From NCBI GenBank assembly GCA_002946415.1, contig NJPS01000075.1:62001-126000 (forward strand): 64,000 bases of DNA, written 5' to 3'. The notes below the pieces were generated by a model. It did no database searches, was not told where the DNA came from, and saw nothing but the letters and a program-made list of their open reading frames with translations. A program made the position numbers and the translations under genes. The stretch is from Rutstroemia sp. NJR-2017a BVV2 (taxonomy: Eukaryota > Ascomycota > Leotiomycetes > Helotiales > Rutstroemiaceae). This document shows positions 1-64,000 of the stretch, one piece after another (within the stretch, counting starts at the first letter, position 1; each line of letters begins with the position of its first letter).

Positions 1-770
1 ATACTATAGTAAAATTATATACTTCGATATATAAATATAAATATAAGATTAATAGTTAGATAGTAATTTTCGATGATTATTTAATAAAACTCTAAAAAAA
101 TATTTCGAGTTTTTATTATATTTTATAAAATTTATTAAACTTAATAATTTTAAAAGTTTTTTATAATTTAAAGTTTATAAAAAAAAATCTTTTATATAAA
201 TAATTAGAATAAAGAATAATTATTAAAAAATTATATTGATTTAATATATAAAATAATAAAGATATTCAAATTATTATAAATATTTATCTTTTAAATTATA
301 TAGAAATAATTAATATTATAATAGATTTATTATTAAAATAATTATATAAAGAATTAATAGATATAATAATAAATAAACAAATAATAATTATTATTAAATA
401 TAAAAATCTATATATTAGAAAAATATTATTTAATTATACAAATCTTTATTCTTTATTATTTTATTATTTTTATATTTTCTATTTAATAGAAATAATAGAA
501 TTTAATAAGAATATATAATTTTAATAAATAAATTTTATTATAATTTATTAAATTTATAAATTTAAAGTTCTATTTATTATATACTTTATAATTCTTTATT
601 TTTTATTTTTTATAAATCAAAATCTTAATGAAATATTATTGATTATTACTAAAACTTACAATTTATTAATAACTACTTTTAATTACTTTAATTATAATCT
701 AGAATATCTAATTAGAAGAAATAGAATCTAAACTATCTCAGATAATATTATCTTTATTTCCCGATAATAT
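1..770. other. AT-rich gene-free block
   Basis: Almost only A and T, with no open frame of note and no recognisable repeat unit. This composition is typical of RIP-mutated, transposon-derived DNA in ascomycetes. Sequence complexity becomes normal near 770, where the 3' flank of the FAD oxidoreductase gene begins. The RIP reading is inference; only the composition is seen. Confidence 0.7.
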
Positions 771-985
771 CTATATCTAGGAATCACGTGCAGAATGAAT
801 ATTCCGAGTAAAATATCTTGGATGATGAGGACTTACCCCGGCCGGTGTCCAACATTGTTCAATATCACAAAACAATTATAAAGTCATTTACTGGAAGATA
901 TAGATCCACATCGGGCTTGAAATAACGACATTCCAAAGATTCAATTGTTCACCTATCCTCCACCACAGTATAACCACAATACATT

Positions 986-2642
986 TCACATGCTCACATC
1001 TGAAATCTTGAATCCTCCCGGGCACAATTTCTGAAAAACTTGCGCTGGATCATACTTCGCAGCCACATCCTTCATCCTCCTAACGTTCCCAACACCGTAA
1101 CTCGCCAACGGGTCCTGACTCGAATCCGCGTAATTGAGGTATATCCACTCAAGATTGCCATCCTTTATAGTCTCAGCAAAGTCTTTGGCACCTTGCACCC
1201 AAGCCTTGACTTTCTCGTATGCGAAGACTTCTTGCTCCCGTGTCCTCACCTGAGCGCTCGCAAGCATCAAATAACCATCGTGTTTTTGGCTTTCCACCCC
1301 CATGATGTTCCCCCCAGCTGCTTCTGACTGTTGTCCAAATAGCTTTGGTAGAGGCTGGAATAGGCATTGAGTGACAAAGTCGCCATCTGGTATGTAGTCT
1401 TTCAGCTCTTCAACCATCTCCGCATGTAACTCGGCTGCTTTGGCCACGATGCGCTTGTCGTCCTTGAAGCATGCCGTGAACCAAATGCAGCTATTATGTT
1501 TAGCAAAATTCTTTGTATACGTGAAATAAAACTAATGATTTGTGTCGGAAATAGAGCCTTACCGATAATTCAATGGCTGAGCGTAATCGGCAGCTATATC
1601 GGCAAAGGTTGTCATCTTGCATGTGGTTGTAATTTGTGGCAGTTTCAACCATTTCTCATATGCTGGGGCGTTTTCAACACCAGCAACTTGGATATATGCG
1701 GTTAAAACGACAATATCCTTGAATTCGGGCTACTAGGCGTCAGAAAGGCACTTTTGTATCCGAGATTTAGCACTTACTACAAATATATCAGTATATAAAT
1801 GCAAGAGAATATTACAATTACTGCAAGAGAAGATTCCCAAGAGTAATGTGTTCGTACATACCCAGATAGGTGAAGAAACATAAGAGGTTACTGTCTATAT
1901 CATTGGAAATGTTTTTCGTAAAGTCCGAAAGGGCCTGGATGGCATCTGCGGTGATATCTTTCGGGAAGATGGTGATGCCACCCCAAACCTTATCACATTT
2001 GATAGCGTTTACCTTAAAATTAGTAACGATTCCGAAATTGTTCGACCCGCCCTTCAAAGCCCGAAACAGATCGTTGTTATTATCAGCATCAGCCGTGATG
2101 ATACTGCCATCAGCTAAAACTACTTCGTAAGAAACAACGTTATCGCAAGCAAACCCCCTGCGAGCTGTCAAGAACGTGTTGCCGCCCCCTAGAATCAGAC
2201 CTGCTACACCAACATTACCCTCTCTACCACCTGCTACAACACGTCCGTGCTTTTGTAAGTCAGCATACACTTGACCCCAACGTCCTCCGGGTCCAAGGTC
2301 AACAGTTTCCGAGGCCTCATCAAATATCGTCCAATCTAAAAGACTAAGGTCGACAGTTACGCCTCCCTCGATGTTGTTCGATCCGGCCCATTGCGTATGG
2401 CCACCACTTCGAACAGCAAACTTCTCATTTGCAGCTACCAGACTCTTGATTACTGTAGACACCTCCTCGGCAGATTTGGGACGCACAATACATGCGGGTT
2501 TGAGCCTGGCACCGATAGACCAGTAGGTATCTTGACAAGCTTTATATTCCACATCAGCGGGGATTAACACTCGTGCTTTCAAGCCTGCCTTGATGAGGCA
2601 CTCAGATTGAGTAGATAAAGGCTTGGGGATAAGGGCTGCCAT
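986..2642 (-). pseudogene. BBE-type FAD-linked oxidoreductase, apparent frame break at intron 1
   Basis: Exons read as 2642-1862, 1729-1563 and 1490-986. Exon 1 carries an FAD_binding_4 (PCMH) domain: 'VRSGGHTQWAG' holds the His that usually binds FAD covalently, and a Gly-rich 'LILGGGNTF' stretch follows. The last exon ends with the berberine-bridge C-terminus ('YLNYADS', 'YDPAQVFQKLCPGGF'). Such enzymes do oxidative cyclisations or alcohol oxidations in fungal metabolite clusters. Exon 2 encodes PEFKDIVVLTAYIQVAG. Exon 1 ends ...TYL plus one extra G before the GTATGT donor, while the TAGTAG acceptor requires phase 0, so canonical splicing shifts the frame. An acceptor inside exon 2 (CCAAG, phase 1) would restore the frame but lose about 14 residues. 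The second intron is clean. The gene is divergent from the PKS and shares its promoter. The family call is firm; loss of function is inferred. Confidence 0.72.
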
Positions 2643-3481
2643 GGCGGATTTGGTTTAGAAGCGAGTGATGGTTGATTTGTTGAGAAATTGGTCTTAAGTA
2701 CTTGTGAAAGAATATGGAAGAATTCCCCCAAGTTTCAATCCTCGTCTAATCTTAAGTAGACAAGAACAGCAAGAATCATACCATCCACCTATGAAAGCGG
2801 AATTTCAATAGTTTGCGCAAAAAGCATCAAATACAATCTTGGAAAAGGTCTGTCGAATAATATCATATCATTTTTACCGTACAAGTGTTTAAATTATTAT
2901 GGAAGTGATTAGATTTTCAAGCGGATAAGCATTACAGACAGGTGAGTAGGGCTCATTGAGTCCCTGATTCACGAAGTGCCGAGTTGAGCCGAAGGCAAAT
3001 TTCAGGGATAACCTCACTTCGGAGAGAATAATCGATTATGCGGACTCGCCAAATCGACTTACGCTGACTCAGAGAACTATAAATAAGCATTATGTAGAAG
3101 CAAATAAGCATTACGAGCGAATAAGCATTACAAGGGGATAAGCATTACAAGGGGATAAGCATTACAAGCATATAAGAATTACAAAAGAATAAGTAATTAC
3201 TTACATTATCAAAACCAATAAAAGGATTACTGCTAATTTATTCTATTGGAAAGTTTTCCAAATAGATGAATTATTTCATACTCAATGAAAAATTATTACT
3301 TTGCAGATCATTAGGTTGCATAATAGCATGATAATAGTTAAAGAATCAAATATGAATTATTGTAATTACAAACGAGAGGACATTAACATCTCCTTGGACT
3401 TGACATTAATGAAGATATTTTTCGTCCTCATTTTTTATATTGATATCACGATATCGATATACCAGAGCACTTTTTCAAACA
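2643..3481. promoter_or_regulatory. Divergent promoter region of the FAD oxidoreductase and the PKS
   Basis: About 840 bp separates the two divergent start codons (2642 minus, 3482 plus). It contains a cluster of ATAAGCATTAC motifs, listed separately, and AT-rich DNA from 3190 to 3470. No other gene was seen. A shared bidirectional promoter is the natural reading for two adjacent cluster genes but is inferred. Confidence 0.55.
3083..3200 (+). repeat. 17-bp tandem array of ATAAGCATTAC / GATAAG-like sites
   Basis: The core ATAAGCATTAC or a close variant begins at 3104, 3121, 3138, 3155, 3172 and 3189, exactly 17 bp apart. Further copies sit at 3083 and at 2925. The copies at 2925, 3138 and 3155 read GGATAAGC, which contains the GATA-factor core GATAAG. 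The array lies about 290-400 bp upstream of the PKS start. It could be a regulatory array or a plain minisatellite; the spacing is seen, the function is inferred. Confidence 0.75.
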
Positions 3482-6400
3482 ATGACGAGTCAAAGTCCAA
3501 TTCCCTTAGCGATCGTGGGAATAGGTTGTCGATTTCCTGGAGATGCCACAAATCCAGAGAAGCTGTGGGATGTGCTAGCAAACGGCAGGAGTACATGGAG
3601 TAAAGTACCAGCGGACAGATACAACGAAGAAGCATTTTTGCATCCTGATCCGGATGATACCAATGGCACCCATAACCACGTTGGGGGCCATTTTCTCAAA
3701 CAAGATATAGGGGAATTTGATGCCGGTTTCTTCAATATTCTGCCAGGGGAAGCTGCAGCAATGGTAGGTAATCGGGAGTAGTTCCTATCCTATTTCAATG
3801 TGTTTCTGCTCTCGAGACATGATTCATAATTTTGGAAATTTCTGATGAATATATCATCGTTTCTTCTCAGAACACTTTCGAAATAGCAAGTGCTAACTCC
3901 CATATGTCTGTAGGACCCTCAACAACGATTTTTGCTCGAGACCACTTATGAAGCTTTGGAAAGCGCGGGCATTCGCCAAGAACAAATTCACAAGTCAAAC
4001 ACGGCAGTGTATATGGCAATGTTCACCAGAGATTATGACCGGAACATATATAAGGATATGATGAGTATCCCTAAATACCATGTGACGGGGACCGGTGACG
4101 CAATTCTGGCAAACAGAATCTCACATTTGTACGACTTGAACGGGCCCTCGGTAACACTTGACACAGGATGCTCAGGAGGCATGACAGCTGTCAGTCAAGC
4201 ATGTCAGATTCTGCGTTCTGGGCAGTCGGACGTAGCTTTAGCTGGCGCCGCAAACTTGATATTGAGCCCTGATCACATGATTTCTATGAGCAACCTTCAC
4301 ATGCTCAATGCTGATGGTAGATCATATTCATTTGATAGTCGAGGCGCAGGCTATGGCCGCGGTGAAGGTGTTGCTGTGCTGGTTATTAAGCGATTGGAGG
4401 ATGCTATAAAAGCTAACGATCCAATCCGAGCCATTATCCTCGACGCGGCAATAAATCAGGACGGACACACACAGGGAATAACACTACCAAGTGGTGCGGC
4501 TCAGACTGCGCTGGAGCGCAAAGTGTGGGCAAATGTCGGCTTGCAAACGCGAGAGGTAGGATACGTTGAAGCGCACGGTACCGGAACGCTCGCGGGTGAT
4601 AGCGCAGAGCTGGACGGCATATCCAAAGTCTTTTGTCAAGATCGTGATACTCCCTTGTTCGTTGGTTCCATCAAATCGAATATTGGCCATTTAGAATCGG
4701 CATCCGGCTTGGCGGCATTGATTAAAGCAGTCTTGATTCTGGAGCATGGTGCTATCCCGCCCAATGTGAACTATGAGCATCCCAGAGCGAGTTTGAATCT
4801 CGAGCAAAAGAAAATCAAGGTCCCAACGGCCCTTTCACCCTGGTCTCAACCAGGAATTCCGAGAGTCTCGGTGAATAGTTTTGGATATGGGGTAAGCGAA
4901 ATTCCACGGGCATAACTCACTAATACTGCTGATTCATGAGTTGAGATATCGTTCTAAATGAAAATATTGAAATTTCTAGATCAAATTGTCTCTAGAAACA
5001 GATTTATATTCTCTAAAAGAAGTGTCTCACTCATGTTTCAGCTCTAGAAACACCCTAGAATAGGCAATACTGACTTTTTAACGTCGCAGGGCACCAATGC
5101 ACATGCACTTTTAGAGCAACCATCTCGGCCAACAGTGGATGCACCGGAGGATGCAACAGCAACCCAGGAAATCTCACGATTATTTATGCTGTCTGCTGCA
5201 AGCCAAAGTTCACTCTTGAACATGCTGAAAACTACTGCGGACTGGGTATCAAAGCATCCTAGCCAATCTTCACTCAGAGATCTATCCTACACGCTATGCC
5301 AGCGTCGGTCCGTTATGCAATGGCGGTTTAGTTGCGTGGCTGTTAATCAACAGGAACTTCTTGAGGCACTTGACAAAGGGTCTAAACGGACGGATGCCAT
5401 CACACGTATATCTCCAGACGTGAAAGTCACCTTTGTTTTTACAGGCCAAGGCGCTCAATGGCCAGGGATGGGTCGTGAGTTGTTTTCCGAACCAACTTTC
5501 AGAGATTCGATACACCGATCAAGGGATATTCTTCATGATCTGGGATGTTCATGGGACCTGATTGTAGAGGTCTTACGCGAAGAAAAGGAGTCTAGAATGA
5601 AGGAGGCAGAATTAGCGCAACCTGCAACAACTGCAATCCAGATTGCTTTGGTAGATCTTGTTCGCAAATGGGGAATTGTCCCTGATACAGTCGTCGGCCA
5701 CTCTAGTGGTGAGATTGGAGCCGCATATGCCGCAGGTTATCTCTCTCACTATACGGCGCTGAAGGCATCGTTTTCCCGAGGTTTCTCAGCCGCAATTTCC
5801 AAGAAGAAAGGCCTTGGGAAAGGAGGGATGCTTGCTGTTGGTGTCGGAGAGCAAGATGTTGCTAAATATCTGACATCGCTAAAACAAGGTGTCGCTGTTG
5901 TTGCTTGCCAAAACAGCCCAAGTAGTACAACAGTTTCTGGAGACGACCTCGCGCTTTTAGAACTCTCGGAAATATTGACCCAAGAGAGCATTTTCAACCG
6001 AAGACTTAACGTAGATACAGCTTATCATTCACATCACATGCAAGCAGCTGCTAGCGAGTACAAAAGTGGTTTGGGAGAGATCGAGGAGGACACTTCACCA
6101 AAAGCCACGAATATCAAGCTTTTCTCCTCCGTCACAGGCTCCCTGAAGTCAAGTGGATTTGACGCCGATTACTGGACATCAAACCTTGTCGGCAAAGTTA
6201 GGTTCTGTGATGCTTTGCAAAGCCTATGTCGAGCGGAACAGTCCTCATCACGGGGCATACAATCCCATAGGATTTTCATTGAGATAGGACCGCATGCTGC
6301 TCTTGCGGGGCCAGCTAGGCAATGCATTGCGGATTTGGCAGAACCTGTACCGTATAACTACACCTCGGTTCTCTCCCGTGGAACAGGAGCAGTCAATAGT

Positions 6401-9400
6401 GCATTGGCGATGGTTGGAAATCTCTTTGATCATGGCTATCAAGTAGACCTTGTCGCAGCCTCGGCTTCAGATCCAACATCGCAAAATGCATCAGTACTGC
6501 ACAATCTGCCCTCATACTCGTGGGATCACTCCAAAAGGCATTGGCATGAATCACGTCTCAGCCGAGATTATCGCTTGAGGAAGAATCCATACCATGACCT
6601 GCTAGGCCTTAGAATGACTGATAATACGCCTCTGCGGCCGTCATGGAGGCATATGGTGGGAGTGGAGCGTCTCCCGTGGCTCGGAGATCACGTCGTAGAC
6701 GGGCTGATGATTTTTCCAGGCGCCGGCTATCTCTGTATGGCGTTGGAAGCAGCGTTGCAATTGACCAATGATATTCATCCAGAAAAGAAAGTTCGACAGG
6801 TCGTCTTGAAAGACGTGTCATTCCTCAAAGGCCTTGTTATTCCCGAAGGCCGCGATAGGGTTGAACTTCAACTGGTTTTTAGCCCCATTGAAACGGCCGA
6901 GGGTGGCAGTACCATGCAGCATGGCTTCTCTGTTACTGCCTTTACTGGCGATGAGCAATGGACTGAGCACTGTACAGGATTGGTGGTCGTTGAGTTTGCT
7001 TCAGAGGAAGAGCAGAGTTTCTCTGGAACCCTTACAACGTACGGAGCCATGGCAGATATGCTTGATCCTGTCTCCACCAAAACCATTCAGTCTAATGAAC
7101 TCTACAAGGAGCTTGAGAGAGTCGGTAACACCTACGGCCCGACATTTAAAGGCATTGATAAGTTCTTCATGGATGCTGATCGAGCCGTGTCTCACGTCGT
7201 AATCCCTGATGTGGTGTCTGGAATGCCAGCTAATTATATACGACCGCACGTCATTCATCCTTCAACATTGGACATTATATTGCACAGTACCTTACCGCTA
7301 GTGAACCAGAAGCTCGGCGCAGGTTCGGTTATGCCAGTTCACATCGATGAAATATCAATTTCTCTTGACGTTGAGAAGACGCCCGGCAAAGAGCTCTTTG
7401 CAGTAACCACTTTAACATCAAGTCACTTCAGAGCTGCAGAAGCCGATCTTTTAGTGTTCCCTGGAACTGGTGTCCCAGCTGCGACTCCCGTCATTTCAGT
7501 TTCGGGGATGGAGTTGCGTAGTTTAGCTTCAAATCCCTTTGAAAACGAGGCTCTCCAAGACGCACGGGACATCTGCTATGAAGTAAAATGGGGCCCTGAC
7601 GAGAGCTTTCTTTCAGCATATCACCTTCAACCATCAAAAATGATATTGCCACAAGAAAAGCTCAACATCACGGATGAAGCAACGCGAGAAGTCTATGAGC
7701 CGTTCGCCGGCTGCTACACTCTGTTGTCAGAATACTTGAAGCATAAGAGCTTCAAGCAATCAGGTCTTTCCGTCATCGAGATTGGTGGTGGCACAGGAGG
7801 TGCAACCCTGCCATTTTTGGAAGCCTTGAAAGGATGCAGTGCTCTTCCTGCTGTTTATGACTTCACCACCGATATTTCCAGAGACAATTTCGAGAGTACG
7901 CGGGATAAATTACAAGACTGGTCTGGCGTAGTCAATTTCCGACCGTTGGATATTGAAAAGGATACAACAGAACAGGGCTTCGAAGAGTACTCTTATGATA
8001 TAGTTCTAGCTTGCAACACACTACATACCGCGTCGAGCATTAAGTCAGCCTTATCCAATGTGCGGAGGCTCTTGAAGCAAGATGGTGTTTTGTTATTGAT
8101 TGAGTTAACCAACCCACAACCCGGTGCAACCGAATCTTTCCTCTCCATAGAGAAGTGGTCGGATGAGATGTCTCAAGTCTCCTTGAAGATGCAGCTCGCA
8201 GCTCAGGATGACCACTCAACCCCTATATCTAGTCTGATAGTGGCAAGGGCTGTTGATGATGTCAATACTGTTGCTCTTCCTGAGATCAGACTTATCAGCG
8301 AACCTGGCTTACCTCATAGCCTAGCAAACCTCGTGGCTGGAATCTCAGGTGCCTTGGGAAGCAAGGGGCTGCAGGTTTCCACATCTTCATGGGGCAACAA
8401 GCAGCCGCATGATGATGTCATTAATATCGTGATTGATGACGGTTCCAAACCTATACTTGCAGATATAGCGGAAGATAGATTCCAGGATGTATGTAGCCTT
8501 CTGAAGAGACCTTCAAGAGTCATCTGGGTAAGCGCACAAGACAACGAAGGAGATAGGTTGAACCCCAGGAAGCACCTCATCACTGGACTGTCTCGAACAG
8601 CACACGCAGAAAATGAGGATCTTCAAATGATCACGATCGATGTGCAACAGAATATCAATCAAACGACACAACCCCGACTACTCGAGATACTGATGGAGAT
8701 CCTCGAAGGTTTCACCAGGATGGATCTTCCGAGAGAGCGGGAGTACATCTACAACGGCACCGCTGTGTTGATTCCAAGAGTCATCCCGAGTAGCACCCTC
8801 AATCGTCAGGTTTCTAGCAAAGACGAGACAATCACTGAGGTGAAGTCTTTCACAGACTCTCAATTGCCTCTAAAGCTCGATACCCAGAAGAAGGATTTCC
8901 TTAACCATCCCGTTTTCATAGAAGATGAAAGCCATCGCGTTGCTCTTGAAGAAAACTCAGTCGAGATAGATGCAAAGGCATTTGGGATCCCTTCTAAACC
9001 ATCGCAGCATAGCACCAGTGTAAATGAGTACGCGGGTGTTGTAACCGCAACCGGGTCCGGCGTATCTGATTTTAAAGTTGGTGATCGCGTTGTTGCTTTT
9101 GGAGCAGTGTCTTATGCAAACCGACTGAGGGTTCACGAGAAGCAGGTCCAGCGGTTACCAGACCGAATATCCTTCATAGCTGCCGCAGCGTTGCCAGTCT
9201 CCTTTATGACCGCTTCTCATGCACTTATTGATATTGCAGACGTACAGCCTGGGCAAGCGGTCTTGATTGATGGTGCCACGAGCAGCATCGGTCAGGCTGC
9301 CCTCGCCATAGCCAAGCACCTTGGGGCTCAAGTGATCGCTGCTGTGTCAAGAGTGGATGAGGCGACGTTCTTGATAGACACTCTCAAAACTCCATCGAGT

Positions 9401-12400
9401 CACGTGGTTCCACGTGAAAGCTACCTCTGTAAACGCCAAGTTCACAAGCTTGTTGGCCCAAAGGGACTCGATGTTGTACTTGACTGTTCGGAGTCTTCCG
9501 TCTCCAACGAGATAAAAGAAGCTCTGAAACCTTTCGGGACCATGATTCATATCCGAAGCCGTGGGAATGAACCAAAGCATCATCGAAGCGTTGCACAGGA
9601 ACAACCTCCCAACGCAACTATCTCGACCTTCGACCTCGAATCTCTCATTCATGCCAAACCACAAAAAGGTTCGAAGCTACTCAAGAAAGTCGTGGAAATG
9701 ATTGGTGAGGGAATGTCTTTGGGATTGCAAAAGATCAAAACAGTACCGATGAAGGACTACGAACAAGCGTTTAAGCTAGCTCGACAGGAGGGCATGGATA
9801 AATATGTTCTAGAAGTCGTGGAGAACTCTGTCGTGAAGGCTACCAGACCAAGCCACGTTATTCCAAAACTCGAAAGTGATGCCACTTATGTCGTCGCCGG
9901 TGGCTTAGGAGATGTTGGTAAAAGACTCCTGCGACTGATGGCGAAAGCTGGTGCGAGATATCTGGTGACGCTCTCAAGAAGTGGGTCAAGTTCTCCTGCC
10001 CATCAGGAGTTTGAAAAGGAACTTCAAGATCTTAGTGCAGGATGCATATTGCACAGTTTAAAATGCGATGTCGCCATTGAGGCTAGTACCCGAGCCGCAC
10101 TTTCTGAAATCAAAGCAAAGGGTTTGCCTCCAATCAAAGGTGTCATCCAGGCAACTGTCGCACTCAGGGACTCGACGCTTGACACTATGACTGCCGAAGT
10201 ATTCAATAGCGTGCTACAGGCCAAGTCTCATGGTACCTTGAATCTACACAAGGTTTTTGCAGCTGAAGATTTGACATTCTTCACCTCATTCTCATCTGTT
10301 GTAAATGTCATTGGCACAAGTGGACAAGCCAACTACAATGCAGGAAACTCTGTCCAGGATGCGCTTGCACAATTTGAGAGATCTTCAAACTGCTTCTATA
10401 TGTCACTCAATATCGGTACGATTGAAGACGCTACCGTCAACAATGATGCGATAGTGAATTCCCTTCGCCGACAAGGCTTGACTCCGGTTAAGCCTGAGGA
10501 ATTGCTGGCATATTTCCAGTACGCCTTGAGCACTGAGGCACGCGAAGCAGGATCCCACCAAATTGTAATAGGTTTCACTCCCAAGACTCTGGCTGGGACA
10601 ACTGCTATTAACGGGACCCCTAATACACCAATGTTTACACATGTTCGTCAAGCAGCAGATAAGAAGAGCGATAGTGTTATGCAGACAAAGACTTTCAAAG
10701 ATATCGTCATAGAGGCAAAAGATCAAGACGAAATCTCGCAGTTCGTTGCTCAAGTCATAGGGAAGAGGCTCGCAGACCTAGTCGCTATCGATGCTTCTGA
10801 AGTGAGTCTAAGTTCCTCGATTGTGGACTTTGGCCTTGATTCACTAATCGCTATCGAACTTCGAAATTGGATCATGAGAGAGTTTGACGCTCCTATTCAA
10901 TCCTCTGAGGTTCTTGACAGTCAAGATATATGGTCCTTGGCGCAGAAGGTGACTTCGCGCTCACGCCTCGCGAATGGGGATAACACAGAAACGAGCAGCA
11001 GCAGTGACCCAATGCAAGCATCCACGCTACCAACATCAAGATCGCGTTCTCTAGAGTCACAAAAGAGAATTGCTGAGCTACTCCCTCTGCCGGTGCCAGA
11101 CCTCGCAGATACTCTCCGCAAGTTTGTTGACTCACGGAAAGCATTTGCCTCGCCGGAAGAATTGGAAGAGACTGAGCGTGCTGTTGAAGATTTCCAACGG
11201 TCAGGCTTGGAGCTGCAACAAGCCCTTCAAACAGATCCATCTGGACAAGATTCGAGACTGGAGTTCTATAACAAAAACATCCACCTTGAGCGCCGCGAGG
11301 CTCTTCAAGACCACGCTCTCTTTTATCTAGGACATTTAACAGATGACGCTCCGTCACACAGCCAGGCTGAGCGGGCGGCGATCATCACAATTGCTGCGCT
11401 TGCATTCAAGAAGCGCCTTGAAAATGGAGTCCTTGAGCAGCATATGCTGAATGATACCCCGCTGTGCATGGAGACCTCAAAGTGGTTGTTCCATGCATGC
11501 CAGGAGCCAGGAAAAGGATTGGATCACATGCGAAAGTACTCTTCGAGTAATCACGTAGTGGTGATGCGACGAGGTCATATGTACCAAGTTGACGTACGGG
11601 AAGAAGATGGCTTCGCATCGCTCACAGCCCTATTCAACGACCTCATTGCATCCTCAGAACATGCTTTGCCACCCGTCTCTGTTTTGACCACCAAGGGGCG
11701 AGATGACTGGGCTGAATTGCGATTTGAACTGAAAGAAGTCGATTCTAATGGTGCGACCCTTGAGGCTGTCGAGTCTGCTGCGTTTGTTGTCTGCCTTGAC
11801 GAAAGTGCGCCCGTCACTCCCTCGGAACGCTGCACTGCCATCCTTGTCAATGATTGCCATCTCACAAACCGCTGGTTAGACAAGACAGTTCAGTTCACCA
11901 TTGCTACCAATGGCGTTTCCGCCATTCTTGCGGAAAACGGAAGTCTTGATGGATTGAGCACAAGGCAACTGCACGAGTACATCACAGACGAAATTTTCGA
12001 GCATAGAAGCTTCACCCCACTGACAGAACAGCCTGTTCCTACCTCAACAGTGCGGGAGCTCGCCTTCGAAATTCCATCCACCATTGCAAAGCGCATCGAA
12101 GAACAGAGAGCTTACAATTTGGCTTATTACAAGCCCATCGGAGCGACCCGTGACCACTTCTCTGCGCTTAGACGGTCCTATCTTGGAAGCAAACGCCTGC
12201 GTTCTAAGGGTACGGTCCTATTGTCCATTCTGTTTGCTACACGTTTGTTCTACGGCTTCTTCGAGCCAGTTTGGGAGACTGTAACGATAGCCAAGTATGC
12301 CAAGGGCCGGATTGACTGGTTGCAAAGCTTGACACCTGATATCGCACTCTGGATTGATGAAGCTATAAAATTCATGGAAAGCGGAGAGGGGGACACAGTG

Positions 12401-12808
12401 GATCTGCTACGCAAGCTGAGGGAAGCCGCGGCTGGCCACGCTCAGGCGCTAAGACAGGTTGCAGACGGTCACGGATATGTCGAGCCTCTCTACTCACTCA
12501 TGGGTGCTGCGCTGGCAGAGGGGAAAGAGCTCCCGGCGCTGTTTAGTTCTACTGCGTGGCAGCACTGTGACCGCCATGCCACGCCGAAAAGGGCGAAGTC
12601 GGACTGTCTAGGGTCAGGCGGCTATCTTCGACTGCAAGAGGGAGGATTTTTAATGCCAAATCCAAACAGTGTGTTCGTTCATTATGAGGTTCACCATGCG
12701 GATCCATTGATATTGGTGCAAGGCAGAGAGGAAGACGTCGCCAAGTTTGAAGGCTGTCTCAATCGCGCGATCAAAACAATGCACGCGATTATTGAGAGTG
12801 GAAGTTAG
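3482..12808 (+). CDS. Highly reducing polyketide synthase with C-terminal carnitine-acyltransferase-like domain
   Basis: Exons 3482-3763, 3914-4891 and 5090-12808 give 2992 aa; both introns fall inside conserved KS motifs (AAAM|DPQQR and FGYG|GTNAH). Order with rough residues: KS 5-430 (active Cys in DTGCSGG, His in EAHGTGT and NIGHLE); AT with GHSSG near 623; DH with HVVDGLMIFP near 951; C-MeT with EIGGGTGG near 1319; ER-like 1726-2000; KR with GGLGDVG near 2022; ACP with GLDSL near 2336; then a choline/carnitine acyltransferase-like domain 2404-2990. In known fungal relatives this last domain moves the chain onto an alcohol or thiol acceptor. Oddities: the acyltransferase motif EHxxxDG reads ENGSLDG, so the catalytic His is Asn; the C-MeT lacks its usual N-terminal lid and C-terminal region; the ER lacks the NFRD segment and a normal Gly-rich NADPH loop. 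The frame is fully open over 7.7 kb, so the gene looks selected. The product is unknown. Confidence 0.93.
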
Positions 12809-13441
12809 TTTTCTTTGATTTATATCTTAGAGTAATATTAGCTAGATTTGGAAAATAAAGTTTTTATTGATATTCAATTAAAATATTATAATAGTAACAG
12901 AGTTTGGCACTCAGTGGAATGCACCCAGGAATTTTCTGGATATCCACCCTGGATTACCATCCAGAAGCACTTCTGGGAATGGGAATACTATCCAGAAAAT
13001 CTGTGGAATATCCAGGATTTCCTGGGTAAAGATACCTGATTTTGGCCTGATTTTAATAAGTGTACTACTCGATTTTGGCCTGAGAAATTGAGGATATAAT
13101 TATCGGGAGCTGGGGCGACGGTTTAGTTAACTAGTTAGTTAGTTGACTTAGTAACTAGTAATTGTGATTTATAGCTCAAGACTTATTAATTTAATATCTA
13201 AGGTTTTAAGACTAGCTAAACTGAGATATAATATTAAAAGATAAAGTTATTAATTTCTAAATAATTAGTTCAGATTATTTTAATATAATTATCTTATTTT
13301 ATTTATATAAATTATTTTAAATTTAATATTTCTAATTAATATCTAAATCTAATTTTATTAAATATAAATATTATTTTATAATAAAAATATTTATATATAT
13401 TTTAATAACTTTAAATATCAATCTTATTAAAAATATAATTA
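12809..13441. other. AT-rich spacer with a palindromic island
   Basis: AT-rich DNA between the stop of the first PKS and the abrupt beginning of the second PKS homology. It is interrupted at about 12899-13030 by a normal-composition island with repeated inverted CCTGG/CCAGG and TGGATATCCA motifs, which may be part of a small non-autonomous transposon. The stretch 13180-13440 is extremely AT-rich and may be RIP-mutated remains of the missing 5' part of the second PKS. No terminal repeats or target duplications were found. Confidence 0.5.
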
Positions 13442-16198
13442 ATATAATTGACAACCACAAAAGTTGGCTCGAGCGACTATATAGTGTTCCTCGCCGATTT
13501 AGGAAAGTCGCTTCTAGCCGAGCCATCTGAATTCGTATTTGAATTGGTCAAGGAGTGGGTGCAACAAACCAAGAATTTACTCTGGATAACGCTGGAAGAT
13601 GTCACAGCTGAGGGCTCGAAGACCATTCCATATTGCACTCCATATTGCTTTTCCGGCCTAAAAGATGGGTTACTTCGCACAATTCGATCCGAATTTACAA
13701 ACAAAAAGATTATCTCTCTTTCTATCGAAGGCGAAACGAAAAATGTAGCTAGCTATGTCAATCAGATATGCAAGGTATTTCACTCGGCATTTTGGACCAA
13801 GTTATATGACCTTGAGTACTGGGTATGCGACAGGCAGATACTCACTGCTAGGCTAAAAGAGGATACTACGAGAAACACGGAACTGGCCTCATCTATCTAC
13901 ACCTCAATCAAAACAGAATCTTGGCTGCCAGGCCCTCCTTTGAAACTTGATATGGGATCTCGTGGGGAGATTGAGACGCTCTGCTTCAACGAAGATAGTT
14001 CATACTATTACGATTTGGACGCTGACGAGATTGAAATCGAGACAAGAGCTTGGGCATTGAACTTTCGCGACTTATTCGGCGCTTTGGGGCGACTAGATGA
14101 AGACTTCAGATTCGGATCAGACTGTGCTGGTGTTGTGACGAGGGTAGGAACTCAGGTTAAGTCGATACGACCAGGAGATCGTGTTTGCATGTGGCTTTTA
14201 GGCTGTATGCAGACCTACGCTCGAGGACGAGAATGGAGAGCTGTCAAAATCCCAAGCTCTCTTTCTTTTGAAGAGGCTTGCGCCCTGATGAATCCAAGCG
14301 CGACTTCGTGGCAATGTCTCGTCGAAGTTGCGCGATTGAAGAAGGGTGAGAAGGTATTGATTCATTCTGGGGCTGGAGCAACAGGCCAACTTGCTGTACA
14401 GATTGCGCAAATGGTAGGTGCAGAGGTCTTTGCAACTGTTGGGGATGACCATAAAAAGCAACTTCTTATCGCACAGTACAAAATTCCAACGGAGAATATC
14501 TTCTATAGTCGAAACACCACGTTTGCTAAGGGTATCATGAGAGTTACTAATGGCATTGGAGTCGACGTTATTTTAAACTCGCTAGTGGGCGAGGGTCTAC
14601 GTGCATCATGGGAGTACATTGCTCCCCATGGACGGTTTATTGAGATGGGAAAGGCAGATATCAATGCGAACTCCTCATTACCCATGTCATCCCTTGCTAA
14701 GAATGTCAGCTTTGCTGCTGTCGACCTCCGCTCCATTCTCGAACACGAAGAAGAGATAGCAAGTGCATTGTTGCAAAAGACGATGGAGCTGGCCAGAGGT
14801 GGTCTTGTCCATCATCCAAAACCATTACATGTCTACGAAGTTGGTGCTGTCGAGAATGCTTTTCGGTATTTACAGAGCGGAAAGAACACAGGGCGGATTG
14901 TCATACGAGTAGATCCGTCCATGAAAGTTCAGGTATGTAAATCTGAAGAAGGGTATAGACTGGCAATGGCGCAGAATTGACGATCTTAGAAACAACTGAT
15001 CCACCATAGAATATGGAGATTCAATGAGAATGCTTCATACCTCATTGCTGGCGGTCTCGGTGGCATCGGGCGTTCAATGCTCCAATGGATGGCGAGTAAA
15101 GGCGCCAAATACCTAATCGTACCTTCAAGATCAGGAATGGAATCTGAAGCAGCTGTGCAGGTTGTTCGCGAGCTCTCCCAACAAGGAGTAACTGTAGTAA
15201 CGCCACAGTGTGATGTGTCCTCGCTGGAATCACTTTCAAGAACGCTTCATGAATGTGGGAGAACGATGCCACCGGTGCAAGGGTGTATTAATGCGGCAAT
15301 GGTTCTTCAGGTAAGGCTCTTTTGACCTTCATGCCAAGTACTTAGCTCCTAACGTGTTTTTCCAGGATACTATCTTTGACAACATGACACTCCAGCAGTG
15401 GGAGATGACTATCCGTTCAAAGGTACCAACGTCCTGGAATCTGCACAAACTTCTTCCCAATCTGGACTTTTTCATCCTCCTCTCTTCCATTTCGGGAATT
15501 ATTGGGAATGGTGGCCAAGCAAATTATGCAGCAGGCTGTACATTTCAAGACTCTTTAGCTAGGTATCGAGCACACCACGGAGAAAGAGCCTTTTCAATTG
15601 ATCTTGGCCCCATGAATACTGTGGGTATTGTTGCCGAAACGAAATCCCTTCAACAACATTTTGAACAATCAAATGGCCTTGTTTCTGTTCAAGAAGAAGA
15701 ATTTCTGTCGCTTCTAGATATGTGCTGCGATCCGAGTCGCACTTTTGATCCTACTGCTGACACACAAATCATCATGGGCCTTTCGACGCCTGCCGACAGG
15801 CTCACTCGCGGTATTGAGGATGTGGAGTTCATGCGGCGACCGCTGTTTGCCTACTTCAAACAGCCCAACAATAAATCGCATCCTGACGGCCCAACAAATA
15901 GCATTGATGCTATATTGACCTTCGACAATCTCAGTCGGCGGAAGAGCGAGCTGCTGTAGTAGTGAAAGCACTTTCGAAAAAGCTTGCCCGAGCGTTGTCA
16001 ATAAAGCCTGAGGAAGTGGATACCAACCAACCGCTTCATATATTCGGAGTGGATTCCCTTGTTGCAGTAGAGTTACGAAATTGGATCGCAAAAGACTTTG
16101 CAGCAGATATACCAGTATTTGATATTACAGGAGGAAGAACAATTACTATGATTGGAGATTTGGTAGTAAAGAAAAGTCAAATTGTAATAAAGAGTTAA
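13442..16198 (+). pseudogene. Truncated second highly reducing PKS (PsiKR-ER-KR-ACP only)
   Basis: Homology begins without a start codon at the edge of the AT-rich spacer. Segments: 13448-14932 encodes the structural KR half and an ER domain (SDCAGVV, NADPH loop LIHSGAGATGQ); after an intron (14933-15009) a KR follows with AGGLGGIG and the NYAAG tyrosine; a second intron (15311-15365) precedes the rest of the KR. The frame closes at 15957 with TAG TAG, but the expected linker 'SAEERAAVVVKAL' continues in another frame into an ACP with FGVDSL (15962-16198). KS, AT, DH and C-MeT are absent. Length loss plus frameshift make this a remnant. It differs clearly from the upstream PKS in its ER (a normal loop here), so it is not a simple duplicate of that gene's 3' half. 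Residual expression as a stand-alone ER-KR fragment cannot be excluded. Confidence 0.85.
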
Positions 16199-16727
16199 GA
16201 TCTTAAAGTTAATTAATAGAGAATTATAAAAGTATTACTAGATTATAAAAAAATAATTGGAATCTAATAATAGAATTATTAGAATTAATTAAAAAGAAAT
16301 TATAAAAATATTAATAGATTATTATATAGTATATCTAAATATTATCTCAGTGCGACAGTCTGGCCCTCTAAATACAGGTGGCTACCTTCTGAGCCTAAGG
16401 TCCCTTGGTCGCTACGTGATATGGTTATAATATATGCGAGGTTCATGCTGGCTCAGAAGTGTCTAGAGGTGCCGGTGCCACTGCCCCCAATACTGCCATA
16501 TAACCTCCCTCTCTGCTTTAGGTGGGAGTTCCTCCAAGCGCTCCACGAATGTTATCCCGAGCCTGTATATGTCGACCTTTGGCGTCTGCTCACCGTTCTT
16601 CCGAACCTCAGGTACCACGTACCACTTCGATCCGGGGGCAAATCTTCCTAAACCGTATAAATCTCCACTCTACCCTCCGTCATTATACCGCCCTCATCAG
16701 CTATGAATCATAGCTACACTCCGTCCT
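16199..16727. other. Intergenic, AT-rich then unassigned sequence
   Basis: AT-rich to about 16350, then about 370 bp of normal composition without a convincing gene. The 17-mer TCTGAGCCTAAGGTCCC at 16388-16404 recurs at 44187-44203 and suggests a dispersed repeat remnant. Nothing else is assigned. Confidence 0.4.
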
Positions 16728-17404
16728 TTATTTACCAACCACGTCTTTCGCTTTCTCAACCGCCTTGCCAACCTCACTCTCAACCTTCCCAACCGCACTC
16801 TTAACCCCGCTCTCCACTTGCTGCTTCAACGCGTCCTCCTTGCCACCCATTTTATAATCCTGCAAGTACCGGTATCCTTGCGTAAGCTGTACGCCTTCGT
16901 TAACGAAGTGGCAGAGGAAGAGGAGGTAATTCTTCGGCTGGACGGCGAGCGCGTAGCGCATGCAGGTTGCAGAGTAGATAACCAAGCATACCTGTCATCT
17001 TGCCGGAGATTCTGTGAAGTGGACATTCTGATTAGCTCTCCATTCCTTATTCCCAATATAAATATAAGCATAAACAGATGGAGTATGCCTTCCCGGGAAT
17101 AGGAGAATGGCTTGTAGCAGTGAAAGGCTCCAATGGTTGCAGAGGGACACTCTGAGTCAACAGAAGAGACGTGCACTCACAACTTAGGGCTCTTCTGCGT
17201 ATCTATTACCGCCGCAATCGGGATACCGAAATTCGATACCGGGCCCCAGAAATCTGTATCTCATCAGCATCGGTCCGCAATTAATCGCCCTTGTCCGCTG
17301 CCAGCCGTCAGAAGTACTCCGTAAAGTCATGCTTGCGCACGCGAGGACAAGTGGGGGGGTCCCGGGGCAATTGGGAGGGGAACGTACGTGTTGAGGACCG
17401 CCAT
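16728..17404 (-). pseudogene. Mitochondrial pyruvate carrier (MPC1-type), damaged copy
   Basis: Pieces on the minus strand spell an MPC1-type inner-membrane pyruvate carrier subunit. They run MAVLNT from ATG 17404, HDFTEYF near 17300-17325, FWGPVSNFGIPIAAVIDTQ near 17200-17265, ISGKMTGML near 17000, and MRYALAVQPKNYLLFLCH onward to 16728. Two defects are visible. No usable donor follows EYF; the in-frame TGA comes at once although a branch site and ACAG acceptor precede FWGP. There is also an extra G between ...MTGML and VIYSAT (CTTGGTTATC), which shifts the frame. The C-terminal tail is Lys/Glu/Val-rich and helical. MPC1 is normally a housekeeping gene, so an intact copy should exist elsewhere. 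Sequencing error is the alternative to decay. Confidence 0.72.
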
Positions 17405-17959
17405 GGTGGAGATTGTGATGGGTGAGAGAATGATGTTGGTGTTGATTAGTTAATGTCTAGTTTTCGATGGGACTTAAGATTCAAGTTTATCCGAGATTAA
17501 TCCGATAGGTGGACCGGCTATTAGCGTGCTCGCGGAGGTCTTTGAGGCCACGCTGTCGCCATGATGTCTATGTCCCACTGGGCAATGCGCACAAGCTCAG
17601 GCTTCTCGGCTGGCCAAAAGGAGGACTGCTAGATGTGGTTTTCGCTGTTCAATTGCAAAATTTTCGTTCTCGGTGTTTGTGATATTTGGTAATATGGGTC
17701 GATCTATCATCGACCTAAAGAGGCTCAAAGCATGTGCCAGACATATGAATTGCTGGTTGATTAGGATGCAATGTCCCTATATCGGTAGAATCAAAAACTA
17801 TGTTTGCTAGCATCGTTTAAAGCTTTTTGGGGGTGTGAAATCAATGAATATCATCATTTATTTACATGCCAACAAATGATGATATTTTGATGTTCCATGC
17901 CAAGGTTGCTTAGGAAACCGCCAAGAGTGCGTGCGCCGTGGCAGCTAAGGGGATAAAAG
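17405..17959. other. Intergenic region
   Basis: Separates the 5' end of the pyruvate-carrier remnant from the bZIP gene. No coding signal, repeat or RNA gene was recognised. It probably contains both promoters. Confidence 0.4.
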
Positions 17960-19558
17960 ATGCCGCACCCTCCCTTCGACCTTCTTTTCGAAGCTCAAGG
18001 TACCAATTACTCTCGACTTGTTTGTTCTCAAGAGCTTGTGTCCTTGCGGCGGTCAATAGAACAAATGCCTCTCAAGAGGCAGGAAAATGCCCTTTCCGCA
18101 GATATGGGCGAAGATAGTGGGATGACGATGAAGGATGCAGGGAAAAGCCTCGAAAATCCAAAGCGCGAAGTCACAGTAACAGGCCGAACTCGACAACTCG
18201 GAAAGAGTGGCAGGCCAAGACTAGACTCACCCGGTGCAGCAGTATTATCCTCGGTAGGCAAGTTAACTCTATGGTCTTTTTAAAAGCTCAGTCTCATAGG
18301 CTATGTAACACAGGATCGTCGAGCCCAGGTTCGACAGGCCCAGAAAACCTACAGGATGAAGAAGGAAGCGACTGTCGAGAGCCTCAAGAGCCATACGATC
18401 AATCTTGAACGGAGGATGAAGAAGTTGGCCGAATTATTCGTTGAGTGTCACGAGAGTGCGGTTCAGTCGGACTTGCAAGTAACCCACCCAGTATTCTTCA
18501 CTCATCTACGTGGAATAAGGGTTTATTTAGCTCCTGAGATTGAGGAACTCGGCCGAGCTGGGACGTCAAACCATGCGACGATCACCAATTCTGATCCAGA
18601 CGAATATGCTCCAAAAGGATACCGTAAGAGGAACGATGGCCACAACCCTAAGCCAGCTACGAGTTTTGGTTATCAAGTCTCAAACCTAAACCAATCTAAT
18701 GTTAACAGTTTTGACGAGGCTTCCGCTATCCAGGGCTCGCCATATCAATCATCTCCAGTAGAGAGTCATTTTTCACCGGGTCCCGTCAGTGAAGGCCGCT
18801 TTGAAGGATCTCACTTTCTTGACCCACGGTATGTTGACAGGCCACTCGGAGGAAGTATACCTGTTACATACAGTTTCCACGAGACAACCTTTTCCCGTAG
18901 GCTCCACCGTTATTCTCTAGAGTATGCATACCGCCTATTCATCGATTTCCGCTCAAACCCAAGAGTCACCTACCGACTCTTTCGATTAGTTCCTTGTATA
19001 CGCGACAAAACCAAGATGTTGCCCTATTTCCGGAAGCTTGTCCGTGCCGGAGTAGGAGATGCATTGGAAATCCCCTCGCTCCCTTTCTATTGTATCGGAC
19101 AAGCTGGGTCACACTACCTGCACAAGGATCACAGTGGAAATCTGACTTTCCCTTCGAACATGAGGCTTCCTAGGCGGATACTTGGCATCTTCCCAGGAGC
19201 TAAGACCTCACCTGAGACTGAATCACTAGATACTCAAAGCCACCTCAAACTATTCGGATTTGATGGCGACTGGTTTGACTGTCAAGACGTCCAGGGGTAT
19301 CTGGAAGAGAACGGGGTCATTTTGGACCAGTCTTCCTCAGTTGTAAAGATACACATGCCTGTGTTCTATCAATCAGCCGGTGTTGGTGAAGACGGTCCGC
19401 TTGACAAACGGCAAATGAGTATTCGGGGTCCAAGGGCCACCAACAATGGGTGTGGCTCGTACGTCAACGAGGGAGTAGCCGCAGACAATACCCAAAAAGG
19501 TACGGACCAGGCGTTTCCGTTCCTAACTACATTTGAAAATATTGCTGACTACTATTAG
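17960..19558 (+). CDS. bZIP-type transcription factor
   Basis: Exons 17960-18253 and 18314-19558, joined in phase 0 by a 60-nt GTAGGC...ACACAG intron, give 512 aa. The junction creates the basic region DRRAQVRQAQKTYRMKKE followed by a leucine-zipper-like helix (residues about 99-145, L/I heptads in 'ESLKSHTINLERRMKKL'). This RRAQVRxAQxxYRxRKE signature belongs to the fungal AP-1/Yap-like bZIP group. The rest is low-complexity, with a conserved-looking hydrophobic block near residues 250-320. An ATG at 18065 (MPLKRQ) is an alternative start. Placement beside the PKS genes makes a cluster regulator plausible, but this is inferred from position only. Confidence 0.82.
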
Positions 19559-20020
19559 AAACTGACAGAATGGCTTCACGTCCAAGCGGTTCACCGCATA
19601 TTCTTGACTTGGAATGCTTCCTCTCGAGTATGTCTAGTCACAAGCAGCATTTCCTCAGTTCCATCGTTGCAGCCTCCCCACTGACCGTTATCAGTGCTTT
19701 TACGCGGACTTGTCATTTTAGGTCGTGCCCCAGGCTTCAAGCGATCTGACGTAGAGGCCGCCTTTAAATCTGCATTGCGGATCCAGAACCTGGAGTGATA
19801 GTCATTCATGCTTTCATTCCCCGCTGTGTTGAGGGACCACAATAGTTTACGAAGTCCCCGGATAATTGTCTCACTGAATTGTTATCTGCCAGCAAGCTAT
19901 AAGCTCAGCAAAGGCGTGCGCCGTACGGATTTCATATTGAAATAGTCTTTCGATATTCAATTGAAGCATAGCAGTGATAGAAATACCTGAAACTCTGCTG
20001 AATTTTCTAGCTCAACGCTT
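19559..20020. other. Intergenic region between convergent genes
   Basis: Lies between the stop codons of the bZIP gene (plus) and the enoyl-CoA hydratase-like gene (minus). No gene or repeat was seen. A short open frame at 19591-19842 (minus) shows no family features. Confidence 0.4.
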
Positions 20021-20984
20021 TTACATCTTATTAATTCTCTGTTCCCGAGACTCTTGATTGGTAACAGGGAGAGTCTTCCACCACGGCCACCCATGAGGGG
20101 CATCATCCTTCATGGTCCCTTTGAACTCCGGTTCCCTTTTCTGCGTGAAACTTTTCATGCCCTCTTCGCTATCCTTTGACCGTAGCATCTCGAGGAAGAT
20201 TTTCGAGTCGAGCAAATGAGCTTCTTCCGCGGTCGACGGGCCTCGGTACATCATGTCGCGCATAATCTTCGTGCTCACTGTCGACGTTTGTGCCGTAATC
20301 TCCGTAGCAATGATCAACGCTCGAGCAACTGTCTCCTCCGGTGTTGGGAGCAGTTCTGAGAACAGTTGACTGAGCAATGGATCCGATGCAATATATGTGG
20401 CACCGGTAGTCACCAAGCGGAGCGCGCGCGACATTCCTACTAGTCTGGGTAGAAAATAGGAACTGGCGGCCTCCATGACGAGACCGCGCCTTGCAAACGC
20501 AAAGCTAATTTTGGCACTCGAACAGGCAATGCGGATTGTGGCGGGAAGTGTGATTGTAATCCCAAACCCTGCCGCCACTGAGAAAGAAAGCAGATCAGGT
20601 TCCAGTTCATTGGAATGGGAAAAAAAGAGTAGCTTAGTTGGGAAGAACATACCCGTCTCTGTACAACGTTGAATTTGGCGGACCCCGGTCCAGCTTGTTC
20701 AGAAGCTTGGAGAATCCAATCTCAAGGTCGGCACCGACACAGAAAGCTCTTCCAGTCCCGGTGACCACGATTGCCTTAACGCGATCATCGGCATTGAAAT
20801 ATTCATATGCAGTCACCACCTCCTCGATCATCCGCTCTGTGGCAGCGTTAAATTTTTGTGGTCGATTCAGCTTCAGTAGGATTACTTGGGATGGTGTGGG
20901 CAACGAGGCTGGGACGTGAGAAATCGAGATATCCTTGAAAGGAAGCGACGAGTAAGAATCTGGCAGAGCTATAGATGTTTCCAT
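20021..20984 (-). pseudogene. Enoyl-CoA hydratase/isomerase family gene with internal deletion
   Basis: Exon 1 (20984-20653) encodes a crotonase N-terminus with 'ILLKLNRPQKFNA' and the oxyanion-hole segment GRAFCVGADL. The intron (20652-20578) is canonical, and the splice gives DGGGRV, the expected family sequence. Directly after GGRV the frame breaks: about 20 residues normally found here (the CxKPxIAAIxGSA strand) are missing, and homology resumes in another frame as GFGITITLPATIRIA. It then runs to the end with REGION hallmarks FARRGLVMEAAS, TVSTKIMRDMMYRGP and HLLDSK. The likely event is a small deletion at about 20560-20575. Without it the product would be a beta-oxidation-type hydratase/isomerase, possibly acting on a cluster intermediate. 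The break is seen; function loss is inferred. Confidence 0.8.
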
Positions 20985-21391
20985 ATTGACTAATAACTGC
21001 TCTCTATCTGCGAGGAGCTTACCGGAGTAAGTGGGTGAGACCAGATATGTGAGTTTATTATCAGTACAAGCTTCTCTTTTGTATTAAGACGGCAACCACT
21101 CCATATGAAGAAACGAAGAAGAATAGAGCTCATATCCCTCGGCCTGGCAAGAGCCGAGGTTTCGTGGGAAAAGAAATTGGATATTATAATCAATTGTTGA
21201 AGTGTTGTCCTAACACAATCTTCTCGCCCTGATATCCGATATATTATAATCAAGTGGGTTGTAGCCTCGGCTAGTCTATGCGTCCCCCACCAATTGCTCA
21301 GCCCAACACTTATATATATGTTATGCGGTTCCGTTCTATACTAACTTCTAAAATCATCATATTTATGATTCTCAAGAGATCTTCTACCGTT
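20985..21391. promoter_or_regulatory. Divergent promoter of the hydratase-like and mpaB-like genes
   Basis: About 400 bp between divergent starts. It contains a 12-nt direct repeat ATATTATAATCA at 21181 and 21241. A TATA-like TTATATATATG lies at about 21310. No gene was recognised apart from the possible upstream ATGs of the mpaB-like frame at 21278, 21323 and 21365. Confidence 0.4.
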
Positions 21392-22774
21392 ATGGCTTCT
21401 TTTCGATTGGCTATTGCAGCAACCCTTTATGCACTACGGAGAAGTTATTTCCTCTTGGCCACTTGTCTACTTGCATATCTACTTTTAGTACGAATATGCC
21501 GGTACCAGCGCGCGGAACAAATCAGTTCTGTTTTCGGACACGGGAAGCGACCACTATCAAGCATGACCACAGAAGAGGCGCACAACATCATGACTCAGCT
21601 GCAAGAGCTGGAGTTTCCCAATGCGTTTCATAAAGCTCGGAAGATTGCTTTGTTGAAGGTTAGTTTGCACTATCGATCTTGCATGTATGTATCTTTACTG
21701 GAAACCTAGGCCGGGGGGATCCCAACCATGTCCAAACTGTTTGCTGTTACCGGACAGAACAATAGGAGGAATGCCGGGAAGCGCGCTATTGACACAGAGA
21801 TCCTGCTGCGAGAGGTGCAGTCCAAAGATCGAGGATCAATACGCTACATGCAGGCAGTGGCTCGAATGAATTATTTTCATTTCAGGTACCGCAAGGCTGG
21901 CAAGATCTTGGATGAGGATTTGCTACACACTCTGGGTGACGGCCTACTGGAATCATTGCGAGTCGTCGATGACCAGGAGTGGCGAAAGCTCACGGATGTG
22001 GAGAAATGTGCGATTGGAATATTTCATAAGAATCTAGGTGAGGACATGGAAATTCCGTATGCGCCTCTCCCATCTAGTCAGATGGGCTGGGCGAACGGTC
22101 TCCATTTCGCGACAGAACTTAGAGATTGGACCATCCAATATGAAGCGGCAGTAGCTAAGCCAGTGGTAACGAACGACCAGTACGTCAGAGTATATGTTGA
22201 TTCCGCAACCTCAGCCTTGCCTAAGGCTATCACTCATGTTTTGCGGAAGGCACTTGGTTCTGAACTAGATGATACCATGCGGACTAGTCTTTGGTAAGTT
22301 CTCTATACCCGGTTGTAAACTGATTTGCCTGGTTAGCTTACATGTAATTTCTTAAGCCTCGAGACTCCTGGGCCAATCCTCAAACCAGCTTTGGAAGCAT
22401 TTACAAATATTCGGAAGCTCGGTCTGCGCCACCTAAGCCTTCCCAGACCCTCATTCCTCGCGGTTAAGGCCGTGGAAGATGATTCAAACCCGCTTTCAGG
22501 ATTGTACAACTTCAACTATCTCGGCTTGCGGCCTTGGTATGTTAAGCCTACATTTTGGAGAAGCTGGGGTCCGGTGGCACTTCTCCTAAGAATACTTGGT
22601 GGCAGGGCCCCAGGAACAGGCGGAGACAAGTACTACCCTCAAGGATATAACTTGAAGACTATTGGCCCGAAGCCTCAAGAAGGAAAGGGACTCGATGAGA
22701 TGAGAACAACAATTGAATTCTTGAAGGCTCGTGGCTCGGTTAACTGCCCTTTCTTCAATAAAGAGAAAATTTAA
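21392..22774 (+). CDS. ER-bound oxygenase, mpaB-like (DUF2236) family
   Basis: Exons 21392-21658, 21710-22293 and 22357-22774 sum to 423 codons (422 aa). The first exon has a membrane segment near residues 13-34 (SYFLLATCLLAYLLLVRI). The body matches the mpaB/Lcp-like fungal family: ELEFPNAFHKARKIALL, GIPTMSKLF, AVARMNYFHFRYRKAGKI, LTDVEKCAIGIFHKNLG, PWYVKPTFWRSWGP and a C-terminal NCPFF. MpaB cleaves a farnesyl side chain in mycophenolic acid synthesis; other members are oxidases in diverse clusters. The usual 'LHWxxE' is LHFATE here. The frame may begin upstream (21278), adding 38 residues. No defect was found, in contrast to its neighbours on both sides. A role in tailoring the PKS product is plausible but only positional. 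Confidence 0.85.
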
Positions 22775-23022
22775 AATTCTCTTAATTCTCTAATTATTAA
22801 TTCTAAAACTAAATCTACTTTATTATTGAAGATTTATTACAAAAACAGGAATATAATTAATTATTCTTGAAATAAAGTTTATTCTAATTAAAGAAACTAA
22901 ATAAACTGAAATTCTTATTAGATAGAACTATTTCTAAAATTCAGCTATACCCACTCTTCTTGATACTGATATAGAAACTGAAGAGGATTGCTATCTATAA
23001 ATTCTTCTTTCTCAAATTTATT
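22775..23022. other. AT-rich intergenic between convergent genes
   Basis: AT-rich stretch between the stop codons of the mpaB-like gene and the minus-strand regulator gene. Nothing else was recognised. Confidence 0.4.
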
Positions 23023-24120
23023 CTATATATATTGAATAGCGTATCCGTTCCACTGAGTGGTGGAAGGCACACTGTCTACTAGCGAGGAAGAACTCTCTGG
23101 AGGGAATATGTGGTCCAGGCTGAAATAGGATTGAGCTTCTATATAGCTTACTTGGCCATGAACCAATAGCTGGGTGTATTCAAAATATGGCTCGGCTTTG
23201 GCTGGCCACGCTATAGGGGATTGCATCCAGTGCTCGGCAACGGGCCGGGTATTGATAATCTCCATTGCGAAAATATCCTCACTTCTATCGAAAGCGCTAT
23301 GGATCGGCCAATGCTCGTCGGCGGGAAGAGGATGAACGTATCGGTCCGTGGGAGAGTTCAGCGGAGAGTGATGATCCGTAATGTGCACAGTATCCGGAAT
23401 CACATTTTGCTGCGAATCCCACGAAGATGTCGCACGTCGATCTTCAAAAGCTGGGATAAGGCCAACGGTCACCGGCTCATTCATATAAGGAGCAAGACTC
23501 GCAGTCATGGATATATGCCCTGGTAACATAGGCTCGAGGTCTACGCTCCGAGGTAGAGGCATAATAGATCTTTCTACTCTGGCCGACCCAGTGGCAGAAG
23601 TGTTTGACACTTGCACGAAAGGTTGGCACAGACCGACGGCAGGACTATGATGACTTGGCGTAAAGACAGATGTCCCAGTAGTGTCTGATGCCCGGCCAAA
23701 ATGGCGAATGGTATGCCGACACTACGTGGATTAGAGGTCTTGCAGTCAATAATCACCCACTACGAGACTTACTTTGGTTTTCCTACGTCGACATACTTTG
23801 CAAGCTCCAGCTTTCCTGACTGCATCAGTCTCCAGTCGTTCCTGTGCCGAGAGTCGTCTGCGAATACGGCCCTTTTGACTTTGGGATGGTCTTCTTTGGC
23901 GATTAGAGCGGTGCTCTTGGATAGGAGCTCCAGCTCCCTCTCCATTGCTGGTTCCATCTGTCGGGCCTTCGGCGGCGACAGACTGGGTTAAAAGCTCGTG
24001 CTGTATATTGTTTCCAGACAGATTTGCTGAACCAAATGTTGGTATAGAATTGTCAGAGTGTAGTTGGACCATGTTGATGACAGCGGGTGTCATACCGCAA
24101 AGGGGGGAAATAGTTCCCAT
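23023..24120 (-). CDS. Small zinc-cluster-like fungal regulator
   Basis: Exons 24120-23773 and 23721-23023 with a 51-nt phase-0 intron give 348 aa. The intron splits a Cys motif: exon 1 ends AGACKVCRRRKTK and exon 2 begins CRH, giving C-x2-C-x6-C-x-H preceded by a basic helix (RLSAQERLETDAVRKAG). This resembles the fungal 'GACxxCRRRxxxC' zinc-cluster family, which has fewer Cys than a classical Zn2Cys6 domain. The C-terminal 230 residues are Ser/Pro-rich with acidic and aromatic residues, consistent with an activation region. It sits at the right end of the putative metabolite locus, next to the mpaB-like gene. DNA binding is inferred from the family resemblance. Confidence 0.7.
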
Positions 24121-24931
24121 CGTACAGCAAGAATGAAAAACGTGCAGAGCGCAGGTAGAGAAAGAGCGATGGCACGAAGGGTCACGAATGGGTGGAGAGA
24201 TGTGAAGTATTCATCTTGACCAAACAAACCAATGAGTAGGGTTGGCCACCTATTTATCTTTTTTCTGGAGCTATATTCAAGCATCATACAATATACTCAC
24301 CGTACGGACATGCCTTGCACTGACATATATAGACGGTCTCTGGGGGAATATACGCAGTCTCTCCTGCTCCACCCCCCCAAATCCATTGGTGTACAGACCG
24401 TGCCAGAGTGCGTAAGAATAAGATCGCAGCAAGATAGGCAACGGATTGGTATACAGACCGTGCCAGAGTGCGTAAGAATAAATCCCAGCATTCCGCAAGT
24501 GCCACTCGTGACCTCGCTTGCAGCATAAATCAACACAGTCGAAAGTTTCGCGGCTCTTAGGCGCACCTTGACCCCACCTGGTCCCCTTTGGCCAATCGGG
24601 GCTGTGACCCCCCTGACTGTTCCTGAATCTGGAGCTTCCCGCGGCCCTCTAGCGTGCGTAAAAATCCCAACTTTTAGGCCTGGCATGTTGAACAGCATGT
24701 CATCGCCACAGCCACAGCCTCGCCGAATGCTGGAAGCTCGACCAGCGCGCGATAGCGCACGATGGCGCCTGATTTCCTGCGACTTCGACCCTCATGTTCT
24801 GCATCGAATGTTCGAGTATTTATACTTCCATATTGGCCTGCGGGAGCTTGCGGGCCTTGCTTCCTTCCCCAACTGCTCCTTTACTGCTTCATCTCAGGAT
24901 CCCTCTGTACAGCCTTGTCCTATGAACGAGG
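24121..24931. other. Intergenic / promoter region with a direct repeat
   Basis: Lies between two divergent starts. The first 250 bp would be the promoter of the zinc-cluster gene. A 37-bp direct repeat lies at 24385-24481. The part from 24530 on is GC-rich and has open frames in several frames without family features. No gene was assigned. Confidence 0.4.
24385..24481 (+). repeat. 37-bp direct repeat, 60-bp period
   Basis: ATTGGTRTACAGACCGTGCC followed by AGAGTGCGTAAGAATAA occurs at 24385-24421 and 24445-24481, exactly 60 bp apart and identical except for one base. The two copies are about 450-550 bp upstream of the ankyrin gene. They could be regulatory or simply a local duplication. Confidence 0.85.
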
Positions 24932-27148
24932 ATGGCACCCACCAGGCCCCCCTCTACAACAAACAGCTCTGCACGATCTGCGAAGCGTAGCCCAAGCAGC
25001 AATTCTGCCGCATCGTCTGGCGTGACCAAGGCTGGTCGACACAAGAACCAGTGGACTGCGGAGCTGAAAAGAAAAGCGGTCAGGCTCTACTTTTTTACGA
25101 CTCTCTCCCAAGACGAGATCGTCCAGGTTCTCGGGCATGGTTACTGGTACGTACGCTTTCCCAATGCACTTCGCAGACTGACGGGAAGCAGCAAGAGCGA
25201 CAATGAACGCCGCATCCGAGAGCTGTTTCTTAAAGACGAAGTTCCTTCGAGATCGAGATGGTGCAAGCACAACGCCGCCGGTCATCAAGATGCAATTGCG
25301 CAGTGGGACATGTTCAAGCAATACAAGGTCTACCCGTGGAGGAGGGCGCGAGATCCCACAAGACACAACCAGCCGGCCATCCAACACACAGCTGAAGCGA
25401 GCGAGGATGCTGCCCCGGCGATGTCTACACAACTGCAAGGGCATCTTGTCTTGCAGAAACAACCGGATGAAGAGGTCATTACACGTGTGAACCAGCTTGG
25501 AAATAAATACCTACCCGCACACCTGAGATCCATCGCCAGTGTGTACCGTCATTCTCTCACGAGTACAGTGAGATCTTCCTGGGTCTCTCTAACATCTACC
25601 TTTCGATCCAGTGAGACTTCTTCCATCTACAAACGAAGTTCCATAGATAAGGGCGGAAGAAGAGGCTCGGGGGTCATACCTTCAGACCCTTTCTTGAAAC
25701 GATTCTCAGCAAAGCTCCCGTCCGCTCTTACACAAGAAGAACAATCCGGTTGGGACATCTTGATAGACGAGAATCAATTCGAAGGCGACGATGACGACGA
25801 CGACGACGCGGAAGACATTGAAGAAAATCCGGCTGCTGCCAGGCGAGGATCACTTCGGTCCGCAGCCGAGAACAGGAAACTAAAGCCTCCTGCTACTTCA
25901 AGTCGCTCATTCTTGAAGCTGGAGCTCCGGCCTTGTGGAGACAAACACTCTTCGGGTGATGCGATATCGAACGCTGAAGGAGTGGATGGAGACGGTCGCT
26001 GTATGACATGTGGTTGCTCGAAATTTCAGGAAATGGTACACCTCAATGGCATTGCGGGACAACGATACACTAAGCCTGACTTGAACCAAAGAGACTTCTA
26101 CGACAACACTTTATTGTTTTATTACATTAACAGCAGGTCTTTCACAGTCGAAGGTTTAAAAATATTAGTTGTCAATGGTGCCGATATTATGGTGCAGAAT
26201 TCTTCCGGGGCTAGCTTCATGCACTCTTTTCATTGGGATTGGCTCTTACGCGGACCATCAAGAGGCATACACAAAGCTTCAAAAATAATCTACGAGTTAT
26301 TAATTGATCTCTTGGAATTCCTTGCCGCCAGAGACTTTCCATTTTCTCATCAGGACGAGCATGGTCAGACAGTCGCTCACTTGCTGTTTGAGCACATGTA
26401 TCTAAAGCTAGAAGAGACCCCAAGTATTCAGCAATTAGATCGTATCCTCACTGCGCTGGGCACGGACATAGACGCACTCGACAACCAAGGTCACTGTGTT
26501 GGTCAATATCTTGATCTCAAAAGCGGCACTTTTCAGACCATGGAATCCCAAAAGCATGAATACGAAGCTCTGATTGTTAAAAGCTCGCGAGCCAGCAATC
26601 TCAACTCGGGTAACCTCATGCTAGACTTCAAGAAACTTTGCTCATCGGCTCAAAGCAGATATCAATCTTGGCCTACTATTGTGGAAGCACTGGGCCACTC
26701 GCATCTAATTGACGCCAAAGGTGATTCGCCACTGATAGCGATGTTGAAAGTGTGGGACGAGTCCTATAGCTACACTGACCGCCATGAATGCGTCGAGAGG
26801 CTTCTGAAGCTGGGCACTGGGATCAATCTGAAGGATCGTCGCGGCAATACTGCATTGGTGATAGCAGCTCGACGAGGATTTCGTTCCACTGTCGAACAAC
26901 TCCTAAAGTCCGGCGCCAACCCGAACACAGTCAATTACTCAGATCGATCAATCCTTTTCATGACCAAGGGCTGGCTGAATATTTCAAAGAGGATGAACAA
27001 TGATCAGTGGCACGCCAGGATTGTAAGCTGCTTTCCTGTGCTCCAACAGTCGCACGCTATTTTTGAGCCATCGGTTCAGCGACAGCGACTTTCGGCCACG
27101 ACGAGAACGAAGTTTGCTGGCCAGCTCCAGTCAAGCCACTATTTCTGA
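24932..27148 (+). CDS. Ankyrin-repeat protein with N-terminal helix-turn-helix-like segment
   Basis: An intron-free frame of 738 aa. Residues 1-35 are Ser/Thr-rich. Residues 38-100 (QWTAELKRKAVRLYFFTTLSQDEIVQVL) look like the small DNA-binding-like helical segment seen at the N-terminus of many fungal ankyrin proteins. An acidic run (DDDDDDDAED) follows near 287. Ankyrin-type units are visible near 450-520 (DEHGQTVAHLLFEHM, IDALDNQGHCVGQYL) and 590-680 (DAKGDSPLIAML, NLKDRRGNTALVIAARRGF, VEQLLKSGANPNTVN). The function is unknown; ankyrin repeats mediate protein contacts. No damage was seen. Confidence 0.8.
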   Translation: MAPTRPPSTTNSSARSAKRSPSSNSAASSGVTKAGRHKNQWTAELKRKAVRLYFFTTLSQDEIVQVLGHGYWYVRFPNALRRLTGSSKSDNERRIRELFLKDEVPSRSRWCKHNAAGHQDAIAQWDMFKQYKVYPWRRARDPTRHNQPAIQHTAEASEDAAPAMSTQLQGHLVLQKQPDEEVITRVNQLGNKYLPAHLRSIASVYRHSLTSTVRSSWVSLTSTFRSSETSSIYKRSSIDKGGRRGSGVIPSDPFLKRFSAKLPSALTQEEQSGWDILIDENQFEGDDDDDDDAEDIEENPAAARRGSLRSAAENRKLKPPATSSRSFLKLELRPCGDKHSSGDAISNAEGVDGDGRCMTCGCSKFQEMVHLNGIAGQRYTKPDLNQRDFYDNTLLFYYINSRSFTVEGLKILVVNGADIMVQNSSGASFMHSFHWDWLLRGPSRGIHKASKIIYELLIDLLEFLAARDFPFSHQDEHGQTVAHLLFEHMYLKLEETPSIQQLDRILTALGTDIDALDNQGHCVGQYLDLKSGTFQTMESQKHEYEALIVKSSRASNLNSGNLMLDFKKLCSSAQSRYQSWPTIVEALGHSHLIDAKGDSPLIAMLKVWDESYSYTDRHECVERLLKLGTGINLKDRRGNTALVIAARRGFRSTVEQLLKSGANPNTVNYSDRSILFMTKGWLNISKRMNNDQWHARIVSCFPVLQQSHAIFEPSVQRQRLSATTRTKFAGQLQSSHYF

Positions 27149-28514
27149 AGTTTATTTTGGCGTCTGAATGCTATAATGAAGAGTAAAGTTCGGACGGATG
27201 TACGTATAGTTGATGATTTACTTTGGGCGTTCTGTCTTTGCACGGCTTTTCAGTTTGGAATTACAAAGGGATAGTTCGGCGTTGCTTATAGTTCTCTCCT
27301 TCAAACTTGTAATTATAAACGATATAACTATATATATAGAACAAATAAGTTGATAAGTTAAGGGTTGGCAACAGCGTTGTGGGCATAGACTTAGAGATAT
27401 AGAAGCGATACTATATATACTTCAGGGAGAACAGTTAATAAAGGAGTCGAAATCAGTGAATTCTGCCTCAATTGGAGATAATCTCTATAAGTCGCCATCT
27501 TGGAGATCGGGAAATACTTATCTGCTCTTTCAATCCTGGATGGTATAAGTCAATATAGTTGACGATATCTTGATCTTGACCCTTCCGGAATATATAAAGA
27601 CTGATGATTAGTGAACTAGAGTGACGAATTCCATCTACTCTAAAGAAGCAAAAATATATCTCGTTTCTATCACCTTCTTAAAAAGTACAATTAGGATGCT
27701 AAAACTATAATACTGAGATATTCTCTATATCGGCTTCCCCAACTTTATCCAATACTCAAATATTTTCTCGGCTCTTTTATATATATCTTCCTCACTTACC
27801 TGCTGATCTTTCTGATCACTTATCTTCTTATCTTTCTTTCTCTTCCTAGTATTCTTACTCTTATCTTAGTCGCGGTATTTTCTCTTCCAAGTTTAGCGGC
27901 CGCTATATTAGATAAAATATATATAGACTAGTTATCACTTTCAATATTTATAAAAATTATATATTCTTCTCTTCTTAATTATTATCTTTTTTAATTCTCT
28001 TTCAATTCTCTTTTATTTAAGTATTTAACTTTGTTATATTTTGTTATATATTATCAATCTTTTCTATATAAATCTACTTTGAATAATCTTTATATTAATT
28101 TTATTATTTATAATATTAATTATTATTTTTAAATTAATCTTATTAAATAAAATATATATATAAAATTTAATTTAGTTTTCTTTAATATATAGAATTCTAT
28201 ATTTAATAACAATTACTATTCATTTATTTATTATTATAAAGAATAATTTATTTTTTATATAATTATTATTATTTAACTTTATTATTTTAAAACTATATAT
28301 CTTGATCAAGATTAGTTTATATATATATATTATAAAAATATTTATTTTATTTTTCTAAAATTTTATATTTTTATCTTTTTCTTTTTTTTTAATTTAATAT
28401 TTTTATATTATAATATTAATATTTTATTAGCTACTTTAGTTTTTCATAGAAGTAATATAGAATTTAATTTTTTCAGTGCAATATATATATTCAAAACCTA
28501 AATCCGAATCTACT
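27149..28514. other. AT-rich gene-free block
   Basis: Mixed composition to about 27600, then increasingly AT-rich, with 27900-28500 almost only A and T. No coding signal. Composition suggests RIP-affected transposon remains. It borders the 3' end of the ABC transporter gene on the right. Confidence 0.6.
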
Positions 28515-31500
28515 TTATAGAGATACAATATTAGCAGCTCTACAGACATTCAAAAACACATCATCCATCGCCGGTTCTGAGATCGTGTAATGCAACAACA
28601 ACTTCTCGCCAGTGAGGTACCGATCCCTCACCATCTCCACGCTACTCCTCCTCCTACAGCTCTCATCGTCCTCAAACTCATCACTCAGGACCATACTCTC
28701 CATCGTTCGCATAATCATTCCCAGCCCAGTCCTCTCTAACGGTAACTGAAACGCAACTTCTCCAAAGCCGCATTTCAATGCACTTACCTTTTCACCAAAC
28801 GCCCTCTCAATCATATGCTTCACACCAATCTCTGCTCCAGTGATATACGTAGCCCGAACGTAGTAGCTGCCTCCATATTTCTCCTTAAGTTGGTTGACCG
28901 TCCCCGAAGCAAGCAATTTCCTGCCTACAATAGCGACCTTACTCGCAAGTACTTCCGTCTCTTCCATACTATGCGTAGTAAGGAGGGTCGCACGGTCGTG
29001 GGAAAGCGATTGAATCACTTCCCATAGAACTCGTTTCGCGCCGACATCAAGGCCAGTTGAAGGTTCATCGAGGAGCAAGAGTCGAGGATTTCCAAGGAGT
29101 GCAATGCACACCATGACTTTTCTTCTTGTGCCACCGGAGAGTTTGGTGACGAGCACGTCTTCGAAATGCATAATTTTGAATGCTTTGAGAAGCCTGTCCA
29201 CGTTGTGCTTTACGTTGCGGAGTCCTTTGATGGAGGCATAGAAATTGAGGGTTTGCCGAATCGTGAGATCATCAATAGAATCGTCTTGTGAACATGTGCC
29301 GAGATATAATCTGGCCTGTTGTGGGTTTGTAACAATGTTAAGGTCCAATATTGAGATGGCTCCTGCAGAAGGTTTCAAGAGACCTCGGATCATATTAAAA
29401 GTTGTGGATTTTCCAGCTCCATTCGATCCCAGTAAGGCGAGAGTCTCGTTCTCGGAAATGTTGAAAGATACATTTTCAACTGCTGTGAGAGAGCCGAAGA
29501 ATTTGCTAACCCCCGACAGTTCGAGGACAGGGGTCAACCTATTTTTCTTGATATCTTTAAGTGGGATATCGGTATCATGTTCAGCAGTTGCGGTGAAATG
29601 ATCGGCATTCTCCTCGTGGCTCGTTCCAAGACGAATAGGTTGCTTCCTTCGAGGGATCAACTTGAAGACCCAGTCCATGTTATGGTACTCTATACATGTG
29701 ATGACCAGTACCAAAAACATGATCTGAAGAATCAGATTAACGTAGACACCTCCGTACAGAGTGAAAGCAATAGGATGTAAGTCGTACCATCCGGTTTCTC
29801 CACAGGTAATTCCGAAGTTGTTGGCGGCTATAAAAAAGGTTCGGAGGAGATTGGCTGCTGGTGAAGTGAGGCCTAAAGCTCCCTGGATTTGTAGTGTGAT
29901 GTAGTATTCATTGACGGGACCTTTAGACTGGTTGACAATATACTTTGAAATGTCAGGAGCGAGTCATTATAAATGCAAGGAGACTTACTGCGAGAAGATA
30001 GACGACCATCAACATAATATGCACACAAACAGCAACCGCAAACGCTGCCTTTTTGAGAAACATGGAACAGATGTAGAGCCCGAGGTAGGTTGCGATGCAG
30101 AACAGTATCAATGCGAAGAGCACAAAGGTTGACTCATACCAAACGCTGCTGTTGGCTGCAAACAATGCTCCCCAAGTAACAAAAGATATCAAGAAGCCGG
30201 TGTGCATGTCGAACAATAGATATGCCGACCACAGCGCACCAGGCTAGAGTCTGTTAGTTGTGGGAAGAATATCAAAGGCTGATTACTTACAGAAACAGAA
30301 TTGGAATACTGAAGTGCTCTGACGTTGTTGATCTTCTCGGACACAGGGTACATTATGCTGACGCTGGTGCTGCAAATGAAACCAAGAGTAATGAAAGCGA
30401 GTAGCGGTATGGACATTGGATCTGGTGTTGGTTCGACATGCCTAAACTTCCGGTACGTCGTATGGATAGTTCTGGGAGCCTTTCCGGACGTTGATGATAA
30501 TGCGAGGCGGTTAGATATAATGTTCAACCCAGCAACAGCATATTCCGGAGACATCCTATGGATAATGGTATTCTCATTTGGCGACGGGGTAAAAATGCCG
30601 AAGCCAGGCTCACCATGATTTGCCTCGACTAAAGCAATCATTTCATCCAGAGTTGATACATTTCCACGAGTACCCAGAGCTCGATCGGCGGCTGTCAAGT
30701 ACGGAGCGAGCCTTATCTCTGGAAAATATCGTTCCATATTGCTGACATAGACCCGGGTTTGTTCATTGCCCTTGAAAGCCGATGGTGGACCAACAACAGC
30801 CGACACGGGGTAAGATCCTAAATCGTCGACGTACTCGGGCGCGAAGAGAGGATTCAGAACTGTGTACTTGCCTTCATATTGGCCAAAAGAATCAGCATCC
30901 AAGATGCTCGCGTTCTGCATGAGAATATCTAGGTTGTCTAGACATTGGCTGAATTTGCTGAACTTGGAGAATGTGGATGATAAAGTCACTGCGAGGATGA
31001 TGGGGATAGCCAAAGCTAGAGAGGTGGAAAGCCAGTGATGTCTGGTAAGAAGGTATCTTTTCTTCAACAGCGCAAGTAGCTACAACTGTCAGTATTCTCG
31101 GTGGCTTAGTACACAGCGGTCATATTACCTGAGCGAAAAACCCAACTCTCCTTCCGATCTCCAAGTCAGAATCATCAGGTCCATCCAGATTAAGTCCTTG
31201 TCGCTCAGTCTCTTGTCTGGCAATTTCAGTACCTGCTACTGAATCATTTGCGTTGACTTCGGAATTGAGCGATGAACTGGTGAGGTGCAAGAAAGCTTGA
31301 TCGAGGGAAGGAAAGGTGACAGAGTAAAGGCCCCCGGACAACTCCTCCAACTCGAGCAGTTTTTGGGTGGCTTCAATGGATGTTTTTGTATGGCAGATCG
31401 GAGGAACAAGTTGACCAGCATGTATCTCATCATCTCCGAGAAGCTGACATACTTCGTAACCTTTACCGTATCGGGCCTTCAAGGAAGTCGATGTTCCTGT

Positions 31501-33789
31501 AGTGATAAGTTTTCCTTCATAGATGATAGCGATGTTATCTGCCAACATATCGGCCTGGAAAAATTATTTTGAGTTATTTGAAAGGCCTGGTGATGCTTAC
31601 CTCGTCCAAGAAGTGTGTAGTGATCAAAATCGTACGGTGAGTGCTATTGGAAATAATTTTCCATATGTTACGTCTTGACAATGGATCCTACAAAGTCAGC
31701 ATATATATGATGTTATATTGGAGAAGCATACTAAACCACTTGATGCTTCATCTATAAAACAAAGATTCGAAGAACCAACGAATGATATGGCTAGTTGGAC
31801 TTTTCTTTGCTGACCACCAGATAAAGTCTCCACCGCTTGATCGGCTTTCCCGAGAATGTCGCATTCAACAAGGACATCATCCTCTTCACCTTGAGTATTT
31901 AGTGGTGCTGCTTTGATTTTTCTCCAGATTCTGACATGCTCTCTTACGGTCAATCCTTCCCAAAATACCTGTAACCATTAGTCTTTGAGAGTACATGAAG
32001 TTTTGGACAGGACCAACATTCTGCTGGGGACAGCAGCCAAACCGTCGACTATCTTGATTTATTTGAATGCGTGATCCAGGATCCGAAGAAAGCATTCCAG
32101 AAATCAACTTGAGGGTTGTCGTCTTACCACCACCATTTGGGCCAAGTAGAAAGTTAACGGAACCTCTCTTTAACTCAAGATTCATGTTGTTGACGGCATG
32201 ATGTCTCCGACCGATCGTACCGCACGGCCAATACCATCGACGGCGTGCTTTGAAAGTCTTGGAGAGCTCGGTACACTTGACAGCAATACCGGTGGATGAT
32301 TCCAGGTCTTCGAATGCGGGATTTACACCCCACTTGTAGTGCTCGACTGCAAAGGTGGCACCAATGTATACAAAAATTTGGAGCAGAAAGAATATAACAT
32401 AGAGATAGCCATCCATCCAGGAAATAACACGCCGAATGGTAAAGGGGTCCAGGTCCAGCTTCGGCAGAGAACTCTTTGACAATGAAAACGCGGTAAGACG
32501 ATCCTCGGCGCGAGCGATATCACCAATTAGGGCTGTAAAGGTGAAAGGCGGAAATAGAGCTCCAAGGATCTGAATGCCGGTAAAGTTTGGTACGCCTTCA
32601 AATACAAATGCTACTGTCCCGAAAGCGAGGGCGAAGGTAATAATGCTGGCATAAATTCCAGCCAGTTGGGCTCTCTGGAAGAACGAGGCCAGGAAAAGCG
32701 CCCATGTTGTAATCGAAATGCCAGCAAGAAGTGTGAGGAAGAAGAGAATCATGTCGGGACATCTGGTGAATAGGAGTTGTGACATAAGTATTGAGCAAAT
32801 TAGCCAACCTGGAGAGTAGATGGCTACAAATGAGAGAATGGTAGAGATTATTCGAGGTGTTTTCGAACACGTTTGCGCAGCTAGGAGATTCGTGATTCCA
32901 GATTCTCGTTCATTGGCCACAAAAAGACTGACATGGTACACAACCCCAATTAATGATAATAGGAAGACCGGCGCCACGAAATAGTAGATAACCATGAACC
33001 AAGATGTGACATCTGTTGAAGAGAATTCGGAGGTTTCTGGTTCCTTGCCAAATGAGCCAGACCATGGTAACTCTGAAGGCTGAGGCGTTCCTTTGAAATT
33101 ACCAATACTCGAGTCGACAGCCCACTGAATTGGCATAATCCTATCTATGCTTATGGCGGAATGTGTTTTGTAATCTGTGGTGAATAGCGTGTGGCTGCTA
33201 TCGACTGCGATGATATAGTCCACTGCACACAAATGGAGTCAGCACAGCAAAGACATCTTTTGCATACATTCTCATGAAAGGAGAAATAGACGAAAAAGTG
33301 TGCCAATGTGATTCCCGTTTACTTACCGTTTGTTGCATTGACAGATGTAAGTATGACAGCAGCCACACAACCTGATATTCCACTCAGTGACTGTCTGCAC
33401 CTGTAGATGAGATCATTCGCATCGTCGACGACAATGTACCGATCCAAGCTGAGATCCTTGGCTGTCGAGTTGAAGATGTCATCTACTTCAGTACCTGAGA
33501 AACCATTTCTGCAGAGCACTAGTTTCTTCAAAGGCACTCCTTCCATAGCCTCCCATAAAGTCTTGATCGGTTGCGACGTTGATGCGAACCCTCCATCTTC
33601 CCTGGATATTGAACCGATACCAGTGAATTTGTTGACCGACGAGAGAATCACGGTGAAGAAGATTGGAAGAACCAAGGCGCGAAAGACGGTGGAGAACGGG
33701 GATCGGTAGAAGAGGAGGAGGTTCTTTTGACAGAGGGCAACGGTTTGGCGAGAGACTCTCTCACAACTTTGAGAGGTAAAAATCGCCAT
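28515..33789 (-). CDS. ABCA-type full ABC transporter
   Basis: Eight exons (33789-33327, 33222-32018, 31968-31732, 31687-31601, 31554-31129, 31079-30291, 30243-29989, 29942-28515) sum to exactly 1630 codons (1629 aa). Topology is TMD1-NBD1-TMD2-NBD2, with a large extracellular loop after the first helix of each half, typical of ABCA. NBD1 has Walker A GPNGGGKTTT near 520, Q-loop CCPQQN, signature LSGGQQRKV near 605, Walker B FIDEASSGL and switch His in TTHFLDEAD. NBD2 has GSNGAGKSTT near 1325, LSGGTRRKV near 1429, LLLDEPSTGLD and TTHSMEE. ABCA proteins usually move lipids or amphipathic molecules. The start was set at 33789 (MAIFTSQ) because it precedes the cytosolic arm before the first membrane helix. 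All parts look functional. A link to the metabolite locus 10 kb away is possible but unproven. Confidence 0.92.
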
Positions 33790-36211
33790 CGGGGTTGAAA
33801 TAATTGATATCGTTGTATTGGGTAATTTGGGTTGGAGGTAACGATCTTGCTTCGTCAAGAGGAGGAAATCGCCGGTCCATATATCGCATTGCTGGTGAGT
33901 AGATTTCAAGGTACAGGCGAGCCTTAAGCCACAATACTCCTAGTTAAAAGAATCTGCTCAAGGAATACATGATTCTATATCGAGACACAAAAACTACGAA
34001 AGCATGCCTCGGAGAAAGTCAAACCCTGATTCGTCCCTTAACAGTAATAATCTCCAGAAAGAGGGGAAGCTTGCTACAAACACTTTGATGCTCGTGTTTA
34101 ATAGAAGTCCCACATTTCTGCTTTACCTCTCGGTACCTCTCTATTGCATCAAAACTAAAGGGATTGCGGCTCTGCATAGAGGATCTGGAGGTGGGTTTTC
34201 AGGCTGGAGATCCAATCTTAAGGCTGCTCGAATGCCTGTTCGACCTTTTTCGATATCTATGTGTCAGACTTCGAAAGAAACACGAGTTTAAAATTGGGTA
34301 AGAGAACTCTCATATTTCTTGGAGGAACTCTTTAGACAACCTGATTAGTCTTCGGATGCTTGACAGTGGACTCGTCTTTTGTATTTTAACCTTGTAGAAG
34401 GTTTGCATAGCCTCGAATATGTGGGGTTTCGTTTACTATGTATGTGTTAAGACTTGGAGGATTAGAGAAGAGGAGAAAATATACATAACTAAGTTAAGTA
34501 AGGTTTGTGTTTCATTTCTTGATACTTCGTCTCAGGTATAATAAAGGTTAATACGTATACCCCGGTTGTTGTTAAAATTCTCCAGTATTGTAGGATCTTG
34601 ACGATATGATTCGATAAAACTACCCTTGTTGATAGAATCTACCAGAATAAATTTAACCTTTATTTCGTCAGATACCATAGTACGAGATGGAGATTGAAAC
34701 AATAGACCATTACATAACAACAGTCAAAAAAGGAGAAGCACAGACATTGCTACCTAGGTTATTTCGGCCATATACGAAGTACGAAGTAGGACAAGGGAAA
34801 ATAGCGAGAAACGGGATGAGGCTGAGCGCTCGCGCTAACTTATTGATGAATATGTGCGTAAACCTGGACCCATTCCCATCAATCACTCAACCAAAACTAG
34901 AGCAAATCTAGCCTCGAGACCGTTATTAGTGCTAGATCGTTAAGAACAATTGTTTGGCAAAAGCTATCGCTGCTATCCAATACATCTCTACAAGCTCCTC
35001 CTCCCTTACCCTATCCAATAATGTGCCGACATTGCTAGATCCTCAGGCAGTAAATAATGTTATATGCAATATTGGAGTGCGGAGAGAGAGGCGAGTCTAG
35101 ATGGTCTAGCTTTGTGTAGCTAGTGCCGGCTAACTATAGGTCAAAAAGAAATTCATTAAGAGTTCGGCTATGAAGCTGAATTTGAATTCTACTGTAATGT
35201 TATGTATTTGATGTATGTACTGCTGTGACACGTGCCAGCCCACCAAAATGCGAACTTGATTTTCCGCATATAGCAAACTTCTGATTCTGTGATATATAAA
35301 GACTAGGTGGTGTAAAAAAATCCGGCGATGCATAAAAATTATATTCACCTTAGAGGAGCTTCACGGAACTATCTCACCGGAGTAACGTCACCGTCCACCC
35401 AAAGCTTCTGAGCTCACTGCTAGGCTGCGCAAAAATAATCCGCTCCGTACGGATATCCGGATCCGCTCCGCTCCGCGGATGGGCGCCCCCTACTTTTTCG
35501 CTCCGTGGATTATCCGTTTAGGAGACAATCCGCTCCGCATAAAAACGGATTATCCGCGGATTATCCTGCGGATATCCGGAAATCCGTGGATTATTAGAAA
35601 TCCTGAAAATCCGTTTATAAAATGCATAAAAATGTATAATAGTGCATAAAAATGTATAAATAGCTGTATAACTTTTATGATTAGTATAAGGGTTAGTATA
35701 AAACCTTAAATTTGAGGCTGAAAGCTTTAAATTTTTGAGGATATACTCCACTTTTAGCTACAAATCTCCACTTATACGGATTGACGGATTATCCACGCCC
35801 ATCCGTGGATTATCCGTAGTACTACCACTTAGAAATCACCAAAATCCGCTCCGCTGCGGATCCCCTCAAATCCGAGTGGTACTACCACGGATATCCGTTT
35901 GCGCAGCCTACTCACTGCATATGTTCAAGGGAAGGAGGACCAAGGACCAAGAACCAAGAATAAAGCATATAGCAACTAAGCTTGGAACTCACAGTGAGTA
36001 TCAAGATACTCAAGGACAAAAATATAGAGAAAAGAAAAAAAACCGTTGAGACGCACTTGTAAATGAGAAATGCACAGATTTGAATTCGGGTGACTTGAAT
36101 ATGCGGGCATCATCTATATGAACTAAGATCTTGACTGTATACAGGCTCAACCTCTACCTGACTTACAAACATTGGCGTTTCCTCGATTCAGTGCCATTGA
36201 AGATATTGAGG
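33790..36211. other. Gene-poor interval containing a MITE
   Basis: About 2.4 kb with only short unsupported open frames. The one recognised feature is the hAT-type MITE at 35421-35910. The part next to 33790 should hold the transporter promoter. Confidence 0.5.
35421..35910. mobile_element. hAT-type MITE, 490 bp, with 8-bp target duplication
   Basis: Perfect 13-bp terminal inverted repeats, TAGGCTGCGCAAA at 35421-35433 and its complement at 35898-35910. They are flanked by an identical 8-bp duplication, CTCACTGC, at 35413-35420 and 35911-35918. The subterminal parts are crowded with GGATATCCG and CGCTCCG motifs, as hAT elements often have transposase-binding repeats there; the centre is AT-rich and non-coding. 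An 8-bp duplication and short TIRs point to the hAT superfamily. A diverged relative is at about 44720-45154. Confidence 0.9.
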
Positions 36212-37525
36212 CTATGAAGAGATCGACAACCTTCCATCTGGACCATCTCTCTCCAACCCCATCACCGTAGCCATAAACCTGAAATCATCCACCGCACCCC
36301 CTTCTTTCCTCTTGCTCTCACTTCTCAATCTACTCTTTAATTCCGTCTTCTTTTCCCTATTCATTGGCACACAGCACAATAATCTTGCCGCCAATCTCGG
36401 AAAGAATCGACTCCCATGTTCCAGCCTGTTTAACATCTTGGTCATCATCCTCCTCTTCGCCTTCTGCATATTCTGGTATTCTTCTTCAGAAAGAATAATT
36501 GGCTCGGGAGTGATGAGCTCGTAGCGGCCGAATACGGTTGTGATGTGGTCGGGCCGTGTGAGCTGGATGCAGACCATGATGCCGGTGATAGCGCGCGCAA
36601 GGAAGGCGAGGGTACCGAAAACGGCACCGGCGGAACAGGCGGCGCGATAACTGCTTATTGGAATACCTGTTGAAAATGAGCGACCATTTCCCAACAGACT
36701 TTTTTGTTTTTGGATTGATGTTACCTTGATTGGAAGCCATCCGTGCAAAGACATATCCACCCAAAGCGTCAGCGCCGATCAAACAGACGGACATGATAGG
36801 ACGTGAATATGGCCCCATGTCTTGACTCCCATCGGCTACATAACAATTAGTATTTCCCACAGAAGCCACATAGCAAACTGATGTTGCAGAAACTTACTAT
36901 TTTCTTCGGGTTTTGGCTCCAGGTCGCGAACAGATTCGAAGAACAGCGGGATCGATGCGACGAGTCCTGCAATCAAGAGCTCCTTCGGTGCTGCGAGAAT
37001 ATTAACTACTGTCTTATGCATCTCCTACATCAAACAGAGAATATAATTGGGACTTACTTTCACCTAGTACCTGATTGCTCACCTGCGCCGTCAAAACTAG
37101 ACAAATCCCAAACGACGAAAACGTGAGCAACATCAACATTCGAAACACAAAGTTGATGTTCGCCATCAGGACAATCTCTCGGAATGTCGTGATAGCTGAC
37201 TTGATGGCTCCAGCTTGGGCACCGATGCGAAGGACTTGGCTGGTAACGGCTTTGTGGTTGAGGTTTGCGCCAACATGAGCAGCTGCTGCTCCGGCGCTGA
37301 CGTTCAGTGCCAGGTCGATGCTGGCTAGGAAGATGATGGCTGCAACTGGAAAATTGTCAGTGGTATGAATTTGGTATGGAACGATAAGTTACAGTGCCGC
37401 CATGGTGTAACGTTGACCAGCGATACTGGTAGTTGCAGGACATGTTGTTGCTCGGCTGGTCGAGGAATATCTTCGACATCGGCGTCCGAAATCTCATGTA
37501 GAAGGACCTGCTGAGTACTCGCCAT
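36212..37525 (-). CDS. Multi-pass membrane protein of unknown function
   Basis: Exons read as 37525-37393, 37345-37083, 37024-36898, about 36833-36727 and about 36666-36212, with canonical GT...AG introns. The product has a polar N-terminus (MASTQQVLLHEISDADVEDI) and hydrophobic helices in VAAIIFLASIDLALNV, FRMLMLLTFSSFGICLVLTAQ, ELLIAGLVASIPLFF and AVFGTLAFLARAITGIMVCIQL. The tail is basic (EKKTELKSRLRSESKRK). No catalytic motif was recognised. It resembles fungal membrane proteins of unknown function; the last exon is confident, the exact borders of exons 4 and 5 less so. Confidence 0.6.
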
Positions 37526-37690
37526 TATTTAATAATCAGAAAGATAATGAGCAGATCTTGAACTTGAGAATAGCAAAAAGTGAACGACGAGGAAGAAATC
37601 TTAATGTGAGGTAAAGCCTCGAATTTCTCATGGTACTTTTGACAAACTTATCCCTGCACCAACCTCATCTCCCTCAGTCCGGACAATCAT

Positions 37691-38055
37691 TGCCTGCACG
37701 AGACGAAAAAAAGCCAAATCATACGACAAGTATCCTTTCAACTTTTTCTCCCAGCCACTACTTCTCAGCCCTCTTCAGCCGCTCCACCGAGTCCATATTG
37801 GGACTCGCTTGCTGTAAATGATTGGATGCTGATACACAGCCATATGGATTCGAATTTCTTGGCTACGGCAATGCCTGCACGAGGCGAAAAAAAGCCAAAT
37901 CACACGACAAATATCGTTTCGCTATAATTTTTTCCCTAGCCACCACTTCTCAGCCCTCTTCGGCCGCTCCACCAAGTCCATATTGGGACTCGCTTGCTGT
38001 AAATGATTGGATGCTGATACACAGCCATATAGATTCGAATTTCTTGGCTTCGGCA
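37691..38055 (+). repeat. Tandem duplication, about 181-bp unit
   Basis: Two adjacent copies, starting at 37691 and 37872 (TGCCTGCACGAGRCGAAAAA), about 90 percent alike by eye. Both contain the identical stretch TCCATATTGGGACTCGCTTG and end at TTCTTGGCTWCGGCA. They lie between two divergent membrane-protein genes. No coding function is visible; a promoter duplication is possible. Confidence 0.8.
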
Positions 38056-38246
38056 GTACCTGCACCTCCTGAATCTTCTGTCCGGCCTTGCGGCTCTGAG
38101 GGGGGCAGTGCGAATTAATCATGGGGTGTCTCGGTGAGCCATGAGGGATAGCTCGAGGCTACGAAGTACTTCGTCGTGTCGCAATGAGTCTTCCTTAAAA
38201 TAAGCTTCTGATCTTACTCAAAACTATTCACTCAAAGCTATGTAAA

Positions 38247-39283
38247 ATGTGTGAAATCGAATCTAATTCAGATGTGACTGGGACAGGCGTACGTAGCATA
38301 TCTCGCGCTTCTTGACTCAAGGGCCTAACAAACTTCAGATCCGAGCCTCAATTTACACCCTCTGCCTTGCATCAGGTATCCTCAAAACCGTTATAAAGCA
38401 CTTCACAACCATCGACAATTATCAAGACTTTACTCGCTCACTTGACTCCGCACTCCAACTTCAAGGTCTGGCGTTGCTCTTCACAGCTATATACCAGACC
38501 TTTCGTACTCAGCTCACCCTCTTCCATGCCATCTGCGTGCTTCATCTCCTTTCTTTGCTCGGATTTGGATTGACAGCGAGGGGCCAGTATGGAACCAAGG
38601 GCCGTAATCGCAGATTTGTGCTTCTGACCTCGAAGTTCCTGATCGCCGGAGCTTTTCTGGCTTTCGCGGGGTATATCTGGGCGACTGCGCCCAGCTTCGG
38701 GAGCCAACCACAGTGCAATGCGACTACGGTGTATATGGTATTCGGAGTCAGTATTAGGGCGACAGAAGTGGTGTTCAGGTATGTGGTCTTAGGCCTGATG
38801 ATAGCCACCGTCATCGGGACGGCTATGGGGATGCTGTGCTTTGGGGCTATAGCTGCATGCATGTGTGGTATTAGGAGGAAAGACAGGATTGTGAGAAGTG
38901 ATGATGTGGCCATGGCTAGCCACGTGCTTTCAAGGATCCGGTTTGAGGATGGGAAGGTAAAGTTAGCGGTATTACAGTCGGAGATCATTGGCGTGGTTTT
39001 GCGAACGGGTGTCAATGTGTATGCGATTGTCACTCTGGAGCAGACAATCCAAAGAAATGATATTGGACCAGAGGAGCAAGAATGGTCTTTCGGACAGGTG
39101 CTGGCGATTTTCATGCTGGTTGGAGTTGCGGTGGAGGTATTGAGTATCTTTCTGGCTAAGATGGATACTAGGGAGAAGCAAAAGGATGCAGATGCTGAGC
39201 AGGCTGCTGGAAGACCACAGGTTGAACAGCAGCGCCTTACTGCTGGGACTGAGCTTCAGGAAAGACCAAGTATATCTGATTAA
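38247..39283 (+). CDS. Multi-pass membrane protein of unknown function
   Basis: Exon 1 (38247-38288) encodes MCEIESNSDVTGTG; a 50-nt intron with GTACGT, CTAAC branch site and CAG leads to exon 2 (38339-39283), giving 328 aa. The joined N-terminus 'DVTGTGIRASIYTLCLASG' matches a recurring pattern in fungal membrane proteins (D-x-x-G-x-G-x-R-x-S-x-Y). At least six hydrophobic helices follow, for example LLFTAIYQTF, FLIAGAFLAFAGYIWA, VLGLMIATVIGTAMGML and VLAIFMLVGVAVEVLSIFLA. The C-terminus is polar and Gln/Glu-rich. No enzymatic motif was found. It is divergent from the other membrane-protein gene across the tandem duplication. Confidence 0.68.
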
Positions 39284-39703
39284 AGCAGTACTCCGATTGT
39301 AGCAAAAACAAGATAACCAATAAAGTGAGCAGAATCTCTCCAGCAACTTTGAACCCCTAGTATATAACAGTGTTCGGTCTGGCCCGCAAGCCTAGAAACC
39401 TGAAGGATTAGTTATTGTAAGATGATGATCAAAATGATTTACAGATTATAAGAGACTAGAGATAGAAGTCTAATATTGCTAGCAACACAAAAGGCAATCC
39501 TTGAGGGCAAGAATGCAACGTAAGGCTTCCTTTTAGGTATCCCTGGAGATGGGTGTGCTTCTCGTGATGGCCAGATGGCCGAGTGACTGCATGGGCTCAG
39601 AATTATAATATAAGTTATGAGTTTTTAAACGATTTGTATCTGTGTTTGCGTAGCTTGAGGACAAGTTTATTTAAGCTTATAGCCGTATCTAGCCAGCGCA
39701 CTA
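39284..39703. other. Intergenic region between convergent genes
   Basis: No gene recognised. A segment near 39566 (GATGGCCGAGTGACT) resembles the D-arm of a Ser/Leu tRNA, but no full cloverleaf can be built. Confidence 0.35.
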
Positions 39704-42658
39704 TTAATTAGTAGATTCACCAATGAACCCCATCCTGGAAAATAGCGATAGTAAGCGTGTAGAATCTTCATACGCCTCTGACCCTACCTCTGACCTCAAC
39801 CCTACGCCCAGCTCCGACTCCACCACTTTGTCCAAAGGATAAAGATTTTTCAATAACGACCTCCACCGCTCTTCCATCCGGACATAACCACTTGCAAATT
39901 GAAACAAATCACCGGCCACACACGCCTGGTGAAGTTCTAGTGGATTCGCAGTCTTCAGAACCTTTCCATAAATTTCCATCAGTATGCAAGTGTCCTCAAA
40001 AGTGTGGCAGTTCATAAATCCATAGTCAACTGTGACCGATGGAATAGGCGGATGGTCTATTGCATCGCTGATTTCAAGAAACTGTTTCAGGTCCCATACG
40101 GATGGGCGGGGACCGGCTGGCGGCACGGATAAAAAGCCCTCTAGGAATGGGAGACTGGACCGTAATTCCTTCAGCCCCTTGGAATCCATGAGCTGGATAA
40201 GTGTTCCTGCTTCGTATGCTTTCCAAAATTGTGTGAATGTGGCAGGTTGAATGATACCTCTTTGGCGGTTATGGAACTCGTAGAAGAAACTTCCGTTACT
40301 TTCGGTTAGAAGGAGCTGGTAGGGATTTGCAAGCATACTTTCTTCGTGCTGTCCGCGGCAGGTTACAAACCCGAAAGAGTACCAGTTCCCTTCAATCGGA
40401 TTAGGATGTATCCCAAGTGAGATTGCCGCCAGTAAATTGTAACTAGTTCCTTTGGCTTCTGGCTTTAAATCCCTAGCTGTCTTATTGCGATCCTTGATAT
40501 CCAAGTATGGTCTAGCCTTGTCGTAGAAAGTCGCTATCAACTTTTGTTGCCCTTCATCTTTAGTCATAGGGCGCTCAAGGACATGCAAATTCTTTAGATA
40601 CCATGGAAAGTATTGCCTACGGGAATCATCTGGAATGCTGTAATAGAACTCCTTGATCTTATCGACCAGGATGCCCCTAATACGCCACTTATGTATGTCC
40701 TCCGCTGAGAACCTGTCGGAAAGATAAAGGCCTCTGTAGACCCCCCAGAAGAAAATTACCGTCTATGCCAAAGATATTGTTAAATCCGAAATCTTCAAGA
40801 ACATCCTCATCTTGAGGCATGAGATCCTCTGCCAATGACTTCCAGAGATAATCAGCGGAAGTGAGTGGGCGTTTCGAGCAATCGAACAAATGGCTTCCAG
40901 ATCTTTTTTCCTGGCACGAATCGCTGCAGAAGAAGCCTTTGCTACAAATGTTACACTTTCTCGTCGTCGTCTCATACATATATCGCACTCCGATTCCGGC
41001 TCTTCTCCTTCCGAGTCTGGAGTTGGATAAGTACGTCTAGCTGAATTGATCGTGTTCTCCGTTTGCCTTTTGACCCTTAGCACAAATATTTCGGTGAGAG
41101 TAAGTGAAAATAACCTAATGAAATCCGAAACTCGCTTACCTTCTGAATATTTCTGCAACTCTGTCGTGTTCTGCTTTCATCCTTAGCCGGTCAATCTGCA
41201 ACTTTCTCTGTGAGCGCTCCTCCTGCGGACCATCTAAAACACTGCTTCCTCCAATAACCGAAGTTCGTTCGTGCCGAATATGGCCCTTGACTGAGCCCTT
41301 CAATTTCTTCTCAACCTCCTTTTGCACTAGTATAAGAGCCTTTGCTGTCCGATCGGCCTGACCAGGGAGAAGGCGATCCATACTTGGCACGGTCCATGTT
41401 TTGAAGAGGCGTCCATGGCACCCTCTTGTCGTGAATCGCCTATAAGACTGAATAAAGCGATTGCATATAAAGCAGCTGAGCTTGCTACATCCAAAATACG
41501 GGAACCAACCCGACGCGAATAATTCATTGGTATTTAAAAACATCAGCATTTGAACCTCTGTATGTACGTTCGGCTTTTGCCTCTGCCGTTTTGCGAACTC
41601 ATGTTCAATCTTAACGACAGTCCAATTGTGGCCTAAGACGGCTTTTGTTGTAGCAGGACCTAAATCAAGTTGCAGGATAGCGAAGGTCCGATCCAAATTG
41701 AGCGGGCGCTGAGACGGGTTTGCAGGTGGAAGAGGACGAAGGACTAGAATGATTGTGGCTTGTTTGAAGCTCGGAAGTGTGATAGCAATGTCTTTGAAGT
41801 TCTGGAATGCGACTCGGAGCCGGGCGAGCAGGCAGATATCCAACTACAAGCTCTTCGATCTGGAAGTCGCGCTTGGGGAGCTATAGAGTACCTTCTCAAT
41901 GTTTTTTGTCCGACGCAGGTTGTATGATGCGACAACAAGCCTTATGTGCTTTTCGAGGGTGCTTGTACTGTTGATGTTACGATCGAAGAGAAGTGTCCGT
42001 AGGTCGGATAGGGCAACATCAGAGACTGCACTGGCTTCTGGTGTGTTTGCCGTACTGTTCCTCCTGCGGACAGCGTCGTAAGCTTTGAAGCTTGCCCTCA
42101 AGTTAGGAATATAGCTGTGTTCAATCCGATTCTGGTGATATAAGACAATCTCTTCCCATAGGACAATCTCAGATTGATCGGCTAGATAAGAAGCACGAGT
42201 TCAGTATGCAATTAAAAGGTAGTCATGCGGGATATACTTCTGTTGCAAGATAACGAACCCAGCAGCTTTCCCAATTTATCAAACGCAGGCTTATCCATAT
42301 CCGAGAAGCCTTCATTACGAGCAATCCAGATGATGACATTGTCTTCAGCCTCCTTCATGGCGGAGCAAGCAACTGCTGTCCCACCCTTCTTGTTAGCCGC
42401 GAATTCAGGCAAACAGTCAAGAAAATTTTGTTTAAGTCTCCTATGCCCCGAATCTGATATTTGATGAGCAAATTTAGTATCCATGCTAGGCGTATCCCCA
42501 TCTCCATTATCATTGAAATCACAGTCCTCTTCGAGCATCGTATCAGATAACGAAGAAGGTTCGGCCTGGCCGCCATTTCGAAGCGAGAGGAGGTTCGCAA
42601 GAGAGTGAAAATGAGACCCGTTTAGGCCTGGGTAGTTCCAGTCGAAGCTCTCACTCAT
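39704..42658 (-). pseudogene. OTT_1508-like deaminase/MYND-finger protein with two frame changes
   Basis: Exons 42658-42259, 42181-41892, 41843-41140 and 41075 onward. The third exon has the deaminase-like zinc signature HTEVQMLMFL ... FGCSKLSCFIC ... TRGCHGRLFKTW of the fungal OTT_1508-like family. A MYND finger follows: ECDIC, then RKCNICSKGFFCSDSC and SGSHLFDC. The first CxxC and the rest of the finger lie in different frames, apparently through 2 extra bases at about 40973-40984. A second shift at about 40757 (GACGGTAATT; expected GACGTAATT) returns to the first frame as FFWGVYRGLYLS, which continues to 39704. The two shifts add up to three bases. The regions before and after are open and well kept. 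Function in this family is unknown; a nucleic-acid or nucleotide deaminase role is predicted from the family only. Either a damaged gene or two assembly errors. Confidence 0.65.
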
Positions 42659-43276
42659 TGTGGGGGTTAGATTTTATCCTTATGTCTAATGCTTGGGATA
42701 ACTATATTGCGTAATTGTGATTATGTTGGCAGTGTGCGAGGACGGACGTTAGAGAAAGTGGTGGTGGAGTTGCGAAGAACTAGGACAACCAACACCGAAG
42801 AGCGGGAGTGCGATCCGTATAGCTTGTATGTACAACTGTTGTGATACCGTAGATTTGGAAATATAATGCTTTTATCGAAGGTGTAATAGAGAGATATTGT
42901 TTGTAATACTGTACCCAAGAGATATGATGGCGGCGGAGAGGAGGTTGAGAAGCTCAGGCAGGCTACGATTCGGGAGGTGGAGTCATGCGATTGGTCTTCA
43001 TAAGGTAGCAAACCAATTCCAAAAGAGTGCGGGGTATAGAGTGTGGGGTAAATTGTCAGCATAAGGAGAAAGTATATAAAAAATTGTAGGGTGCGAGAGG
43101 GTGCGAGACCCGTCGAGGCAAATAGTGGGGTATCAAACCTGTGGCTATATAGTGTGGCTGAGGAGTCTAACTTATTGAACGAACAAGTTTGAGATTTTGT
43201 GAGAGCCTATCAGAGGGCGTGAAAGAAGGAATTATGATTTTATTATATTATAATACAGTTTTCATTCTCGGACGGA
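42659..43276. other. Intergenic region
   Basis: Upstream flank of the deaminase/MYND gene. The open frame at 42721-43062 (minus) has no family features. Near 43083 the 10-mer GTGCGAGAGG/GTGCGAGACC forms a short direct repeat. Nothing else was assigned. Confidence 0.35.
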
Positions 43277-43870
43277 CTATATCTTAATTTGCCTATACAA
43301 TAAAAAAACGATATTACAATATAATATCAGAGGAATAATATTAGGATACTGCTGCACAGGTGGATCTCGGGCGTCGGGTTGCTGGGGTTCGTCTAGGAGT
43401 GAAAAATGGCAGGCGCGCGCTGCTAGAAGATTCCGCTTCAATCTCAGGTAGGAGTCGTAGCGCTGATCATCCGACATCGCGTTGACGTTCTTATACCGCT
43501 TTGATGTGTAACAGGGCAGCCTCTTCGTTGTCACGAAGCCGTCGACCACGAAGTCTTGAGTCGCAATTTTGACACCAAGAACCTCTGCTAACATGCCGAA
43601 AAAAAGCCAAGCCTGGAAAAAGGATGAATGTTCTTGGGCCGACCGCCCGACGAGTCTAATTGTGTCTGGCGTTGCATCGAATACATCTTGCCATTTTGGG
43701 GCGGACGGGGAACTCTGCAAAGCCGAGTTCATCGTATTCTTCGTTGCCCAAGAAAGGAACATGCATGTGTTCCCAAAGTTAGCTCTCAACATACGGAATA
43801 TAGTCCATGGCGTGAGATATAGGAGTGCTAAGTCTGGTAGGAGCGATCTGTTGTTACGAATGCTTGTCTT
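43277..43870 (-). pseudogene. HET-type protein, N-terminal fragment
   Basis: The minus-strand frame contains ATPDTIRLVGRSAQEHSS and FFQAWLFFGMLAEVLGVKI, matching the segment that precedes the HET domain in many heterokaryon-incompatibility-like proteins ('WLFFGLLxEVLG', then 'DFV', 'T..LP'). After 'VQQYPN' the frame runs into AT-rich sequence and stops; no HET domain follows in this direction. The 5' side is also unclear, with no convincing start. This is best read as a truncated remnant. Confidence 0.55.
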
Positions 43871-43972
43871 CTGAGTTATATGGAAGTAGTCAGGATCACG
43901 GGATACTATAAGCCGGTAGGCTAATAGTATTATCGCGGGCTTATTGTTGATAATAGTTATACAGAGAATCAA

Positions 43973-44715
43973 TCGTAATAATAGTTAATAAGTTGTAATT
44001 GAAATTAAGTACGGAGTTCTATATACTAAGCAAATCTATCCAATTATATAGACCTCCGTTCTCAGAGACCTAAGGAGCCTTTAAGATCTATCCACTCTAG
44101 GAGCCTTGGAAGTATTCAGAATCCAACCGCTTCTCTAGGTTATATAACCCTGAATATAGGGTTCTACTATGATTGGCCTTCCAATCTCTGAGCCTAAGGT
44201 CCCCATAGTTATATATTCCGCACTTATCGTAACACTCTTCTGTTCTAGCTTACAATAATCTCTTCGATTTGGCCTTATATCTATATTCATGAATCCCGTT
44301 ATAGTTCCTATATGCTTATAATACACTTGGCCGCGCACCTGTCTGATAGTAGTATAGAAGAATATAGCTATGAAATGTTATCGTTTATAAATACTGCTTT
44401 ACTATAAAATTGATCATTTTCCGCAATGATATACAAAGTGGGTAATGTATAAACTTCGAACTGGGCGAATATAACCCGATATATAATAAGGATATAATCT
44501 CTGAGTTTGTCCGACAACTCTATAACAAAATAAAATACCTTAATAATGAGCAATAGGAGGCTATATTGTTCTTCGGAGCTCCTCATCTGCAGCTATATTG
44601 AGGAATTATCATCCTAGTATCTAGGCTGTATATAAATAGTCCGCTCTATTCGATATTTTGATCTACTTTGCTTTATAGAGGGATACTCCTTATTTTTATA
44701 CTCTGTTAGAGCTCT
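43973..44715. other. Repeat-derived intergenic region
   Basis: Short, AT-leaning, without coding signal. It includes the 17-mer shared with 16388-16404. Probably old transposon remains, which is inference from composition and the shared word. Confidence 0.35.
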
Positions 44716-44719
44716 ATTT

Positions 44720-45154
44720 GGAAGGTAATCTGTTTTAGTCTAAAACAGATAATCTACAGATTATCCAACTATTATCCGGAAATCTGTAGATTATTAGAAA
44801 TCCTAGAAATCCGTATATAAAATATATATAAATATATAAAAATATATAAGTAGCTATATAACTTTTATAATTAGTATAAGGATTAATATAAAATCATAAG
44901 TTTGAGACTCAAATCTTAAATTTTTTGAGGATATACTTTTTTTTAAGTTATCAAATCCCTACTTTTACCTGGAACTCCTAGAAAACCAGCGGATTCACAG
45001 ATATCTACTGGATTTCAGGAGCTATTACGGATCTCTGTAGATTATCTACAGTAGTACTACTTAGAAATCGCCAAAATCCGCTCTGGTACGGATTAATCCG
45101 CGGACCCCCTAGAACCTAAGTGGTAGTACCACAGAGCTCCGTTTACGCAGCCTA
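44720..45154. mobile_element. Diverged, 5'-truncated copy of the 35421 MITE family
   Basis: From about 44720 to 45154 the sequence follows the right three quarters of the MITE at 35421-35910 almost block by block, for example TCCGGAAATC, GATTATTAGAAATCCT, GAGGATATACT, GGTAGTACCAC. It ends in TTTACGCAGCCTA, the same terminal repeat with CpA changed to TpA on the complementary strand. Many other differences are of the same type, consistent with RIP. About the first 100 bp of the family are missing. The element abuts the HET reading frame at 45155. Confidence 0.75.
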
Positions 45155-46693
45155 CCAGTACCCGGTCGAATTGTCGGCAAACTAGAAAGATATCAGCTGA
45201 TATGATCGGACTGTCCATATAGAAATATGGACAAATCCCCCGTCTTCTGTCACCAGAAGTCAGACTATAGAACTTCCATCCAGCCCACGTCCAACTAGGT
45301 GCAGTCAACCGGCGGTCTGCAAGGTGATTAGATTACCATAATAGAGATATAGCCAAAGTTGCTGTATTAATGATATCCCTCGGGCTACCCGATGCTGCTA
45401 ATAGTGGAAGTCCCTATATACTTCTGAAATTGGGATTCATTAACTCAAATTTGGTCAGAATCCCCCGAAATGCGTCGATGATATCGTCATTATGTGTTAA
45501 ACTTCGTGTGCAGTATTCGCTAATTCGTGTGCCTGCATATGACATTGTAAATCCTAGGTCGTGCAGTAGAAATGCATATACTGATATAACCCAGGGATCA
45601 TGCAGTGAAGTATTTGGAAGATTCCCGTATGAACATGCGGACTTACACTGGACATAAAGCTCGCAAGGCGTGAAGACAAGCTTGTGGTAGGACATTACAC
45701 CTTCCTGATAAGTCCATCCTCTGGCAGACCACCTAGAACTCCAGATTGGTTCAGGGTCTCCAAGGTCGGTCATAGTCGATATGACAGGGCCTAAGTTTAG
45801 ACCCTGGAAATTTTCTCTGTTTGACCTAACCCCAGACAGCCCGTGTCAGGACCATCTCTAGCAGCAGCAATGAGAGTCAAGGTAGAACTTTCGTAAATAT
45901 TACCCATGTTTTTAAGTATCCTACTTCCTATTGATGCATCTCGTTGAGGAATACAATAGCAATCTACCTATGGGTACTCGAAACCAAGCTCTCTTGCAAC
46001 AACCAGAGCATCCTCGATTACTTGAGGTATATCTGCTGGAAGTACATCTGTGACACCAAATACATCCCTTTCTATGCCCTAAAGGTAGTTTAAAGTGATA
46101 TAAGGTGTCGATAGCGTTGGAAGTGCTATTAGTCGGCAGCGTCGACAATCAATAACCTGAAGGTTAGCGATTGATAAGTTAGGGGATTTTTGGCATTTCT
46201 TGATATGAGTATCATCGCATATCCTAAGCCACTTACGAATAACTTCCCAATCAACGCGATAGTTTACCCATCGTGGGCTTGGCACTCTTTCCTCGTGGCT
46301 TGGCAGAACATGAAAATATTGGGCGCTGCGCTGAAAACTCGAGTGCGTATGGTGGTCTTCAACCTCAGATATAATTCCAAGAAGTACTGTGTCTTCCGGT
46401 CCTAGTGGTTCAATGTCGAGAAAACGATTCGAACTCGCCAATCCCGCAGAAACAGCAGTTCTTGTTTGCTGCTGCCCCGGACGCTTTTTGGACCACTTGA
46501 GCTTCATAGTAACAAAAAACTTGCACAGAGCGCACGACGACCCAGTATCCACATAATCTATATCTGCAATTTTTACGACCCTGTCAAGAGGTCCGCGAGA
46601 GAAATATTCAACGGATGGAATATCCTCGAAATTAATCTGCTTGCATATAGTACAAATGTATATATCAAACTTCGAGTTGAAGTTCACAGCCAT
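45155..46693 (-). pseudogene. HET-domain gene, inactivated by RIP-like stops and a MITE
   Basis: Reading from 46693: a Cys-rich N-terminus (CTICKQINFEDI, SSCALCKFF), then VIDCRRCRLIALP, TPYITLNYL, and the HET core around ELGFEYP*VDCYCIPQ, IYESSTLTLIAAARDG, SRWSARGWTYQEGV and PSWTWAGW. These blocks define the HET domain of fungal non-self recognition proteins. Stops replace Trp at three places where the family has TGG: TAG at 46081-46079 (NYL*G), 45970-45968 (YP*VD) and 45416-45414 (SI*GLP). Each is CCA to CTA on the plus strand, i.e. CpA to TpA. A frame break also lies near 45800. The frame runs directly into the terminal repeat of a MITE at 45154, so the 3' end is lost. Confidence 0.85.
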
Positions 46694-47456
46694 CTTGCAC
46701 GTCCCAAAGTCCTTATAGTATAGTAGCTATAGCAGTGGCTATCTTCTCCTATAATGATACGTGACTACTTCTGGAGATAGTTAATACCTATATCGTAGTA
46801 TATGTTGTAAAGTACTATAGGTACGGTCGTGGCGGCGATATTGGACAACTAGGACGTGCAGAATACATAACTCCTTGTACCAACTTATTATTGAATATTA
46901 TATAATCGTGCTGCCTACACTAACCTTATTCCTCTGGAATCATAACGTGATTTCCTTTTTCTTTTTGTAATAAAATTAAGGTGTGATCCGTCCAGGTCCC
47001 TTGGAATTACACCGCAGTTCCGTTCTAGGATTAGATTGGAACGAACCTCCGAATAGCCTATATTTGCGATAGGTCTATGGGAGCTCTATATTATCGGATA
47101 CTATATAAATTTATCAGAGAGCTCTTTAACTCTATCTTTACGACAGGTCTATCGGAAAGACATTTTCGCAAGGCTTGAAATAAGCTATACCGGCGCTACC
47201 CAGCCTCGCTGGCCACCCAACCTCACTAATTACCCAACTCACTTGTACCACTATTACCCCTTGCTTCCCTATAGGCCTATAGAGACCTCCGATACACCTA
47301 TAGGAGATTCCGATAGGGCTATGGGAGATGTAGATCACTCGGAGGTTCCAGATCGGAGACGGGAAGCGAAAAGTTGCTTACCTACCACAAACTCAGAGAA
47401 CCAATATTTATATACGATCTTCGCCGGAAAGGAATATATAATAATGGAGACACGAT
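46694..47456. other. Intergenic region with short palindromic repeats
   Basis: No gene recognised. Between 47030 and 47340 words such as CCTATAGG, GGTCTATGGGAG and CTCCGAT recur in both orientations, which suggests a decayed repeat element. Confidence 0.35.
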
Positions 47457-47702
47457 TCAGCAAAAGTTTGAAAGAAGGAAGTAAAATGAGGTTAAGATGA
47501 GGTTGTTTGAGTCAAGCCGGATGGGAAGTTGTAAGGTCTCTACATTAATATCGTCAAAGCTATTCATGGAATTGTCAAACAAGCATAAGTTGTACGCCTG
47601 CTGGCTTAGAATGGAAGTTTGGACGGCGTTGCTTGTAGGGACATTAGCATAACTTACTCCGGTTAGGGTTATCGCAAGCGCCCCATAGCGAAAGAAATCC
47701 AT
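47457..47702 (-). CDS. Possible small secreted protein
   Basis: An 81-aa frame from an ATG at 47702. The N-terminus (MDFFRYGALAITLTGVSYAN) looks like a signal peptide with a possible cleavage after SYA. The remainder has only two Cys and no family features, and the C-terminus is hydrophobic, which is unusual for a mature secreted protein. A spliced continuation cannot be excluded. Low confidence. Confidence 0.25.
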   Translation of the reverse strand: MDFFRYGALAITLTGVSYANVPTSNAVQTSILSQQAYNLCLFDNSMNSFDDINVETLQLPIRLDSNNLILTSFYFLLSNFC

Positions 47703-47908
47703 GGTAATTATGAACTGTGCCCTTCTTTATATGAGCCGAAGAAGAAGAGGAGAAACGTGAAAGATCGAAGAAAACGAACAACAACTCTCAAAGTGAGTGG
47801 GACATTTGTGTCAATTTCTTAACTCTCTAACTGTTAGTCTCAATATATAGCACTATGTCCCAGTATCGGCTTCCACGTAGTTCTTGGGAGCGAGACGTAA
47901 CAATTCTA

Positions 47909-50900
47909 TTAATCACCTTTTCTTTTTTCCTCATATTGAACACTAAAAACTAACCGGAGATTACCAGGATTCGAAACAAATTGATCCTTCATTTGCTCGT
48001 CCATACAATCCCCTCGGTCACCCTCAGCGAAACTAAAACTGTACTTTTTAAGGATTTTAGCAATGAGAAATCGCATGTTGTCCAACGCCAGGGCTTTACC
48101 AACGCAGCTATGGAGGCCTGTTCCGAAGGGTGACGCTGCAGAGGGGTTGAGAACCAATTCGGTCTTGGTTGTCCAGCGTTCGGGGATGAACTCTTGTGGG
48201 CGGACGAAGCATTTTGAATCTTTGAAAGGTAGTTGAAATGTCAGTATATGTAACAGCAGAAGCACTTCATATTTGTTAAGGGCTTAGATTTGTGGTCGGA
48301 ATATGATCACGAAAAAAGCAATTTGTGATACTTATGAGCGGACGCGAACTCACCTCTTGCAATACAATACTGCGGAGCCACGATGTTCGTAAATGATGGT
48401 ATGAAGACACCCGCAATAGTAACTCCACCTTTACTAGCTTGTCGAATACCTCCTGTCATTAGAGCTGGATGAAGACGCATCGACTCATCGAGCACGGCGT
48501 TTAAAAAAGGTAGAGTAGCGAGAGTCCTGCTGTCTGTACAATCGACGTCTTTCACTTCTCCGTGAAGAGTTTTGATGTATTGCGGATTCTTTGCAAGCTC
48601 AGTGAACACGGCCAAAAGACTCGTCGCTATTGGGTTACTACCAGTAAAGCCATTGTCAGTAATATGGTGAGTTATATGCAAGAGTGATGAGTTCATTACC
48701 TCCCAGCAACAATGACTAATAAACTGTCTCCGTCCAACCAAGACATGATATTCTCGTTGGATGATTCCACTTTCAAATTCCTTTTCGTCAAATAGTGGGT
48801 AAGATCCGGTTCCAGATGGTTTGAGCCTTCCTTAATCCTCTCCTGCATTTGGCGCTGACACCAGCCTATCATCTCCCACCAATCCTTGATTACATACAAC
48901 CTTGGGAGCTTAAGCCCAATTTGGATCAACCAAGGAGCAGGACTAAATGGACCCATGAGTGAAAGTGCACGTCGTAGCCTAGTAACAATTAGGTGCCAAT
49001 CCCTTTTATCTAGCATACCGAAGGGACGTCCGAACACGAAATCTCCCATGGCATCAAATGCAAACCAGTAGAGGAGACTGCGAGCATCGGACTCCCTAGC
49101 TGCATTGACATCGGCCATGATGCACTCCTCTAGCTTGTCCACATGTCGGAGAATTCGGGATTCGTATTTTTCGAGTGCTGACAATGACATCAGTAAGCAT
49201 ATTTCTGATGAGATATCCATATGTTGCCATCATCATTATCAATTCTTCTTTGACAGAGGTTAAGCTCACCGGGTTTCGAAAATCCGCGATTCCACTGACG
49301 TCGGCGCGCGCCATGAATTGATTTATCCCTTGTAGTTACGAGCGCCAGTGTGGGATAAATTATATCATACCAATCGGATTTGATGCACGTCGAACGGGGT
49401 CCATCAATTGCCATAAAAGCATCTGGGTGAAATACGGTGATCTCATTGGGACCTGTTGCTATAAGTTAGTGCATCGGAGACAGAGACTTTATTACATCGG
49501 GCTCACCTGTTCTAACGAAGTCTCCATACTTTTGATGAAGGCTGTTCAACACCTGGTGATTCTTTGAGTTTCTACATGCCCAAACATGCCAAAGCTTCGT
49601 CATTCGTGCATACCACGGTCCAGGAAATCCCGCTTTGGTAAGGGGATGAAAGAAGACGCGGTATATACCTATACTGGCGTATAGACCGGGCACATAGCCA
49701 TTCGTGATGAGTAGTAAGCGTCTCAGCAGCTCCCCCAAGTCTGTACCTTCACAATAAGTTGTTGAGATTCGGATGTAGAGATAGATTGAAACATGAGTGA
49801 TGACGATAAGTGGGGCTTGGATGTGCCACTCGCCACGGATGAAGATGGACTGATGGACTAAGACGCCAAGAAGAAATCCAATACAAAGAAAAACTCTATC
49901 ATGCATTAAAAAAAACAGTCTCCAGTCCAGATTTGGCATATGGGTGCCAATAACTGGCAAGCAGTAAAGAGTTATAGTCCAGAGACACCAGAGCCTCCAT
50001 GTATGAGCGTCCTCGTGGGGCTTCCTTTGAAGCAAAACTCGCCCTGCAACTAACAAAGCTGGCGTCATAGGAACGATAATCGCCCACATTGAAATTTTCC
50101 AGAAATAGAGACAGGTACAGGTCCAAAATAGTACAAAAATCGCAATCGAATAACGTGAAATGTTTTCCCCCATAACCAAAACTATTGTCTTCCGGCCTCG
50201 TCCTCGATCACCTTCTTGGTCCTTGAGATCTTGAACTTGCATCGTTGTCAGAATAACAGCACTTATGATGGCCACCCAGGTCAGTCCATCTGAGTTGATA
50301 GTTACTAAACCACCAAGGGCAATTCTCAGTGAGGCAGTGTTGAATAGTCCGTAGGCGATAGCAATAATAAGGTCGCGGAAGATCTCGTCTCCTCCGCGCA
50401 CATCATTATATAACCAGACAAGAATCTGAATAAACGCTCCCTCCTTCCATATACCTGCACTGGTTTAGATTAGTTTCTAATAACTGAACATCATAATCAT
50501 TCCTGCTCCCTTCAACTGCTTGAAGAACGCAAACCAAAGTAAACCAGGTTGCAATGGTTCATAAACCACTTACAAATAGTTAAACAACAGTACGATAGGT
50601 ACAGCAGCAAGAACCCCCCTACGGGTCTGCTCTGGAGTAACCTTCCCTGTCGGAATTGGACGCCACGGTTTGTTAGCTAGATCTTCGTGGACAGATTCTG
50701 GGTGTCGTTGATTGGAAAGATCGAAAACCAAGACGTTCAGCCAATTGAATGCCACAACTATGGGAAAACGTCGTAACACGTTAAGAGGATGAGTTACTGA
50801 GTCGTTGCCCAACCTGGAGCCAGCGAAAGCTCCCAGTATGCCAAAAGCTGTATTGGGGACAACGAATGTGAAGAAGTTGCTTTCTGTAAACTCCCAGGCC

Positions 50901-50968
50901 AGGTGGAGAATGAAAAAAGGTGATATGACCCATGAGTACGATATGCTAGATTTCTGAGAATGTTCCAT
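47909..50968 (-). CDS. UbiA prenyltransferase/terpene cyclase - cytochrome P450 fusion
   Basis: Six exons (50968-50574, 50459-49507, 49452-49270, 49177-48700, 48637-48354, 48219-47909) with canonical GT...AG introns sum to exactly 868 codons (867 aa). Residues 1 to about 304 are UbiA-like: motif one FNWLNVLVFDLSNQR with NKPWRPIPTG, WLYNDVRGGDE, and motif two QDLKDQEGDRGRGRKT near 209-222, plus several membrane helices. From about 305 a complete P450 follows: membrane helices, the FIRGEWHIQAP segment, HPLTKAGFPGPW near 410, a divergent I-helix (VIVAGSNPIATS; usual AGxDT), ExxR in DESMRL, FIPERW, and heme loop FGTGLHSCVG with Cys near 803. Exon 2 crosses from UbiA to P450 without a stop, so both halves lie on one polypeptide. 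UbiA relatives in fungi include membrane terpene cyclases paired with separate P450s, so the fusion probably forms and then oxidises a terpene (inferred). Confidence 0.9.
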
Positions 50969-51605
50969 GATAAGACCGCGATGATGAAGGCTTGTTCGAG
51001 AGCATGTTTTCAGTTCTTGTAAACGCACGCTACTTATACTTGCCGGTGACTTAACTCAGAGACCTGTTCTCCGTCTGCTTATCTAAATATAGATCAGGGC
51101 TTTCCGTGGTTCTTCTTCTGCGCCTGCACTTCGTATACCTTTCCTACAATCAAGTCATAGACTAAACTTCAGGACAATGTATTGCATAAGTTACATTCTT
51201 GTTTATTTCATATCTCTACTGTGTAAGGCAACGTTACCTTTTCATTTTGATGTGCAATACGCACCCTGTCAGGATGTGCAATACGCACCTTGTCAGGATG
51301 TGCAATACGTACCCTGTCAGAGTCACTAGGCTCCTTCGGGTGTTACGTCGCGCTCGTTCCCTGCAGGTACTGCTGAGGGATATTTATACAAACTAGGGTA
51401 TGTTTGGTGTATTTGGTCAAATGAAAACCCCCACAACCGTATATGGCGTAAGTTGTGCTCTGTGATTCTACGGGGTGTTATAGACGTTTTCGATAAAAAC
51501 GCAGATACTTCGTGGATTGATGCCTCAGGCGCCAACCCCAAAAGCGTTCTCTTATAGGAGAAAAAAGTGTCCCTTTCTGTAAGCATTAAAAACCACCAAT
51601 TTCGG
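50969..51605. promoter_or_regulatory. Upstream region of the UbiA-P450 gene
   Basis: About 640 bp without a supported gene. A 24-bp tandem repeat at 51249-51320 lies about 280 bp upstream of the start codon. The open frame at 51326-51586 (minus) shows no family features. Confidence 0.4.
51249..51320 (+). repeat. Three 24-bp tandem repeats
   Basis: GATGTGCAATACGCACCCTG followed by TCAG, repeated three times starting at 51249, 51273 and 51297, with one or two substitutions between units. The core GTGCAATACGCAC is a near-palindrome, which would suit a dimeric regulator. It lies in the upstream region of the UbiA-P450 gene. Confidence 0.85.
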
Positions 51606-51770
51606 TGGTGTGGTCTATGGTGGCTCGGGTCTATTTAACCATGCCGAAGCTGAGCAATCTTTCAGCTTCCTTGTAGGGCACTTTCGAGTGCTTGTGTACG
51701 ATGCAAGGGGAAGTGGAACCAGCGACCAAAAGGGTCCATATACATCTGGGACTTATTCTGGCTAATATCA
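51606..51770 (+). pseudogene. Alpha/beta-hydrolase fragment
   Basis: One frame reads VVYGGSGLFNHAEAEQSF followed by 'FRVLVYDARGSGTSD' and 'GPYTSGTYSG', the N-terminal strand and oxyanion segment typical of proline-iminopeptidase-like alpha/beta hydrolases (usual HGGxG is YGGSG here). It ends at a TAA, and neither the nucleophile elbow nor the catalytic Asp/His follows. No start codon is evident. A relic only. Confidence 0.6.
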
Positions 51771-54700
51771 TACGCACACGGCACGCTCGTCAAGTTCAAC
51801 ATAATAATAAATGCTGCTGGTTACCTAAGTAGTGCGCTAAGGACTACGAGTGATCAGCAAAGTTTAAGAAGTACTACTGCGGGACCGGTAGGATATTAGA
51901 TAACTCTCCCGTCTTCGATAACTACCGGTACAAGAAATCGACTAATGCAGACACAGATTACAGGAAGAGTGAACATCGAACTTGAAGATCATAAGATTAC
52001 GGGAGAATATATACGAGTTTACCCAGATGTTTATGGCGTTGTGATAGATAAAAGGAACACGAGGGGATAGGTTGTGGTCACGGGGGGTAGGTTTCCTAAT
52101 CGGTAAGTAAGGACAGGAGAGGGTGCAACTGGCAACCCTTTCCTAGAACTGATGATTCGAGTCAGTCAAACGTATGAAATTCATGGAAAGTCCACTATAC
52201 CATACTATAAGTGAAGCATAGCTTTCAGATAGCGAATAAATATTCTGTCAGAGGCAGCAGCTTTGCTCACCTGTGATAATAAATACATCCTCCCCAGTTT
52301 TACTAGAGCAGAACCGTTCTCGGGACGCAGTTTTCTCAAAGGATGCTTTCGTATGCATCCCCCCTTTGCTTATAAGAGGGGAAGTCTGATTCGCCAAACC
52401 AGGTGATTTACATTCCCGCTTCTCCTCAGAAAGCTTTGCAAATCAGCACCATGGAAAAGGCGAGGTTGAAACACACTTCGCTTAGGCTCTCGTTCCGGCG
52501 AATCAGAGTCACAGATTATTATTGGTCGGTCTGTTTACTCACAAGCGAGACGTGACGGTGCACTTTCTGGAGCTCTTACCTCGGGAACCATCCCGTCAGC
52601 ATGCCTTCCTTTTCTTGGACTTCGAGACAGGAGCCATATCAACATTAGCATCCTGGATACCATAAGTATGAGCTGGAACGGAACGTGATTTCATCATGGC
52701 GAGGCTCCACGACGCACAGATGTCGACTTCTAGCACTGCATCGATAGAGCACTTCGGTCAGGAAAGTTGACCGTTCCACCCATATGGCAGCACTTGTCAA
52801 GTGCGAACCGGAAAGAGAGACTGCGCTTTCTTAAGGGATTTGAGTGAGACGCTGAGGATAGAGCGTACCCGCGAATTTTACGCGTTAAACGGCGTTCAAT
52901 TTCCCCACAAATGGTATCCAACCTCTATAGTCGGCAGTTTACACCCATCTACAAACAGTACTCAGCGTCCTCCAGAAACGGCGTCCAACCTCTAACAGAC
53001 GCCTTCCATTTATCCACACACTGCATCTTTCAGTAGACTTTCGGTTCTCCTCACTTAAGCCGACAATGTAGTCTCATCCATAGCCATCGTTCCTCTCTTC
53101 TCTTCCCCGCTCTCCAACATCTTCACCATCGCATCCCACTATAGGTAGGCATCAATTCAAATTTCGTTGCGACGTACTTGCACCATGAGAACAGCCCTTG
53201 ACTCAGGGACGTGGTCACGAACACTCCTGTGGGCGAGTCTCGGAATTTTGCATGGTTGTTTTTCTGGGAGGGCGATTCATGTAGCTGGAAAGCGTAGTTT
53301 GACTTTGGTTGAGGAGCTGATGTTTCTCCAGTAGTTCTGAGGTGGGGTATTTGACGTCCTCCAGGAGGTTTGTTTTTTCGTTTTTTTTTTTTGTCATGGA
53401 GTTGAGGTTGTGTAGAAGTACTGAGGAGAGAGGTTATAGAGATATCGGAGAAAGTAAATATAACTTAGCGCTAAATACATCAGTAGTATTGAATCAACTC
53501 TGTAGATCGCCAAACTCCAGAAATAAAGTATTTAGGCCCTTTTAAATCGATATAAAATCTATAATACTAATCTGAAGTTATAGTGGAGGTTGATAATTAT
53601 TTGTTGTTGTTATTAAGGAAGAAAAGAGATGAGGCTCTAGTGAAAGCTCAGAATGGTAGGGGCGCTGTATATGCGCGCTAGTGCAGCGAGGCCCGTTTCT
53701 GGCTTGAGTGCGCTCCCGTAACCGAGCTATTAGGACCTGCACGGTTTCTGTAGCTCGGTGAACTTGGTCTTAGGACCTCTCGGAAATAGATATCGTCAAG
53801 TGGCTTATCATGGCGCTTACAGCCATTGCAACCACAAGGCGACAGAAAATGCCATTGCGATCCTCCCCTCAGGCTCCCAAACCAACCGTCACTCTTTTTC
53901 AAATCATGCCGGACTCGAAATCCGATTCGCTTGAATTCGATGAAACATGACTCAAGTACAATGATTCCTTATCAGCTGTTAGAGCACGAGCTAAGGTGAT
54001 AAGGAAATTACAAAGTAGACTATAATCAAGAACTCCTTCTATAATATATCCAGATGGTAGTCCAATAGAGCCAAATGAGAATCGTTAAAGGTAATCCTGT
54101 GGGGCATATGGCAACGAGCTTGGGGATTACAGCCGCCTGGTCCAAACCGCATCAAACTGGTCCATTTCGGGCAGACCATCGATGACTTCACGCCGTTAAG
54201 ATATACCTTTCCCATTCCGGTAATAATATTAAGCTGGCTAACTACTCTCATTACCACAGGTAGCCTCAAATCTCACGCACCATGGTCGTCCATGTAGCCA
54301 TCAAACCCCTCACGAACTGCGATCACGCTGGGTCCACTGCTTCAGAACACCGAACATAGTTTCGCTCGCAACCAATACCAACACAATCCCATTTTATACG
54401 ACCGCTGCCACAAGTGCAAAGTCGACGCAGATCCGATCATGTCAACTGAGTCGCTCTCTGCGACAGAGTAGACATCCAAAAACCAAGTCTTGTACAGGCA
54501 CGTACAGAGGCACAGCGGGTAAATTTAGGCTTAGAAGACGTCGATTTGAAGGTGCTGGATGCTTAACTTAATTGAACTAATGGGCTATCTACAGTGGGAA
54601 GGACTAGCTATATTTATAGGCCTTTCAGGCCTATTGCCTTAGGCTTCTCAAACCTGAAGTCATAGGCTTCGTAAGCCTAATCGATCACTACGACGTTAAG

Positions 54701-56001
54701 TTTAAGGTGGTGGGTATAGGCCCACCTACCCCACCACCTACCCCACTACAGCGGTTCCAACACCAAGCATGGCAGACAACAAACTAGAGATAAGCTCAAC
54801 AACAGCACCATACAAATATCAACCTCCACCACCACTCCAGATTCGTATCGTAGATTTATATCGATTCAAAGAGGCCCAAATACCTTACTTCTAGAGTCTG
54901 GCAATCTGCGGAATTGATTCAATGCCTCTAATGCGTTTAGCGCCAAGTCGAGTTCAAATACTTCTCTTCAAAAGCGGTCGCAATAGGAAGATGACGATGG
55001 TGACATTGGATGGTGGGCTGTCAGAGTGAAAGTGGTTGTCGAGTAATTTGCAACGGAGGTTTTGTACGGCAGAAGTCGAGTGTCGAGTGTCGATGGAGTG
55101 TTGTGTTGGTGGGGTGGAATGCAGTGTAGGTTGTCTGGAGTTTCGAAACCTTCTGACGGGTAAATGAGCAGAAGAGTATCGACGGGTTCGGAGTCTTATA
55201 CACTGCTAGAATAGGCATAGCATCTCTTCGATAGCTGCTATAAGGCTCCGCCCTATCTTAGGCGTAAATGAACGTTATCATCATCGGAGACATCTTTACT
55301 CAGTTGCCCGGCTTCGCTTGACTCGCTAACTATTGTTTACTTCTCTAAGAGAAAAGTTCTTCTATACAGCTGTAGATCACTTTATTTCCGACTAATATTA
55401 TTCAGATTCAACTACGCAATGGTACCGGTGCCGTAGATATAAATGGTCCCATATAGGAAGTTCAGGAAATGTTCCAGGAGAGCGGTCGACGGTGCGGCAT
55501 TCCTCATTTCTGGTAAGCGTGTACTTCGGGGAGGAGAAGAAACATTTAAAACAATGGATTTTCATTGTCATCAACACTGTATGCTTATGAAAAAGCATCC
55601 CCAAGACTTGTAAAGACTGTCAAATAAGCGACACCTTCAAGGAAGCGAAAGTAAACCCCCAAACCCTGCCTTCATCTCGGTCTTGCTCTCTGTCAAGCAG
55701 ATACTCATTGCCACCTTCAGTATCCTTTGTTGGTATTCTTGCAGTTGTACAATTTACTAACACAAAAAATTAGAATAAACAGGTTAAAGAATGATTGTAT
55801 GGTAAATACGTACTTTCCGTTCAGACTCGGCCATTTGGCAGCGCAGCTACTGGATACTCCATAAGAGCAGCAACTATCGCCAGAGGATTTGCCGTTCACC
55901 CTTTTGTGTGTTAAGCGATGAGGCTCGGGAGCAAGAGACGAAACAAACGGAGCGAATGTCTTACTGAAAGATGTAGGTAGGATGATCACTAGCATACGAG
56001 C
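51771..56001. other. Gene-poor interval
   Basis: About 3.8 kb of normal-composition DNA with only short unsupported open frames, followed by the 3' exons of the small secreted-protein gene that probably begin near 55800. Short perfect inverted words are seen at 54610-54690 (TAGGCCTTTCAGGCCTA and AGGCTTCGTAAGCCT). Nothing else was recognised. Confidence 0.45.
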
Positions 56002-56272
56002 CTAAGACCTGCTTACAGAAGCCGCACTTGCAAGAGAAGCCGAATTAGTACCTTCCTGTCCGGAAAAGGTGAGATGGTGAAGATCATCAATGACGTACAT
56101 ATTTACCAGCCGAAATACCTGTTTCACTGAAGCAGTCATTGTCATAGCTACAAGCTCGCTTGAAGAGAGCGGCTGGTGAAGCATCGCTGACGGCGGCCTC
56201 AGGAGCGGGCTCAGCAGCTGGGAGCGAGTAGACGAGTGGAAGGAGGGCGACAAGTGCAAGTTGGAACTTCAT
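55800..56272 (-). CDS. Small cysteine-rich secreted protein with Kex2-like site
   Basis: From ATG 56272 the frame reads MKFQLALVALLPLVYSLPAA, a clear signal peptide. A short Ala/Pro/Glu-rich propeptide follows, ending in LFKR (a Kex2-type dibasic site), and the mature part begins ACSYDNDCFSETG. The first exon ends at a GTAAAT or GTACGT donor near 56105. Later coding pieces on the same strand are 'SCKCGF' near 56030 and KSSGDSCCSYGVSSSCAAKWP near 55820-55890, each bordered by plausible splice sites. The exact exons are not resolved. Small secreted Cys-rich proteins with this layout are often extracellular effectors or antimicrobial-like peptides; no family was recognised. Confidence 0.55.
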
Positions 56273-57230
56273 TTTGGTAACTGATCGAAGTTGGAGTTTG
56301 GTGGTTTGGTTCTTTGGTGTGTTAGGATACAAAGGGGATGATTTCAATGACGAAGAAAGAGGAATTCGAAGGACTTATATATGCAAAACCGGCAGAGGGG
56401 AACTCAGCAGACGACTTGCATTATAGAACGACTGACACTCACTCAACCCCTCATTCCTTCCTTCATTTCTGTGTTATTCGCTTTTTCTTGCTTATTCCAT
56501 GTCCAAAGGATCAAGTCACCTCGACAGTACACTCCGCATCGCCTGAGCACAACCATGATGTCCAGCGCCTTATTTTCCATTTTCACAAATGAGAAGACTT
56601 GAAACAAGCCACCCGATGCTTTGATATTACCCGTTCTATATATATATCGAACTTTCAACTTTTTAAATGTTAAGCTCCTGGAGTCCTGGCTCAACGGTAA
56701 ACGCCCACACCAAACATATTCAGAAATAGCTTTACTTTTCCCTTGTCGTTGGGCCATTTTCGGCTTGCTTAGTTTAGGACCAAGAGCTACCTGGGAAATT
56801 TCCATGTTTGATAACACGGAGGAACAGTTTACAGTACCAGCTAGAGATTGGATTGGTCAGTATAGGTTTACAGGCATGCATACAAGACGACTCACTGCGG
56901 TGAACAAAATTTAGTTGATATGAAGTCTAAATAAAGTACGATACCCCGCTATCAGCCGACAATAGCTTGGCGTAAGCCATGTTCAAGTTGCACCGTCCAC
57001 CGATCGAGTACCTACCGTCTGCCTCGCTTGCTCGCAGAATAAAGTTTTTGAGCCGCGTTGTTGTCCCTTGTACCCTGGAATGGCCACGCGAAAAAGAAAA
57101 TAATGCGGGGAAACATCCGTCACACAAATCCGGCCCACTATGGGGAGTCTGAAATCGTGAAGCCAAATTCCTAATGTAACGTAACATTTAAGGTACTGGT
57201 CTGTTATCCCCATCCAGGAAGGAGGAAAGG

Positions 57231-57588
57231 TGTGAACCCAAAAATGACGCCACTTCTGAGAAGTGACAATTGTGGTCTATATGGCTGGCAGTTTCATACA
57301 ACCACCCGCAGAGCGAGCCGCTCTGCCCATTGATTCGTCTTGTTGCCGAGTGACGTTTGTGTTTATAGCAACCAATGAACAGCAGGAATTGTACACATCG
57401 TGGCAACATTTGTCAGTTTTTGATAGGGAGATATTACAACTCATAAACATGATTCGATGATGGAGATAGGTCTAATGAGCTTTACCATTGAGCCATGAGC
57501 GCGGAATAAGGACTGATAACTGTGAATCCAAAAGTGACGCCAATTCTGGGAAGTGACAATTGTGGTCTATATAGCTGGCAGTTTCACA
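57231..57588 (+). repeat. Direct repeat pair, about 66 bp each
   Basis: Copies at about 57231-57298 and 57521-57588 share GAAGTGACAATTGTGGTCTA, then TAT and GGCTGGCAGTTTCA, and begin with TGTGAAYCCAAAARTGACGCC. They differ at only a few bases. They are 290 bp apart in the same orientation and may be the ends of a small element or a duplicated segment. Confidence 0.75.
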
Positions 57589-58935
57589 AAAGGTTTTCTA
57601 TCTCAACAGAAACGAAACGAAAGAGTAGAGTCCGAAGCGTTACCCTCACAATAAGAGAATATAATCTATGGCTTTATGGGCTTGTTTGTTCAAACACCAA
57701 GCTAAGACAGATCACTCGAAGTACGTTTCGATGCAGATACCTTCATGGAAGCAAGTAATCCCGACTTCGCCGATGGATGGGATATTTCAGTTATGTCCAC
57801 CTTGACGCCTCTGCAGCCAAGGTGCGGCTGAGAGGAAGAAAGAACGGTCAAATTCCCCTCTCTTCCCATTCCGGAGACTTGTTTCCTGTTTGATCAGACG
57901 AACAGTACTAGCTTGGACTCTCCTTCCACATCTCTTCTGCGCAGTAATGTCTTGGCGAAGGGTGATACTTTCGTTGAGAAGCTGTGACGGGCAACATTCT
58001 TTTACTTCAATATATGAAGTGATTTTTAAAACATCAATTCTTTTCCCCGCGAACACACTTAGCCTAGTTCGTAAAGTCAAGAGTCTATTTTGGATGTCAA
58101 ACTGTCAAAACTCCACTTGCACGTATCTGAAATCTAGATCAGAAGTCGATGCATGTGTTGTACCACAGTCCGATAATTTGCATGAGACCTAGGGATGACC
58201 CGGAAGGATGGTTTAGATATTTCTTTTGTTTACACTACTGTCCAGCCTTCATATATAGTAGAGGGTGAAGAAGTTCTGAATGCGTCGAGGTGCAGAAGTT
58301 ACAGGAATCGAGAGCGGATTCTCTTGTCCCCGTGGCTTAAGTATTCGTTTTTTTATACCACTGTCCCGCCTTCATACACCTCTTGTCTCCTTGGTTCCAG
58401 TTCTTAGTATACCCACTCTCGGTTTTACACGCAGAAGCTGAAAAGCCTCGATTCTTAGAAATACGTAATATACGTTTTATTGGATAGAATGTAATACACT
58501 TCGGTCCCGTCCATTATACATTCAGCGGCGAATAACAAATAGCTAACGGCGCTAGGGGCACGGGTCATTAAATTCCGAAAAGGATCCTGGAGGAGGCGGA
58601 GGAGAACTCCCCTCGAAAAGGCGTTCAAATGATAAGCCGGAATCGTATTCGTCCGTAGTAATCGACTGTAGATACTTTTACTAAGTCTCCATATCTTCCT
58701 ATTATCCCCGTTCGAGTTTTATAAGCTAATGATTTGTTGGCCTTTGTTTTTGATGCTTGAACCATCCTGTCTAAGCTTCGGACGGACAAATCATTTCTCA
58801 AGAAGTACCTTCATATGATTAACGCGTCCTAGACGGCGGCCTGTGAATATGGGCTCGTAGAACCAATCCCGCACTTCCTGTTCTCCTGTAGGAGATGGGC
58901 ATAGCAAAGAACGAGATTAAGACAGCAGCAAGGAG

Positions 58936-59156
58936 TAGGCTGCGCACAATACCCGACAACCCGACGGGTGACCCGACCCATGGGTGACCCGCGGCTCGGG
59001 TTATTTAGCTAGTAACCTAACCCGAAACCCGATAGGGTCTATATACTTTAAATAATCTTATATAATTGGTTGTTTAGATGAGAACTACCCCACTTTTTTC
59101 CAACCCATGGGTCGGGTTACCCACGGGTGACCCGCGGGTACCCGATGCGCAGCCTA
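58936..59156. mobile_element. hAT-type MITE, 221 bp, with 8-bp target duplication
   Basis: Terminal inverted repeats TAGGCTGCGCA at 58936-58946 and its complement at 59146-59156, flanked by the identical 8-bp duplication GCAAGGAG (58928-58935 and 59157-59164). Subterminal regions are full of GGGTGACCCG/CCCGACGGG palindromic motifs, and the centre is AT-rich. The interior is unrelated to the 490-bp MITE at 35421, but the terminal repeat is the same. This suggests mobilisation by the same hAT transposase, which is not in this window. Confidence 0.9.
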
Positions 59157-60176
59157 GCAAGGAGTTCGATTTGAGCATCTATCGTATACGCTAGGAGGTT
59201 ATTCTAGCAGATAGGAAGGAGACCGGAACCTTGATGGCCTGATAGAACGATGGAAGCTAGATGTTAGCGTGGTCAGAGCCACGATTCAGTTTGCGAAAGA
59301 CACCGGCCGTTTACAGGCAATCGAGCAAGAATCAGTAAGCGCAGAAGCAGACCTTAACGAGCGAAGACTCCTTCGAATTCCCTCACCAATCTACTGATCG
59401 AATACACCGCGAGCGTCTATACGCGCCTCCACCAGTACGTCGCCAATTAAGAAGCGCACAACGCTAGAACTATCCTACGGACACGAGGCCTCTCTTATTA
59501 TCGTTAGTAAATATAATGTTGTCCAGATTTTTGACATCGCCGTGCAATACCCCTCCCTAGTGGAGCCCGGAAATATAGACCATTCGGAGATACCAGAGCG
59601 CCATAAGCCTGTCGCGACCAGGTCATGAACCGCCGAGTTCAGGCCATCAGTGAAGTTGATAGGCCGCGGCCCGACTGTTCTCTTAAGTACTAACCCCTTG
59701 TAAAATGCAACCGCCAGACTGGTTCATGAAGTACTTCCTTCAATGGTCCTATTTTAAATCCTTCTCACCATTCTTGTTCCAAAGGAAATCTTTATATACT
59801 AGAGGATTATAGACTAGTAACCTGAATAGCTTATATACTCCAGGCCTTATTACGAAAGATCGCTTTGTAAAGTTTATATAGCTATAGTATCTGGATATAG
59901 GAACTACAGAATCATTATTTGATAGGGAAAGTCGAGTGTACACATCTCGCTATCACTGGAAAGAGATGCTTGGTTTCGGTGAGCTATATTGCGCTATAGT
60001 TTCGTTGTTGTACCTATGCTAGGAAAGCTATTAGAATCATTTAATAAAAGTAAAGCAATCATTGAAAGATATCGTGATGTCCTGGAAAATGATAGATGAA
60101 GAAGTCGAGGAAGAAGTAAAAGGAGGTCCTTCTTACTGGTTGGTCGAATCGGTCGCTTATAGCACTCAAGGGAATA

Positions 60177-60878
60177 ATCGTGGGTGCCCCACTTATGCTT
60201 GGATCATGCCAGCATGCGCCTAAGTGGGAGAAAGCGAATGAGATTTTTTGATTTTGGTGAGGATTCTCACCCAAATCTCAAATAAAAAAAGTTCCTGAAA
60301 ATCACTTATTTTTGCTATACTTTTTGGTATACAATTTTCTATCTAAAATTGACTTTTCTTGAATTGGATTTTAGAATTATTAATAAAACCCTTTAAAGAA
60401 ATTATTTAAAATTCTTTTTTTTAAGATTCATATTAGGATAGATCTCCTTATCCTATATAAAAAATCCCGGATTAATAAGTTTATTTGATTGTTATTATTC
60501 TTATATATAAAAGTGAGGATTTTGGTAGAAAAATCTCATTCGCTTATATATTCTCATTCACTTTCGCCCACTTAGGTGCCACCCAGCTCCGTTTAGTTAT
60601 AGCACACCAAGAGAAACCTCACCAAAATTATAGTGAGAAGCACTAAAAGCCACTTTCTGTAACTTTCTCAATTCTTATAATTAAATTATCCGACAAATCA
60701 TATATATGTTTTTTTAAGTTCCTGAGTAGCTGACAACTTTCAGATTTAAAATATCTCAACTTTTTTATTTTGCGCGATATAGGAAACGCTTTCAAGTACA
60801 GTTTTGGTATGCCACGACTAAGCGGAGCCGGGTGGGTGCATGCTGGCATGAGAACTCGTCTAAGGGAGCACCCACGAT
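60177..60878. mobile_element. TA-flanked MITE with a second MITE nested inside
   Basis: Outer element: inverted ends ATCGTGGGTGC (60177) and GCACCCACGAT (to 60878), each bordered by TA. Its arms are long: CATGCCAGCATGC near 60205 pairs with GCATGCTGGCATG near 60838, and CCACCCAGCTCCGTTTAGT near 60582 pairs with ACTAAGCGGAGCCGGGTGG near 60815. Inner element: 60223-60572, ends AGTGGGAGAAAGCGAATGAG and its near complement, also bordered by TA, sitting inside the left arm of the outer element. Removing it brings the two arm halves together. TA duplication suggests Tc1/mariner-type MITEs. Confidence 0.75.
60223..60572. mobile_element. Inner TA-flanked MITE, 350 bp
   Basis: Long imperfect inverted repeats: the left arm AGTGGGAGAAAGCGAATGAG plus ATTTTTTGATTTTGGTGAGG, and the right arm complement ending CTTTCGCCCACT at 60572. 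TA lies on both sides (60221-60222 and 60573-60574). The centre is AT-rich and non-coding. Confidence 0.7.
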
Positions 60879-61468
60879 TATACCGAAATCTGAAACTGAA
60901 ATTCAACCTTTTTCAATAAGAGTGTACGCACTCCACATTTTATTTGAGGATATATCCACATTGAGCCACTTTAAAGTCTTGGAATAGCTGATACCAAGCC
61001 TATCAATACGAGAAAATTGATATCATATTAATAATATTATCGATAATCCGCATCATAGTAGGCCAAGAATGAAGATCTACTTCGTACTCGGCATAATCAA
61101 AGTTAATAGAAACACTTAGGTTTGTTCTAAATCATTAACAGAAAAAAGAAAAACCATAGAATTTGACTAGAACAACTTTATCCTTTGTTTCACCGTTGAC
61201 CAACGAATGAGACAGGAATATATTCATACTAGCTCCTACTCCGCAGATACTCGTTGTTTGTCTCCAGATTTCGATTAAGGTTCGAAGATTGACGATAAGA
61301 TCAGTGCTAGTTATAGGGGTCTATCTTGTATATAAAGACTTGAAGAATTCCTCGAATTCAATCATCATTCATACTATCCGTTAAATCATCACTACCAACT
61401 TAAGTAATACTTCATTTTACGAATATCTTCAACCATCTAATCAATCCTACAAACTCTTATACATCAAA

Positions 61469-62045
61469 ATGTTCTCCAAGACTCTCATCGCAGCCCTCCT
61501 CGCCAGCACTGCTGTTGCTACCCCCATCGCCTCTTGTACAGGTGAACGCACCTACCAGCTCAGGACTTTCGGAACCGGAGCTGGCTCGATCTTTCAAGGA
61601 AAAGCCATCATAGAATGCGACGGATATCTTTGTGTTAATGTGACGAGTACAGCAGGCAAGCACAGACATATTTCTATCTATAGATGAATAATTAAGCTAA
61701 CAAGTGTACACAGCCGATTGCCCTACTAAATTCACTTTCGATAAAGGATATGTAAACCTCCCAGAAGAACAACAACTGTATATCGAAGACTATGGCGTCA
61801 AATATGCTCCAAGCGCCGATGCTAATAGCACAGCTAACGGCTGGACGTTCATCGCCCCTGGTTCTTCTAAAGATACGACTCTTGGTAGTTTGACATTCGA
61901 GGGTTACGATTTCCACACTTGCATGGGCCCCGATCCTCAAATCTACACTATCACCGCTTTCCCAGCTGGTCAAGAGGCGACTGGTAAATGCTATGAGCAA
62001 ATCCAATTGATTGGTCAAGAGGTTACCGCATCGGAGGACTCTTAG
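61469..62045 (+). CDS. Small secreted protein, possible GC-AG intron
   Basis: Exon 1 starts MFSKTLIAALLASTAVATPI, a clear signal peptide with likely cleavage after VAT. Exon 2 (61705-62045) encodes TADCPTKFTFDKGYVNLPEE onward to SEDS. Two ways to join are visible. A GC donor (GCAG|GCAAGC at 61656) keeps the phase and gives 175 aa with 'VTSTAVYTADC'. A GT donor at 61646 gives a version four residues shorter. The acceptor is CTAACAAG at 61704, with a branch-like GCTAAC. The mature protein has about six Cys, which would suit disulphide bonds. Sequence is not recognised; the closest guess is an extracellular effector-like or ligand-binding protein. Confidence 0.7.
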
Positions 62046-63221
62046 GCTGATGGGATCAATCCACAGTCGAAGTTGTAATATTTAACGTTGCTCGCGAGTT
62101 TGGAACGATGTTTTGTTAGAACGAATACCAGTTTGCTAATATGTAATTTCACGCCTGTTTCAGATTATTATTTGTAATTAGTATTTAGAGAATCAACTAC
62201 AAATTACTTTAATCTTCGAAGTTGACTTTTTTTTCAAGATGATCTTCTTATGTGTAATTATTTTATATTTTCAACGAGATTTATAATGTAGCTCGCGTCT
62301 TTGCTAGTTATAGCATGACTAGAGAATCTAAGCCTGTAGTTGAGCTTTCTAGTGCCTGTCAGCCTCACAAAATAATCCAGTACGAGTAAATCCTCCAGTC
62401 GCCAGGAGTCTACTAATGTATAGCTTCCTAGCATCACACTGTTTGTTGAAATGGCGTTAAACCTGTGCCTCACTTCAGAAGTGTACAGAACCAAGTAGAG
62501 TTGAGTTTCAAGGACCTACACAACCGAACATAAGCTTGCATGGCTTATTGCGTTCCACGTGTTCCTGGTATATTCTAGAACTCAATAATCAAGTGATTCG
62601 TCTCCGAAAGATTGACCGAGCGCTGGGTGCATTCTCTTGCCTGTGTTGAAGGCGCCCAATCGGTAGCTAACCTGGAGGAGCGGGTCATGTAGACGCACAG
62701 AGCCGAATTCGTCGCGGGGTGAACCGGTCCCGCAAGAGCGGTTGATTTCATCCCACAAAACTCATAGCCCGTAATGTAATGCATCGAGCATGCACTGTGA
62801 ACATTTGTTAGAAGGCTGAGAGTAGGCAGCTGAGGTGAATCATTAGGGCGCCAATGGCGCCGAACGCTGTCCTCCGTTATCAGGCTTGTGAGATCTAGAC
62901 CTTAATTGCCTTTCAGCTCTTGTGACGTGATTTTCGGTTCAGCTCACCACCTCTCTTCATCTGAGTATTAGTGGTTAGTTCGAATTTCTCGGGCGATGCA
63001 GCATGAGAGTTGAGTTTTCAGCTATAGTCATCGTCGATGTTCATCTGCGCCTACATGGTCATATAAAGACGTCGTCTTAGCACCATTCTCTCATCATCCT
63101 GTCCTCCAGCTCAACAACAATTCTACACTCAGCTTTATACACAACCTCGTCTTTTAAACTGGCCCAACTTCCACCCGAGTGGTGCGCGACTGAGCCCTTA
63201 GAATCAACAAGAGATTCAGCA
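62046..63221. other. Intergenic region
   Basis: No gene, repeat or RNA was recognised over about 1.2 kb. The frame at 62575-62784 (minus) has no features. Confidence 0.4.
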
Positions 63222-63656
63222 ATGGCGGCCGAACCAGATAACTCCAAGGAGATTTTTCTCGATGAGATCGCCCAAGTGCTTGGACCCAACTCTCTCGATA
63301 CTGTGGACTTGCCCAACGTCCAGCAGAAGATATCAGAGGCGGACACGATTTTCGAATTTGCTCCCCAATGCACCACCCAGCGCCCAGTCCCTCGCAACCT
63401 CCAGAACAAGGATAATATGGCCAGTCTGGTTGTCGGTCTTAAGGCCGGGATTCCCCGTTGGGCTCCTGGTTCAGTGATCAAGTGGACTGCGTGGCGCCGT
63501 CAAGATTGCCGAGGACAATGAGATTTCGGTGATGAATTATCGCAAGGAGCCTCCAGAAATCCAGCTATCCGACATTTCCGCGACCCAGTTCTTCTATAGC
63601 CTAAAGGTGGGTACCTTTATTGGGCAGACAAAGATTGTGGACTATATTCCTCAATA
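63222..63656 (+). pseudogene. Broken gene fragment of unknown fungal protein
   Basis: From ATG 63222 the frame reads MAAEPDNSKEIFLDEIAQVLG and continues to GSVIKWTAWRRQDCRGQ, stopping at 63521. The 'GSVIKWTAWR' block resembles a segment near the start of fungal zincin-like hypothetical proteins. A one-base shift at WTAW (TGGCGCC) opens another frame, AVKIAEDNEISVMNYRKE to FFYSLKVG and VDYIPQ, ending at 63656. The two halves read as one protein with a frameshift or internal deletion. No domain was assigned with confidence. Confidence 0.4.
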
Positions 63657-64000
63657 AGTAACGTCCCTGCGGCGCCAAAAACTAGATACTCTCAGAATGA
63701 ACACTTTATGATCCAAGCTCTACCTTGGATGTATGATCCTGCTGCACTCGCATAATGTGCACGATAGCCTAACAATTGACTGTTCATATATAGAATTAGC
63801 GTTGGTCGAATAAATAAGCATTTCGCCTATCCCAATCCTAGACATAGCGCCCCTACTGACTTACGGGTCGCGTGAGCAGCACTAGCAAAGGTGCTCCATT
63901 AGTAAGGATATGGAAAGTAGGTGAATGGCTCCAGGCTCCTTCGAGGTTCTCGAAAGTATAAGTGGCCGCGGTCGGCATAGTACTAGTTATATTTTATAGC
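63657..64000. other. Unassigned right edge
   Basis: Nothing recognisable in the last 340 bp of the window. Confidence 0.3.

Follow-up and report, generated by a model that had tools for sequence, protein, structure and literature searches.

The UbiA-type sesquiterpene synthases of fungi are, in the available portions of the open-access literature, separate enzymes accompanied by separate P450s, in contrast to the protein described here, which has a P450 attached and carries Glu instead of Gly in its motif I. In the available text on the tps1 cluster, P450s act on the product of the UbiA enzyme (PMC9835599, PMC11745945, PMC12299000), and the Trichoderma UbiA synthase BgtA is described there as yielding bergamotene products (PMC12299000). 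Fma-TC, Tps1A and Tps2A of Antrodia cinnamomea, Pb_BisA and BgtA belong, like the fusion, to the UbiA superfamily and have the motif II QDxxDxxxD; for Pb_BisA the available text gives in addition the same motif I spacing as in the fusion (N-QRHP-x-SV-x-ED; PMC11745945). Stand-alone P450s of Xylariales, Colletotrichum and Trichoderma (P0002, P0003, P0005 and others) have an N-terminal anchor as in the fusion and are separate proteins. A bifunctional albaflavenone monooxygenase/terpene synthase (NCBIfam NF051859), which we take to be CYP170A1, combines the synthesis of a terpene with oxidation by a P450 in a single chain, as the fusion would; CYP170A1 has one fold with two activities and is not a fusion. 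P0001, the counterpart of the fusion in a second genome, reached 73.5 bits against the NF051859 model at a cut-off of 700, which reflects general P450 similarity only. MpaDE is the short name of the P450-hydrolase fusion of mycophenolic acid biosynthesis. This natural fungal protein (cited in PMC4205913) is like the fusion in that a P450 is joined to an enzyme of the same pathway, and unlike it in that the partner is a hydrolase and not a membrane-bound terpene or prenyl enzyme. IspH-UbiA 'Rosetta stone' fusions join UbiA naturally to another isoprenoid enzyme (PMC4746011, available part); the partner is IspH and there is no P450, unlike in the fusion. An earlier note on this DNA knew of no characterised UbiA-P450 protein, and none was found in the available parts of the open-access PMC literature on these enzymes and on Rutstroemia genomes (including PMC9835599, PMC11745945, PMC12422058, PMC12387476, PMC12299000, PMC8403587 and PMC4205913). 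A phrase search led to two papers, one about UBIAD1 and one about the IspH-UbiA fusions.

The UbiA-P450 fusion gene is located on the minus strand, at 50968-47909, of a stretch of 64,000 nucleotides from Rutstroemia sp. NJR-2017a BVV2, the whole of which is called the window. It had been proposed from the letters alone that six exons join in phase to 868 codons, and the spliced model reproduced this: the six exons give 2604 nt, i.e., 868 codons including the stop codon and a protein of 867 aa, and GT..AG is present at all introns (Table 1; introns 3, 4 and 5 measure 92, 62 and 134 nt). It was also verified that exon 2 is free of stop codons from the second UbiA motif into the P450 anchor. The frame is open from motif II (50233-50207) via the junction to the FPGPW motif (from 49627), and between 50464 and 49460 the coding frame contains one stop codon, which marks the end of the open reading frame inside intron 2, versus 18 and 9 in the other frames. 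An acceptor of intron 1 at 50455 was rejected, since it breaks the frame, which is restored by the AG 5 nt upstream. An extra intron at 49370-49329 was not needed either, since the frame is open through this region and reads like P450 relatives. Both domains were recognised by Pfam, UbiA (PF01040) at residues 94-290 (E 3.6e-20, 72.8 bits versus a cut-off of 34.2) and p450 (PF00067) at residues 423-854 (E 7.5e-50, 170.5 bits versus a cut-off of 22.8). Pfam found no reductase domain in the fusion protein. About 280 bp upstream of the start codon, at 51249-51320, a 24-nt unit is present three times in tandem (96% alike).

Table 1. Features of the UbiA-P450 fusion gene, with positions in the window
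Feature	Position	Strand	Remarks
Exon 1	50574..50968	(-)	UbiA half, residue 1 up to split codon 132; contains motif I; 91% identity to P0001
Intron 1	50460..50573	(-)	114 nt, GTAAGT..CCAG
Exon 2	49507..50459	(-)	Remaining UbiA half, junction, P450 membrane anchor, FPGPW
Junction codons H305-M306	49937..49942	(-)	Usual end of stand-alone UbiA proteins; stand-alone P450s start here or shortly after
Intron 2	49453..49506	(-)	54 nt, after ...FVRTG; the frame of P0095 departs after the same FVRTG
Exon 3	49270..49452	(-)	P450; spliced model and P0001 match
Exon 4	48700..49177	(-)	P450; ends within the I-helix
Exon 5	48354..48637	(-)	P450; I-helix NPIA (671-674), ExxR 721-724 (48486-48475)
Exon 6	47909..48219	(-)	P450; PERW, haem Cys803 (48106-48104), stop codon

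The genome assembly comprises 43.4 Mb in 79 contigs, and the contig with the fusion gene has a length of 352,099 bp. A full-length search among about 5.8 billion proteins, in which the 7992 candidates with the most shared words were scored, yielded one full-length counterpart, P0001 from Rutstroemia sp. NJR-2017a BBW (Helotiales, Rutstroemiaceae). It is annotated as one protein of 866 aa, has the same fusion with 91% identity, and exceeds the cut-offs of both Pfam families. The sole gap in the alignment is one C-terminal residue, and when P0001 was searched back against the genome of the window, each of the six exons was matched (87-91%). Because the same fusion is present in this second genome at 91% identity, an assembly or sequencing error that joined two genes is ruled out. 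By Pfam domains, none of the other 76 matches (75 P450s and the UbiA protein P0072) was a second UbiA-P450 protein.

A BLAST comparison of 199 fetched rows revealed that only P0001 and one further protein, P0095, matched both halves. P0095 (462 aa; source 'lgn'; 10 member sequences; 2 contigs) is 59% identical in its UbiA half, and its tail of 184 residues matches P450 N-terminal regions at 49-55%. This P450 part is too short for the Pfam p450 model, which gave no match. The tail departs from the P450s right after ...FVRTG, the codon at which intron 2 of the fusion gene begins, and we read P0095 as a putative second fusion, represented by a genomic reading that would end at an intron of the same position. 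Both P0001 and P0095 read through the junction, and thus the possibility that the homologues are always two genes with a stop codon near 49940 did not materialise. Taken together, the spliced model, the two Pfam domains, the second genome and the divergent second form P0095 bear out the proposed intact one-polypeptide fusion, which at the level of the gene is next to certain.

With the UbiA half, a fusion-length search was performed among proteins of about 477 to 1,517 aa that share short words with it, a range outside which P0095 with its 462 aa lies. It yielded four proteins, and only P0001 among them has a p450 domain. Because this search was limited to short-word relatives of that length, there may be further UbiA-P450 fusions. 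Three UbiA proteins, P0198 (Rhypophila decipiens, 943 aa), P0199 and P0072, were rejected as fusions, since none of them has a p450 match. All three are extended at the C-terminus, and Pfam recognises no domain in these long extensions (P0198 and P0199 were scanned, while precomputed domains were used for P0072), and the tails of P0072 and P0199 look alike by eye.

The reading preferred here, with a probability of roughly 65%, is that the gene encodes a bifunctional terpene cyclase-oxidase, in which a UbiA terpene synthase and a P450 would be tethered in one protein of the ER membrane. Separate proteins are the usual state in the relatives found, as had been stated in the earlier note: the closest stand-alone P450s in the full-length search share 53-56% identity with the fusion along almost all of its P450 half, and the UbiA half alone gave 393 matches, of which most among the 120 listed have about 280-370 aa. 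These proteins allowed the junction to be placed. Stand-alone UbiA proteins end at fusion residues 305-309 in 74 of the 120 aligned rows. After the conserved Trp292 the fusion has 13 residues up to H305, and 13 is also the commonest length in UbiA proteins (36/120); 119 of the 120 rows have 11-31 residues at this point, the exception being P0095. On the other side, 35 residues precede the conserved Gly341 when counted from Met306, while the P450 rows have 20-35 residues in 60 of 75 cases (32-35 in 23 rows, 20-30 in 37 more). The junction is thus close to exact, with little or no linker. Because the 13-residue UbiA tail and the 35-residue P450 lead match the stand-alone lengths, the fusion looks like two whole proteins that have lost a stop codon and a spacer between them, and the P450 start codon has perhaps been kept. 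In keeping with this, it would have originated when a UbiA gene lost its stop codon and the spacer that separated it from a neighbouring P450 gene.

The phylogeny of the UbiA halves was used to compare the two fusions. In a tree of 54 UbiA rows the window fusion and P0001 stood apart from P0095, and the nearest rows to the UbiA half of P0095 were stand-alone proteins with 65-70% identity to it. When the three fused rows were forced together, the log-likelihood was 31.9 lower and the AU test rejected the constraint (p-AU 0.00045), in a set whose 51 stand-alone UbiA rows had been chosen by the authors from the 118 in a quick tree, after that tree had been seen. A single origin of both known fusions is thus disfavoured. 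The grouping of the window pair with Colletotrichum rows had a support of 88 in the quick tree and of 40/37 in the careful tree. The tree of the P450 N-terminal regions including P0095 is weakly resolved (7 of 63 inner branches starred); measured along its branches, P0095 was closest to the window fusion, though at a path length of 2.02, which is long, and this tree speaks weakly against separate origins. Because the UbiA tree rejects one origin of the fused halves, the fusion probably happened twice, and a comparable fusion would have arisen separately in another lineage. The alternative is one old fusion with many later splits, and two origins are simpler.

It has to be asked whether the covalent link matters to the enzymes at all. 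The fusion could be real without any channelling, i.e., a stop codon might have been lost neutrally and the two domains might work independently, and we place this somewhat short of even odds. It would agree with the predominance of stand-alone proteins in the match lists, with the fact that no linker has evolved, and with the position of the junction among the least conserved stretches: the identity between P0001 and the window fusion is 88-96% per 50 residues, but 82% at residues 300-349, which include the junction, and this block is the least conserved part except for the last 18 residues (61% in the last 18 columns). However, both genomes have retained the fusion, at 91% identity, and members of these two families are joined in identical order in a second fusion. 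Under the preferred reading of a tethered cyclase and oxidase, the direct hand-over of the terpene within the membrane that the earlier note had proposed is plausible.

The UbiA half contains motif II as QDLKDQEGD (residues 208-216), and Q208, D209, D212 and D216 were each present in 120 of 120 aligned rows. Its motif I is N86-QRHPESVHE-D96 (50713-50681). For the fungal UbiA-type terpene synthases, the available text gives QDXXDXXXD as motif II and NXXX(G/A)XXXD as motif I, and for prenyltransferases NDXXDXXXD as motif I (PMC9835599); the motif I of Pb_BisA is N95QRHPG100SVAED105 (PMC11745945, available part). In the fusion, motif II has the terpene synthase pattern, while motif I conforms neither to the cyclase pattern nor to the N-x4-G-x4-D of Pb_BisA, because Glu91 replaces Gly/Ala; N86 and D96 stand at the Pb_BisA spacing. 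The prenyltransferase pattern is absent as well, as N86 is followed by Gln and the positions +4 and +8 are Pro and His. Glu is found at position 91 in 105 of the 120 aligned rows and so characterises the family at large, and E95/D96 is found in all 120. Several UbiA relatives among the matches listed are automatically named 'fumagillin beta-trans-bergamotene synthase', and Trichoderma proteins are also among the matches listed (57%). The comparison with the fumagillin pathway that the earlier note had made was sustained at the level of the UbiA family only, and the P450 half was not linked to the fumagillin P450.

Since motif I deviates at Glu91, the UbiA half is assigned to the UbiA superfamily and not to the established terpene synthases; we lean towards a putative function like that of a terpene synthase, with the cyclase preferred. 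The half could instead be an aromatic or other prenyltransferase, the P450 then oxidising a prenylated product in the manner of a meroterpenoid enzyme. The UbiA superfamily is better known for prenyl transfer, motif I has Glu91 and an invariant E95/D96 and not the Gly/Ala of the published cyclases, and all NCBIfam matches of the UbiA half of P0001 were prenyltransferases, far below their cut-offs and from a library of bacterial and archaeal models. We nevertheless hold this to be unlikely, in view of a motif II as in the characterised UbiA-type terpene synthases, the missing NDxxDxxxD and the automatic names of the relatives. A third possibility, that the locus gives rise to two proteins, e.g., by initiation at Met306 (49939-49937), which is also present in P0001 and lies within the range of stand-alone P450 starts, or by separate transcripts, is very improbable, as there is no in-frame stop codon between the halves and almost no space for an intergenic region, P0001 is annotated as one protein, and P0095 has one open frame.

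The P450 half of the candidate cyclase-oxidase contains the ExxR motif, PERW (777-780) and the haem-binding Cys motif. Its I-helix reads AGSNPIA (48707-48628, region of residues 668-673) and has neither an acid nor a hydroxyl residue at positions 671-673 (N-P-I), so that the acid plus threonine/serine of canonical monooxygenases are lacking. These residues normally help to activate oxygen. The assertion that both halves keep their signature motifs was thus correct for UbiA motif II, ExxR, PERW and the haem Cys, and incorrect for the I-helix and for UbiA motif I. AGSEPTA was found at this site in 30 of 76 aligned P450 sequences, and 62 of the 74 scored stand-alone rows have kept an acid or hydroxyl residue at 671-673, unlike the fusion. 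The double loss was present in all 11 stand-alone rows of the fusion's clade versus 1 of the 63 other scored rows (11 short, partial, chimaeric or distant rows had been dropped from the P450 tree, and one row without the I-helix columns from the count). In a quick tree of the P450s this clade comprised 13 rows including the two fusions and had an SH-aLRT support of 96. The shared change marks the clade, and because it affects oxygen-activating residues throughout, it hints at an unusual chemistry; CYP152 and CYP74 are other P450s with such I-helix changes. An ordinary monooxygenation is less certain, because the I-helix lacks both residues.

An AlphaFold model of P0001 was used for the analysis of the architecture (pLDDT 86.9, pTM 0.71). 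A first alignment for the prediction, A1, was discarded because its P450 rows were mis-set (19-30% identity), and the smaller A2 was used. The model has long membrane-type helices, nine of them in the UbiA part and three in the anchor of the P450. Runs of at least three residues with a pLDDT under 50 were confined to residues 1-12 and to 308-310 at the junction, and 62 residues had values of 50-70. The 50 best PDB matches of the model in a Foldseek search were all P450s (TM by target length 0.72-0.83), without a UbiA fold among them. On its own the model carries no information about membrane sidedness. In other UbiA proteins the N-terminus is cytosolic. With such an N-terminus and nine helices, the UbiA C-terminus would be lumenal, where the P450 anchor begins, and the three anchor helices would bring the P450 catalytic domain back to the cytosol. 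The charges of the loops agree with this topology, as 17 Lys/Arg residues are found in seven presumed cytosolic loops versus 3 in six presumed lumenal loops. From an inside N-terminus and nine plus three helices it would follow that the UbiA motif loops and the P450 domain both face the cytosol, with the shared membrane between them.

A putative reaction sequence can be outlined on this basis. The predicted protein of the ER membrane would consist of a complete UbiA-type terpene synthase (residues 1-305) and a complete microsomal-type P450 (306-867), the latter made up of the three-helix anchor and the catalytic domain. At its Mg-binding motifs, which would face the cytosol, the UbiA half may ionise a prenyl diphosphate (probably farnesyl diphosphate), and the hydrocarbon or alcohol formed would remain in the membrane. 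The tethered P450 would then oxidise it and would draw its electrons from a reductase of the cell, as Pfam finds no reductase domain in the fusion. As a whole, this biochemical reading is likely. It is doubtful whether a more far-reaching version applies, in which the cyclase passes its volatile product through the bilayer to a covalently attached P450 without the usual oxygen-activating residues for an unusual oxidation or rearrangement, and in which the benefit of such a hand-over explains why the two genes were fused on two or more occasions.

The genomic surroundings of the unfused relatives were also compared. UbiA and P450 genes were found on contigs of identical size in 14 of the 18 species common to both match lists; this comparison used a hand table of 39 P450 and 36 UbiA species names, covering part of the rows, with the size taken as the longest contig of the 90% cluster and the UbiA side comprising the best 120 of 393 matches. 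An equal contig size is no proof of adjacency unless the contigs are short or the locus tags near; a short shared contig size was found for Hypoxylon sp. FL1857 (23,588 bp) and near locus tags for Anthostomella pinea (124130 and 124150). The search of the window's genome gave no close unfused copy, the best other UbiA match having 44% identity and the best other P450 (on contig C51) 38-49%, depending on the exon. The genome does contain a more distant UbiA-P450 tandem (L033, C3:922000-931900, at 3888-7510), with both genes on one strand and about 1 kb apart, and the I-helix of this P450 is AGSETTA. Such a tandem is an arrangement from which a UbiA-P450 fusion can arise. A UbiA paralogue is present in two parts at another locus (L035, C78:518000-527900), at about 2033-2218 and 7113-7841, i.e., about 5 kb apart; the first part is a 35% match. 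The space between the parts holds an open reading frame for a reverse transcriptase and weak matches of the zinc-knuckle and endonuclease types, and the paralogue looks interrupted by a LINE-like element. In the window's genome, contigs C25 and C74 carry two P450 matches at identical coordinates, and because of this one sequence seems to be present twice in the assembly.

In the window itself, no partner genes of a terpene cluster were recognised among the 30 open reading frames scanned, a scan in which genes with short exons can be missed, and 8 open reading frames on the right side and 2 on the left side gave no Pfam match at E 0.1. Two open reading frames on the plus strand (3914-12805) encode a highly reducing polyketide synthase whose C-terminus carries a carnitine O-acyltransferase domain. 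Just downstream of it, separate enoyl-reductase and ketoreductase open reading frames without KS or AT domains (13448-15956, plus strand) are perhaps the remnant of a second polyketide synthase. ABC-transporter pieces are found to the left of the fusion gene, at 28.5-33.2 kb.

The protein itself is already public as P0001; what is new is the recognised architecture, the close junction and the apparent recurrence. By the 'Rosetta stone' argument, the fusion suggests that this little-known UbiA family and the P450 family may act in one pathway also where they are separate, as in Colletotrichum, Trichoderma and Xylariales. Terpene cyclases and P450s are normally separate, and it is difficult to test whether a product is handed over between them within the membrane. 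The natural fusion, its stand-alone relatives and an apparently independent second fusion would together provide a matched comparison of fused and unfused enzymes.
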